Translations under genes and position numbers: made by a program | Notes under the pieces: generated by a model | Told to the model about the DNA's origin: nothing | The model's input: only the letters and a program-made list of their open reading frames with translations | Database searches by the model: none | From: Arctopsyche grandis | Lineage: Eukaryota; Arthropoda; Insecta; Trichoptera; Hydropsychidae | DNA length: 64,000 nt | Reading direction: 5' to 3' | Assembly (NCBI RefSeq): GCF_051622035.1 | Contig: NC_135358.1 | Location: forward strand, 15,190,001-15,254,000 | Shown: positions 1-64,000 of the stretch, in pieces | Position numbering within the stretch: the stretch's first letter is position 1 | How the letters are laid out: every line of letters starts with the position of its first letter

Positions 1-417
1 CATTTTCGGTATCGAAAATTTTTTGCACTGAACTGAGATCGGCATTGGGGGATAAGTCTCTCAATGCTTTAGTGTTTCTGAAGTATTATTATGTTAAAAT
101 TAGAAAAACCAAAATAATTTTTTTAATTTATTGTAATTTTGTCTATTTTTTTGCATTATGATATACTGTATTATATTTGTATTTGGTTATTATGTTTTTT
201 ATCACCTTCTATAATATTTTTCCGGAATTGTATAATGAAACAAAATAAAAAATAAATAAAATTTGAACTTAAAATCTGGAAGTGTTTGATTTTGATTTTG
301 GTCCCGGATCAGCCGGGTTTTCAAAATATTGGATCCGGATCGGTCAGGTTTTCAGAAACCATAAGCACTACGCATTAAAATTTTAGACTTAATGAACAAA
401 ATACGATAAAAACTCAC
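1..417 (-). other. Lamin intron 5, partial
   Basis: Intron sequence after the donor that follows lamin exon 5. No further lamin exon is visible before the window edge. Around 300-360 there is an imperfect direct repeat of a GGATC-rich unit ending in GGTTTTC; otherwise it is AT-rich with nothing recognisable. Confidence 0.6.
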
Positions 418-3400
418 ATTTAGAACAGAGTTCTGAGATTCCAATTCGGAAATACGCAAATTTAGACCATCAACTTGCATACGAGCACTTCTGAGTTCTT
501 CAACAGCCAAGCCGGTAGCATTACTATTACGACTAGCTGCAGCTTGCAATGCTTTCATCTGAAAGAATAAGATAAAAAATACATTGTAATTTTATTTTAT
601 TTAAAAAAAAATAAGGAAACAAATGGAATTAACAAGAACCTTGTTATCATATCGAGCTTCTAACTCTTCGCGATTGGCACGAGCGTGAGCATCTTGTTGG
701 TCTCTAAGTTCTTGCAAAGAAAGTTGCAATTTAGCTTCATATTGCTGTGCCAATCGGCCATCAATCTCACTGATATCCACTTGTCGGCGAGTGCGAGTTT
801 CAGTAAGTTCTTGCTGATAGATCTAAAGAAAGTAAGATTTACATTAATATAACATAAAAAAATAGCTATCATAATACATTTGAACATTAAAAACCTGATC
901 TTTGAAGAGTAATTCTTCGCGAATACTTTGCAATGTGTTTTCTAAATCAATACGGCACAATGTCTCTTCTTCCTGGATTTTACGCGTGTCAGCCAACAAT
1001 TTGCGGAGCTTCTCAAGTTCTTTCGCCAATTCCTACAATTAATAGCATATTAAAAACCTGTTAACTTAATAAAACAATAAAAAATGTAAAAAAAATTAAT
1101 GAAATTTTGGAAATATGCATTACCTGAGCTTCATCTTGGGCCTTCTTTCTATCACCAAGAGCGTTATTGTATTTGGAGTTTAGCTCTGTGGCGCGAGATT
1201 CGAACATTCGACATGAATTTTCAGAATTAACAAGGTCCTTGGTTTTCTTGTCCAAACTGTAAACAAAAAAAAAAGAAGTTAATAAGGCTATAAATTTTAG
1301 TCTCACATAAAGTTCAATGTTAACGGCAGTTGTATAGAAAACCGATGAGTGAGGTAATTCATGTCAAGGTATTATCACACAGTTAACAATCTTGACATAT
1401 AAGGAAATCTGAACGGACAATCATTCGTCATAAAATAATTAAGTGTCGCACATATTTATTGGTTATTGTTTTCGTTACGTATTATTTATTGATATTTAAA
1501 AAGTAAATTCAATTATACCGAAGTTGCAAAATAAAAATTGAAAGAAAATTGTCAAACATAAATGTGAATTCATAAAAAAACTATTACACTATATAATTAT
1601 AAAAGTGACCTACATATCCATAAGAATATGCTAATGGCTAAGCTAAAAAATTTCAAATTCCATATTAAATGAATATAAACATTAATATTTCAAATGGTTT
1701 TAAACAACATTTAAAATAATTAACTTAAAAATTACTCAGAACTGCAAAATTAAAAGCCACCATGCTCAAAAATAACTTTCAAATGATATAGTTATGAGAT
1801 CATCATCAAATAGAACAAATAATCAGTCGAGTGACGTAATTTTCATTCATAAATTACAACTATTGACTAACAGTACGTAATAATAACATGCATGTATTAT
1901 CAATTCAATACACAAATTTAAAATTGCCTAAAGAATGATTTCGTAGGTTCATTCTGAAATCGTATACATAATGTTTTTCAATGAACACATTCTTGCCAAA
2001 ATTAAAACAAAAATACCTCAAATATTTATTCAGTACAAAATTTTCGGCAAACAAACGTAGATGTTTAGTACAACAGGTCGGCGCACTCTAATATCTCATT
2101 AAAATATGCTGAAAAAACCGCACATGGTGTCAAAAACGGTTTAGAATCTCAACTTGTGGGAAAACCCTGTAAGCTTTCAAATTTTAAAACTTTCATTTCA
2201 ATACAAATATGGAAACCTGTCATATATAGCAAAAAGTCTAAAAATGAGTATTTCATCTAACTATTAAAATATTTCCGGCACTGCTTTATAAAGTACGAGT
2301 TAAGATATTTTGGTACAAAGCCGACATATACATATGCAAATGAAACGCATCGAAGTCCACTACAAATCGATGAAATCATCGATGACGACACACTGACGAA
2401 AATTCACGCTAACCCAAAGACGACCGGATATTTGCAAACGTACATACCGAATACAAAATCGTCTAATTCGATCTAAAATTTCAGAAAAACTATCATGATC
2501 ATTCTGATCGCAAGTATCTACATATGTACATATGCCCTTTAAGGACTCGAATCAAGGCTCGCGGAAGTCAACACTGCGAAGAGTAAACATACATAGCTTG
2601 GATAAGCATTGATGACTTTCAGCCGCCATGAGACCATATTCGACAATGACGTCATGCGCTACGTTGCCGCCATAAAAAACCGGCTAGTAATTCCGATTGT
2701 GGGTGTGCCCGTCTACCGGTTAATTGACATAAGGGGGACACTAGGGTCTCGAGTACCCCTTCTTTGAAGGGTTGATTTGGGGTGGGGCAAATAGTGTCAT
2801 TCTACTAAAAAAAAGTTAATTATTATATTATTTATACTTACTACATATCTTGAGTATTAGATGGATCATTTGTATGAGCCGTTAATTGCTCATTTTATCT
2901 TTAGACAGATCATACGAAATTTTATCAAAACTATAATTCTGTTGGCATTGGACTTTCGACTGTGCCGAAGAAGCGTGTATCAAAAGTGTATTAAATAATA
3001 AGTTATTATTACATCGTGGTGCAATTTAAGCCAATTTCAGTGCATAGTATGAAAGCTTAAGAATAATATCTCTTACGTATATTTTTTTTCACTCTTAATA
3101 CCGGGTTGACACGATACGAGTGCACCCAAAAAAGTTCGATAATTCGGTCACTCGAATGTTGCCACATTACGAGTAACGTCCAAATAGGTCATCCGAGCGA
3201 ATCTGGTCTGGGTTTGCTCGTATCGTGTCAACCCTGTATAATAGTTACTTCCTACAGGACAAATTAGACCCAATCAAATTTGAGAAGTAATGTATGAGCT
3301 GTTATATTTGAAAGTGCATTTTTCTTCATTTCGAGAAATATTTCGCAAAACATTTAATATGTATTGCGTTTAGCAATATTTAAAAATACTGGTGGATTGA

Positions 3401-6400
3401 AATACGATTATTCTGCTTTTCCGAGATTCTGGACATATCGAATTAAAAGAAGCGGTAGCAATTTGTAAATTGAGTCAAACAGAAAAAGCTTTTTTAGAAC
3501 TGAAAATTGGACTTCCGCCACATTCAAATATAACGACTCATATGTAAATAAAGTCATATAAAAAAACTAAAAATAGGAACATAATAAAAACTACATTAGA
3601 TCAAATATGAATGATATCGTTGACATTACCCAGATTTGGCAATATTTTGAAAGGCCGAGATTATATAGATGAAAGAGATAATCGTGTTGATTTCCGATTT
3701 CTGATTTTGTAAGGTTAATTAATGTCAGAAAATGCGGATTCAACCAAAACGAGACATCAACTTTTGCGCCACATTTGTCAGGATTGGATATTTATTTACC
3801 TATGAACATATCTGATACATCAGCGCAACGAATACTTTGATCGTGTTTCAGATATTTCAAGTCATAATAAGAAAATTTAAAGATTGTAGCAAAAAAAAGT
3901 AACCAAGATATAATACGAGACAGTCAACCCTCCTAAAAAGTGCTAGGTCTGGTATATGCATACATTGAGCATTGTTGACTCACAAACATGAGCCCATACA
4001 TTCGTTAGTTATTCAATATTCACGCAGAATCGTAGTCAGGGGGGTCGTTCGATTATTCAACGACAATTTATAAGCGACAGACATATAAATCCTCGTCGAA
4101 AAGTTGTCACTGTCAACTTTGACCTTATGCTTCGGTGTAAACGCGTGTCAAGTGCACGCAAGACGACAGCTTGCTAACCGATATCGGACCTTGGAATTAA
4201 AGCACACCAGAGTGACATCATCCGGACGAAATCTGTCGGCTACCACGACGTTCCCAACGTCACAATCTCCAAGTTTGATGATCGTCACGCAGTACCAACG
4301 CGCCGATGACGCAATCGAAAGCGCGCGGCTTCGGAAATAGGCGTGACGTAACGCGCGCGAAATTCGCCGCTCGTGGAAATATTTGAGAGTCGCTTAGAAC
4401 GGGTATGGAGACAGGTGTGACCAACCATTGGCGATCATTCCGAATTGATGCGCATCGTGGCAGAAGGGGAGGGAGGGATGAAGCCGTCGATAAAAATAGC
4501 GTTTTATTGCCGTGCAGTATTACGATACGAGTGGATTTACAATTTAGAATGTTGTTATCGAAAGTATGTGTTTGATAATGAATTTGGTTTAGGGATTTTA
4601 AATAGCGTGAATGTATGTATTGTGTAGTTCTCTGCCTGATGTAATTGCATATTAGGATTTTTCCTATAATCTATATATACAGCAAAAATCAATGTTTTTC
4701 TGTCACGTATGCGTTCCTATAAAATTCAACCGATTGCGATGAAAGTTACAAGAGTTATTGTGTGCATGTCCGCGATGGTTTCTGTAAAAAAAATCAACCA
4801 GAAACGGGAAAAACGAGAATGAGTGGCATTACATGGTAAATATTTTCAAATCAGCTCGCAACCTACGTTGTTAGGGTAAAAAACCAAACAATTGAATAAT
4901 TGAAAGTGTTCACCAAGTTCTATCGGTTTTTTTACAAACCTCTTTTATGTTTTTAGTCTAGTTTTCCCGCCTGCGTTTTAACGACAAATGGGAACGGGAA
5001 TTGCATGCGTTATTGTGGCATTGCAACGCATGCCTGGTTCAGCTAATAATAATATGTATAAAAAAAGGATGTGGTTAGGATATATGCTTTCGAACATAGT
5101 GGTCACGGATTCGAGTCCCACTGGCCAGATTTTGGTTGGTGACTCCAGGTCGATCGTTTCCTATTATAGTTTGTCAATTTATCTGATTTTCATTGAAACG
5201 GTTCCAACAAATTGGCAACTTTTACCCATTTCTCGCAAATTTCAAGTTTTCAGCATCTTGAATTTCGCTGATTCGTATTAAAATACTGCAAATTTGACCA
5301 TAAATGTCTCGTGATTTTCGAGTTTTTCGGCATCTCGACATTTGGCGATTTATCGAGTTATCAAAAAATTGTCAAAATGTATGCATATTTAGGGCTACCA
5401 CGCGTCCCGGTATTCCGGGTTTATCCCGGTTTCAAGCCTCTCGTCCCTGCGTCCCGAAAGGACCTTTCGGGACAGCCAAATGTCCCGGTTTTCGATAGCT
5501 GCTAATTGACCTTTCATTGTTCCGAAACACCGACCCCCGCAGTTAGGAAACTGCACAAAAAAATGCACGAATCTCAATTTCACCGTAGATCCACATCCAT
5601 GATTAAAAAAGCAAGAAAAGCGAGATTGAGAAAATCAATTTTTATTTCAATCAAATTTTTTTCAGCATGACGATTCAGCATGTTACAAAAGAGCCGGAAA
5701 CAGACTTGACTCATAGATAAGCAAGGGTTAAAATAAAATCAAACATACAGAAGCTGAATCAGCAGAGTTTATTACACGCTAAAAATACACTACACATTGT
5801 CTGAAATGTAAACACCCAACCACATTTAACGAAGTTATATGCACATTTTTGTTTACAACTTTTAGCAAATAGCATTTCCCTCCATAAAAAAACCATTAAG
5901 TAATCACGGACCATTAGTAAATTGTCGTATTGATTCTTAGAATTCATGAATATTCTTAAAAGACAGGTGTCGAAACGTCGTACATAATTAGTTAGTACAC
6001 ATGACAATTTGAATGATCGGAGCAATGGAGCTAAAATAATAAGAATTGACCCAATTCGATCCTTGGGCAGCCCCCCACGAAACCAAGGGAATGCTCACAC
6101 AACGGTAGGTCAATTACGGCGATAACGCATCGCGACCTCGCACCACGGAAAACGAACAAGGTCACGAAAAAATCAATGGACCGAAGGTTTCGGGGGGAGG
6201 ATAGGGGGTGGGAGACGAAATGTAATGATCCAACTGGTGGCACGCGTACCGGCCCGTGCAACCCGCATGCCACCGGTTGCGTGCCTCGAAAGCAACAAGG
6301 CCATCGCGAAACATACCAGAGACCATCAAACGGATTCGCCGAATCTATGCGTTCGCCCATATTTCAAAAACCCTAACTGGGACAAGGCTGCCAATATCAC

Positions 6401-9400
6401 CGGCGAGCTGAAACGTTCCCATAGCTAGAACGTCGGCAAGCTTCAAATGCATATCCAAATTCAATTAATTACACAAGACCATCAAAATTAACAGTCCTGT
6501 TAATTTTGTAAAATTAACTGTTTGTCAATATCCTTTTTCTATTCCCTCCAATCGAAATTCATAGTTCTCCCTGTGTGGGGGTCTTGCTGAACGTGTCACG
6601 ACAAATGACCCATACGACATTTTGCTTGTGTCATTTAGAAATTAATGTCACATGGACCAGTGGTCGCTGGATGTAATGTCGTATGGACCGGTTGTCGTTT
6701 GAGCCAACTGTAGCGGACGAATTGTTAGGTCAGTTGTCCGTGTGCCATTTGTTGTGGCATCCTTGCCGAGAGCCGATTTTGTGGGAGTTTCAACTTTTTG
6801 AAAATTTAAAAAGACTGGGTTATTTTACAATTCCTTCGACACTAGTACATAATAAGCCAACTGAATGGAAATCAATTTCTAAGGCGTCCTATATTCAATT
6901 ACACTTCTAGCTTACATGGGAATCACACCGTACCATTCGCTCAATTTAGAGTTGGCAAAGAGGTGATTATGGAGAAAATGATTAATTTACAATGAGACAA
7001 GTCTCCTTGTCTTTCATCTTGCATCTAGCTCCGATTGCGTGCGTACAAGTGGAATTTTCATTACCATTGCGATTTTACTATTTTCTTCTTTTATATTGTA
7101 ACGTGGGAACATGAGAGTATCCACTGTCTAAGTGCATTCGTGGGTGAACAATAGAGTCCCCGGATTAAGCTAAAGTGCCCGAACAAAGGATACGCTGGAG
7201 TTCTCACAGATTTGGGCGAGTGTGTGCGTAAACAATAAACTCGCCAGGATATACCTTTACGTGCCTAGATAATAGACAAATTGATGGATCGGGGAATATG
7301 TGCTGCGCAACTTGTCCTTTATAAGCAGGTAAACAAGATAGATCAGATATTCTGAAGTGAACGGTGGTTCCGTATGGACCTCTCGAATCGTTGAAATGCT
7401 GTGAAGCGACCTTGGCCTTTCATTTGGATCCTGAACCCACCCTACTTAACTAGTGCATGAAAATTATTGTAACTTGTACCAAAACACGTCCGACTACATG
7501 CACGCATTGCGCCCTTGTCGTTGGCGGATACCAGAGTGCGTGCCTTGTCTCGTGCCATCGCGATCCTTGGCAAAACTCATCCCCCGGTTTTCGGTGATAT
7601 TCTATCCTTGTATTGATACAGGTTTAACGGCGATTCCTATATTTGAAGAAATTTATCGAAATAATAAGATCGTAGGTATTAACGATGACATCAAGATGCG
7701 CCCATCACAGCTAAAAACCACGAGCACGTCTCATGCCGCACTTTTCAGTGTGTTCTTACCATTAGCTTTTTATTTATGTATGTGATTATACTGAATTTCA
7801 ATCAAATCCAAGCGCAGATTAAGGCACAAGTTATAGCAGCACAAAATAGAAAAAAAAACATGCATCACACTGTTGCAATACTCGGCATATATACACTCAC
7901 TAGTGTATGTAAACGACCCACTACTGAGATGTGGTCGTGTGTATTTTTGTCGACCCACAGAGAGACGCCCCGGGGTATTGGTCCACATGTACACACAAAC
8001 GCACGCTTTCGGTTTATGATAACGACAATGCGATGGTGTTGGTGGTTTTAGTGGTGCAACACCTGCCCGATGGTAATAGCCGGCTTTCAACCCTCAATCA
8101 TTTCGCTGATAAACAATCTGCACGACAGTCAAAATCGACCATGGCGTATTTCCGTGACCCAATTCGCGCTATTTCTCCACCTCCACCCCCCCCCCCCCAA
8201 ATGGCACGTCTGGGTATATTTTTAAGTTGGATTGTAGTAATTCATATAACGAAAATAAAAACGCGCTCTAAATATTATTGCGATCCAAAACATCGTCGAA
8301 ATAGATCTAGCGAATGTTTACAACGGCGAACACTCCACTAAATTTATCAGATTTATTCAATAACGTTCCCCGTAAAAGTAATGTGTACTAATATGTACAT
8401 ATATTTAAATAAAGTAAAAGGAACTGGCCGTGTAGAATGGAAATAGGGGTGTCAAACATTAAACGAGATAAATTGATTTATGTGTTTATATTTCTAGGGT
8501 TCCCTGAGCTCCCCCTCACTATTTACTTATATCAAGACTGACCTTTCAAAGTAAAAGAAACACACTTTAATAATTAAAATTCTCTGGAATCTTTCATTCG
8601 ACGATTGAATCATCTAACATTAAAACTAGCGAAAGTGCTCAGCGCCAGCAAAATTTGCATATAACAAATTAGTCAAACTGTGAACGTTTGCTTATGAAAC
8701 GTAAAACTTTCAACGGCTTTAAAACGAGACGAGATTTTTAATTAATATGCAAATTCAATTCTTAACCTATGATTTTCAACTGGACATGAAAATAGCATAA
8801 ATTTCAACAATTATTTTGCTTATATTATCCAGCAGTGCGCGACAACAGCCTGGCACGGCAGTGCACGGAAAAGACTCATTATATTCATACTGTACAGCAG
8901 CGGACGTACAGACAAGTTTTGGCAAAATCGGTATAAATATAAAAATTAAATCACGAGGATACGGCATAATATTGTCAAAATATGGCGTTTCCAAAAACAT
9001 TCCTATGCGCACTTTCATTAGTACACGTGCACTCGCCACTGCATGAATATTTCCAGTGGCCAAAGAAAACCGGTATTGCTTAATACTTTTCGGTGGCGTG
9101 TACTGCTGTACACATATTATGAATAGATCGTATCGGCTAGGCTACTGCTGTTACGTCTACACCACGTACATTTTGCTGAACATAGGAATGTATCCATATA
9201 GAATGTACTAAAGAATATTTTACAAGGCTTTTATTATTCGTACTGGTGTTTGCGTGCGGTTGCCGATCTGTGCTGTGCCAGTATAAACAGACCTTTATGC
9301 TAAAATGATGCCGGATATTTCACCTATGCGTAACGTTGACACAAATAAACAAACAATCCTCTTATACACTAATTTTTCATCAAATATAAGTTTAAAATGT

Positions 9401-12400
9401 GTACTATACTATAGAGTGAGTTCATCGCCCACGTAGAAACTACAGCGTGAACTTTTCTTCTTAAGATTGTATGCGACTATTCATAAAAAAATTAAGGAAA
9501 ATGTCAGTTATATACATAATACTGGCCTGTACAAGTATGTATGATTATTTAAAAGTTTATATAAATATGAATCAGGAGCATACCTATAATAGGGAAACCT
9601 TAGCAGGGATAAAATGATTATCAGTATACGGTTACACGACAATTGGTGCAAGTCCAAAAGGTTCAACGGCAAAATGTATTTATACTAATTTAATAACGCC
9701 CGCGATCTATACGATAAAAAGTACCATATACATCTATAAACATAATACAATAAAAAGTTACTTTTTCCTTTAAAATAGGAAAATTTAGGATTTTTGAACA
9801 TTTTGTCGCTTGAACATTATTTCCGTGGACATTTTGCCACGTGAACATTTTGTCGCGGGTACATTTTGTCAGTGCACTAATTTTCGGGTACATTTTGTCG
9901 TTGAACCTTTTGGACTTGCACCAATTGTCGCGTCCCCAAAATGATTATCAGTATACATATAAATTTCAAACATCTTCTTGATTGATATTTTTTTTTAAAT
10001 TAAAATTTCCACATAAACCAAAAAATTGCGGCTGGGTAAATTTTGAGATAATTGCACAAACGGAAGCGGTTATCCGGCTCGATGCCGATTTAGATTAATA
10101 TGTATAGTTTGCATACATGTAGTTATTAAAATGTTCCTAACATGTTATAGGTGAGATTCAAAGAGAGCCTGAAAGAAACATTATTTTTCATAACAATAAA
10201 ACCACACGCGCTATGCAAAAATAAACTTTCGGTAGAAACCAGCGTGGACAGCATCTTATAAATAGAAAAAAAACATCGGATGTGACGTCATGGTAAGACG
10301 CGTGGGTGTGTAGAGAAACCTCTTTATGACGAACATTAAAATGCACCGATTGTCTGGCCGTTGATATTTTACAAACACCTATACATGCATATGTGTAACC
10401 GCTTCGACTTTGAATAAATGGTTGACGTCACCTAAGGTTCGCCATATTAAAGGGTGAATGTTATTGATAAAAAAAATCGAAGCGCTGTTTATCTGATAAT
10501 AATGCGACAGGCAAATATGAGATGTATGTATACAGGCATATCATTGTAAGTTTTGAAATGTTTTTTAAATAAAAAGTTTTGAAGTCTAGGACTGTTTAAT
10601 CGTTAAAATCTGATTTTTAAGATTTAATTTTCAATCATTTCCATTCACTCGGTAAATGGAATGAAATGAAAAAATTTCATTTGTTTATTTATTTGAATCG
10701 AAAAAAAAAATATTAAACGACCGACCAATCACAAACGTCTCCGACCAATCCAGCCAATAAGAAACGACTTCGATGACAGCCGATCAGATACGAATTGAAT
10801 TACAAATGCCGTTTCGGTTTTACATATAAGACGATATATACGAAACTGACAATAAAAATGCACATATTTGGCGTAGCGGATTTGTTGAATATAAATCTTC
10901 TCGTCAATATGACCGAGATGACTCGATACGATCTGTATAAATTTGGAATTGGTCGGGTGCATTATTATGCAGAGTGGAAACTTTACTCAAGATACTAGCT
11001 TTTTTTTTTATTAAGAATTGTATTATGTTCGCTTGAACATAAAGTTAAATTTTAGTATCCTTTTCTTATTCAGACGAGCAAACTCGATCAATCCAAAACA
11101 AAAAGCACAAAATATTTTGAATATTGAATATACTGCATTTAATTCAGTTCGGTAGTACTAAGATAATTTAATCCCATTGAATATTCGTTGGGGGGGGGGG
11201 GCCTCATGTAGAGGGCTCTATTGGCTGACTTGATTGACGTCTAAAGTGGGCTTATTATATACTTTTTATATTAAAACATAAAGTAATCAATCAATACACT
11301 ATTGTGTGAACTAATAGATCTGTACTATGAGGAACCAGGCGCGGCTCGTGCATAAGAACTGCGGCGCTGCAGCACCCTCAGAAAAATTACAAACGAATTT
11401 ACAACTTGTATTTAGATATATTTGACATACTCATTAATAATGATTATGTCAAATATCTAATCATTCTTATTTAAATTATATTCACAAGTTGTAAATGTAT
11501 ACAAATGTGATTTTTTTTGTATTTTTTCTGGGGGTGCTGTAGCGCCGCAGTTCCTATGCACGAGCCGCGCCTGACAAGAACTATTTACAGGTCCAGAACG
11601 AAGCTCGTTCAGTTTCGGAGGATTGTACATAGACGATGTTTACATTAGAGCTCGAACATTAACAGTGCATAGAAAACGTAGATAACCTGCAATCGAAGCG
11701 GGGTATTTTTTGTTTACGTTCGCGTCGGACGAACGGAAACAACGCCAGTTCCCACACAAAACAATACACGGCGAAAGGGGAGCGAGCCGGTCGCGGTTAT
11801 GGCCGCGGGCGGAGCCGCTTGTGGCCTGCGCCTGGCAACGGTTGTGACAGCCGGGCAAGGTTTCGAGCGGGAGCCGGTGTCGGTGTCGGTGTCGGCATTT
11901 GTGCAACGTTATTGTTGTATCGATGTATGGTGGATGGTGGATGGTGGATGAATGGATGATGGTGGTGGTGTTACCGTTTCCGCAGATCGTCGTTCTCCTC
12001 GAAGAGCCGCTTGCTGTCGATCTCGAGCTTGGCCTTCTCGCGCGCGGTCTCGTCGAGCAGACGGCGCGCGTCGGCCAGCTCGTGCTCGTACATGCCCTTG
12101 ATGTTGGAGACCTCGCGAGTGACGGTCTCGTGCGAGGTCTGCACCTCGCGCGTGAGGCGCGAGTTCTCGCCCTCGAGGTGGCGCACCCGGTCGATGTAGG
12201 CGGCCAGCCGGTCGTTGAGGTTCATGAGGTCGGCCTTCTCCTGCTGGCGGGTTTGGCGCGCGGGGCTGAGCGGCGACGAGGGCCGCCCCATGGAGCCGCC
12301 GGCCACCGACGAGGGCCGCCCGGCCGACGGGGGGCGGCTCGAGGCGCGCGGCGTGCTGCTCGACTGCGGCGACTGCAGCCCCGACACCGACATGCTGCTC

Positions 12401-12441
12401 GACGACGTCACCGTCGTCGTCTTCTTCGTCTTGGAAGCCAT
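418..12441 (-). CDS. Lam: B-type nuclear lamin, 5' five coding exons (partial)
   Basis: Nuclear intermediate filament protein that polymerises into the lamina under the inner nuclear membrane. Coding exons read on the minus strand: 12441-11975, 1256-1124, 1032-895, 822-640 and 558-418. All junctions are GT-AG and the phases close exactly, giving 354 residues in the window. Exon 1 holds a Ser/Pro-rich head with an SPLSPAR mitotic-kinase-type site, then coil 1A beginning around [14 protein letters not shown]. Later exons hold coil 1B and the start of coil 2 ([31 protein letters not shown]), all close to fly lamin Dm0. The start is the first ATG before MASKTKK. The rest of coil 2, the nuclear localisation signal, the Ig-fold tail and the CaaX box lie beyond the left edge. 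Exon 1 is strongly GC-rich and the other exons are AT-rich. Family assignment is secure; B-type rather than A-type is inferred from similarity to Dm0. Confidence 0.96.
3103..3234. mobile_element. Short MITE with perfect 18-bp terminal inverted repeats
   Basis: The left end GGGTTGACACGATACGAG is matched exactly, inverted, at the right end. The element is 132 bp and non-coding. Flanks are AT-rich (TTAATACC on the left, TGTATAATA on the right); a TA or longer target duplication cannot be fixed. It lies in lamin intron 1. Confidence 0.75.
5060..5175 (+). mobile_element. tRNA-derived SINE-like unit
   Basis: A B-box-like core (GGATTCGAGTCCCACTGG, near 5106) follows an A-box-like stretch, as in the tRNA-derived head of a SINE. 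It does not fold as a full tRNA. A tail with TTGGTTGG follows. It is diverged and its boundaries are estimates. Confidence 0.45.
5390..5510. mobile_element. One end of a TAGGG/GTCCCG transposon relic
   Basis: The left edge TAGGGCTACCACGCGTCCCG resembles the end of the element at 50836-51638 (TAGGGTGACCATACGTCCCG). Short GTCCCGG and CCGGGA motifs recur inverted over the next 100 bp. No matching right end is visible nearby, so this looks like a broken copy or a related family. Confidence 0.45.
6485..6510. repeat. Near-perfect AT-rich palindrome
   Basis: The arms AAAATTAACAG and CTGTTAATTTT are separated by two bases, an 11-bp hairpin. A third partial copy of the arm follows at once. No known function. 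Confidence 0.7.
6598..6698. repeat. Foldback repeat with CGACAA/CATACGACATT arms
   Basis: The left arm at 6598-6621 and the right arm at 6675-6698 are inverted copies about 24 bp long with a few mismatches. They contain ACGACAA and CCATACGACATT. The motif vocabulary (CGACAA and ACATTTTG) echoes the ends of the elements at 9630-9937 and 18635-19100, so a shared origin is possible but unproven. Confidence 0.55.
9170..9300. mobile_element. Decayed relic of the PIF-like MITE family
   Basis: It shares ATCCATATAGAATGTACT followed by AAGAAT, and the end CCAGTATAAACAGACCTT, with the intact element at 27158-27359. The left end is eroded. Confidence 0.5.
9630..9937. mobile_element. Inverted-repeat element, family A copy 1
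   Basis: A 308-bp non-coding element. Its left end GGTTACACGACAATTGGTGC is mirrored at the right end, which reads ACCAATTGTCGCGTCCCC; pairing continues through CAAGTCCAAAAGGTTCAACG. The right half carries several spaced copies of ACATTTTGTCG. It is flanked on both sides by a perfect 19-bp repeat, AAAATGATTATCAGTATAC, at 9611-9629 and 9938-9956. A second copy lies at 18635-19100. The transposase superfamily is unknown. Confidence 0.85.
11189..11275. repeat. Dispersed repeat, copy 1 (G-run then CCTCATGTAGAGGGCT)
   Basis: A run of 13 G is followed by CCTCATGTAGAGGGCT and about 60 further bases. The same order recurs at 24916-24994, including TGAC followed by TTAAAGTG-like text. Class unknown. 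Confidence 0.6.
11336..11573. mobile_element. Foldback MITE with about 42-bp terminal inverted repeats
   Basis: The left end CAGGCGCGGCTCGTGCAT and the next 24 bases are mirrored at the right end with two mismatches. The AT-rich interior also partly folds on itself (TTAGATATATTTGACAT against ATGTCAAATATCTAA). The element is 238 bp and non-coding. The CAG start suggests a hAT-like family, but the 8-bp flanks do not match clearly. Confidence 0.8.
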
Positions 12442-12640
12442 AGTTACACCGGCCGCAGAATCAAAACAACGAAACACCGACTACCGCGCGGGACGGCGAC
12501 ACGCGCGCTACTGAAGCCGATGCCGCCCTGCCGCCCGCCCGCCCGCCCAACACCCACGCCGAGACGCGCACACGTGACCTGCTCCAAACCCCGCGTTCTA
12601 CGGCCATTGCTGACGTTTCGTTTTTATTTTAGAAATGACG
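12442..12640 (-). promoter_or_regulatory. GC-rich lamin leader and likely promoter
   Basis: Directly upstream of the lamin ATG, the DNA is GC- and CpG-rich to about 12600 and then falls abruptly to AT-rich. No TATA box is apparent. The frames open on the plus strand here are antisense shadows of the GC-rich exon. The promoter role is inferred from position and composition. Confidence 0.5.
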
Positions 12641-15600
12641 ACACTTTTGCACCTCGTTGCCCTTCTAAATTTAATTTCTTCGGCTGTATTTTTTAGAAAT
12701 CAGTTGTAGTCTATTTTTACCCGATTTATGTAAGTGCGTGCGTATTATCGAATTAAATCTACTTCTACGGCGATAAATAAAATGCGGCACGTCAGTTAAA
12801 ATTTCCACTAGAGAAAACGCTAGTCGTTACAATAAAACTTCGACAACGTCGACTAGTGGTGAACGGAAACATCGTCGGAAGCATAAAAGGTACTCGCGGG
12901 TTCTTTATTACAAGCTTTTTTATTTTAGTTTTACCCGTCTAACGTTATGAAACATTTTCGTGATTCTCGACGATCTATAACGCATTGAGTGTCGTCATCG
13001 ATAATGTCGGACGTAAATAATTGGAATTACCATCTTTTTCTATATCGATTTGAGTCAATTTTATGAAAACTGTGACAAATAAAAAACCGTTTTTTTTACA
13101 AAAATAATATCCATATGCAGGCCCAACCAGGGAAGAGGGGGGGTATCAGCTGATGCTAAAAATCAGAGCCTGGCCCCCTTTTTTAAAAAGCCCGGATACT
13201 AGTACAAGTTTTTAGCTCGTAATTTTACCGATTTAAAATTCAGCACACTTCCAATCGACCCTTTTAATCGAAAACAAAAAATAGAATGGCCAGAGCACTA
13301 TCCCAATAAACATGTTTCAATAGAAAAAACTCAATATAAAATAGTATTAACAGTGGGAAAAAATCCCAAATGAAAATACGTACTTTTGACTTGAACTGGA
13401 CGACTACTTAAGAGATATTTGAAAGCTGAAAAGTACTACAAATGAAAGATAAAATACCCGACTATAGATTCCAATATTCATTTTGAACAGGAAATTGACA
13501 GATTTTGAGACATCCACCGAACACCAAGATATAGAAAAATCGCGCGATTTACAAAACACATATCTCCGAATCTCGAGCCAATCAACATTTTTTTATTACC
13601 AGATTCGTGTTCACTGGGCATAGATCTATAAGAAGTCATATCTCGTCTTTGAACCAAAAAAAAGTCGAAAGTTGTCAAAGTGTAATTAGTCTACCTGATA
13701 AAAAAAATCTTATGTGTAAAAAACGAAGTGGGCCCTTATTTACGATACTACACCAAGATCTAGAGTTTCTCTTGGCGGCTGTCCATATGTATATAAAATT
13801 ACTGCAACAAATCTCTTAAAAAATAAAGTAACTAGAATCAACTGAATTTCAAATTTTAAATAATAAAGAAAGTGCAAAGAATATATATAAAATTTACTTT
13901 CAATAACTGATATTTTTTTAGAATTAATTGGGCTTATTATTTGCCTTTTTATCATTACTTTGTAAAATAAAAGCAGTATAAAATATATAAATTTAACGAT
14001 TAAATTTTATATCCAATCTTTCAATCACAAATACAATATGAAATCCTTTCTCATATCTCTATGAACAAACAATAGCAACAAAATAACTTTGATCCACTGT
14101 TTAGTAAAAAAATCACATTTTCAAAGCAAAAGCATAATGAAAGGGAATTTAATAAAAAAATTTGTTTTCAGAAGTCTTTTATTTGCACAAATAAGAATTC
14201 TCTTCAAAAACAGAAAAAAATGCATTTTTTGACCCTCAAAAAAACATGCAATCGATATGAATTTTATTTGCCAACATTTCAGTTGACAAATACGTCGCAT
14301 GTTAATTTAAAAAAGATACACATAATAATAATAAAAATAACGTCAATCATTAGCTAACGCGAAAATTGAAAATACAAAATAAATCATATAATAATTTGTA
14401 AAATAATGATTACCTTAAGATAATTATATTTTACGTTCGACGAAAATTTTTAGTCAAATGAAAAACATTTCTACGGTCAAAACTGATACAAGTGAATATT
14501 TTCAAGAACCGTCATACAATAAATGCAATATTTCTTAGAAAATCTTATTGTGAATAGTTTGCGTGAAATGCACGGTAGTTGCTCTCCTTTAATAAGAACG
14601 TGTTAAATTGGTACGATCAATTTAATTCTAAAATATTCAAATGTAGAAACATTGTTAAAATTCATTGAATTGGAATCACTTTTGAACGTTTTGTTCAAAT
14701 TTCCAAATTGCCACGATCATCGTGTTTAGACAATATATGTATATATAAAAAAAACATAAATAATATCTTTAAAATAAATTTTGCTTAAAACTTTATCAGA
14801 TTATAATATGTATATGTATACTTAACGATATATTTTTTTTTTTTTGTAAATATAGATCTACATGAAATACATGATACATATATAAAAGTGTAATACATAG
14901 GCAGACCTTAAAAATGATCACTTGTATAGGGGAAAAAAATGCTATGTTATAAAGTTGATAGTGTGCTATGAACCGTTTTTATAAATAGTCAATGAAACTC
15001 ATTGAGTTTGCAATTCGAGTGAAATGTTGTAAGATTAAACCAGTGCCACCGTTGCACTCGATAAAATCACGAAATAAGTATAATATGTGACTTTATTTTA
15101 TAAATTTAGTTACACAGACACATGTAATGTTCAAATGTAAGTACACAATGATAGCGTTCCATTGTAACACATGTAATATGGGTAATAAATTGCAATGAAA
15201 ACTTCTAATTACAGTCAGAAAACTTAACAGCAATTGCACACTTTAAGTTGGAAGAAGTCAAAATTGACCAAATATTACCTTGTATAGTAAGGCATAGATT
15301 GTGTTTATTTCGTTTTTAAGTTTCCACTAAAATTGATTACCGATATTACATTACGAGTATTTTTATGATGAATGGCTTAACTAAGCAAATATGAAAAAAT
15401 AATTTGCAAACTATTATCATTGGTCACATTTGTGTGAAGCGAAAGTTTTCATAAATTGATTCGAAGTTAAGAGATAAGTACGTATTGTGTTTTAATCACA
15501 AAGTATCCTAGTAACATTCCCTTCAAAAAAAAAAAAAAACAAACAAATATTTAACATACTGTACATAAAAATTGGGTTGTATAATGAATATCTAATTTTT

Positions 15601-16261
15601 TGAACAAAGTAAAACTCGTGTAAATATAATAGGAAGACATTTAAATTTTGATTTAAAAATTTAACACTAATCAATAATGTTTTAATGCATCTTGAAAATT
15701 TTTAATATAAAACATTTTTGCACTGTTTACATGAAAAAGCAGTAATCTTTCTTCCGTGCTCTTTCGTTTGTGAAAAAGTGCTGAAACACCCACATATGTT
15801 AAGTAAATCCTAAGATATAATCATTTGCAGTCTTTTAATAACAGTTAATAACCATAAATTGTCTAATTGAAACTGATTGTATACATTCCTAATATGAATA
15901 ATCGCCACTCAATATACTTGTGCAGTACGAGTTCCAACGTTAACACTAAATATATAAAAAAATGTTATTGCGAGCTTTGCACAGAATAGTTTACTTCAAA
16001 CATTTATTTTAAACATGTATCTGAAACACACTGAAAGATTATTTCACTTGTACACTGATTTATATTATAAATTCAGTTTTGACATAGCGCATATATTTTA
16101 TATATTACATAGCCTAGATTGAAAATCATAGATCACTGAAATTTTGAAATATTTTTATACTATAAAAAAAATTGTTCTTCATACGAAAGTCACTTTCTTT
16201 ATTAATTACTTAAATTGTTGATAGTTTAAAAAAGTCTTACATCTAAATAGTGCTTGAAATA
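12641..16261. other. AT-rich intergenic stretch
   Basis: Lies between the lamin 5' end and the 3' end of the long frame at 16262. I see homopolymer runs and TTTATT motifs, of which one near 16197 could be a minus-strand AATAAA for the neighbouring transcript. A small inverted GGCCCAACCAGG and CCTGGCCCCC pair sits at about 13120-13180. No gene is supported. Confidence 0.6.
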
Positions 16262-17803
16262 TTAACAGGTGGTTTCAAGTAAAGGATCACAAGCGTCGGT
16301 GGGTTTTGACGATCGGTTGTCTTTAATAACTGCAGGTGTACTGTTCCACTCGGGAGAGTTTGCTGGTAATGGCTTGATGCATACTTCTGCGGGAATTGCT
16401 TCCGATTTTATGCAATTTGTTGTCTCACAATTAACAATTTTATTGAGAACATCTTTGCTTTGTAATTTATCCATTTCTGTGTTGTTTTCATTTGGCAATG
16501 TTTTATAATTCACTCTTGGGGACAAATGACGAGGAGATGGTTTCGGTGATATTGCAAATGGTTGGTTATTGCACAAGCAAGTTAATTCATTTTTATCATC
16601 CAGATGAAATTTTTCGGCGTTATGGGAGCATTTTGATGAATTTATTGATGATGTCTTTGGTTCATTTCTCAAGAAGACTGGAGATTTCTTCCCTACTCCA
16701 TACATTCTTTCGGCGCATAAGCGAGATGGACTAGGTTGAGATGATAGTAAATCTATTGGTTTTTCGATAACAGTTGGAGAAGTCTTAAAAACTCGATTTC
16801 CATTAGACTTTGAACATTTACATTCTGACGACCAGCATATATCACAAGATATGGAGGAAAATCTATCTAACTTCGCCTGTAAGAGACTGTTACAATTTGA
16901 AATTTGTAAAGTCGTAGAAGTCTCCAACTTCTTTCCATCGAAGCTATTTTTTTGCTTAGACAAAGATCTACTTTTTCTATACAATCGCTGTCGAGACTGA
17001 GAATTCTCTTTGGAGAAATCGTGAAGTACCCACGGTCCTGTGTCTGTTGGATGATCAAATGAAAGATGATTGGCTCGTGCCAATTTTCCACCAGTTTTAA
17101 AATCACTTGCATTCATCTTAGTCCACGGATCTGATGGAACGTAAACCAGTTGGCTGCTACTTTTATCTGCAAGCATAGGTCCTACCTTTAGGAGTAGTGG
17201 ATTAGCATCCGGTATAGATATCACGGAAACATTGGGAGAGGTGCGTTCACTGCAAATTTTTCGTGGACTGCACTTGGGCGAAAGACTCTTCTCACATTTA
17301 GCAAGTATAGAGCTAAGCGTACTGATTTCTGCATGTGGAGAAAATTCAACAGCTAAATTTGTTATCGAAGACCGTTGTACTGGAATACTTAGAGGTGGCG
17401 GTTTAATTGTTTGTTTTAGACCAGGTCGAGCTCCGAGTGAGTGAGAGCGTGGATGAGGTCGACGCGGAAGCAAGGCACGAGGGGGAGCAGGAGAGGAGGG
17501 GCAAACACATTTAGGAGTCACATCACTGTTACTTCGTGAGTGTATGGCACGCCATTCTTTTTTTATGGAACCATCAGGAGAACAAGCTTTAGTTATACTA
17601 ATGCTCACATTATGCTTATCTTTTATCGCCTCCAAATGATCATTGCTAGATATCAGAACGAGTCTTTGGATATCAGAGTCCCCCAAAGGTGAAAGACGTT
17701 TAGTGTTAATACCATCACTTCGATGTATAGGACTGTTAGGTATTCGATCGACACTTGTGTACTTTTTGGGGCCGGCCAAGTGGTTGGACCCGGCCCCTGC
17801 TAG
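16262..17803 (-). CDS. 513-residue ORF without an early ATG, downstream and in frame with ABHD17
   Basis: The frame is open for 513 codons from just after a TAG at 17806-17804 to a TAA at 16264-16262. Its first ATG is codon 210, so it cannot be a simple single-exon gene starting at its 5' end. The product is Ser/Pro-rich and probably disordered. It has basic, phosphosite-like stretches (SRSNSDVTPK, LSPKCSPRK), small Cys clusters (CDICWSSECKC; CSHN with a later CLC), and a SDPWTKM motif. I do not recognise it. Upstream of the TAG the frame stays open through 17872-17807, preceded by an excellent acceptor (T-run then CTTTCAG, exon start 17874). That exon joins in phase to a possible donor at 17980, 11 codons after the ABHD17 stop. 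It may be a readthrough or alternatively spliced ABHD17 tail, or a separate gene with an unseen first exon. Confidence 0.7.
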   Translation of the reverse strand, partial: LAGAGSNHLAGPKKYTSVDRIPNSPIHRSDGINTKRLSPLGDSDIQRLVLISSNDHLEAIKDKHNVSISITKACSPDGSIKKEWRAIHSRSNSDVTPKCVCPSSPAPPRALLPRRPHPRSHSLGARPGLKQTIKPPPLSIPVQRSSITNLAVEFSPHAEISTLSSILAKCEKSLSPKCSPRKICSERTSPNVSVISIPDANPLLLKVGPMLADKSSSQLVYVPSDPWTKMNASDFKTGGKLARANHLSFDHPTDTGPWVLHDFSKENSQSRQRLYRKSRSLSKQKNSFDGKKLETSTTLQISNCNSLLQAKLDRFSSISCDICWSSECKCSKSNGNRVFKTSPTVIEKPIDLLSSQPSPSRLCAERMYGVGKKSPVFLRNEPKTSSINSSKCSHNAEKFHLDDKNELTCLCNNQPFAISPKPSPRHLSPRVNYKTLPNENNTEMDKLQSKDVLNKIVNCETTNCIKSEAIPAEVCIKPLPANSPEWNSTPAVIKDNRSSKPTDACDPLLETTC

Positions 17804-17874
17804 CTATAGTAATTTTTCAGTTACGGAACTGGTGGTACCCGAACTGACTGTTGAGACTGGATTTGCATCTTCAC
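17804..17874 (-). CDS. Candidate short exon ending in TAG, in frame with the 513-residue ORF
   Basis: It starts after a strong acceptor with a polypyrimidine run and encodes GEDANPVSTVSSGTTSSV followed by TEKLL, a Ser/Thr-rich segment like the frame that follows. It ends at TAG with CTA after it. The entry phase is 1, matching a GT donor after 17980. A second AG directly before 17803 could instead serve as an acceptor of phase 0. Whether it is translated is inference. Confidence 0.45.
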
Positions 17875-18013
17875 CTGAAAGAATTAAAAAAAAAGGGTGA
17901 TAAAACAATATATTTCAGTGCATAATGTATTTGGCTTGGCTAATTTTCTGCTTTAACATTTAAATAAATAAACAAATACCCGTTTTGTTCTGGCCGGGAG
18001 CCTGCAGTCGTTG

Positions 18014-21000
18014 TCAGTTGACCAATTCAACAGACACAAATTGTTTAAGTCGTTCTACATATTGATTATACAGTTCGACATCATTGTGACCGGCTCCCTG
18101 TAATCAAATTTAACATATTAAAAATCACATTTTTCGAAAACATGTTTCATCACATTGTGGCGCGATTCATAAATTAAGTTCATACCTCCACCCATAGCGG
18201 CTCGACTGCCCTTTGGCATCTCTCATATATAGCAAGTCCATGTGAAAAATCTATTACTTCATCCTCAGTTCCATGAATAACGAGAACCGGAGATGTTACC
18301 TTTGGAACTTTGTCAATGCTGCAACATAAATAAAACACAAGCTTAAAAATAAGAAAAAAAATAATAATAAGTTTGTACACAAAATTTTAAAATGAAAAAG
18401 GAATGACGCAAGTGATATAAAAATTCATATAAGCAATCGAATGACTTGTTGAAAAAAAAAAAGGAACTCAAACACAGATAAAGGAAAGAAAATTCTAAAT
18501 AAAAGTACCCATGTATATCCAACGATTAAATTAAAGCCAGTCCCGTATCAAATTCACACTGCTCTAACCAACCGAACACTGATAACATAAATGAGTCACA
18601 AAACTTGTCCGTATAAAATTACTATACCTTTCATGGGGACGCGACAATTGGTTCAAGTCCAAAAGGTTCAACGACAAAATGTACCCGAAAATTAGTGCAC
18701 TGACAAAATGTCCATGGAAATAATCAAGAACCCCTAACATTTAAACTAATTCAATGACATCTTAAAATGATATTCAATGAGTCACAATGACATTCGCTTA
18801 AAATGTAATTGTTCAATTTAAATAAGAATATGTTGGTGCGGTTGAGAACACCTGTAATTTATACTAATTTAATAACATCTGCGATCTATACGATAAAAAG
18901 TACCATATACATCGATAAATATAATACAATAAAAAGTTACTTTTTCCATTAAAATAGGAAAATTTAGGATTTTTGAACATTTTGTCGCTTGAACATTATT
19001 TCCGTGGACATTTTGTCGCGGGTACATTTTGTCAGTGCACTAATTTTCGGGTACATTTTGTCGTTGAACCTTTTGGACTTGCACCAATTGTCGTATAACC
19101 ACCTTTCATACCATAAATTTAATATAGGAAATGTAGTGATAGTTTGAGAATGATTTCTCGTTTGCAAAAAATCCTAAATAACTAACCAAAACACATTCAA
19201 GTTCTAAATACAATGCACATCTGTATTATTCTGGCGTTATTATACTTATCAAATGACATAATTTGCAATATCATTTGCATAATATTTAAACATGATTATG
19301 AGGAAATCGAGTTCAAAATGCTATCAAACTTTTTATATACCTAAACCAATATTGCATAAAATTATCATATGTAGTATTATTTTAAAATATGTAAATCGTA
19401 TATATACACTTAAAAAACACTTGACATTTCGCAATAGTAATTTTCAACATGTATTTTTTTTTAATTCAGTTGATATTAAAAAAAATCGCAATCTAGTGAA
19501 TTGCAACAGCACAGCAAAAGCAAATTGACTTGTTTGTTTTATTATCATCATTATATCTTGTTAAAACATTAATAAAACAAATATGCAACGATCAATATGA
19601 AACGTCTGCAAAGTATCAATGTACAAATACTGATGCGTTTAAAATAAACAAACTCTAAAAAGTGAAATTGATGACAACAGTCTACTTAATCTAAGCAATG
19701 GGAATTGTTTAATTTGTATGCATAAATTTCGAAATAATCACAAGGAAAACGGTTCGTCTAAAGTTCAACTTCATAAACCGAGTAATGACTTAATTAATTG
19801 GTTGCTTCAATATAACATAAAAAATATCATTCATAAGTTTAAATTTAAGCACACTGAAATGAAAATCAAACTATGTACATGTTATAAGAAAATAATAGAC
19901 AAAAGAATCAATGACCACATTTCAAAGACAAAGGACACATTTTGAAATAAAACTACGGAGTCATAAATACATATATTCATAAGTCTCGAAATATGCGGTT
20001 GGTTACACATTTAATTGGTGTCATTTGTGGTAGCATATAAAACGAGATTGTGAACATGTCTTTCTACAGACTATCTTCATATTATAAAAACTAACTGTAT
20101 ATATGGTTTCATAGAATGCTTCAACAAATATTTCAATATTTAACTATATTTACTATTGACAGCTCGGACAGTTCAGTTGTTGATGGCAAATATGGGACTT
20201 TAATTTTTACTCATGCCAACGCCAAGAACTTGCCATTGTAAGATAAATTCTACTTGTAATATGTAGTCTTAACGAATGCGTAATTGTTAATACTTATACA
20301 TAGACATACATCTAGGTGAATATTAAACTTAATGCTTCATGTTAGAAATTTTATATGCGCTAGTAAATGATGTTGGAAAATTTACTCGAATCACAATAAA
20401 TTATTAATTTGAATTCTACGTCGCAAAACAAAACATCTGGAATAGTTGAAAGAAACAATATACTGAACTCGGAAAAATAAAGTTTTAGTATCCATTATTA
20501 TTACACGGTTTTAAGTTCCTTGGTTATACTTAGTGGATTGTGTAAAGTTGCTGACATTTAGAACATGTCATTGTATTTTTACTCAAATGTTGACGAGTAA
20601 CCCAGTATGCAGAGTAGATTCGTTTGCGAACAATAACATACCGATGTTGCTAGACGTCAGATATTTTATATTTCTTCTGGAGTTAAACTTCATTTGAAAG
20701 TGTTATTGTCGTCTTCCTGCCATTTACTGCATGTTGTTAGTTATGAAGTTTCAAAGTAAAACTCAAATTTACCAATGACTGCGAGTAATTTAGTGCTGTT
20801 GACTTAAAATCGTACCCTAATAAAGACCATGCAATTTAAATAAAAATTATGCTTTATAGTCTGTTCGCTGTAGGACTATATTCAGGACTAGATATAGGGA
20901 GGAATTAGCACGGGCCATAAACAATGTCTGTCCATGGTAGCCACCTACGTCCGAATACGGATTCGGCATTAGAAGAAAAATAGGTACATTCTGTCTCTTA

Positions 21001-23061
21001 CACCCCCCTCTTGAACAGTTTCAATAATTGAATACACAAATAGTAAGAAATTTTAAATATAATTATAATCCAAAATTACAAGGCCAAAAAGTTTTAATTG
21101 TGTCCAAAAGTGATTCGAATAGGTTATTGATTCTGACCAGCCGTCTCTGAATGAATTTGACTTCAAATGATGACGGATTATTCCTCGGTCGTTTATTACG
21201 TTACTGTATTTGAATATGTACACCAGGGTGTGGATTAACCGAGTTGTATTGTAGATTGACTTAGTAATGTTCACATCCAGTTTTTTCCAATTCTTCAATC
21301 GCGGTTAGCCATTTCGACTAATAAGCATTTCTGAGTTTCCAGACACAGTCCTCCGAAATCCACTGTCATGGAAGTTTTCTACTGGTATTATTCTTTCTCT
21401 TTGTAAACAAGCTTTCAATGATTGATCTTTTACCTCCTGTTTATTGTTTTGGTAGGCTTAGTTTCACCAATTTCTCCTGGCTCTTTGTTTCTGTACTTGA
21501 ATAGAATTTGCCATCAATTTTGAATAAGATTAATAATTTTATGTTTATTACAGCTACATACATGTATGTAATGAAAACAAAACCTCTAAAATTCAAAATT
21601 TCTAGGATAATAAATAATTTGTTTTTAATAAATATTGAATTAAAAGTCGAGATAAGTTGAAACATATTAGAGATTTTGGAAAATGTTTCTGGAATGATTA
21701 CTATGATGATCCTAGTACTGAGCCGACGAGACAATTATAGCAACGGAGAGTTAATTTAACGAGAATTGATTATAATTCCTCCTTTGCACCACATCAACTC
21801 TCTGGCCTGATGATACAAGAAACGAACGACCATCACAAATGGTATACGACTGTCGCCGAACCAATTTCCATGTCAGATGTTGACTTTCATTCGACGAGAC
21901 AACTTTTCTTCCATACAGTGTCTCCACTTCAGAGACTCCTTTTTTAAATGAGAATGTCATTCCATCTTCATTCGTATAGTGAATAAGTTTTAAATGAAAA
22001 AACAAAAACAAAACTTTATCTATTGTTAGTATATACATACGTACAAATGTAGATAAAGAAAAAATATTTTGTTTCAATGTAAAAATAAATAAATCAAAAC
22101 AAAGGAATTTTTTTTACGTTCTTCCAATGTTTACATCGCATTTCTCGAAAGGGACATCGTGTACGTTTTATCTAATCGTCTTTTTACAGCGGACGGACTA
22201 TAGTTCCGCGTGCAAGTATCGGATATTCTGCATTGTAGTCTGCACTGAAACGATAGAGAGTAGGTGAGAATGTTTGTTGGAGGTTTCGTGGTTTGTATAC
22301 CTGGGGAAGGCGTCGAAGAACCAAGTCCGTTTGGTGTTGGGGAAGGCGACTCGCATGCCGGACATGAGCGGGGAGTGCAAGATGACGGCGCCGACCTCGT
22401 AGCGCGAGGCCAGGTCTACGGTGGGAACGGTGCCGATGCTCTGGCCGTAGAGGATGATGTTCTCGGGGCTGACGCCGTAGCGGGTGCGGAGGGCGTGCCA
22501 GGCCGCCTCGATGTCGGCGTAGAGGTTCTTCTCGGAGGGGCGGCCGCCGCTGACGCCGTAGCCCGAGTAGTCGTACGAGAAGATGTTGCAGTTGATGCGC
22601 GTGCCCAGGCCCAGGTAGAAGCTGCTCATCTGGCCCAGGTCGACGGCGTTGCCGTGCGAGAACAGGATCGTGAACTTGGCGTCGGGCTGGCAGCGCACGA
22701 ACAGGCACGCGATCCGGTTGCCGCGGGCCGTGCGCGAGAAGAACCCCTCCACCGAGTCGCGGTCGCGCTCCGAGTACTGCCACTCGGCGCGCTCCGTCAG
22801 CTGCAGCGACAGCCGCGGCTCCTCTCCGGCTCCGGCTCCGGCTCCACTTCCTGTCGCTGTGGACGCGCTTCCGGTAGCCGTGGTGGTGGCCGGGGCTGCG
22901 GGGGCTGCGGTGGTGGCGGTGGCGGGGGCGGGGGCGGGAGCGGCCGGCAGCAGGGCGTAGGTGGGCTCGGGCGGCAGGAAGGCCAACTTGGCGGCGATGC
23001 GCGCGGGGCACGGCGGCCAGCAGAACAGGCAGCACAGCTCCGACAGCGACAGCCCGTTCAT
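18014..23061 (-). CDS. Abhd17: ABHD17 protein depalmitoylase (alpha/beta hydrolase)
   Basis: Serine hydrolase that removes palmitate from membrane proteins such as N-Ras and PSD-95 in vertebrates. Three coding exons at 23061-22301, 18318-18186 and 18097-18014 give 325 residues, close to vertebrate ABHD17 (about 310-330). The N terminus carries the Cys cluster CCLFCWPPC, the site of its own palmitoylation and membrane anchoring. Then comes an Ala/Pro/Thr-rich linker (about residues 40-82) and the hydrolase core with [17 protein letters not shown]. The nucleophile elbow GQSIG places Ser208; IHGTEDEV gives Asp273 and GAGHND gives His302, so the catalytic triad is complete. The start is the conserved MNGLSLSEL; no upstream in-frame ATG is seen. 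Exon 1 is very GC-rich and intron 1 is 4.0 kb. A long open frame follows the stop. Confidence 0.96.
18319..22300 (-). other. ABHD17 intron 1
   Basis: AT-rich intron of 4.0 kb. It contains the family A inverted-repeat element at 18635-19100. Elsewhere only short open frames occur (for example 19718-19945 plus, 21441-21734 minus and 21751-22077 minus), without splice context or recognisable homology. Confidence 0.65.
18635..19100. mobile_element. Inverted-repeat element, family A copy 2
   Basis: A 466-bp element with ends GGGGACGCGACAATTGG and CCAATTGTCG followed by TATAACC. It is flanked by a perfect 9-bp duplication, ACCTTTCAT, at 18626-18634 and 19101-19109. Its right two thirds match the copy at 9630-9937 closely, including the AAAAAGTTACTTTTTCC core and repeated ACATTTTGTCG units. 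The left arm is longer here and reads through TAGTGCACTGACAAAATG. No coding capacity is seen. Confidence 0.85.
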
Positions 23062-23560
23062 GGCTGCGGCTACCTCTCCCCTGAGGGCGTGTCGCTCCCC
23101 TCGCCCCTCCCGCGCCCTCGCCCTCGCCCTCACCCGCTCCGTCTCCGTCTCCGTCGCTGTCTCCGGCTCCGACACCGGCACGGCTGGCACTGCTCGTACT
23201 CCTCGCACTGCTCGCACTCCTCGCGCGCGCTCAGCCCCCTCTCCGTCTCGACACTGAACCTTCGCCGCGGACGATCGACACTGGCCGCTCGACGGCCGAC
23301 TCCACACACGAACACACACACATTCCGGCCTATTTATCGCGGCTCGTAGCACCGCCTTTTGCGACCTATGCTCTTTCTGCTTCCTTTGTTTGATTCGATT
23401 GATTTAGTTATTCTCCCATTCCTCCGTTTCTTAAATTCACTGGATGGGTGCCATTAACATTTGTCACGTCTCTCTTTTCAGTCTCTGCACCACTTCGTAA
23501 GTTATGGAAGTCGCGACCATTTAGAAAGGTTGAGTTAGTGTATTTAATTATGATTTTATT
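23062..23560 (-). promoter_or_regulatory. ABHD17 GC-rich leader and likely promoter
   Basis: CpG-rich DNA continues upstream of the ABHD17 ATG to about 23350 and then drops to AT-rich. A minus-strand ATG at 23321 opens a 63-codon frame that ends before the main start, a possible uORF if transcription starts upstream of it. No TATA box stands out. Confidence 0.4.
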
Positions 23561-24000
23561 AGGAATTCTTTTTATTTATTTATTTGGAAAATTTACAGTT
23601 TATAAAGTTACATAGATTGATAGTAAAAAAACATAATTATGTTAAGTAAACCATTAATAATTTTCACATATAGGTAAAAAAAGAAAAGCTCAAACATTTA
23701 AAATAAGAAACAAAAATGATAATAGAGTAAGATAGTAAGAGAAAACAAAAAGAAAAAAATAGAAATAACAGTATAATAAAAATATCAAAATAATAAGAAT
23801 AATAATATGATAAAAATTATGAAATAATAAAAATAATATAATATATAACAAAAAACAAAAAGACAAAATAAATACATCAAAATAAAAATTCATAATCACA
23901 ATCGTAAATTTTCAATAAAATTAATCATCGAAAAACAAATTTGCAATAATCGCTCTAGCTTGTAAAGCATTAATATTAAATAAGTCAAACATAGAAATTG
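23561..24000 (-). mobile_element. Decayed LINE-like 3' end, minus orientation
   Basis: Read on the minus strand, an extremely AT-rich stretch ends with GTAAATTTTCCAAATAAATA and further TAAA repeats at about 23571-23595. A near-identical tail recurs at 24440-24475. TAAA-type tails are common in insect non-LTR elements. No reverse-transcriptase residues can be recognised here, so the class is a guess. Confidence 0.35.
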
Positions 24001-24240
24001 TTAAAATTAGTGTGTTGACGGTGGAGCTTGTACGCCAGATGAATGAGCTTTTTTTTCTATGTCATGTTTTATTTAGTTATCTTTTCTTTATTTAATTTGT
24101 ATATTTGTATATATAATTTGTTTATTTAACTTGTATTTTTTTCCTTTTGTACTTCTTAATCTTTTTAGCACACTCGTTGCTTTGGAGCAATCTGTTGGAC
24201 GAGTGTGCTTGATTAATTGATGTTGTAAAAATAAATAAAA
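24001..24240 (+). repeat. Hairpin followed by an AATAAA-rich tail, LINE-3'-end-like
   Basis: AGCACACTCGT and ACGAGTGTGCT form an inverted pair around a small TGCTTTGGAGCA loop at about 24167-24210. This is followed by GTTGTAAAAATAAATAAAAT. A hairpin before an A-rich repeated tail is typical of a retroposon 3' end. It could also be a transcript terminator. Confidence 0.4.
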
Positions 24241-24435
24241 TAAAAAATTTGATTATTTCGCTCAAAACGTTCTCGCGCACCACAATCGTTGCCGCAAAAA
24301 TTGCGAATACGGAATATCTGGCACTCGAGTTCTCGTTAGTGCAATACTTCGCGGCGTGAACGGCTTTCGATTTATGGAGTTTTTGGGCGCCAGAAGTTCC
24401 GTGATCCAGATTTTATTGACGTGCGCGCTAGATCG

Positions 24436-24600
24436 CTTTTTATCTATTTATTTATTTTTGGAAAATTTACAATTTAATTCATTACAAATAATAATAACAA
24501 TATAATTATTAATAAAAAAAAAACCGTTTATAAAATTTTCGCATATATAATATTATATATAAGATAAAAAATTTAAATATTAAAAATTAACAAAAGAAAT
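24436..24600 (-). repeat. Second copy of the AT-rich tail at 23571
   Basis: TATTTATTTTTGGAAAATTT here matches the tail at 23571-23600 over about 40 bp, including the following ACAATTTA- or ACAGTTTA-type text. Probably another retroposon 3' end in minus orientation. Confidence 0.4.
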
Positions 24601-24915
24601 AATAATAATATTGACAACAGTAGTACCAATGATAGTAGTAAAAAATAATATTAATAATAACCTATATTACAATTATAAAGACTCATTTCGGGGTTCCCAA
24701 TCGCGCGCTTTTTTTTCAATTTATGATAAACCGCCGCTACAAACAAAAGCACAATTTACGTTATTATTAATCAATTTAAATATTTTTTTGATTTTATTGT
24801 ACTGTTAGATAAATTGCGGTTTTTTTAATAGAACGGTGATATGCGGTTGTTCTAGTACTATATTGCTGGACAACCGTCGCATTCTTCGACGAAAAGATCT
24901 CTCAGACTGTATTCC

Positions 24916-24994
24916 TTGGGGGGTGGTAGCCTCATGTAGAGGGCTTTTTGGTCGACTTAATTGACCATTAAAGTGAGTTTATACATAAATTAAT
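24916..24994. repeat. Dispersed repeat, copy 2 (G-run then CCTCATGTAGAGGGCT)
   Basis: Shares CCTCATGTAGAGGGCT and the following order of motifs with 11189-11275. Class unknown. Confidence 0.55.
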
Positions 24995-25657
24995 ATATTG
25001 AAAACTTACGATGAGAGAATCGTACATTTCGGAATGGATTTTTGTCCAGTCGAAAAATAATTTCTGATCTTGCACTGCCATATGAAGTTTTCAACTCTCA
25101 CATCGACACTGCTTTAGAAGAAATAAACTACGGTAACTTTTTTCTTTCAATATTTCATAATGTTTATTTATGATCACATACATGAAACTTAAGTCTATAC
25201 ATTTAGCGTAACGGATTTGCAGAATATTAGGCCTTCTCAATTTTACATAAAAATGAAATGAGAGAAATAAAAATATAAAAACACTGTTTTAGATATGCAT
25301 ACATACATACATACACTGAGTATTGGCGAGTAACTCTTGGTTACTTATTCACTATTCATATATGTACGTACATACATTATTAAGTAAAAAAAATATCGCA
25401 ATTTAAGTGCAAAATCGGAGTCGGAATCGCTCAAATTCTAAACGACTCATATCATTTTATTCCGACAGACTCGATCGACTTTAATTATATGTATGTATTT
25501 TAAATATTTATAAACATCCATCATACAGTTTCCAATTATTTTGCTTAATTTTTCAACCGTAAATTAAAAAAAATTATAGTCGTATTTCTGCATGTTATTG
25601 TCGTTCATTTTGACAGGTGTTATTTTGTCGTGTGGCCAGAATTTGCGAGTGAACGTC

Positions 25658-26602
25658 ATGACTTCGATGCCGATTGTATCGTTGATTCGCAGAGAAACTT
25701 TTAGTGCGAGCCATCGACTCTCTAGGTTTTATTTTTGCATTGTTTATCATTTCTTTTATTGTAATTTTATAAAGTCTGATAAATGCGATCGTGATTGAAG
25801 CTTTTCTACTAATGCAAATATATTTCAGAAAAAAATGTGTCTAAAAAACAAGTGCTGTGTAGAGTTTATTCTTATACTCTATTTAATTTTATTTTAATAA
25901 TATGTGCTAATTTTATTGTCACACACTGTTATAAATGTTTTGTGCTTATATTTCACTAACTTTCTTTTTATTTCCGTTATTAACTTTTGTTTATAATTTT
26001 AAATAATCTGCAGTCCACATTTAACTGATAAGGAAAATGAAGAAACTTACGGCAAATGTTATAATCCAAATGGTCATGGTCATAATTATGTTGGTGTGTA
26101 TAATATTTATTTTATTTACTAACCTTCTAAATGAACTTTTGATTTTAACAAATATTTTATACTTATAATATGAATTTCCAGTGCTAGTTACAATTCGTGG
26201 AGTGGTTGATCCTAAAACAGGCATGGTGATGAATATTCATGAACTGAAAAAGTATATGCATTCGGCCATAACTCTACCATTGGATCATAAAAATTTGGAT
26301 AAAGATGTGCCATATTTCAAAAATGTTGTAAGTGAACATTGAAATTTTATTTTATTTTATTGTTTATATTTTAAGTTGTATATTTGCTTCGTTAGGTGTC
26401 GACGACTGAAAATTTAGCAATTTTTATTTGGGATCGCTTGCAATCTGAAATGAGTAAACCAGAACTACTTCATGAGGTGAAAATTCTAGAGACTGAAAAG
26501 AATCACGTCGTTTATAGGGGCGAAACGACAACCAATAATTTTCGTTGCAGTAGGAAACTGACTCAGAACATGGGAAATAATATTTCGTCCGATTCTGATT
26601 GA
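25658..26602 (+). CDS. Ptps: 6-pyruvoyl-tetrahydropterin synthase
   Basis: Converts 7,8-dihydroneopterin triphosphate to 6-pyruvoyl-tetrahydropterin, the second step of tetrahydrobiopterin and insect eye-pteridine synthesis (fly gene purple). Four exons at 25658-25725, 26014-26093, 26182-26327 and 26396-26602 join in perfect phase to give 166 residues, the family's usual length. Zinc ligands are visible as His19 (SASHRL) and His44/His46 (NGHGHNY). The catalytic Cys is Cys38 in YGKC, and LDHKNLD supplies Asp84-His85. The C terminus NNISSDSD matches fly PTPS. I chose the ATG of MTSMPIVSL because the family starts there; an upstream in-frame ATG at about 25592 would add 22 non-conserved residues. 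An AATAAA lies at 26764. All introns are short. Confidence 0.97.
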
Positions 26603-27933
26603 AGACATTCCCACATTGAGATTATTTTATACATTTTATCTTTGAATTATCTACCCATTCTGTATTTTAGTCTTATTTTGTACCCTTTTCTATGTATTTA
26701 ATATTGACATAAGTTTGTAGAATTTTGTAATTACAATCAGTATCCTTTACTACTTATGCATTTAATAAAAATGGCTTTTGAGCACATGTGATATATTTGA
26801 TCGATGTATTTGTATTATTTTGCATTTATTGTGTATTAATCGTAGAATAATCGATTTCTTTGTTTATTTCAAAATAGCTTCATCCATGATATATCAAATT
26901 GACTTAAAAATAAAAATTCATATTTCTTTTTTTTTCAGTTTATTTAAATCTTAAGACATTACGTCTATACATATGGATTTTCAAAAAATGTATTTTTTTA
27001 AACTACAAATGAATGCAAATTCTTTAACTATTTTTATGTGAAAGTATTTTAAATAAAAATGTAAAAGTAATTTATTAGGTTCTTTTTTCTTTTTGAGAAT
27101 AAATAGTGAATATGTACAACAATACAAGTACCTTCAAAATATTTTAATTATGAGTAAAGGTCTGTTCATACCTATCCAGCATGACCCGTATCATGCAGGT
27201 GTCCTGCAAGTGCGGATAGTATTCTTTGGTACATTATATGGACGTATTCATACTCCATTCGCGCATTTACGCATTCATGCGCGTCCATATAGAATGTACT
27301 GAAGAATACTGTCCGTACTTGCAGGATTCGGGTCGTGCTGGATAGGTATGAACAGACCTTAAACAGATTTCATATTTCACTGCTTTATAAAACTTTTTGA
27401 ATACGTACTTTGTTATCTATGCAATGAGAATAACCTTCTAAACATAGTCAAGCAATATTGGCATATTATTTTCCGCAATAATATGTAATTAAATTTCACG
27501 TTTTTCAAAATTTACTTAAGGGTACGGAAATTTTGGATTTTTCACGAAGGAGCACTACGTCTCTGGATTTCACGAGAGGGAGCAGCATTTTGAGTCCTGT
27601 TACTAATAATTGATATTGTAATTGTTGTCAATTCTAATCTAAGTGATTAACAGCTGCCATGCGATCAATTACTAGTGTTTCTTCTTTTTAAAAGTGCACG
27701 TTTAAATATTGAAAACCGTCTAAAACCTTATCAAACAATATCTTTACGGGCAAAATGAAAACGAAAGGGCAACAAGCATGGCCGTGGAATGTGGTGTTAT
27801 TGGTATATTGTGTAGTAGAAAGTGAATGTCAGCTGTCAGTGTGTGCGCGGCCACAGTTGGATAAGACGGGCGTCGGGGCTCCGGTGTCGAGGGGCTACGC
27901 GGGGGCCCACGAAGGGCGCACCACCCATTTGCC
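26603..27933. other. PTPS 3' flank, MITE and SNX17 leader
   Basis: AT-rich DNA with the PTPS polyadenylation signal near 26764 and the foldback element at 27158-27359. From about 27750 the composition becomes GC-rich, marking the SNX17 promoter and leader. An ATG at 27755 in a good context (GCAAAATGA) opens a frame that overlaps the SNX17 start in another frame. Confidence 0.6.
27158..27359. mobile_element. PIF/Harbinger-like MITE with TAA target duplication
   Basis: A 202-bp non-coding foldback element. The end AGGTCTGTTCATACCTATCC, extended by AGCA, is perfectly inverted at the other end, and pairing resumes through GACCCG. It is flanked by TAA on both sides (27155-27157 and 27360-27362), the 3-bp duplication typical of PIF/Harbinger elements. 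A decayed relative lies at 9170-9300. Confidence 0.85.
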
Positions 27934-30900
27934 ATGCATTTCTCTTTACCGGACGCGAGACATCTCGCTGCAGACGACAAAGCGCCAGCATATGTGGTAA
28001 CCAAGTTGACTACACCTGTTTATAAATTAACCACAACTTCCCCATACATTACCCCACTGAACACAAACCGCGTTTCTCGACTATTCATATTATGTTTTTG
28101 GCTCGTTATCTGTATAAAAATAGTATTGTAGGTGCTAAATTTTCGCCAATTCGATTTACTATCTAGATGAATTTTTTTCACTGCAAACCTCTTATAAACC
28201 TTTTTCATAATATTCAAACACTATTTCAAGTGCTTAACTTTCACTATATTATAAGAATTTTATAATTGTTTACCGACTGCTGTATGTTTAATTTTTTTTT
28301 TATTGATTTTAATACTTATATCAGCTTAATTCTGGAGTTTTCTTGGAAATTTCAATCCTCTTTCCAGTTAATTCTATTACAAAAAATAAAGAAAGAGATA
28401 ACTAGAAAGAGAATAACTAGAAAGAGGATGTAGTGTAACAGTATGGAAGGTTAAAGTATTAAGTCTAGGTAAATTCAAGTGTATCAAAATTTCAACATAG
28501 GAATACAATATTAATATAGGTATTTTAAACCATTAAATACAGCTAATACGATTTTAAACCAAATTGTATCAAATTAAAATTCATATGAGAATTTGCGATG
28601 TTTTAAAAATTCATGATTATGGCCTGGTTTCTAAACAATTTCAAATATTTGTATAACTCATCCTTGTAATACATATACATATGTGAAATATATTTCAACA
28701 ACTCCAAATATACATTATTTTTTCACACTGTCGAGAATAAATTTTCCCGGGTATAAATTTTCTATGAGCGCTTATTTAAAAATGTTGTTTTTATACTCTT
28801 GGTATGCATAGGTCGCTGGAAATGTTGATATTTTATGGTTATCTTATCAGCACTCCCGTTGCATGTGCATTTTTAGCGTGTGGAATTGCACGAACACGAC
28901 TAACAATAAACAGACGCTCGGAACCAATTGAATTACGAGTTCGTTGTATAGGTGCTGTGTGCCACACCAAATTGATATACAATGGTGTACTAAAATACAT
29001 GTATATTTTTATCGTTCATTTCGAATAATGTTTGATAATGGTGTTATTCAGATAGTAGATTTATCAATTACTGACTCGAGTCATTAATGTAGTATATTTT
29101 TGTATGTTTGTTTTCAACACAATTTTGTACTCTTGCACTTATCACTAGGAATTGGTTGATAATTCTGTATTATTTTGCTGTTTTATTAATATGTATTTGC
29201 GCACAGCTAATTGAATAATCTCACCTTGAGAACGATCGTCGTGTTTTGTAATTAATAAAATTGAGCACGTTTTATTCTTATTTTAACTCACTATGGACCG
29301 TAAACACATACGCTGTGTTTTTAAAGAAATTCCATTCAAAGGCCGTCAACACAAAGTGTGTGTTCTTAAATCCTCCAAACTTCATTAAAAAAAAGTATTA
29401 TTTAAAAGATTTAGTTTAAAACTTCCATTCATAATTAAAAATATATTCATACTAGCTGTATTAACCGGCTTCGCTCGGTATTTGTAATATAAACCGCTTA
29501 AACATGACTTATCTAATAGTAAACATTTTATTCAATTTATTTGAATAGTTTTATTTTATATAAATTTATTTGAATAGTTTTATTTTATATAAATTTATTT
29601 GAATACTCATTTGTTTTTTTTTATTAAATTGACTCTCACGAACAAACAAAAATTTATACTCTTTCGAAATTATATGTATACCAGAATCCGAAGAGAAATC
29701 GGGTAGGGCTTCGCTCTCTAGGAGGGTTCGCCCCCAAGGACTTCGAATCCTTTGAATCGAAAAAAATCGAATCGGCACCTATGAATCGAAAAAAAATAAA
29801 GTAAAAATCGAACGTGTTGTTCCCACCCAACCAACCAATGTTACATACAAAGTCTCTTTCGAAATTATATATTAGATACACTAGTATTGTACCCGATGAA
29901 ATATCATCGCATGGGTGTTGGCATATTAAGGTATTAAATAAAAAAAAAAAAAAAAGAAATGTGTCGGTCCTGTGTTCGATCCGCATGTGGTCGATTTTTT
30001 CCAAATACCTTTTAAATATATTTAATTTAATATTTATATTTAATTGTTTAATATGAAAGAAAAATGGTAAAAACTGCCTACTTACCTACATATGAACAAT
30101 ATAAAACACAAATAGAAAAAAAAAAATATATATATATATATATAAATTAATTAAATAAATAAATTTTCAATAAATGGCGCTAAATGCTCAGAGACTTAGC
30201 GCCGTCTATTATCCTAGAGGAAGCATTGGTAGTGAACAGTATATATAGAAGTTTTTTTCTTTCGTAATTATATTCGTACATTTTATTGGCAGTGGTTTGG
30301 CTGTGACGTACATGTATGTCGAATCGAAACGACTATTATTGTACGGAGAGTGTTATCTCAGATACACACACAGAATAGCGATATTATATTTCTATGGTAT
30401 AACTTTTTTTCCAAGGAATTTATCGATAATATTCAGAAATGATTTCAAATCCACAGATATCGACATTGACTAGTTTTTTCTCGTGTTGCATACTTTTTAA
30501 ATTGAATTATTTTATTAAAATGAATAATGTAATAAGAAAGATATAGTTTACTAGTGGTTTTACCCGGCTTCGCTCGGTATTTGTAATATAAAACGCTTAA
30601 ACATGGCGAAACAATCTATTAGTAAACATTTATGTATTTGAATCGATGTCGATATAGTCATCATAGAAACTTTGATGTATTTTCGATGTTCCCAACCAAC
30701 CTTACATACATACAAAATCTCTTTCGACATTATATATTAGATTACGTAAAAATGTATATAAATTTCATACAAAATTGAATACAGCGATCACCACATATTG
30801 AGAAATAGTGATATGAACATTTATAAGATCAAAGGCAATTTTCAATTTAATTCATTGAAAGGTTTAGCATTTATGTTCAATTTATAAAATCTATTATTTT

Positions 30901-33195
30901 TGCCGTTACTTGCGAAAAATATGCAGACTCTCATAGAGAGTTTTCGGAATATTCGGGCGGTCCATAATGAGTCAATATATGTACATATATCATATAAATT
31001 TGATATTAATATTTGTAATCTTACATAATTTTAAATGTTTTTATTTTACCACATTGTGGTCAGATTGCTGTGTACAGCAATTTAACTGAAAAAATGGTGA
31101 TGTTTTTACCATTTAAATGTTGTGGTATCTATTAACTAGGATGTGCTTATTCTATATGTGTATGTATGTAGTTTTATCTATATCTGTATGTTGTTTTGTT
31201 TTAGGGCTATAATATTCATATAAACGGAAATTTTCATTGTACAGTGAGATACCGACAATTACATAGTCTTCATGCTCAACTTCATCAACAATATCCCACA
31301 CTTAAACTTCCACATTTTCCTCCAAAAAAAATTTTACCCTTGACAAATACGAAAGTCGAAGAGCGGCGACTTTTACTGGAAAGATATTTACAACTTGGTA
31401 ATTTCATTAATTTTAGCTCATACATTTGTACATATGTAGATAGGTTTCGTATTTATTAGTCATGAAAACTAACAAATTGCTTTTGTTTAGTTGGCCAAAA
31501 TTCAATACTGTCGAATTCTGATCTCTTGATTGGTTTCCTTGCATCTGCGCAGCAAGAAATTTTTCAAGAAAAACATGAAGGAGTACCAATGGACGTTCAT
31601 TTCATGACTGGTCTGAGGATACCGTTGATTGTGTCATCGGCGGATCGTTCTGATGTAGTATTAGAAAATGCTTGCTCGCACATACTATTACCGGCAGATT
31701 TGATAAAATATTTTTCATTATATATAGTTGAAATTGATGATGTAACGAATGAAATGGTTGTTTTAAAAAAACTTGAAGACTTTGAATCACCTTACATATC
31801 ATTGAAAATGTTCAAATCTAATCATAAAATTTGTATAAGGAAAAGGTACATAATTTTATACAGATTGGTCAATTATCGCTGATGTCATGAATATAATGTG
31901 TTTTATCGATTATTTGTGTAATGTTGTAGTTATTGGGACACGACATATGATATTGAATTGATGTGTGATCGAGTAGCATTAGAATTATTGTACGCACAAA
32001 CTGTTGCCGAAGTCTCAGCCGGATGGATAACGGCTACTCCTGCAATTTTGGACCATTTGCAAAAATGTCAATTGAACAATCAAAAAAAGGAAGTATGTTA
32101 TCAATGAAATTATTAGTGTTTGGTTGTCTATATTGAATTTATGAATACAAACATATTATCAATGTTACTTTTAGTATTTGGAACTAGCTCGTCTTCAAAG
32201 ACACTATGGCTATGTAATGGCTGGTCAAGGATTTGCTGAATGGGGCTCGGGAGGAGCTAGCAAAGGATATGCACAAATTTTACTCGGCCACTCTGGGCTT
32301 TTACTGTTGACGCAAGACCATCATGAGGCATATTTTAAAGTTATTCGAATGAGGTGTTGGCGTATTACAACTTTACACTCGGTAATTAATGACTCGTTGC
32401 ATACATACATATATTACTATAATGTATGTTTTATGTGTGTACATTTTTATAAAATTTCACGAATTGTGTTTTTACAGGAAGATGATGAGGATCGATCTCA
32501 AAATGGTCATGCTCAAAATGGTAGTGAGCATACTAATTCAAACGAGCCAAAGCTAGAATTATCTTTTGAGTATTTGATGAACAAAGATTCTTTGCAATGG
32601 GTGACCATTCATAGCGAACGAGCTATGTTTATGAGCGTATGCCTTCAGGTAATTTATTTATGTTTTTCAATAATTCTTATCCATACATTATTTATAGGTA
32701 CATTTGTATGTTTGTAGCTGTTTTGTTGTATCTATAACAGGAGTCGATTTATTTTGAATTTGTATAATGCTTTAACTTTTAGGCAGTTGTTGATGAACTT
32801 ATGTGTCAAAAGAATTATGGCGGGCTTCATGGAAATAGTGAACGAAGTACAGTGTATCGAGGAACATCTAAGAAAAACAGCCTTACCTATCTGAAGAGGG
32901 ATGGCTCCAGCCAAATAATCACTCCATCATCCTCTACTGATACGCTTAGTTCGGGGGTAAATATATTTCATAAGGAATAATTGGCTGTATGGAGTTAAAT
33001 GAAACGATGGAATTTGTGCTATCTTTCTGTTTGCTATGATTTTAGAACGGTGATAATAGCAGACCTGTGACATCTCCGAAAGAAAAGTTTTCTATCAGGA
33101 AGCTTTCTGAAAAGTTTGCGAGTGTGTCTTTTCGATCGGGCAATGACTGTGTAGAAAATAATGCCTTTGAAGGAATTGGCGATGACGATCTCTGA
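27934..33195 (+). CDS. Snx17: Sorting nexin 17 (PX-FERM)
   Basis: Endosomal adaptor that binds PI3P through its PX domain and NPxY cargo tails (LDL receptor family, integrins) through its FERM-like module, and sends them to recycling. Eight exons at 27934-27996, 31205-31397, 31491-31845, 31930-32092, 32175-32381, 32478-32648, 32783-32956 and 33046-33195 close in phase to 491 residues (human protein 470). It starts MHFSLPD as in vertebrates. The PX core has VRYRQLHSLH and LPHFPPKK; the FERM part includes YFSLYIVE, LEDFESPYISL, YAQTVAEV, MRCWRITT and LSFEYLMNKDSLQWVTIHS. The C terminus AFEGIGDDDL is the conserved family tail. Intron 1 is 3.2 kb, the others are short. Intron 5 (32382-32477) is 96 nt with no in-frame stop. 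Confidence 0.97.
29451..29878. mobile_element. CCGGCTTCGCTCGG interspersed repeat, copy 1
   Basis: Begins ACTAGCTGTATTAACCGGCT and reads on through TCGCTCGGTATTTGTAATAT. It ends TTTCGAAATTATATATTAGA. The second copy, 1.1 kb away, shares both ends and the CGCTTAAACATG interior. A TTTCGAAATTATATGTATAC inside at about 29662 suggests this copy is itself composite. Class unknown. Confidence 0.6.
30550..30742. mobile_element. CCGGCTTCGCTCGG interspersed repeat, copy 2
   Basis: Begins ACTAGTGGTTTTACCCGGCT and ends TTTCGACATTATATATTAGA, in the same direction as copy 1. It is about 190 bp, non-coding and shorter than copy 1. Confidence 0.6.
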
Positions 33196-35147
33196 TTCAT
33201 CTGTCGCTGTTTTCAACTACCACATTTTATATATTATAAATCGTCAATTATTTTTATAATTTTACAATATATACTTATAGAATATGTATATCATTATATT
33301 GAAATCTTTAATAATGCATAAATGTTTTTAACATATTTTTATTGAGCTCTATATATGTATAATCTCTACATTTAACCATTTTTTTTTACATTAAAATTTT
33401 GTAAATCTATTGCCATAAAAAATTAAGTAAAAATTATTTGTCATAGAATTTGAGTGCAATTCAGTAATGTGTAAATAGTGTATAAATCTGTATATTTTAT
33501 TTTTGTTATATCTATTATGTGTATATGTAAATTTATCAAAAGATTAAAAGTTTACCAGGGTTATTGAACAGCTATGTATATTTTAAAGACTTTTTGTTTC
33601 TAGCTGAATCAAAGCACATTTTTGACTATGCACATTTTAAAGTAATTAACGAGTCCCACTCATCTATGTATAATGCAAATCAATGCGAATGTTTTCGTTA
33701 CAATAATTACATGTTAAATTGACTTTTATTGTTTTATATAATAGTAACGATCTTCTCAAACTCACTAGTTTTAATTGGCATCAGTCATTTGTAAATTTTG
33801 GGATGAATCTTAAGACTAGATAATTGTGTATTTAAGTTCTAAAATATTTCTTTACCAAAGATTTCGATTTTGAATCTCTAAAAATTTTTGTTAAACAAAG
33901 ACCTAGAGGTTTTTAAAATTTATCAGTTTCAATTTGCTTCTTTTTACTAACGTCTTCTTAGTTATTTTTATTATTTAACTATCAGATCTATCTTTGATCA
34001 TTTAATTAATTTTAAATCAGTAAATTACTGAAAATGAAATATACTGTGTTTTTGATACTAATCGTTGGCTTATGCTCAAATGGTGTAAGCCATCTTAAAT
34101 GCGTATTCGTTTTGGGTGAAATATTTAAATTTCGTTGAAGGTGTATTATTTTATATTAAATTAATGTTTTATTATAATTTAAACGTTGATAGTTCATTTG
34201 TGTAATTTAACATAAATATCTGTTATATTATATTATATTTAATGCATTTTTACCATCACCATTTTTCTAGAGCATTTACTAAGTACATTTATACTTAAAC
34301 TGATTTTCTTTTAAGGTCTATCTGTCATTCCATCTTCTACATTTATTACTAATGAATAGACATATGAATATGGTACCTGAGCAATGTTATTGTTCGCAAA
34401 TAATTTTTATTTTATGTTGGGAAAAATTGTTTCACAGTTCCTAGTGTGTCAGTATAAAGAACCCCTCACATAGGAAATACCATTATATGAAATATCAAAT
34501 TGTTTTGACTAATTTGAAATTTATCATTTATATATTTTACAATATTACATCCGGAATTCTCAATATGTATGATGAAATATGACTGATTTGTTTTTATCAT
34601 TGTAATAAAAACGAGGTTGAATTTTTTTCACGATCACAAAACTTCATCTATCCATACTTCGTATATACACGTGGATGAAGTAAAAATCATTCCATATCAT
34701 ATATATACATATATAATTACAGTCGTAAATATGCCATCAACAATACAAATGAAATATTTTCTTTAAAACTGCTGATTTTTTATAAATTGTTAAGCATCTA
34801 TTGTTATTATATATACTCACTTATAATTTTTTTATAGCAATTCTCATTTAGTTTATAAACCCATCCAGATTATTCAGATGAATAAATATTATTTTAAAAA
34901 ATATATAATTAATTGAATTTATTTAATGCATTTTTCAAATTTGTATAAATCTCTAATGCACTTGGTATGTGGAAATACATATTTAATCTTAAGTCGAATA
35001 TTTAAAAATATAAAGTAAAAAGACAGTTCTGCTCTTCCTTAAATAATTTATTTAACACTATACAAGAAATAATGAATAATAAGACATCTAACTTTTAAAT
35101 GATAAATGTAACATATTATATTCTGTTAATTAGCTCATGCATTTCAA
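33196..35147. other. Convergent 3' region between SNX17 and UQCRB
   Basis: AT-rich sequence holding the 3' ends of two genes transcribed toward each other. At 34629-34688 is a short tail, with the hairpin arms ACTTCATC and GATGAAGT, that recurs at 45632-45683. No gene is supported. Confidence 0.6.
34629..34688 (+). repeat. Dispersed tail with GATCACAAAACTTCAT, copy 1
   Basis: ATCACAAAACTTCAT is followed by a short loop and GATGAAGTAAAAAT, forming a small terminal hairpin. The same arrangement occurs at 45632-45683. It looks like the 3' end of an interspersed element of unknown class. Confidence 0.5.
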
Positions 35148-35765
35148 TTAATGTAAGCTGATCCATTTCTCTTTCTCTTCACGTTCTTTTTTGACTTCTT
35201 CGACGATCGGCGAGAGATAACGGTTCGCCCTATCCTGTTCGAAAGTGATCCATTCTTCCTTTGGCAATACAATTTTTTGCATTGACAGTTGAGCTGCCCT
35301 GATCATCCTGAAATTGCGTTCATCGATGATTTTATTGGGCAGCCTATTGACGGCTTCTATCACATCTGGAGTCTCGTACAAGAGGTCGTCAAAGAATAGT
35401 CCTGGATAATAAACGATGAATGTAATAAAGTCAAAACTTCATGCATTCAGAGTAGATGAATAAATACTAACCGTACTGATTGAATCCTGACTTATTAAAC
35501 GCCCAACGTCTTAGCGCAGCTGTAAAATTTATATAGGTTATGTAGTCGGTGGCGATATATCAAATTTATTACTAGGATGTGACAATATTTGGGGGAATTC
35601 ATAGCTTAAAATAATGGAAAAAAAATGGAAATCGGGGATTTGTGAAGTGTTAATGTCAGATTACATAACTAGAAAAAGGGTAGTGAGGGGAGGGGCTGAC
35701 GAGGTTACGTGAGATGTTGAAATTTTCTTACGCATGAAGCCAGTAGCCTTCACAAGCTTTGCCAT
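35148..35765 (-). CDS. UQCRB: Cytochrome b-c1 complex subunit 7 (UQCRB/QCR7)
   Basis: Small matrix-facing subunit of respiratory complex III, next to cytochrome b, needed for assembly and stability rather than catalysis. Three exons at 35765-35732, 35519-35472 and 35401-35148 join in phase to 111 residues, the family length. Family motifs are GFNQYGLFFDDLLYETPDV, RLPNKIIDERNFRMIRAAQL, LPKEEWITFEQD and the charged tail EVKKEREEKEKW. No cleavable presequence is expected; the N terminus MAKLVKATGFM is short and basic. The start is the only ATG fitting the exon. Introns are 212 and 70 nt. SNX17 points toward it from the other side. Confidence 0.95.
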
Positions 35766-36078
35766 CTTTACAGCTGTAAATCCTCACCAGTCCAACCAGG
35801 AAAAACGCACTACAACCGCACTACCAACGGAGTAATGGCACTGACAGCCTGACCTGGTCAACGTGCCTAAATCGATATAATCACAGCCATACTGTCAACC
35901 CTGTTTCCAATGTTTAAAATCGATTACATAGGTATTTACATGCCTAATAATCAAGGCTATAATGTCATTGAAAAAATACAACTCCGGTTTTGACATTTTT
36001 TCACAATCCGACTACGACAGAATTTTTTTTTAAATTCCAGTCGGGTTTTTTTCCTATTTTTGATTCTATATATAATAT
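35766..36078. other. UQCRB upstream region
   Basis: Leader and likely promoter of the minus-strand UQCRB gene. The first 100 bp are moderately GC-rich, then AT-rich. No TATA box is recognised and no gene is seen. Confidence 0.5.
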
Positions 36079-36316
36079 ATGATGTGAAACTTGGACACTG
36101 AACACCAAGATGCTACATAAAATCCAATGCACTCAAAGAAGTATGGAGCGCTGTATGCTTGGCATAACGAGGAAAGACAGAAAGCGGAACACGTGGGTGA
36201 GAAGTATGACAAGAGTAGTGGACATAGTGGATAGAGTGAAGAGATTGAAATGGCAATGGGCGGGTCACGTAGCTAGGAGGATGGACGAAAGGTGGACAAA
36301 AGAAGTGCTTGAATGC
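36079..36316 (+). mobile_element. LINE fragment, C-terminal end of an RTE-like reverse transcriptase
   Basis: Encodes CETWTLNTKMLHKIQ, then TQRSMERCMLGITRKDR, VKRLKWQWAGHVARR and DERWTKEVLE. These are hallmark C-terminal motifs of endonuclease/reverse-transcriptase polyproteins common in insects. Only about 80 codons remain and the 5' side is cut off. A one-base loss before CETW shifts the expected upstream frame. The exact clade (RTE or a relative) is inferred from memory of the motif set. Confidence 0.8.
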
Positions 36317-36360
36317 ACCAACCAACATCAGCGCTCTTCCGAGGCTGATGTCGGTTGGTG
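36316..36360. repeat. 17-bp hairpin just after the LINE fragment
   Basis: CACCAACCAACATCAGC at 36316-36332 and its inverted copy at 36344-36360 (one mismatch) enclose an 11-nt loop, GCTCTTCCGAG. GC-rich sequence follows on the right. Confidence 0.75.
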
Positions 36361-36498
36361 GGGCGGCGGGGGCGGCAGGGGCATCGATGTGGTTGATGAT
36401 ACTCCGAGCTGGACTGTGAGTCGTTGTGGCTCGTGGAGGTGTTGTAGCTCTAACGCCCGTCTCGGCGTGACGACGCTCGTGGGGACGGACGGGGCCTT

Positions 36499-36518
36499 GA
36501 TGATGATGATGATGATGG
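36499..36518. repeat. (GAT)n microsatellite
   Basis: About seven GAT units within GC-rich repeat debris. Confidence 0.85.
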
Positions 36519-36669
36519 TGCTGAGGTGGTGTATGTCTTGTGGTGCTGGATGACCGTTCTATGTGTAGTGGATCGCGCATGACTCCACATCCAGCTGTCA
36601 AGATCGTCGTCTCATTCGCTCCCCCATTTTTTTAAAGCACCTATGGGAACTAGTCTTATTGTGAAGGTC

Positions 36670-36719
36670 TTCTTCACCACCAGTCCGCCATGTATTTCTT
36701 CTTCACCACCAGTCCGCCA
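36670..36719. repeat. Tandem pair of a 21-bp unit
   Basis: TTCTTCACCACCAGTCCGCC occurs twice (36670 and 36699) with a period of 29 bp. Confidence 0.8.
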
Positions 36720-36801
36720 ATATTCTCGAAGGTTTCGATGACGATGACGACGACGAGATTCCTACACACCTGTCATCGACGTTGTGGCTGGGCTCCAGTC
36801 G

Positions 36802-36829
36802 ATAGGTAGGTAGGTAGGTAGGTAGGTAG
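36802..36829. repeat. (TAGG)n microsatellite
   Basis: Six to seven TAGG units inside the fossil LTR-element region. Confidence 0.9.
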
Positions 36830-36869
36830 CCGTGTCTGCTCGTTTATTGTCACCCGCGGGCCGCGACGC

Positions 36870-37195
36870 GTGTTGATGGCGATGGGGGCGCGGCGGGTAG
36901 CTTCCCCGCCTGGCTCGGCGAGGCAGGGATGAGCGGCATGTTGAAATTGATCGAGGCTGCGTGGCTCGATGTCGGGGGTCACCAGTATGGAGGATGAACG
37001 AATGAGACGACTGGCATGTTAATGCACGTGTTTATTATATGACAGCTGAAGACAGAGTGAGTAGCGGCTCTCCGAACCCAGCCGGGTTGGTCCCCACTCG
37101 CAGGAAGGCAACCAAACTCGACCATGTCGTATAAGCGAGCCGCCACAACATATACAATAAGCTCATATAAATAATCAACTACTCCCACTTCGATT
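36870..37195 (-). mobile_element. Fossil LTR retroelement end (LTR plus leader)
   Basis: Read on the minus strand, an LTR-like segment of about 180 bp contains AATAAACACGTGCATTAACA. It is followed by a leader with CATACTGGTGACCCCCGACA, a layout known from the start of Ty3/gypsy-like insect elements. It is broken and only one end survives. A related LTR piece lies at 45905-45990. Family assignment is tentative, age probably old. Confidence 0.5.
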
Positions 37196-37500
37196 CTGGT
37201 TTTATTCTACAATTCTACGACTCTGACTGTATAGCCTTGTTTGTAATAATCATAACACAGATTGGATTATAAAATATTAGATTGGAAATGAATATTGCGC
37301 TTATTTTTTCAAGAATCAACAATCTTCCAATATTCTGCTCTCAATAGATAAGAGATCGAAGTGAAATATACTCATTAGGCTAGACCTAGAGTAGATACAT
37401 CATAAATACTGAAAAGTTTTGATCTTATAAGTAATATTAATAATTTAGTATTAGATAAGAGTTGAGGCGGAGATGGTCGTTGTAAAAAGTGTGGGGTCGT
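37196..37500. other. AT-rich spacer upstream of the LIPT1 promoter
   Basis: No gene or repeat recognised. Confidence 0.5.
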
Positions 37501-37589
37501 GAGACGTCGCGTTATCTGTCAGGTGAGGTTCGGGATCGGGAGGGGCGGGGGGCGGGGGGCGAGGGGCGAGGCGCGCTGCGGGGCGCCAC

Positions 37590-37600
37590 TATATAAAGGC
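37590..37600 (+). promoter_or_regulatory. TATA box (TATATAAAGGC) in a GC-rich promoter
   Basis: A consensus TATATAAAG stands out in strongly GC-rich DNA (37500-37680). It is placed to drive the small ORF at 37693 and/or the LIPT1 leader. Transcription would be expected to start about 30 bp downstream. The use of this promoter is inferred. Confidence 0.6.
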
Positions 37601-37692
37601 ATGCGGGGCCCCCGAGGAGCCACCCGCTGCCGCGACGCCGAGCCGAGAGAGTCGCCGCCGACCCGCAACACCCCGACCTTCGCAACACAGGA

Positions 37693-37863
37693 ATGCTCAG
37701 AGAAGTGCGCGACTGCTTAGGCATCAGGGTTCGCTCCAACTCGCTGCACCAAACCTGGAAGTGGCTGCACCAAACTATCGCCCTCCACGAATACCTGGTG
37801 ACCCTCGCCGTCGCTGACACGGACGTCCCTGCCCTCATCCCCCATCACGGACACCACCACTAG
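37693..37863 (+). CDS. 56-codon GC-rich small ORF between TATA box and LIPT1
   Basis: Opens MLREVRDCLGIRVRSNSLHQ, has a WKWLHQT segment and ends HHGHHH before TAG. I do not recognise it. It lies about 95 bp after a consensus TATA box and 158 bp before the LIPT1 start, with no AATAAA between, so it may be an upstream ORF in the LIPT1 leader rather than a separate gene. Codon third positions are mostly G or C, but so is the surrounding DNA, so composition does not prove coding. Confidence 0.3.
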   Translation: MLREVRDCLGIRVRSNSLHQTWKWLHQTIALHEYLVTLAVADTDVPALIPHHGHHH

Positions 37864-38020
37864 ACCCACGCTCACGCCCACACCCCAACCCCAACCCCAA
37901 CCCCCACCCCTGACACATTTCGTATAGAGACTAAAACGTCACAAGTACCTGTGATCTTCACTCATACTTACAACACACACACACCCACACACGCACACTA
38001 TTTACATTTCAACATCCAAA

Positions 38021-40867
38021 ATGGCACTGTTCAGATCGTGTGCCCTTAGGGTGAATTCGTTCCCCGCTTCTCTCCGAGTACTCTCCAAGCCGATGCAGGT
38101 GCAGATGCAGTATTCCACTCAGAAGACGGCCGACACGGACATCGTGAAATCGGTTCTCATCTCGCAGTCTACAGATATATTCACGAACCTCGCACTGGAG
38201 GACTGGCTGTACAAGAATTCAAACTTTTCAAATCAACACGTTTTGTTGCTGTGGCGCAACGAACCGTGTGTCGTCATCGGCAGACATCAGAACGCTTGGA
38301 CCGAAGCTAATTTACCGTACTTGGCAGAGACGGGAATTCCTTTGGCTCGTCGTAACAGTGGAGGAGGAACCGTCTTCCACGATAGAGGCAATCTTAATTT
38401 GTCTTTCTTCACAACCAAAGAGCACTACGACAGGAAGTACAATTTGGATCTGATCGTTAGGGCTCTCTTTAGAGAGTTTGGAGTCAACGCATCCATCAAC
38501 GAGAGACAAGATGTCGTCGTGAAAGACAAATATAAAGTATCCTTTTTCACAATAACTTTTTTTTTATTATCATGTTTTCAGTAAGCTACCTTTCAAACCG
38601 ATGACATTATTCAACATAAATTAAAATTTTATTCGAATACTGAAAAGTATTCTTCATCTTTTGTACAATAATACTTCATATTTGAGGCAAATAGCTTAAA
38701 ATTTGTCTCAATATTACATATATATGAAGAGCACTAACAACCAGACACCTTCTTTAAATTTTGTTAGTTCTGTATATGGAATTTCAGTTGTACGAAAATT
38801 TGTAGAATTCGCTCAATAGTAAAATTTGTACTTTATCCCTAATTGCACAAAACCAAATTTTTTTCAGTAGTTTTTCGTTTCAATATAAATATAGTATTAA
38901 AATCATATTATAATTGTAATAAAACTCTTTACAATAGTATTATTCCTTAATGCATATTGTAAGATCTCCGGCACTGCTGCAAAACTCGGAAGGCCATCGG
39001 CGTATCATCATTGTACCCTTCTGGTCAATTCTAACAAGATAAGCCTCAGCAAAGCCTTGGCGAAACATGAGGTAAGATATATACATTTAAATAATAATAT
39101 TTCACATAGGTATTTCATGATATCATTTTCTCATTCCAAACATATGTAATATTCGTTGAAAATTTAACAAGAATCGCATATTTGACTTGAAATTTCTTTT
39201 CATTAATGTTGTTGAGGTATGTACATAAACACGGTTTAAACATGTGTGTAAATAAGCTCGACATGTTTGTATTATGATATGAAAGTGCGTGAATCTTATC
39301 GCAGTACCACATGCAACGTGCACGTTCTCTCCTCGTGATTTTTCTCGTTGCTTCGTGTTATTTCAGTTTGTTCATTGTTAAATAATTTTGTTTATACATG
39401 TGTTTTATACAGAAGACATTTCTCGCTCATTTGCCCTCTGGAGCTCAAAGTGTAAAATGATTTTTCAAGATAATGTTGACCTTCTTGCCACCATGTCTTT
39501 TTGATAACACGAAAATTTCCTCAATTACATATGTATGCTCATCCAAGTTTTTTATTTTAACGAGTGTGTATATCTTCTTATTGTATTTCATTTGCTTGGT
39601 GTGTTTTTAGCCATACTTTATTTGTCTAACGATATATACATTTGCACAATTGTTTATAACGTGTAGAGACAACCTCATTTTTTATTAATTTGTTTATTTT
39701 TTTTTATATCATTGAATACACATTCATATTGTTATCAAACGGAATGGTTTCACTTTTGTAATGAATTGAATTGGCACATATTTTCTTTTATTAATTGTTA
39801 TTAATACTGCCCGCTGAGTAGATAATACATGTGTATATTTATATTTGTTATTATAAACTTCAGTATTTGTGTAGAAAATGTCAGCATTTTCAAATTGGAT
39901 GTTCTGTATTTTCAGTCTGGTATCAAATCATATGCTACCCCATCTGTGAGATCTCCTATTCGTAATTTGTGCGAGGAAAATCCACGTATAACCGTTGATG
40001 GTCTTCAAACAGCTATCGGATGGGAATTCTTACGTACTCCTGCTTTTAAAATGGTAGACGGTGGACCCGAGCTCATTTCAAAGCAGAGAGGCTTCCAGTT
40101 CGTCAATCCTAACGACAATTGGTTCCCTGGTGAGTCAAAAATTGTTTATTTTTTATTATTGAATTTTGAAAATGAAGTATTTAACGTCACTTATTATATG
40201 AAACGATCTAGAAAAATCTTATTTGTTTGTAGTTGTATTAACCAAATACTTATCTTTATTAACCTTTATACTTGCATGTGATATAATATTTTTGTTATTA
40301 TTGTGAATTTTCGCCGAGACTAAAACACGAGCCTCAAATGTGTTATCAGTGTCGTTCGAATATTGTATTTTTAGCTATTAAATTTATCTCGATTGGTTTC
40401 ACAATAAAATTTTATTTATTTTTGTAGGCATAAACAAAATTCGAGAAGAGTTTGTTAGTTGGGAATGGCGTTTTGGCAGAACTCCCGACTTCAGCATCAG
40501 CCGTTCGTTTACTGTTCCCGTCAACCTATTGACTTCGACCAACTCGATGGATCAGTTTGTTCTCAAAGAGCAAGATAGCCAGAAATTGCGCATTGATATG
40601 GCCGTGGAAAAGGGGCTGATCAGTGACGTTACGCTCAACATTCCTCCGGGATTGATGCCTTCTGGATTTCACGGCGAAGCTTCGGTGGTAACTCATCTTA
40701 AAGGGAAGAAGTTTACGCCAGAGTCGCTCGCTTTCCTTCAAGACGCTTTGCAAACTTTACACCTCGATGGCGAGGCCGGTCCCAACAAAGAGAGAGAAGA
40801 TGGAAAACTCACCGAAAGAGAGCAATTCGTAGCAAAGTGCTTTGACCAAGTTATGAATACTGTTTGA
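38021..40867 (+). CDS. LIPT1: Mitochondrial lipoyltransferase 1 (lipoate ligase family)
   Basis: Transfers the lipoyl group onto the E2 subunits of 2-oxoacid dehydrogenases in mitochondria. Four exons at 38021-38536, 38964-39071, 39916-40129 and 40428-40867 join in phase to 425 residues. The first 35 residues are Arg-rich, acid-free and Ser-rich, typical of a mitochondrial presequence. The lipoyl-pocket motifs are RRNSGGGTVFHD and RGNLNLSF, and the Lys loop KYK|ISGTAAKLGRPSAYHH spans the exon 1/2 boundary. Next come CTLLVNSN, a mid part ending NPNDNWFPG, and the accessory domain with WEWRFGRTPDFSI. The length exceeds human LIPT1 (373) mainly at the N terminus and in the C-terminal domain. The exon 2 acceptor (ATTGTAAG) has a weak pyrimidine tract. 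A TATA promoter and GC-rich leader precede it. Confidence 0.95.
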
Positions 40868-41285
40868 TATGAACCCGATAATTCAGATGAAGACAACTGA
40901 TTTTTTGGATCGGCGATATTTTTAATTTTTCCATATGCTAACGCTACATAAATATACATGCATATACATATTATCTTCTAAAATTGTAGTAACTGTTGTA
41001 TCATCGGTAATATTAAATTCAAAATGTAAATTGTGCCTTCATAATTTTTAATCAAATAGGATTAAAATCATTTTATTATAAGTAAGACTGATACATTATT
41101 AATTGTTATTTATTAATTTTTTATTTGTGATCATGTTGTGCTGTCTGGATTATCGGGATATTTAAACAAATTAATGATGAATTTTAACAGTGACTTTCGA
41201 GTTTCGTTTCTTTAAATTGAAGTATTTCAATCAATGGATACTCGTAACAGAAATATGAGTTACAATTATTTCTTAATATGCGCCA

Positions 41286-41360
<75 letters not shown>

Positions 41361-43780
41361 TTAAAAAACGTTTCTCAGTGAACTTTATAAAGTGAGGTTA
41401 GGATTTGTTTTGTACATATATTTGGTATTTGTAGCATTTAGCGCTTCCCGATTTTCTTCCTTCATGCACTCATTTATAATTTTTTAGTTAATTGCTTTTT
41501 CTTATAATTTAGGTATGTTTAAATGTATATGTATTTATTTTTAATCCCATCTGTCGAATTAAGTTCTCGACGGATGAAACAAGAATGCATCATATCATTT
41601 GTTTTAATGTGTTTTATTAATTATTTCTGCTTTATTATAACAAAAGTTGGTTAGTATTTGTTTTAGTTTCGATGATAAGGGGTTCCGTATATCGCGGAAA
41701 GAACTTAATTTTGAGGTCAAATGATAAACTTCTAGACATCTATACAAACAATGTAATCGAGTGCGTTGTACTCGATAAGAATAAATTTCGATGTTTATAT
41801 TGTTTCGTGTTTTGGTTTTTTCTTCCAAATAATTTGCACATGATGTTTGCTGTTTGCATTTTTAACAAATAACGAATTAATACACGAAATTTTGTTTTCT
41901 TTTAATTTGCATTTGCTTTTTTTTATTGTTTCTAACGATGAAAGTCCCCCGTTTTTATCATTTTTATGGGAAATGTGTCAATTATATTTAGTTTTACGTT
42001 AGTATAGTGTTTGTTTTGTGCTTTTAATTTGAAATAAGGTATGTTATGAATAATATTTTATAGTTGTTTAAACTAATTTGAATGCTGTAGTATTTTTTTT
42101 TTTTGATAAGATTAAGTGATGTTTTATCACAATATTATTTTCATGTATATTGGAGTGTTACATGGCTCAGTTGTTTTAAAGAGAATTGGTGTTTATGAAA
42201 TATATATTTTTATTCCTAATATTGTATTTTAATTTGTACATACATATATGCAATGTATTTTACATGCGTAGGTACCTCTTTTATCCTTTTCATACTACAA
42301 TATCCATTGTAATAGATTTGAATAATGCTGGCAGGGATAAACCATGTGTGCATTGCTTTTCCAAATTGATTTTGATTGTATTTTTGCACATAAAAATATA
42401 TATACATATGTATATATACTGAAAAAAAAATCAATTGCACATCTCCTTGGAAATTCATCAAATATTACATAAGATATACTTATTTCTACGATAAATGGCA
42501 ACATGGTATGTATAACATTGATTTTATATTTTCGAAAGGGGCTTAGGAGCTTTTATTATAAAAAAGCTCTTAATGAGCAGTATGTTCTGGTGTTTTTAAT
42601 TTTTTTGTGTTTTCATGCATAAACATTGGTTCAGATTCGATCTATACAAGAAAAAAGTTGTAAGAGAAAAAGTGATGGAAATTATAAGTCACACAAGAGG
42701 TCATCAAAGGTGAATAATAAATTTGTCATAGTAGAAGAATGTTGTTTTAATTGTTTATTGTCGAATCGTTTTATTTGACGTGTTGCTTTCTAGCGAAGAA
42801 AAATACATACATATAGCCAAATAGATGGAATATGAAATTTATAAAGATACCTTGTCATGTACTGAACAAACTGTCATAATTTAAACATGCAAAGCAAAAT
42901 AATTTAGAATACTTATATTTTAAACTAGCCGAGTCGTATGTAGTATATTTTAAAATAATTTTATCACATTCCGTGTTTTTTATCGCATTTCACTATGATC
43001 TATATTTGTATTGACCTTTATTTTATGTTTGTGATAAAATTATTATGTATTTCTTTAGTATTCTGCAAATTAGGCTGGACGCATGAATGATAAGATTAAA
43101 GATATAAAAATATATTTTTCAATTTCTTTCTGGTGGTTTACAATGCTATATTTTTCTTGAGTGATTCCATTTCGCAATTTATTTGTATTTTCGTATTTAG
43201 CGATTAAAACGCATTTTTGAATCGTTTGTTTTTAAATTTAATTTTTTATGAACAGTTCAGTTGTTTTGTTTTCTTTCGATTAAAGAATAACTAAAATACT
43301 ATTGCTGTTTATTTGAAGAGCTAAAAAAGTACCTGAAAGAAATGTTACATCACAACCAAGTATGTAGATCATAATATAAAATGCTTATCTTGTCTTTATA
43401 ATAATTAAATTGTGATTCTAATCAGTTAAAATAGATGATAATGATCATTTGCGAACAGCCTTGGAAAACCTTGAATTAACTTTATCAACCATGGCAAAAA
43501 ATAGGCAAATTTTCGAATTTCGAGATCTGCAACATTTGATAATGATTATCCACTCATACTTGCCTCCAACTTTTAAAATCCTCCAAAGGTTTTATTTAAT
43601 ACAATAATATATATCTATTCTCGAGTAATTAAAAATATTTAAATACAATTTAAAGAAACGGAATACTTATTTTCCGTTTCTGCTTATTTAGTAACAATTG
43701 GTTCCGGTAAATAATTAGTGTACTACATAAAACCCTTTATGCTGAATACATCTTTGTCCTTTTTTATTTCCTATGATCTT
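40868..43780. other. AT-rich intergenic region after LIPT1
   Basis: Contains the LIPT1 3' flank, a (TA)n run at about 41292-41350 and several TATG/CATA microsatellite patches. No gene is supported. Confidence 0.6.
41292..41350. repeat. (TA)n microsatellite
   Basis: About 29 uninterrupted TA units followed by a T-run. Confidence 0.95.
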
Positions 43781-43799
43781 ATTATTTCGACAAGTTCTG

Positions 43800-44076
43800 C
43801 TATATTTTTTTGCAAATATGGGATACACCGGTATCGATCACTGTCAAGCAATAGTCCGAAGGGTCGAATTGGTATATATCACCGTCAAGCAAGTATAAAC
43901 AATACTATAGAATTTCAACGAGACCGCTCCAATGAATAGACGGTCCCATGTATATACCACACGATACCGCGTATATGACCGTCGTCTAACATGTTTTTTC
44001 TGTATGTTTAAAACTATCTAAAAAAAATATCCCACGTACAACATCCCGCATCCCGCGCTGTGTGTTCGCGCCCTAA
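43800..44076. mobile_element. Right part of a foldback MITE (copy A) abutting copy B
   Basis: The right end CTGTGTGTTCGCGCCCTAA at about 44058-44076 and the preceding ACTATCTAAAAAAAAT- and CCCACGTACAACATCCCGC-type text parallel the right end of the adjacent element at 44074-44414. Its own left end is not found. Boundaries on the left are estimates. Confidence 0.5.
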
Positions 44077-44414
44077 GGGCGAAAACACACTCAGTGGTAT
44101 GGGATGTCACGTGTCCTTGGCTTCCCGCTGTGCACGTGCAGAATGAATATGTTTGGGAGGTCGCACGTGTATGCATATCCACATACAACTGACAAGTTTC
44201 TCCTACATTTCTTAAAACATAGGATTCGCCGTTATTGATCTCTGTCGAGCGAGGATAAATACAGGAATAAAATATCACTGAAAACACTCCAGGGGGTGAT
44301 TTTTGGGACTGTGTACCATGAATATGGGTTAGGGGTGTTGCGTTTTTTAGCATGTTTGAAAGTATCTAAAAAAAAAAACACGTACCACGTCCCACTCAGT
44401 GTGTTTTCGCCCTA
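44074..44414. mobile_element. Foldback MITE (copy B) with TAA flanks
   Basis: The terminal repeat GGGCGAAAACACACT plus about 15 imperfect bases (AGTGG, GGGA, ACGTG) is mirrored at the right end, which closes with AGTGTGTTTTCGCCC. TAA lies at both edges (44074-44076 and 44412-44414), matching a 3-bp PIF/Harbinger-type duplication. Non-coding. Confidence 0.75.
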
Positions 44415-45119
44415 ACTTTCTTTATTTATAGTTCATTCAAACCCGCTTTAACTTTTTAGATACCAGTGTTGAACTTGTATTCGGTTTAGCTGTCATTTTT
44501 TTTCTTATTTGAAAAAAGCTCTTCAAAGAATGGATCATATTACCGACATGTACATAACTACACGTTTTTCAGGGTCGATATTATTACAGGTCGTTTTTAA
44601 TTAGTATGAGTGTACATATAGTGTAAATTAATTTAAATTAGTTTATATAACAATCTAAATGCGTAAATATTATTATTATAAATCGAGTGTTATTAGAGCT
44701 TTTTAGGAATCTATGACATTCAAATAGTGAGTAAATAATTTACCAATCAAGAATGGACCATCAATACTCTATTGATGTAGGTGAGTGCATACTAATTAAC
44801 AGAATTAGGTGGCCAGGTTGCTTTAACCCACAAAAATGGTTCACTATTGTCAATTACTATTTTCCTACAAAGTAAGAGAGTAAAAAGAAAATTCGGATGT
44901 TACCAACTCAAGACATTGTCTATGTATTTGAGGAATGTAAGAATTAAAAAAATAGCAAAATTCGATCATGAAAGATACCGGCTATGAGAGCATTTTCGAT
45001 ACACATTGAGCGCAAACGTGGGGAAACTTACACAATACAAAAGTTTTACTTTCGGTTGTTCGATTTTATTCAATCTTATTTTATTATTTAATATTACTAT
45101 ATAATATCAATAAAATAGA

Positions 45120-45690
45120 AATAATTTAAAAGCTCAAAATAAAATAATGAAATACTGTTTTAAAAAAAATTACAATTTTCGGTTTACGAATTCTAGCCAA
45201 AACCTTACCAACTCTAAGTTAGTATATAAAGAATATAAATATATAATAAATTTTCAGCTTGATACCTTCAAGGGTGCGGAAAAAAAATCTCACTTCCGGT
45301 TTATTAAATTTAATGATTATTTTTTATTTTCATCACATTGATACAAGGATTATACTTGAATTTTCTTGTGAAGAGCACACATGTTCAAAGGGTCGAAAAA
45401 AATAATGGAAGAAAAGTTGAACAAAAGTAAATCAGTACCACTTCCGGTTGACGGGTACTCAACCAAATTTTTTTATATAACTGGTATTAAGCTTAAACTT
45501 TTAGATATGAAATCTCAGTTTAATACGCCGAAAGGTTTCCGAGACACACAGAAACACACACACACACATTTTTTTCTAGATCATGTAAACGTGATTTCAA
45601 ATCAGTCAAAATCTCGAGTTCGAATTTTCGCATGATCACAAAACTTCATGTATTGTTACTACGTACAAGTATGAAGTAAAAATGTTGACA
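45120..45690 (+). repeat. Interspersed element with CACTTCCGG units and hairpin tail
   Basis: Two diverged internal units each contain a TTCAAGGGT- or TTCAAAGGGT-type start, an A-run and CACTTCCGGTT. An (AC)n patch follows at about 45555. The end is GATCACAAAACTTCAT, a loop and ATGAAGTAAAAAT, as at 34629-34688. Class unknown; no confident coding. Confidence 0.5.
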
Positions 45691-45904
45691 ATAGTGAACA
45701 ATTTTTGGTGGGTTAAAGCATCCAGGCCGCCTAAGTCTACTAATTACTTTCGTTACAACATACATATGTGTGTTTTATATTGATTTCAAGATATTTGTGT
45801 TTCGGAATAGATTTACGACTTAAAAATGTAATTTAAATTATCATTTTTTTTTTATTTGAACCGTATTTCTAGAGAAGGCGGCATTTTGAACTTTGACTCT
45901 TGAA

Positions 45905-45990
45905 GCTACTGCTCGAATTGGTCCTCGCTCGCAGGATGGCAATTTATGTAGGTTCGACCATGTCGTGTAGTATGTAGACGGTCGAACTGG
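45905..45990 (+). mobile_element. Fossil LTR fragment related to 36870-37195
   Basis: Shares ATTGGTCCTCGCTCGCAGGA-like and CGACCATGTCGT segments with the LTR piece near 37080-37130. It is broken and interrupted on the right by the piggyBac insertion. Old. Confidence 0.45.
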
Positions 45991-45995
45991 ATTAA

Positions 45996-47506
45996 CCCAT
46001 TTGAACCCACGCGGTCAGTTATGAACTTACACGATGTATGCCAGCGCGGTCATTCACGGCATTTTACAATTTTGCGTCGTAAAATAAAGGGATCACTCAG
46101 GCCGGCCGTAAAACCTTTCGTTACGCTTGGTTAGATGTTGGTGATGAATTTTAAGAAAGTCACACGAAATTAAATCAGTTCCTTTTGGAGTTTTGAGGGA
46201 ATAACATCGAGCGCTTTTCGACTTGCAGATATGTCGAAGAGAAAACATACGTAAGTTTTTTATTTTTACATATTTTTTATTTATCTTTGTGTTTCTAATA
46301 CAGTAGGACTTATTGTATAATATGCATAAGAGAAATCGCGTTTATATATCTCATATTCCTGGAAAAAAAAATCAAAAGTCGACGGAGTCGTATATGACTC
46401 CTTGGGATAATGACACATATTTTTTTCCAGAGAATGCAATTTTACTACTGCAGAGATACGGGAAGAAATTGATAATTGGGACGAGTCTCAACTTCCGGAT
46501 TCCACATACATACATATTACCACCCCTGGAAACTGATATTCGGTTAAAGAAAAAAGTAGGGTGGAAATCAATCAACCATTTAGTATAAATACGTATAATA
46601 AATATATGGGTGGGGTTGATCAAATGGATAGCCATATTTATAACTATAACATAAGTATTAGAGGGAAAAAATGGTACATGCCTATTCTGTTTTGGAACAT
46701 CGATGTAGCTGTGAATAACGCTTGGATTCTAAGCAAAAGTTTTGGTTGTAAATTTGATAAATTAGGATTTATCAGACAGGTAACAGAGACGTTGTGCAAG
46801 TGTTATGGTCAAAAACGAAAACAATTGGTCCCATTCAGACCCGGCAAAGTTAATCAAAATCAAAAGGAAGTTGGAAGACATTTGATATTGGTCAAACAGA
46901 AAAGGAGAAATTGTGGACACTGTAAAAATAAAACGTTTTCCGCTTGTGATAACTGTGAAATTCCATTGCATGACAAATGTTTTGTACCGTATCATAATAA
47001 TTAATTATTTTGTCTTCATGTATTTTGTTTTTACGACTTTTGAACCCAAAATCTCGTTTATGACATTTCTTCTTTTAAAAGGGTGCGCCCTTTTTTTTTT
47101 TGACGATGTGTATATGTCACAATATATGTACCTACGTGTGTTATGTTATGCGATTTGAAAATATCATTTTATCGAAGAGATGCGTGTTTGTTATTTTTAA
47201 AATTAATTTTATAAATTTCTTAACAATAAAATTACAAATAACCAGTGAGAAAGTATTATAACTGATTATGTGACTCCATTGTGATTTTTGTTTTATTTTA
47301 AAAAACATGTTTCATTAGCCCCAAAGGTCGTTCACGACACCACCTTGAAAAAAAATTAAAAATGTTGAAAAATCAATTAATTATCCATCCCTATCCTACA
47401 AAAAATATTTCCCATGAAATAACTCAAAGATTTTGGAAAATAAACGAAAAAATAGTCCTGGGCACATGGGACATGTGTTTTCACGCGAGCTCTGGGTTCA
47501 AATGGG
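45996..47506 (+). mobile_element. piggyBac-like transposon, internally deleted
   Basis: A 1511-bp element with perfect 14-bp ends CCCATTTGAACCCA and a TTAA at each border (45992-45995 and 47507-47510), the piggyBac hallmark. Subterminal GCGGTCA motifs repeat on the left. Inside are a possible transposase start (MSKRKHT, 46231) beside a GTAAGT donor and the C-terminal part of the transposase at 46561-47004. The middle of the transposase, with the first two catalytic aspartates, appears lost. Exact borders suggest a fairly recent insertion, mobilisable only by a transposase supplied from elsewhere. Confidence 0.92.
46561..47004 (+). pseudogene. piggyBac transposase, C-terminal remnant
   Basis: 147 codons read VEINQPFSINTYNKYMGGVD, which carries the third catalytic Asp of the DDD triad. 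Then come KKWYMPILFWNIDVAVNNAW and a terminal Cys-rich domain (CGHCKNKT, CDNC, HDKC and a final H) of the RING-like type that binds the element ends. The frame upstream has a stop at about 46534, and the residues before it (46313-46588, another frame) cannot be aligned with confidence. This is the C-terminal quarter of a normally 550-600 residue enzyme. Confidence 0.85.
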
Positions 47507-47510
47507 TTAA

Positions 47511-48740
47511 CCATCCAGTAGAGTTTCCAAATACTCGACTTCATCAATTCTCCGAGTATCGAGTAGTAAAAATTGAAAATAACCGGGTATCCGGTTATAT
47601 TCGACTAAATATTTTTTTTTAAACTGAAATGAGTATAAACAAGTATTAAAAAAAAGAATAAAATTATCATAAAATCAAATTTATTTCTATTTCGGAACAT
47701 TACAAATATACAAAATATAAAATTATCGTGCAATTAAATTTATTTCGATTAAAAAAATATCATTTTGTTTTTTCGATCTTTTGTGAAAAATCGATTACTG
47801 AGCATTATCCGAGTATTTGGCTGAAATATCCGGTTATTGAGTATCCTCAAAAAGGCCGAGTTAGTTCCAAAAAACCACCTAAAAGAAAATGCCGGTTTTC
47901 GGTTTTTTACAAATAAAAAGCCGGTTGACCGGCTTTCACCGGTTTGAGAAAATTAAGATTTAAATTTTTATATCAAAAAAAATTGTAAATACACATATTA
48001 TATTAGGCAAAAATAATTGCTTATAAATTAAATTGAGTTATGAAAATTATTAACTTCCATAAGATCAATATATATTATTTTAATAAACAATAAAATTTGT
48101 ATTATATATCACAGCCGTAAAATGGCAGATCCTGAATACGCACAAATAATTAAATGATTTAAATAAGCTACTATCAAGAATATATTTAAAAAAAAATGTC
48201 TTACCTCGTACAAAAACTGTGATCGTGGAATCGTGAATAAGAACACTGCTGAGATGAATTTATGATCGAAAACGTAATGAACTATGAAATATTTCCATCT
48301 TCCAAAGTTATTTTTACATATCTGTTTTAGCTTACAACAGCAAAAGCTTGTCGAACCCAAATTATGGAAAACCCAATTTGCCGAAATTCTGAAAGACCTT
48401 GCGTAGGTTATTGAATCTACTTCGTCCATTACTAAATCTCAACCTTGTACCTTATTTGTTGTTCAAATAAATATACGATAATTCCCTAAGAAAGTTTGGA
48501 TATACATGCACATTTTTTTGATATTACATAGAAATTTGAAATCCATGATTGTTAGTTTTGAGGAAAAAAAACATTAATTAAAAAAAACCTTAAAAAGCCG
48601 GTTGATCGAGCCAAAAAAGCCGGTTTTCGGTTTGATGAAAAATGGTAAAATGGCCGTCTTCGAAGTCCTAAGGCCGAGTATATCCGAGCATCGAGTACTC
48701 GGATTGGAAAATCTACCATTCAGATCTTGCTAGTGGTAAT
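47511..48740. repeat. Nested repeat block with GCCGGTTTTCGG and CCGAGTA motifs
   Basis: The outer edges look inverted: GTAGAGTTTCCAA with CCGAGTATCGAGTA on the left (47518-47570), and CGAGTACTCGGATTGGAAAA with TCTACC on the right (48690-48717). Inner GCCGGTTTTCGGTTT and GCCGGTTGA motifs occur near 47890-47945 and 48596-48635. This suggests one MITE-like element containing or beside another. The piggyBac element abuts its left edge. No coding is recognised. Confidence 0.45.
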
Positions 48741-49560
48741 AGAAGTACTCGTAATCATCGAGAAAATCAGATAATTTTTTCGACTGGCCACGACCTCTCT
48801 CTACTGGTAAACGATCACTTTACCAGTGAATGTGGCTTAGCTTAATCGGTATTGCAGTACAATTCATTCGGTACATACAAAAAAAGTAAAAACTTGTAGT
48901 TGCCGGCCGTCGACCTGACAAGGTTTTTTCAGCAGCCGGCTGAAGATTTTCCACGGAGTTGCGGGGGTGTGAAAATCGTGCCGGAACGCTGAGAACCGGT
49001 ATGGTCATCCTCCTACTCTCAATCGGTTCTTGCAGACGCCAACCATGGTGTTTCGGTTGTTATTCGCGGCCCGGCCGCCAACACAACACCATCGCAGACC
49101 GGTCTGCAACAACATCGCACCGCGAACACTCGACGAAAACCAAATCACGGGTTTGCGAATCGTATGCCTTTTATTATCAACAAGCTCTACAGGTCTACTG
49201 GACCGACCGAATAGCAGTTCGAAAAAATCGCAATAGCTATCGATCGCAAGGGTCGTTTCCGGTGCACATAATACTTTGATCGTATGAGATATAAGTGTTG
49301 GTATTTGTATGAAAATATAAATACTGGTGTGTTTTTTGCCAAGCACATATTTTGACATCTACAATTTTGTTCTTTCGTACGAATAAGTGTTTCGAAAGGA
49401 TTACTCGCCCACCACTGGGATATTACATACTAGATCCTTTTCGCTGCTGTAAGTATTCATTGTTAAACTTTTCGTGTGCATTGTTCATATGTACTGTTGT
49501 GAATTGTCAATGTATGAGGAATTAATGTAGATCTAAATTATTTGAACTAAGCAAATATGC
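48741..49560. other. Mixed intergenic DNA
   Basis: Contains a 9-bp perfect hairpin (ACTGGTAAA, a 7-nt loop, TTTACCAGT) at about 48803-48827 and a GC-richer patch at 48890-49260 with short open frames on both strands. None of these resembles a known protein. Confidence 0.5.
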
Positions 49561-50165
49561 ATTTATTTTATTTTATTTTTATTTATTTATTTAAGGTGGG
49601 ACCATTGTGGCATTACGGGAATCCTTTTTTTTATATTTAAATGCTTTTTATTATTACTAAATTATGTTCACAATACATCTTATATCTATTTTAATAGCTA
49701 CTGATCTACTGATCATTTTCTATTTTACAATTTTAATTTAATTTTGTTAGTAATCATAGTATTATATTATTATAATGTTAATATGTACAGCGTAATAGGA
49801 AAAAGAGCTCAAAAACCTATTTACAATTCTTATAAATGCTCATAATACATCTAATACATAATATTAATTAAAGACTCTCTAAAGTCGATGACCTAAAGCA
49901 GATTGTGTTTAGGTTATCTGTGTTTATACCTGTGGGTATATACATTTTGTTGTAATCACCGAGATTCTTCACAAGTGGGTTAGTACGGTTATTAGTGATT
50001 CTGCCATAGAATCTACTGCTTAGTTTGTTAGAAATGTCTGCAACAAACGGAATATTATTTATGGCATGCAGTTTTTTCAAGTTAGTATATATGGGTGAAT
50101 TAATAATTATATTTAGGGATTTATTTTGTATTATTTCGAGCTTGGAAAACAAGAATCCTTAATGC
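49561..50165 (-). mobile_element. Jockey-like LINE, 5'-truncated 3' end
   Basis: Read on the minus strand, 50152-49868 encodes FSKLEIIQNKSLNIIINSP, NIPFVADISNKLSSRFY and NNRTNPLVKNL. These match the C-terminal end of Jockey-clade reverse transcriptases (the LQxxQNKxLRxIxxAP and IPxxxxxI pattern). A 3' region follows and ends in ATGCCACAATGGTCC, then AAATAAATAAAT-type repeats at about 49575-49600. The copy is 5'-truncated. Similar ends lie at 62745-62810. Confidence 0.8.
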
Positions 50166-50835
50166 GGTACAATGGTCGAAAAAAAAATACAAAATACATA
50201 ACATATGCTATAATGTTATGTATGTATATGCATATGTTATGGATATATGTAGCAGTTTCAGGTTTGAAACTGTCAGCATTGTTTAAAATATATAAACATG
50301 ATTATATCAAGTAGATTTTCATTTGTGTTGAGCTATTGTATGTATGCTGGTTGTTTTTAGCGAACTCGATATTGATTGTTAATTTCTAATGGAAAATATA
50401 CATATGTATTGTACATACAATGTACATAGTTGTCGAATTTTTTGAAAACTCGTCCACAATATGTTGAAATCGTATCATTATGTATGTATATCTATAAAAT
50501 CAAAAAATTTTCGACCGGTTTGAAAAAGTGTTCATTACAACATTTAACACATACAAAAACAAATTTATAACTAGTTTTATAATGATCCAGAATTTATTGT
50601 TATCGTTTTTTGCAAAATAGCAAATATATTCATCCGTTTTATTACATGTATTTATAAAAGTGGTTTTAATGTGGTAATGTCGGTAGATTTATAATTGAAT
50701 GATTTTTTTATAATTGAAGTTTAGCAAATAGATGGAATTCTACAGCATAAAATATGCTGTTTTACTGCAAGAATCTGCGTTTTCATTTTTAATGAAAATT
50801 TTCTCTATACCGATTAACACTGTAATACATATAAA
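50166..50835. other. AT-rich spacer
   Basis: TATG/CATA-rich intergenic DNA; nothing recognised. Confidence 0.5.
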
Positions 50836-51638
50836 TAGGGTGACCATACGTCCCGTTTTAGCCGGGACAGTCCCATTTTTTACATTCTTTGCGCTCGTCC
50901 CGTCGATTTTTCGTCCGTTTTGTTGTTCGTTTACTCCGTCCACTGATGCACAGAAGAACTTTTTTTATTTTTTCGAAATTGTTTTTATTTCCATATTTTT
51001 CTTGTTTTTTGATTCCCAAAAACAATTTTAATTTGTTTCCCAAAAACAAATATTATTATTTAAATATACATACATATATACCTACAATATATTCATTTTG
51101 AAATAATATTTAAATATTTTGTAACATGTTTCTGAAAAATAAAAGCTTTGTGCCATTATTTTCATTATAATAATTTTTAAATTACTGTAAGATAAAATAT
51201 ATTATATTTAATATTTTATCTTGTTTAATTTCTCCTTTTAAAGAAATGTACATTCTTATAAAAAATATATATTACTTATCAAAAGAAGAAATGAAAATGA
51301 AAGAATTCAAAATTTTCAGTTGCATATGATTAATTAAAAGAAACCAAGAATATCTTTTTGAAAATTTTGTAGGCATTTTATTTGTTAATATTACACGTTT
51401 ACGGTGTAAGAACGTCGTTTATTATGATTTTTTTATCTTGTTTCTATTTTTTTTGTAAACAAGAATTCTACATTTTGAAAAAAAATCTTTGACAATATTA
51501 ATGGGTATTCAAGGGAAAAATATTAAATAATGCACGTCCAAGTTTTTGGACGTGCAACACATATTTTTATGTAGGGGGGGGGGAGACAATTTTTTGAAGA
51601 GCATCCCGTTTTGAGTCCTGGGAAACATGGTCACCCTA
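50836..51638. mobile_element. 803-bp DNA-transposon-like element with TAGGGTGACCAT ends
   Basis: The left edge TAGGGTGACCATACGTCCCG and the right edge ATGGTCACCCTA form 12-bp perfect inverted ends. Beyond them are imperfect GTCCC and GGGA matches (CCGTTTTAGCCGGG against CCCGTTTTGAGTCC). The TA at each edge may be the target duplication. A G-run at about 51574 lies near the right end. There is no transposase, so it is a non-autonomous element. A related single end is at 5390. Confidence 0.75.
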
Positions 51639-53278
51639 TATATGTATAAGTATTCCTCTTATATGTAAATAAGAATATTTTTTTATTGAGACTACATTCA
51701 ACTATGTATGTTTTATTTATTTTTCAAGTCAACATCATTAATGGCATGCATGCAATAAATGTAAAAATTATAATATGTATGTAATATCTAAATCGCTTTG
51801 AGTATTTCATTGAATTAAATCTTGTATGTAAATACGCAACGAATTAACATATTAAATGTGTATACTGGTACTCCATTTTTACTTTTTAATGATAGTACCT
51901 ATTATAATTCGTGAAGTTTAGACGGGCGTAAGAATTTCAATACAACCTCCATACATATTTATGCTACTTCATTTCCTAGTTCTTCAACAAGGTTTAAAAA
52001 AACCTTTGCGAATAATTTAGCTTAAATTTGTTATCCGGACTCAGTTCATTTACACTGCCAGAGCGAGATTCGATTCAAGTCGAGAAATCACGTAGATTTA
52101 AAACTCGAGTTTCGGCACGCGAACCATTATTTCTTCATTGTTTATATACTATAGAGTAAATAAGGGCACAATTTTTATGAGCGTTCACAGTGTGTGGCCT
52201 ATCACGTTTTCGAATTAGCATCCACAGCCAACCTTCAACGTTGCGATTGCAAACTGGGAAGGGCTAATAATATGTAATGCCGTGAACCGAAAAGGTCATT
52301 CGATGCGCAAAGCAGAGGACCCTACAATTGTGCGCCGATTGCGATCGTGTTATGCAAAATGTCAACAGTGGCGGTCAATCGTCGGGACTTCGTCGTTTTG
52401 TCATCGTCGGTTCGTGGTCACGGTGACCTTCTGGCAGAGAATTCAGATCGCTGTCAAAACGGACACGGCGTGAGATCTGCGAGCACCTTGACGATCGACA
52501 ATGGAATGCCGCGATATCTCGCTCGTTAACACGCCATGCCAACACGTGTGTATTATGCTCACGCATCCGTGCCCGCTATGCGCTTATCCGCATGTATGTA
52601 TGTGTTGGATTGATTTTTTCTGGCCGATTTCCGATTTACCTAATTGGTCGATTTGTTCTTCTTAGTCGCTGATTGATGCGGCGTTTGTTTGTGCGACGAA
52701 GTGTGGTATGGATTTGGATTGGAATTTAAGTTTTAGCATTTCGTGAATTTATTAAGCGTTGAAGTGTTGTTTTGTTCGTGAAATTGTGTGCTGAAATGTA
52801 AATAATGGTAAAAATGTAAATATTTATGTATGGCTGGGTTTCGCTCTTGACCATGCGCTGGTATCACTGAGTATATGAAAATTATTTCATGTTTATATGT
52901 ATGTACATACATACATATGTATGTAGATTTACATAATTATTTCACGTGTAAATACATTCCTCATACATACTTTTATTATCTGATGTGATGACAATAGTTA
53001 ATAGTTTTCGAGAAAATAATTATGTTTAGTTTAGAGTGGTCCTCAATTTGGAGAAAATATTTTTTTTATCTCCAGGTGAACATCTCAATGTATTTTTTGT
53101 GTTTAAATGAAAATTATAAGTGTTTGTTTAAAAAAATCCAATTTACTGTTATTGGTTTTTAATCAAGGTGCTTATGTTATTGGTTTTTAATAATCGTATT
53201 TTGTTAAAAAAATAAAATAATATGTATGTTAGGATTTTAATTAGTGAACAATTAGAATTTTATATAAGATGTTATATT

Positions 53279-53324
<46 letters not shown>

Positions 53325-53800
53325 CATATATATGAATACACATTACTCTTAACTGACTTTAAGTTCAGCAAATTGATTACGAGTTCATCGGATTGTTCAT
53401 GGTTGTAAATATACATACATATATTACGAAAGTAGTAGAACTAATTCTAAATAAACATCATTCGTATTTGCACCATTTTATTGTGATCGATATACATACA
53501 TAGACTGAATAGATTTTTTTTTAAAATAATACAAAATTTTTATGCAAAAAGTCTATTTTTGTTTCATAACTATAACTTTTTCCTACTTTATTGTAAAATA
53601 AGAAGATTATACGATGGTAATTTTTAAATTCGTTTATTTTTCAAGTCCACCTGTTTCATAATAAAGTGTATTCGATAAGAAAACATCTACAAGATCATAG
53701 TTATTTTTAAAGCTCGTTTGTAAAAAAATTTAAATGTCATACATACATAGAAGAATTTTTTTTATAATTTTTATGTATATTTTTTCTATTCTTGTTACAG
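51639..53800. other. Intergenic region with a GC-richer island near 52190-52760
   Basis: AT-rich DNA apart from an island at about 52190-52760 that could be a promoter or first exon of the gene whose exons start at 53801. Short frames there (for example 52347-52529 plus) are not recognisable. A (TA)n run lies at 53282-53319. Confidence 0.45.
53282..53319. repeat. (TA)n microsatellite
   Basis: About 18 TA units in AT-rich DNA. Confidence 0.95.
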
Positions 53801-56800
53801 CGGCTACTTCTATTTGCGACAGGTACCACTCTGCACAAGAAGAAAATGATGAACAAGTGCAAAGTCGCATTCACGGTGAGTGATTTCATTAATTTTAATT
53901 AATTACAAATTGCACGGTTAAATATGAAATGTGTTTGCCATATTAGACGTACTAGGTGTAAGAAAATAATTACGATAAATATATATACATACATACATAC
54001 ATACGTATGTACATTGTAGGTATGTACATTCGAGGTCGATCCGTAACGCATGCTTCAATTAACGCGTATTATCCATCATGTTCGATCGGTATATCGTTGT
54101 CGGAATGCAATAATGATTATCAGACTTACTGTTAAATTTATATACTCGAATAACATGCACTTTTGTATGTACATAATATATGTACGTAAACGAGCAAGAA
54201 AGAAAAAAAATGGATGTAAAAGTAATAGTGTTGTTAACTACAATTTAATCGGTCTCACATTTGATGGGTTATAAATAAGTGCTGTTATTTTAATATTACG
54301 TTTTCGGTCGAATATCGATACATCGTCACGCCATGCATCGTTTTCGGCTACGCACTAATCGCCATTTTGACATTTGAGTCGATCAAGGCTGCGAAATTTG
54401 ATAATCGTGAGGTTTTCGTGGTAACCTCTGCTTTTGAATAGGTAGGCATAACGAGAGAAGATGCGCTCGTAATCAAAACTATACTTTGTCTCATTCAAGA
54501 TCGGTTTGAGTGAATCGGTGTTGTCTAGCGATTTAACCCGAGGTGTGCGGGTCAAGGCGCGATCAGTGCATGCGAGCGTAAAAAAGGTTAAACAGCTTCT
54601 ACAATGTATGTACATATGTATGTGGAATACAATATTGACAGGAGGAATTCGAACCAGACAAAAGGAATCAAATTGGCTCCAAGGAGACAATGATTCTTGG
54701 CATTTAGGAGATGTGAGGTCGTGGTAGATCGAATCGAAGTTGGAAAAAAGACGACACGTCGACAGAAGATCTAGCACTGGCGAAATCTGATTTCGGTTTT
54801 TTATTTCTTGATCGGTTCAAGGTTTTTCTGGTGCTTGTACGTTTGGTAAGCCATCGTGGGAATGTCGTTGGTGGTATTTTCAAATCGGTAAATCATCCAT
54901 TGACACTGATGCTGCACACCTTCAACTCTTATTATGTCTACTTCTTTATTAGCCGTTGAAAATATTTTTTTATATGGTGCCTATCACTAGTAATAATGCT
55001 TTAATATTTCTATCAATTTGCATATCTGTGTATTACATTATAGAACTATAGATTATTATTGCATGTCCACTAGCGGTCAATAATTAGGAAGCGCACGCAA
55101 ATTTTTTGCTAAAATTTTTTTAATTCTTCCCAAACAAGTTCTCGTGTATAAATTTTTAAATAATAAAGATTCAAAAATACACTTTTGTGATAGTGTTCAT
55201 TATTTTTTATTTTTTTTCTTTTTAAAGGATTTGTGTATTTTTATAAAATAATAATTTTTAATGGAATTTCCATTCGTCTACGATAATTTTTAGCTTGTTC
55301 TGCAATAACCGTGACCTCAGTCATGTTTCTCACCCACATATGATTTTTTTAGATTCCTTTCGTTTTCCTCGATGGTAACTGATTTTTTTATATAACTATT
55401 TTATTCGTCTTTCATGATCCGCAGCAAAACTTTGAATGCCATTTTATACTCTTAGGTCGTTTAAAACTTTATTTTGATTTGGTGTAAATTTTTAAAATAC
55501 TACTTTTCACTGACATTTCATTTGGATTTGAACTATAATAAGCAACAATTTTCAGAAAATGGAGATTGTGCAACAGTGGTGAATTGACGCGTATTACGCA
55601 CGCGCGTTCGCGGTCAATTTCACCACAGCTGAGCCGTTGTACGATCCGAATAGTAAATAAGTAATAAAATGCGAAGCGATTTGATTGATAGTGTGCAACG
55701 ACGCTATTGTGATACAATTCGAATAATTTAGTCGACATAGGTTTCTTCATAGCAGAATGAAAAAGTAAAAATGATAAAACACAAAACGGGAATGCTAATT
55801 GGGATCCGACGCCGACGCCCAAGGTCGATTGGTCAATAATTGCGCGAAGACGACATCGAAAATTCACCCAACCACGTGAAACTTTTTTTCGACATGCTTC
55901 TGATTCCGAAAATGGCAATATAACGACGATATCTATTTCTAGCTAATATAACGCATATTTGCATTATATTATATTTCATATAAAATTCAATGTCAGCCAT
56001 ATTAATACGCAATTTTGACAGAGATGCTCAATTTAAAACTGTTGAAAGCTTCAATTTATTTGTTAGTGAAATTCTCGTCCAATATAGGATAGGAAAATTG
56101 GATCAGCAAGGGTTGTTCAAGATACCTCACAGTTCTGCTATTAAGAAAAGGAGCTCAATGGGACCATGATGTCATACATATTTAGGTAATTCACAGACCA
56201 GCGCTGGAACTGAATGCTAATTTACAAGAATAGGATATGTATTCGGAATATTCGAGGAAATTTTGTTGCAGAGGATTCTTATCTGCTGGTAAAATCTTTT
56301 AGGAAGATCCACAAGGGGATGAGGAAAAACAAAAACCCTTATCTGTGAAAAACTAAGATCAATGGAAGCAGATTCTGGTGAATCTAGCAAAAGATTTGTT
56401 TTTCATACTGAAAGCTACATATACAATACATCTATTATGGTTATGAAAGTCGTCGAAAATTTATACTTTTAACTGTGAAAGTATTGAATTTCAAAGTTGG
56501 AAATTTATTCTATTGTATTATAGGAATACAATGTAGTAACAAACTACCAAGATTAGGATATATATTTTTAAGTAACGAAAAAAGTGGGAGGGGGGGGGGT
56601 GTCGTTTAAATTAAATACCGCCCCGGTACTTTTTTTAATTAGCACTAAATTACTGGGCGTTACATAGTAAGCTTTCGCTGATTTTCCGAGATCCTGAATA
56701 ATCGACATTATCATTGATCTGACCGAATAATAACTTAAAAAAATCATTTTTCGAATGTTGATCGAGCGAGCATTGATCATTAATAGAGACACGTATTTTG

Positions 56801-58472
56801 GACATCTATTTTTGTCGATTTTAGCATTTTTATTTTTTGTTTTAGCGTTTTAGGGCATTAAAAATGTTAAATTTTATATAATAAAAAATTTCGATGAATT
56901 TTAGTAAAATTTATATATGTACATATATACAATTTAAAGACAACAAAACAATTGAAAAATAATAGAAAAATTAAAAAATATTTTGGAATTAAAATTACAT
57001 TGAAAAAAACACGAATATAAAAATACAAAGACAAAAAATATGAATATAAAAATATAATACAAATTAAAATTTATTAAAACTATTAAAAGCATATTTCTAC
57101 AGATTATTTTTTGAGATTCGTGCGACGATCAACGACAATTATATTGTATTTACTAAAATACCTTTCAGCATCCATATTATTGACGGGACACCAAATAGAT
57201 TTTAGAGCTGCACAAATAAACTCTTCATATTTAATTTTTGTTGCCATCAATAATAGCGAAATGCCCAAAATACGTGTCTCTAATCATTACCTACAAAATG
57301 GTAATGTGACGGATTCGATTAAAATCTATGTTTTATGTACATATATGTTCGTAAGCGTTTGGATTTGTGATTACAATTACAAAATAAGACATATAATTAC
57401 GTATAAATACAATAACAAACATCGAGTGCGAGGAAAATGAAGAAGAATAAAATTGAAAAACTGGTTACGCAACGAATGTGACTCTACGACCTATCCTAAT
57501 ATGTGCGACCGGTTTTGTATGGAAACCACCGAGAGCGAAAGAGGTGCGTCTGCATTCTACCGCATTGTTCATTAATTATGGTCGTTAACGAAAGGAAAAA
57601 AAATACGGCTCACGGAAAACTCGATCATCGCAATAAATTTTAATGTATGTTGCTCACTGTAGAAATGTCAGTGACGGGTTATACTCTTTCGTATGAACCA
57701 CATCGAGCGAGTCTAAACCCGACTAGCATTCACAGTAAGTAACGTATAGGTGGAAAAATTAACAAGCAAGGCAAATTTCAAGTAATATATTCGTAATAAT
57801 TAAAGCACATTAACTGTGACATTTTTTGTTGTTGCGAAATTGGGTACGATTTGAAAATTTATAATACGCAACACGTATCGAGTGTACAAAATATTCTAAG
57901 AGCGAATTTTTAAAGGTTCGTCTTGCATAATGGAACGCAAGTTAAACTGTGAAGTAACCGTTCTTAATGCGTGTAATACTACAAATTAAACGTCTATTTA
58001 TTATTTACCATTTTTTCGACTCGTATACGTGAATGATATATACGGTAATAATTTCTCGTAAGGTTTACTTTCGACTGCGGGAATATTTAGTCGAACGGTG
58101 CGGGTCACGAATACAAATGTTGTTGTTTTTTTTATTTGATAATAATAATATTATGATGTACATATGTGAATTTTTTATTGTGTTGGTAAAGCGGTCGTTA
58201 GGCCATCGATCAAATCGAGTTTGATTTACCGCTCTCACGGACGGACAGGTAACTCTTTTTTTTATTCAACCACTTCTTCTCTCGTTGAGAAACTGAGATT
58301 GGCATCGCGCGAAACCTTACACCCGGACGGGTCACATTTGACCCTCCTCGGTGAAAAATGGGCAAAAATTAAATTAATATGGAAGAAGGAAAGAAGCGAC
58401 GAGGAATTGTGCAATAGCATGTATGAATGTATTGAAAATCGTCTTGCAAGCTCTCAACCGAGTAAAAAATGA
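53801..58472 (+). CDS. Unrecognised gene, three C-terminal exons
   Basis: Three putative exons fit one frame. Exon 53801-53875 lies between CTTGTTACAG and GTGAGT. Exon 57663-57734 lies between CTCACTGTAG and GTAAGT. Terminal exon 58249-58472 follows GGACAG. Phases 1-1-1 match and give at least 122 residues: ATSICDRYHSAQEENDE, then MSVTGYTLSYEPHRASLN, then EKLRLASRETLHPDG, GEKWAKIKLIWKKE and ENRLASSQPSKK before TGA. AATAAA follows at 58621-58626. Exon 53801 enters in phase 1, so an upstream exon is expected, perhaps in the GC-richer island at 52190-52760. I do not recognise the protein; HPDGSHLT faintly recalls the last block of SGNH hydrolases, but nothing else supports that. The exon 3 acceptor has a mediocre pyrimidine tract. 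Confidence 0.45.
53876..57662 (+). other. Putative intron of the unrecognised gene
   Basis: AT-rich with GC-richer patches at about 54300-54780 and 55560-55900. A G-run sits near 56588. Open frames at 54355-54777 (minus) and 55469-55918 (minus) have no recognisable homology. No further exon could be chosen by eye. Confidence 0.4.
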
Positions 58473-60960
58473 GCGTCTCCATAATGAGAAATATGTGAAA
58501 TTTGCACATGCTTATTACCCAAATGTTATAAATCAGATGCAGCCACAGGATGTTGCCATTTGTGGTTCCATATTTATTGACTTAAGTAGATATATATGTT
58601 AATGTATGCATGTATAATACAATAAAAGTCTATGTCTTATTTCATATAATATTTATTTACTTACATTAGTTAAAATTTCTCCGTGATTTGATTTAATTGT
58701 ACGGAGAATATATAATAATATGTATGTATTTATTTAAAATTGGCCACAATGGACGAAAATATAACAAAGAAGAAACAAAAAATATATAATTATACAGAAA
58801 TAAAATATATATTTATACATAATACATAAAAAACAATAGTAGCAAAAGTTCAAATAATAATAAAAGTAGTCACAAAACATATAATAATAGTTGAATATAA
58901 TGAGAAAAATTGGGAATGTCTTGCATCAACACTAAGCACCAATGTATGTGAGTACAAGAACCAGCCGTGAATACAAAACATCCCTGTGAGGCCCAAATAG
59001 AGTAGAGAATATCAAAATTCACTCAGACATCACATTTAATTATGAAAATAATGATGAGAGCAGGCTGCCAGACATATAGGCTAAAATTATCTCTGATAAT
59101 CTATACGCCCACTGAGGCGGAAAATACCACATTCAGACACGGCAACGATTTTATTAGGAAATTTGATTGCTCTTGGAATAGAAGCCATCTGATAAATAAC
59201 TGTGCGGGAAAAAGGTATACCTATATGTACATATATAATATTATGTAACAATAATCCTTCCAATTTTTTATTGATTTTACAAAATTTAGTCAAATTTTAT
59301 GTATAGGTACATATGAAAATCAATCCAATATTAACGGACTAGTTTTCTTGATTTTAGAATGTATGTATGTATGTATAATTCAAAATATTGTAATTATGTA
59401 TTTATTTAAAACGTGTAGGTACTTGGGTTTAATACGAAAAAAAAATTTGATTGACACAAATCAACGTTGTTCAGGATTAACATTCACGTTTTACCAGTTT
59501 TTATTAGTACGATATCTATACTTCAATTATTATCACAGTATAATTTCGATCCCACGTATCCTCGTTTCATATGGAAAAAAATACAAAAGAATATATGAAA
59601 AACCCATATGAAAATATTGAAAATAAAAATCGTCCTCGAGTTTATAGAATTATGAACAAATTTTGCGAGTACTTCACTTTTCAAGGCACTTCGTTTCAAT
59701 TTCGCTTTTTGTTATTTATATGGGAACCGTTTTTCGGCGTTTATACTCATATGTATGTATGAACAATATCGACGGCAACAATCTTGACATGGCAAAAATT
59801 TGACGTGCTGTACGCGAAGTTGTAATTTAATTTTGCTATTTTTGAATGTCGTGGGAAAATCGCCTGGAAAAACGGAACAGTAGAACAATCGGGTCAAATC
59901 GATTTCTCAGCAGGTGTCGGCAAAAACGTGATCCAGAATTCAAACAATCGACACCGAATGGTACAAAAGTACATACTATATTCGATACTTGGAAGCAAAA
60001 TCAAGCTTTTAGTAAAATATGCAAATAAAAAACGATGAAAAAATCAACTAAAAACGCATCATGTGAGCGCATCTCGCACGAAGGTCAAAAGTGCGCATTC
60101 GCACTGAACGATCTTGAAATCCGAAAGACATTCATACCATATAATAACTGTAGTTTGAGGATTAATTCCAAACAGTTAGAAGGTTTATAAAAAGACGACA
60201 AGGATAAAGTAGATGAACCGCACCTTATGCGATGACCTTTCTTTCTGAAAACGATCTCGGGCAATCTGGCGGATGTTACTCAATATCGAGACGGCCAATC
60301 TTTACAATGTTTTATTATTGATTTTATTATACATTTCATGTATGCATGTATTCTGGTTGAAATCGTCGACGCGTATCCCGCAACTTTCTAAGACAATCGA
60401 TTTGCGGTCGAATTCTTCAATATCGACGAAGACGACATTTGCGTCTCTCCTATTGTTGAAACTCTTCATTGTTTCGAGACGCACTTGATTGCCATTGCGC
60501 AATTTGAATTCGACGATGGGATGTTATTATGACGAAGAAGGCGGTGCTGGAGCATACCGTTTGGACTATTTGGATCAGTAGGACAAATGGTAAATGCCAT
60601 GGTGGCTGCTGAACAATGAGCCACTTCGATCTCTTATAATCAGATAAAATCTTTCATAGCAAGTACATACGTAAATACATACCTATTAAAGGTTTGGATA
60701 GGTATCCACTTTTGCAACCTCCGTTTTGAATTATGTAAGTGTTGAAAGCATGCATAAGTCTCAAATATTATCAAAAAAAAAATGTAAATAGATTTAATTA
60801 GATTCGTTCAAGACAATATGTATGTATTCACTTTTTACATTTTACATTTTATTGTGTGATTTAAGTGATTTAAAAGATTTAATGCATATAAAAATTTATA
60901 TTTCGAAAATATAAAAATTTTTCCATGAACAACTTATAATTGACTTATTAGCAGATTAAG
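58473..60960. other. Intergenic region with retroposon-like AT-rich debris
   Basis: At 58725-59215 a minus-strand stretch ends in CCATTGTGGCCAATTTTAAA plus TAAATAC, similar in style to the LINE tails at 49575 and 23571, so it may be another decayed 3' end. Beyond, short frames (for example 60273-60488 plus) are not recognisable. Confidence 0.4.
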
Positions 60961-60967
60961 TCAGCAG

Positions 60968-61040
60968 CGGGGCTCGGTGGTTGCGTTGATACTAGGCCCC
61001 GAGAGGTTGTCAGGTTTGATCCCGTGAGCTAACCTTGATT
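60968..61040 (+). mobile_element. tRNA-derived SINE head
   Basis: An A-box-like GGGCTCGGTGGTTG and a B-box-like AGGTTTGATCCC are spaced as in a tRNA. They are followed by GTGAGCTAACCTTGATTGG. It does not form a full cloverleaf and lacks a clear tail. Confidence 0.5.
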
Positions 61041-62459
61041 GGAAAGTATTTATTCTCTTATCTTAAATAATAATCTTAGTGAAGTGCGTCGTAGATGAAT
61101 ATTTTCAAAAAAACTAGAATTAATTATTTTAATACTTAATTAAGAAGATATAAATTTTAATGTCAAATTCCGATTTCTATAAATTTTACGTTGATTCTCA
61201 AAGGACTTACGGGTTATATAATAAGAATTTCCTTTTCACATAGGTACATATGTACATACATATGTATAGGTATTTTCTTTTTGTTGGGCAGATATTACAT
61301 ATGTATATGTATATGTATGTATGTATGCACACTAACTTTCAAGTAGCTATTGGCTTAACGTTCGTTATTCACGAAATTTAATGCGTCAAAATTTAAATCG
61401 AGAAAAATACGAAAACGTTGCGAAATTCTCATTTTATTTCAATCTGATTGAAAGTTAATTGATTACCATACTCTTGAACACTTAAAGTCGACAGCATGTT
61501 TTGGGATCATCATGGGTATTTCAAATTCTTCTTTTATCATTTGATTGGTTGCACAACGATAAATATGTATGTACATGTTTATCGGACAGACATACTAAGA
61601 CATCGTTGAAAAAATGGTGGCCTGATTTTTTTAAATGCATTCCACGAGAAATTTTCGCCTTACGCTTTCAACAAAAGTGTTATTTTAACGTGTGAACAAA
61701 TTCAATTTCGGACGATTCTATAAAAATACGAAATAAATCAAAGTCGTCGGTATTTTTTTTAGTGTTGTGAGATTCTCAAACATTTTTTTAAAATTTAATC
61801 GTGTCGTAACGTTTTTGCAAACTATCGTGGCACACTTTGTGATAGAAATCCCAGCTGATCATGCGTTAAATTTGTCATACTTGACCGTTCGCCTATATAC
61901 AAAAATTTTAGTGCAATTTATTGAGTTGCATTATGTACTTGGCGGCGATTGTCAAAATTTATCGGATCGTTCATTTTATTTGCAATGCAACGGTCGATTC
62001 ATTTTGATGGGAAAATATTCGTCGGTCTTACCTTATGGCGTGTATGGATAAATTTGAGAGATCGGCAAGGACCTTTTAACTCTTGCACCTATTGGGCAAC
62101 AAGGTGGGCACCACAAGAGCAGCAGCCTTTTACTTCACGACGTGCATTGCCTATAACTCAGGTGGTATCCTCCATTGTTTCGGTCATGATTCGACATTTC
62201 AACGAACGGTCTAAATCCTGCTATGATTCACCGTAGTAATACAGAATCAAAAATGCTAGAACTTTTTATCAATATCAAATTATAAATTTTTTTTTTACTC
62301 AGGAGTAAACCTAAATGTATGTACATACATACATAAGTATGGATATCTGTTAAAAGCTAAATCGACTAACTGTATTTTTTTGTAACTTCACAACTTTGTA
62401 GTTTTGTTTTCAAATTGTGGATTTTTAATGGGCGTTTGCTTTTGGTATTTAAGCTAAAA
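61041..62459. other. Gene-poor stretch
   Basis: AT-rich with TATG microsatellites near 61300. Open frames at 61501-61695, 61767-62051 and 61949-62236 (plus) are unrecognised and have no clear splice context. I do not call them genes. Confidence 0.45.
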
Positions 62460-63130
62460 CAGGCCTGTGGAGTCAGTTTAAAATTTACCGACTTTGACTC
62501 CGACTTTATCTTATGATTCGACTTCGGTTTCGACTCCGGCCAACGTATAAATACTAAGATAGACTTTTCTGGCCAACGTATAAAAATGTTAGTAGTAAAA
62601 ATAATAGCGATTTTCAAATTATAAACTATTAAAAAAAATTAAAAAATCACTAAAAATTGTCATGTAGCCCAATTTATTGATGAAATAGGTATAAACAAAA
62701 AGTAAGTACATTCATAGTGTATGTATGTATGTATATATGTATATGTGGCGCTTTAGGAATTCCTGTTATGCCACAATGGTCTGTTTAAAATAAATAAATA
62801 AATAAATAATAATGTATGTATGTGTATGAATTTCATATACAAACAGATCAATTTAATAAAAACATGAGAATAAAAAATTATAAGACGGAGGAAACAATCA
62901 GTTTTGACCACAACACATTAACGATTTTATTTACAATGTAATTTAAATTCATTATTTTTATAAATTTACTATTGGATTTACTTCAATAAAATTGGAGACA
63001 TACCGTAATACTATTGATTTAAAAATATAAAAACGAGTCGAATCGGTTAATTTTTAACGACTCCGACTCCGACTCTGCTTGAAATGCTACGATTCAGCAA
63101 CTTTGACTCCGACTTCACTTCCCAGCAAAT
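62460..63130. mobile_element. GACTCCGAC-type interspersed element, possibly containing a LINE tail
   Basis: The left edge CTGTGGAGTCAG with GACTTTGACTCCGACTT, and the right edge ACGACTCCGACTCCGACTCT with a later TTTGACTCCGACTTC, frame a 670-bp AT-rich block. GGCCAACGTATAAA occurs twice at 62539-62585. The GACTCCGAC motif also appears as CGGAGTCGGAATCG near 25414. Class unknown. Confidence 0.4.
62705..62815 (+). mobile_element. LINE 3' tail (very short copy)
   Basis: TTATGCCACAATGGTC followed by (AAAT)n at 62765-62810 matches the 3' end of the Jockey-like copy at 49561-50165. Only about 100 bp remain, a strongly 5'-truncated insertion. Confidence 0.6.
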
Positions 63131-63489
63131 AACTTAAGTTGAAGGTTTTCTATGTATTATAAAACATGATTTTGTAGAAATAATGGTAAAAATGTTAAAT
63201 TTGTATTCTTGCATCTTCTTTTATACATAACTTAGCTGTGTTTGAGTTCATTGGCGTGGATAATTCTATACATATTATTTCGGTATATATTTTTTTCTGA
63301 CACGTATTCGTCATCATCATCATCACTATTGTTATCCAATACAATTGTTGAATCATAATTTTTTTTTCTTCCCAACGATAATCTGCACGATGCGCTCTCA
63401 AATTTGTACGTCTGTAATGTTAGTTCGTACCAAAAAAATAAAAAATAAATAAAAATTATGCGACCTATCCGCAAGGTCGATTGTGAAAG

Positions 63490-63580
63490 TAACATCACGA
63501 TCGGTGCGATGATACCGCAGTCGAGTAAAATTTTTTCCAAAAAAAAGGTTACCGGTTCGAATCCGCCTGCCAAATAAAAT
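63490..63580 (+). mobile_element. tRNA-like remnant with strong B-box
   Basis: GGTTACCGGTTCGAATCC at about 63547 followed by GCCTGCCA looks like the T-arm and acceptor 3' side of a tRNA. The T-stem pairs only in part, and the D-arm side (GATACCGCAGTCGAG) is separated by a T-run and an A-run. A decayed tRNA pseudogene or SINE head is likelier than a working tRNA. Confidence 0.4.
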
Positions 63581-64000
63581 TACGATAAAGAAGAGTGGGA
63601 AAAATAATCGAATACAATGTTAGTTGGGTTCTTTACGTTCGACAAAATGATGGCTTGGTCCTTGGGTTTCGATTTCGATAAGTTTTTTTACGATCCATAA
63701 AAAGCTTACTACAGGTGGTGATAACGGTTTTGCGTAACCTAATTTGCATCAAATCGTGTGAACAGATTCAGTGTTTTTAGTTCAACTTTTAGAACAAAGG
63801 AAAATATTATCTGGGTCGTAAGGATTGAATGCGATTTTTCAGCGCGTTTCGGTATTGAAAAAATCGGTTATTTGATCGGAATTGGCGCCTTAACCCAAAT
63901 AGAGGTTTTAAAACTTAATTTCTTCACAGTGAAGGTAAGAACACAAGGTGATCTTGATTCGTTCTTAGGTATCGTTGAACTCACGTCTTCCGAAAATTAA
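63581..64000. other. Right edge, no supported gene
   Basis: A plus-strand frame runs from about 63758 to the window edge. It lacks recognisable motifs and may be chance or the start of something cut off by the edge. Confidence 0.35.

What the first reader, a model, noticed from the sequence alone, without database searches (positions are those of the whole stretch)
16262..18097. A 513-codon open frame follows ABHD17 in the same reading frame across two stop codons
After the ABHD17 TGA (18016-18014, followed by CAA) the frame stays open for 11 codons to a possible GT donor after 17980. A strong acceptor starts an exon at 17874 that restores the same frame for 24 codons to TAG (followed by CTA), after which 513 codons are open. 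No ATG occurs in the first 209 codons, so translation must enter from upstream. Options are stop-codon readthrough, an alternative splice from ABHD17 exon 2 to the AG before 17803 (which would remove the His302 exon and fuse a long Ser/Pro tail), or a separate gene with a hidden first exon. A depalmitoylase with a long disordered tail would be new to me.
Basis: partly seen in the sequence, partly recalled or inferred. Interest (0 to 1): 0.75.

Follow-up and report, generated by a model that had tools for sequence, protein, structure and literature searches.

The report
Depalmitoylase gene with two-stop readthrough
An insect gene for the depalmitoylase ABHD17 is followed, in the same reading frame and behind two stop signals that both look leaky, by coding sequence for a tail longer than the enzyme itself, so the ribosome probably sometimes reads through both stops to make a much larger protein.

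Summary
On the minus strand, ABHD17 (three coding exons, 325 aa) ends at TGA 18016-18014. The frame then runs 34 sense codons across a 105-nt intron (17979-17875, inferred) to TAG 17806-17804, and 513 further codons to TAA 16264-16262. The 513-codon frame is coding: chance of staying open about 3e-14, position-specific base bias P 1e-9, and the ATG-free first 209 codons are themselves biased (P 3e-7). Twelve AUGs precede the first in-frame AUG, all out of frame.

The TAG is followed by CUAGCA and then, from +10, a 30-nt GC-rich hairpin, by far the strongest in the ORF. This is the layout shown to drive UAG readthrough of Drosophila dfr/vvl (PMC13170385). The TGA context, CAACGA, fits the CARNBA consensus. 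Splice routes that skip the TAG need weak acceptors.

Best reading: programmed double stop-codon readthrough giving an 874-codon ABHD17 isoform, a new member of the known insect readthrough class; my text searches found no report for this gene. No transcript, ribosome-profiling or cross-species data were available, so translation across the stops is inferred, not shown.

The parts
22301..23061 (-). ABHD17 coding exon 1 (ATG 23061; N-terminal Cys cluster [23 protein letters not shown] nucleophile motif)
   Evidence: splice model; Pfam Hydrolase_4 PF12146 E 6e-7, 29.4 bits over cut-off 27; N-terminal Cys cluster of the family as in PMC3506735 passages
18186..18318 (-). ABHD17 coding exon 2 (phase-0 donor)
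18014..18097 (-). ABHD17 coding exon 3 with catalytic His302 (GAGHND), ending in TGA 18016-18014 in context TGA-CAACGA (fits CARNBA)
   Evidence: CARNBA follows 28 of 4443 TGA triplets (this one included) on both strands of 124 kb of this genome
17980..18013 (-). first readthrough stretch, 11 codons + 1 nt, to donor ACGG|GTATTT (inferred)
   Evidence: donor score 0.1; ABHD17's own donors 1.2 and 3.5
17875..17979 (-). 105-nt intron (inferred) with a strong polypyrimidine acceptor
   Evidence: acceptor before 17874 scores 8.8, best of those scored in 17990-17500; best of 88 AGs in the tail is 3.2
17804..17874 (-). exon start; completes 34 sense codons after the TGA, ends in TAG 17806-17804
17798..17803 (-). 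CUAGCA, +4 to +9 of the UAG
   Evidence: CTAG follows 5 of 2584 TAG triplets, CTA 32 of 2584, this site included
17768..17797 (-). 30-nt hairpin at +10 to +39: GGGGCCGG-GU-CCAA-CCAC-UUGG-CCGGCCCC
   Evidence: the genome search found only this one match
16262..17803 (-). 513-codon tail ORF, ending TAA
   Evidence: no Pfam or PDB match at E <= 1; one match in own genome, itself
16198..16203 (-). AATAAA after the TAA; no AATAAA or ATTAAA between the ABHD17 TGA and 17407

Best explanation
One transcript carries ABHD17 and the tail. Most ribosomes stop at the UGA and make the ordinary 325-residue depalmitoylase. Some insert an amino acid at UGA-CAACGA and continue 34 codons, ending at the UAG. At that UAG a leaky CUAGCA context, and a stable hairpin whose first pair is at +10, slow termination so that a fraction continue for another 513 codons. 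The product is an ABHD17 of 874 codons (325 + X + 34 + X + 513) in which the complete catalytic domain carries a Ser/Pro/Lys-rich tail with several Cys pairs. SHOWN: the frames, the coding character of the 513 codons, the predicted hairpin, the stop contexts. INFERRED: the 17980/17874 splice, readthrough at either stop, and any role of the tail (most plausibly targeting or protein binding of a regulated isoform).
For: 1) The 513 codons are coding from their start without ATG, so translation enters in frame from upstream. 12 of 12 AUGs before the first in-frame AUG of the modelled message are out of frame, which argues against reinitiation or a dicistronic start. 2) The strongest acceptor near the start of the tail (17874, 8.8) plus the best exon-3 donor (17980, phase 1) keep the ABHD17 frame and keep the TAG. 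3) Hairpin right after the TAG: 36-nt fold -20.6 kcal/mol. Of 1506 36-nt windows in the ORF, the ten strongest all lie at 17803-17794 (to -22.1; mean -3.3, sd 2.7); the next independent one is -11.2. 6 of 12,793 minus-strand windows in 64 kb, this site among them, are as stable. 0 of 2000 dinucleotide shuffles of the local 304 nt match it. In 124 kb, 8 of 14,564 stop triplets are followed by a 36-nt fold of -20 or lower (only stretches with at least 12 G+C were folded), and two of those 8 are this site. 4) Stop contexts: TAG-CTAG 5 of 2584, TGA-CARNBA 28 of 4443, this gene included in both. 5) Precedent: dfr/vvl readthrough needs UAG, the +4 to +9 block and a stem-loop from +9/+10, with distance and stability critical (PMC13170385 passages and section 18); CUAG (with UGA) and CARNBA (with UAG, in yeast) as readthrough motifs (PMC4132726 passages); 22 double readthroughs and extensions from 4 to over 1000 aa annotated in flies (PMC4528330 passages). 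6) No AATAAA in the 1.37 kb of genomic sequence after the TGA, so the ABHD17 mRNA plausibly includes the tail.
Against: No RNA, ribosome-profiling or comparative data could be obtained; no relative of the tail was found in the searches made. The 34-codon bridge is too short to show coding by itself. The 17980 donor is mediocre (0.1). No structure beyond chance follows the TGA (z -0.13 and -0.17). Against shuffles of its own GC-rich letters the UAG hairpin is only moderately unusual: z -2.19, 6 of 200, and over 107 nt z -1.71, 10 of 200; 36 nt z -2.45, 8 of 500, and 60 nt z -1.81, 23 of 500. It is 30 nt, below the 35-nt minimum of PMC13170385, and 1012 fly genes pass that screen, only some of them readthrough genes. 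Stem-loop candidates have sometimes shown little readthrough in heterologous cells: SACM1L and ACP2 (PMC4132726) and several fly candidates in yeast (PMC5100048). In human cells CUAG worked about 3-fold less well with UAG than with UGA. In many species only UGA readthrough was seen (PMC4528330), and it is lost more often at TAA and TAG stops (PMC5100048 abstract). Two readthroughs in series should give little product unless both are efficient. Two composition scores did not support the frame: a kinase-trained codon score ranked it lowest of six frames (judged faulty), and an amino-acid-usage score ranked it first overall but not in two of three thirds.
Confidence: 0.6

Rival explanations
1. 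Alternative splicing bypasses one or both stops: exon 2 (18186, phase 0) to 17803 or a later phase-0 AG, or 17980 to 17799/17796, which would remove the UAG.
For: Phases fit: 18186 with 17803, and 17980 with 17799 and 17796. Some AGs deeper in the ORF score like real acceptors, e.g. 16514 3.2, 17328 1.9, 16876 1.8, 17185 1.3 (best of 88).
Against: AGs at 17803/17799/17796 score -9.5/-11.2/-5.6 against 2.3, -1.0 and 8.8 for ABHD17's own and the 17874 acceptor. The exon-2 route removes the catalytic His. Deeper acceptors leave the coding bias of codons 1-209 wholly or largely unexplained. Splicing does not explain a leaky UAG context with a hairpin at +10. The splice scores use a recalled consensus, not a matrix trained on this genome.
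Confidence: 0.12
2. The tail is the 3' part of a separate gene whose own ATG exon lies upstream (in the ABHD17 intron or farther) and splices into 17874, with readthrough at the UAG only, or into an AG past the UAG.
For: No homology links tail and ABHD17 in the searches made. The 17980 donor is weak, so 17874 could have another partner. An ATG-donor candidate of phase 1 exists at 20693-20642 (17 codons, donor 2.1).
Against: The scan of 22300-18319 (at least 15 codons, donor at least 1.0) gave 3 ATG-donor candidates, none coding-like by eye, against 9 on the opposite strand as control; shorter or more distant first exons were not scanned. The UAG still has to be crossed if 17874 is used. ABHD17 frame, strand and the missing poly(A) signal all fit one transcript.
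Confidence: 0.12
3. The UAG is not fixed: a recent nonsense mutation, polymorphism or assembly error in an otherwise single-readthrough (UGA) or spliced gene.
For: One assembly only; no second haplotype or relative was available (one search found one match).
Against: A random stop would be unlikely to arise exactly 6 nt before the ORF's strongest hairpin and in front of CUAG.
Confidence: 0.06
4. A-to-I editing turns the UAG into UGG in the transcript.
For: A 12-nt perfect inverted match (within 23 nt at 83%, 17816-17794 with intronic 18637-18615) spans the UAG A. UAG is, from recall, a good ADAR triplet.
Against: About 3% of bases of this pre-mRNA outside the intronic repeat element lie in such a match. 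The A sits at the end of the duplex. It would not explain the UGA.
Confidence: 0.04
5. Reinitiation, internal entry or a non-AUG start makes the tail as a separate protein from a dicistronic mRNA.
For: FlyBase lists dicistronic genes (PMC4528330 abstract, passage).
Against: 12 of 12 preceding AUGs are out of frame and the first in-frame AUG is codon 210, while codons 1-209 are coding. Near-cognate starts were not examined.
Confidence: 0.06

Closest known systems
Drosophila dfr/vvl UAG readthrough (PMC13170385; abstract, passages, sections 15 and 18 seen)
   Same: UAG stop, readthrough-prone +4 to +9 block, stable stem-loop beginning at +9/+10
   Different: Here the hairpin is shorter (30 nt against about 49-51), the UAG is the second of two stops, and a UGA precedes it; readthrough is shown experimentally there and not here
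Insect double readthrough genes (PMC5100048 abstract, passages and section 28 seen; PMC4528330 passages seen)
   Same: Two in-frame stops followed by a coding third segment; UGA first with C at +4
   Different: Those rest on multi-species conservation or ribosome profiling; here one genome only. The final segment is long (513 codons) against a usual 8-300 aa, within the published range of 4 to over 1000
Vertebrate UGA-CUAG readthrough genes (PMC4132726; abstract and passages seen)
   Same: CUAG directly after the stop
   Different: UAG instead of UGA; in the four mammalian genes 12 nt after the stop sufficed, without RNA structure
ABHD17/FAM108/AHO-3 serine hydrolases (PMC3506735 passages seen)
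   Same: N-terminal Cys cluster, C-terminal alpha/beta-hydrolase domain, similar length (AHO-3 is 332 aa)
   Different: AHO-3 ends with the hydrolase domain; here 548 further codons follow the stop. A figure legend there mentions an omitted C-terminal sequence of the Schistosoma homologue, not examined

Membership tests
Programmed stop-codon readthrough | Open, protein-coding frame directly downstream of the stop in the same frame | tested here: met
   513 codons after the UAG: P open 2.7e-14, base-bias P 1e-9. For the 34 codons after the UGA alone: inconclusive.
Programmed stop-codon readthrough | Leaky stop context | tested here: met
   UGA-CAACGA (fits CARNBA) and UAG-CUAG; the consensus sequences are from PMC4132726 passages, where they were described with the other stop codon each
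Programmed stop-codon readthrough | Stimulatory 3' RNA structure (frequent, not obligatory) | tested here: met
   Predicted at the UAG: hairpin at +10. At the UGA: not met. The 35-nt minimum length of PMC13170385 is not met by the 30-nt hairpin. Stimulation itself untested.
Programmed stop-codon readthrough | No alternative splice or in-frame ATG explains translation | tested here: inconclusive
   Sequence-only scoring disfavours both; no RNA data
Programmed stop-codon readthrough | Stop codon and frame conserved across species | not testable with these tools
   I had no insect genome beyond the window's own
Programmed stop-codon readthrough | Extended protein or ribosome footprints past the stop | not testable with these tools
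   No ribosome profiling or proteomics
ABHD17 depalmitoylase | Alpha/beta-hydrolase domain with Ser-Asp-His triad | tested here: met
   PF12146 above cut-off; [14 protein letters not shown] and GAGHND in the spliced protein (motif roles from recall)
ABHD17 depalmitoylase | N-terminal Cys cluster | tested here: met
   [18 protein letters not shown]; family feature per PMC3506735 passages
ABHD17 depalmitoylase | Depalmitoylating activity | not testable with these tools
   needs assay
Selenoprotein (UGA as Sec) | SECIS element in the 3' UTR | tested here: not met
   No Rfam match up to E 5 in 15800-18400; that Rfam holds SECIS models is from recall

The most novel reading that the evidence does not exclude
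A two-gate recoding switch: a UGA with a hexanucleotide context signal and a UAG with a structural signal act in series, giving three ABHD17 isoforms (325, 360 and 874 codons). The last ties the depalmitoylase to a tail longer than the enzyme, conserved in related insects and regulating where it removes palmitate.
Probability: 0.35. Interest if true: 0.65.

Novelty: new member of a known kind. Interest (0 to 1): 0.5.

Why it matters
If translated, this extends the stem-loop UAG signal defined experimentally in Drosophila dfr/vvl to another insect gene, as the second gate of a double readthrough. It would also give a depalmitoylase a long regulated tail that gene predictors would leave in the 3' UTR. 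It is directly testable with a reporter and with long-read RNA.

Tried and rejected
Codon model trained on 19 kinase matches from this genome: it scored the true frame lowest of six (-0.221 per codon; others -0.194 to -0.026). I reject it because minus-strand loci were not oriented, 8 of the 19 had stops, their pooled GC3 (0.54) does not match the ORF (0.31), and ABHD17 exon 2 and the extension were not cut in proper frame in that script. An amino-acid-usage score with recalled frequencies put the true frame first of six over the whole ORF (-9.5 against -12.8 for the next) and in the last third, but not in the first third (-8.6; best -3.0) or the middle third (-3.2; best -1.0). Neither is used as evidence.

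Selenocysteine: no SECIS match. Repeat origin of the hairpin: one genome match only, itself (that search skips very common words). Second ABHD17 gene: none found; the one hit outside the locus is a 37% match over 72 residues on C2. PDB search with ABHD17 gave 6 sequences at E <= 1e-3, other alpha/beta hydrolases and RTX toxin entries, none named ABHD17. Relatives of the tail in viral contigs and genome contigs: none (six short peptide patterns each, in collections where an insect gene is not expected). Pfam and PDB for the tail: none at E <= 1; other family libraries were not tried.

Prior reports: 'stop codon readthrough'+CG33096 gave 0 papers; ABHD17+readthrough gave 3, which by their listings concern other matters; CG33096 gave one, on C. 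elegans AHO-3; 'stop codon readthrough'+hemiptera gave 9, none by its listing about a readthrough gene of a hemipteran. The fly and mosquito candidate lists are in supplements I could not read, so I cannot say that fly ABHD17 is absent from them. Structure prediction was not run: without an alignment a Ser/Pro-rich tail would give no usable model.
Full report
WHAT IS THERE. On the minus strand ABHD17 is encoded by 23061-22301, 18318-18186 and 18097-18014, giving 325 residues with an N-terminal Cys cluster and the [14 protein letters not shown] and GAGHND motifs. Exon 1 matches Pfam Hydrolase_4 above cut-off. From recall, vertebrate ABHD17 proteins end at the same place, just after ..LKQFVS.EL.N, so the TGA is the normal end. 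It is the only ABHD17 found in the genome; the one other hit is 37% over 72 residues. The genome has 475,669,232 bases in 189 contigs. Of the contigs seen, C1 and C4-C13 are 29.5-42.7 Mb long and those from C45 up are under 0.14 Mb (C2, C3 and C14-C44 not seen in that list).

After the TGA the frame continues 11 codons and one base to a GT (17979). The exon from 17874 completes 34 sense codons to TAG 17806-17804, then 513 codons run to TAA 16264-16262. Read through, the message holds 874 codons with stops at 326 and 361.

IS THE TAIL CODING? Yes. P(513 open codons) at its own composition is 2.7e-14, and the longest run in 200 shuffles of 16262-18099 was 165. Base use by codon position is biased (chi2 52.7, 6 df; median of 1542-nt tiles 7.3). 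The 209 codons before the first Met are biased on their own (40.7, P 3e-7), so the ATG-free part is translated from upstream. All 12 AUGs between the TGA and codon 210 are out of frame. The 34-codon bridge is too short to test by itself. Two composition scores gave no support: a faulty kinase-trained codon score ranked the true frame last of six, and an amino-acid-usage score ranked it first overall but not in two of the three thirds.

HOW DO RIBOSOMES GET THERE? Splice scoring with a recalled consensus matrix gives 8.8 for the 17874 acceptor, against 2.3 and -1.0 for ABHD17's own acceptors. AGs that would remove the TAG (17803, 17799, 17796) score -9.5, -11.2 and -5.6. The best exon-3 donor is 17980, at 0.1 and phase 1, exactly the phase 17874 needs. 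Of 88 AGs in the tail, six score between 1.1 and 3.2, but the first of these is at 17328, so using them would leave at least the first 158 codons unexplained. In the large intron 3 ATG-to-donor candidates of 15 or more codons with donor score at least 1.0 were found, against 9 on the opposite strand as control. No AATAAA or ATTAAA lies between the TGA and 17407; AATAAA occurs at 16646 and 16444 within the tail and at 16203 just after the TAA.

THE STOP SIGNALS. Counting the UAG as +1 to +3, CUAGCA is +4 to +9. A 30-nt hairpin occupies +10 to +39: eight all-GC pairs, a two-base bulge, four more pairs and a CCAC loop. Its 36-nt fold is -20.6 kcal/mol. Among 1506 36-nt windows of the ORF the ten strongest all lie here (down to -22.1; mean -3.3, sd 2.7), and the next independent one is -11.2. 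Over the 64 kb, 6 of 12,793 minus-strand windows (this site among them) and 7 of 12,793 plus-strand windows reach -20.6. No shuffle of 2000 of the local 304 nt gives such a start. Over 124 kb (window plus six 10-kb stretches), 8 of 14,564 stop triplets in any frame are followed by a fold of -20 or lower (stretches with fewer than 12 G+C in 36 were not folded), and two of the eight are this UAG and a TAG 4 nt below it. Against shuffles of its own GC-rich letters it is less striking: 6 of 200 and, over 107 nt, 10 of 200 fold as well, and 8 of 500 or, over 60 nt, 23 of 500. CTAG follows 5 of 2584 TAG triplets and CARNBA follows 28 of 4443 TGA triplets, this gene counted. These tests were chosen after looking, so the individual figures should not be multiplied. 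After the TGA, in the spliced message, there is no structure beyond chance (z -0.13 and -0.17). The genome search found the hairpin sequence once.

PRECEDENT. In Drosophila dfr/vvl, UAG readthrough needs the stop identity, the +4 to +9 block and a stem-loop formed by about +9 to +59. Moving the stem-loop 3-9 nt away or weakening it lowers readthrough (PMC13170385, abstract, passages and sections 15 and 18). The present hairpin is in the same position but shorter than the 35-nt minimum of that study's screen, which 1012 fly genes pass. CUAG after UGA drives readthrough in four mammalian genes, about 3-fold less with UAG; CARNBA stimulates readthrough in yeast, there after UAG; two mammalian candidates with RNA structures showed little readthrough (PMC4132726 passages). 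Insects have abundant readthrough with a bias to UGA and C at +4, RNA structures after 9-10% of readthrough stops, and 35 double readthroughs in Anopheles, 13 of them at adjacent stops (PMC5100048 passages). FlyBase annotated 328 genes, 22 cases of double readthrough, with extensions from 4 to over 1000 aa, many of the longer ones looking disordered; in many species only UGA readthrough was seen (PMC4528330 passages). Ribosome profiling reported two double readthroughs in flies (PMC3840789 passages).

JUDGEMENT. Double readthrough is the best-supported reading (0.6). The UAG step is better supported than the UGA step. The main gaps are the absence of RNA data and of related genomes. An A-to-I route for the UAG has weak support from a 12-nt intronic complement over the UAG, at about the 3% chance level. 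As a kind this is known; as a gene it appears new by my searches, with the caveat that published candidate lists are in supplements I could not open.

TAIL. 547 sense codons in both segments: Ser 14.8%, Pro 9.1%, Lys 8.8%, Cys 3.7%, Met 0.7%. FoldIndex of 497 windows unfolded, against 30 of 275 for the enzyme. No Pfam or PDB match at E <= 1 and no second match in the genome. Cys pairs (CVC, CDIC, CKC, CLC) could be acylation or metal sites; this is speculation.

Noticed in passing
18642-19093: A 452-bp element with 70-nt terminal inverted arms (99% complementary, 312 nt between them) holding repeated GACAAAATGT motifs: a MITE-like insertion in the large ABHD17 intron.
   Followed up: partly
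17794-17816 and 18615-18637: 23-nt inverted match (83%, with 12 perfect pairs reaching the UAG A) between the UAG region and the upstream intron; could pair in the pre-mRNA, but such matches cover about 3% of bases outside the repeat element.
   Followed up: partly
22800-23000: ABHD17 exon 1 holds an Ala/Pro/Thr/Gly low-complexity insert (about residues 40-80) between the Cys cluster and the hydrolase domain, in GC-rich DNA.
   Followed up: no
11971-12480: Minus-strand intermediate-filament exon (Pfam Filament E 3e-22), lamin-like from recall.
   Followed up: no
37955-38584: Lipoyl protein ligase catalytic exon (LplA-B_cat E 9e-40) on the plus strand.
   Followed up: no
46537-47004: Fragment of a DDE_Tnp_1_7 (piggyBac-type, from recall) transposase, E 5e-10.
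   Followed up: no
32175-32717: Sorting nexin 17-like FERM C-terminal domain exon (E 2e-20) on the plus strand.
   Followed up: no
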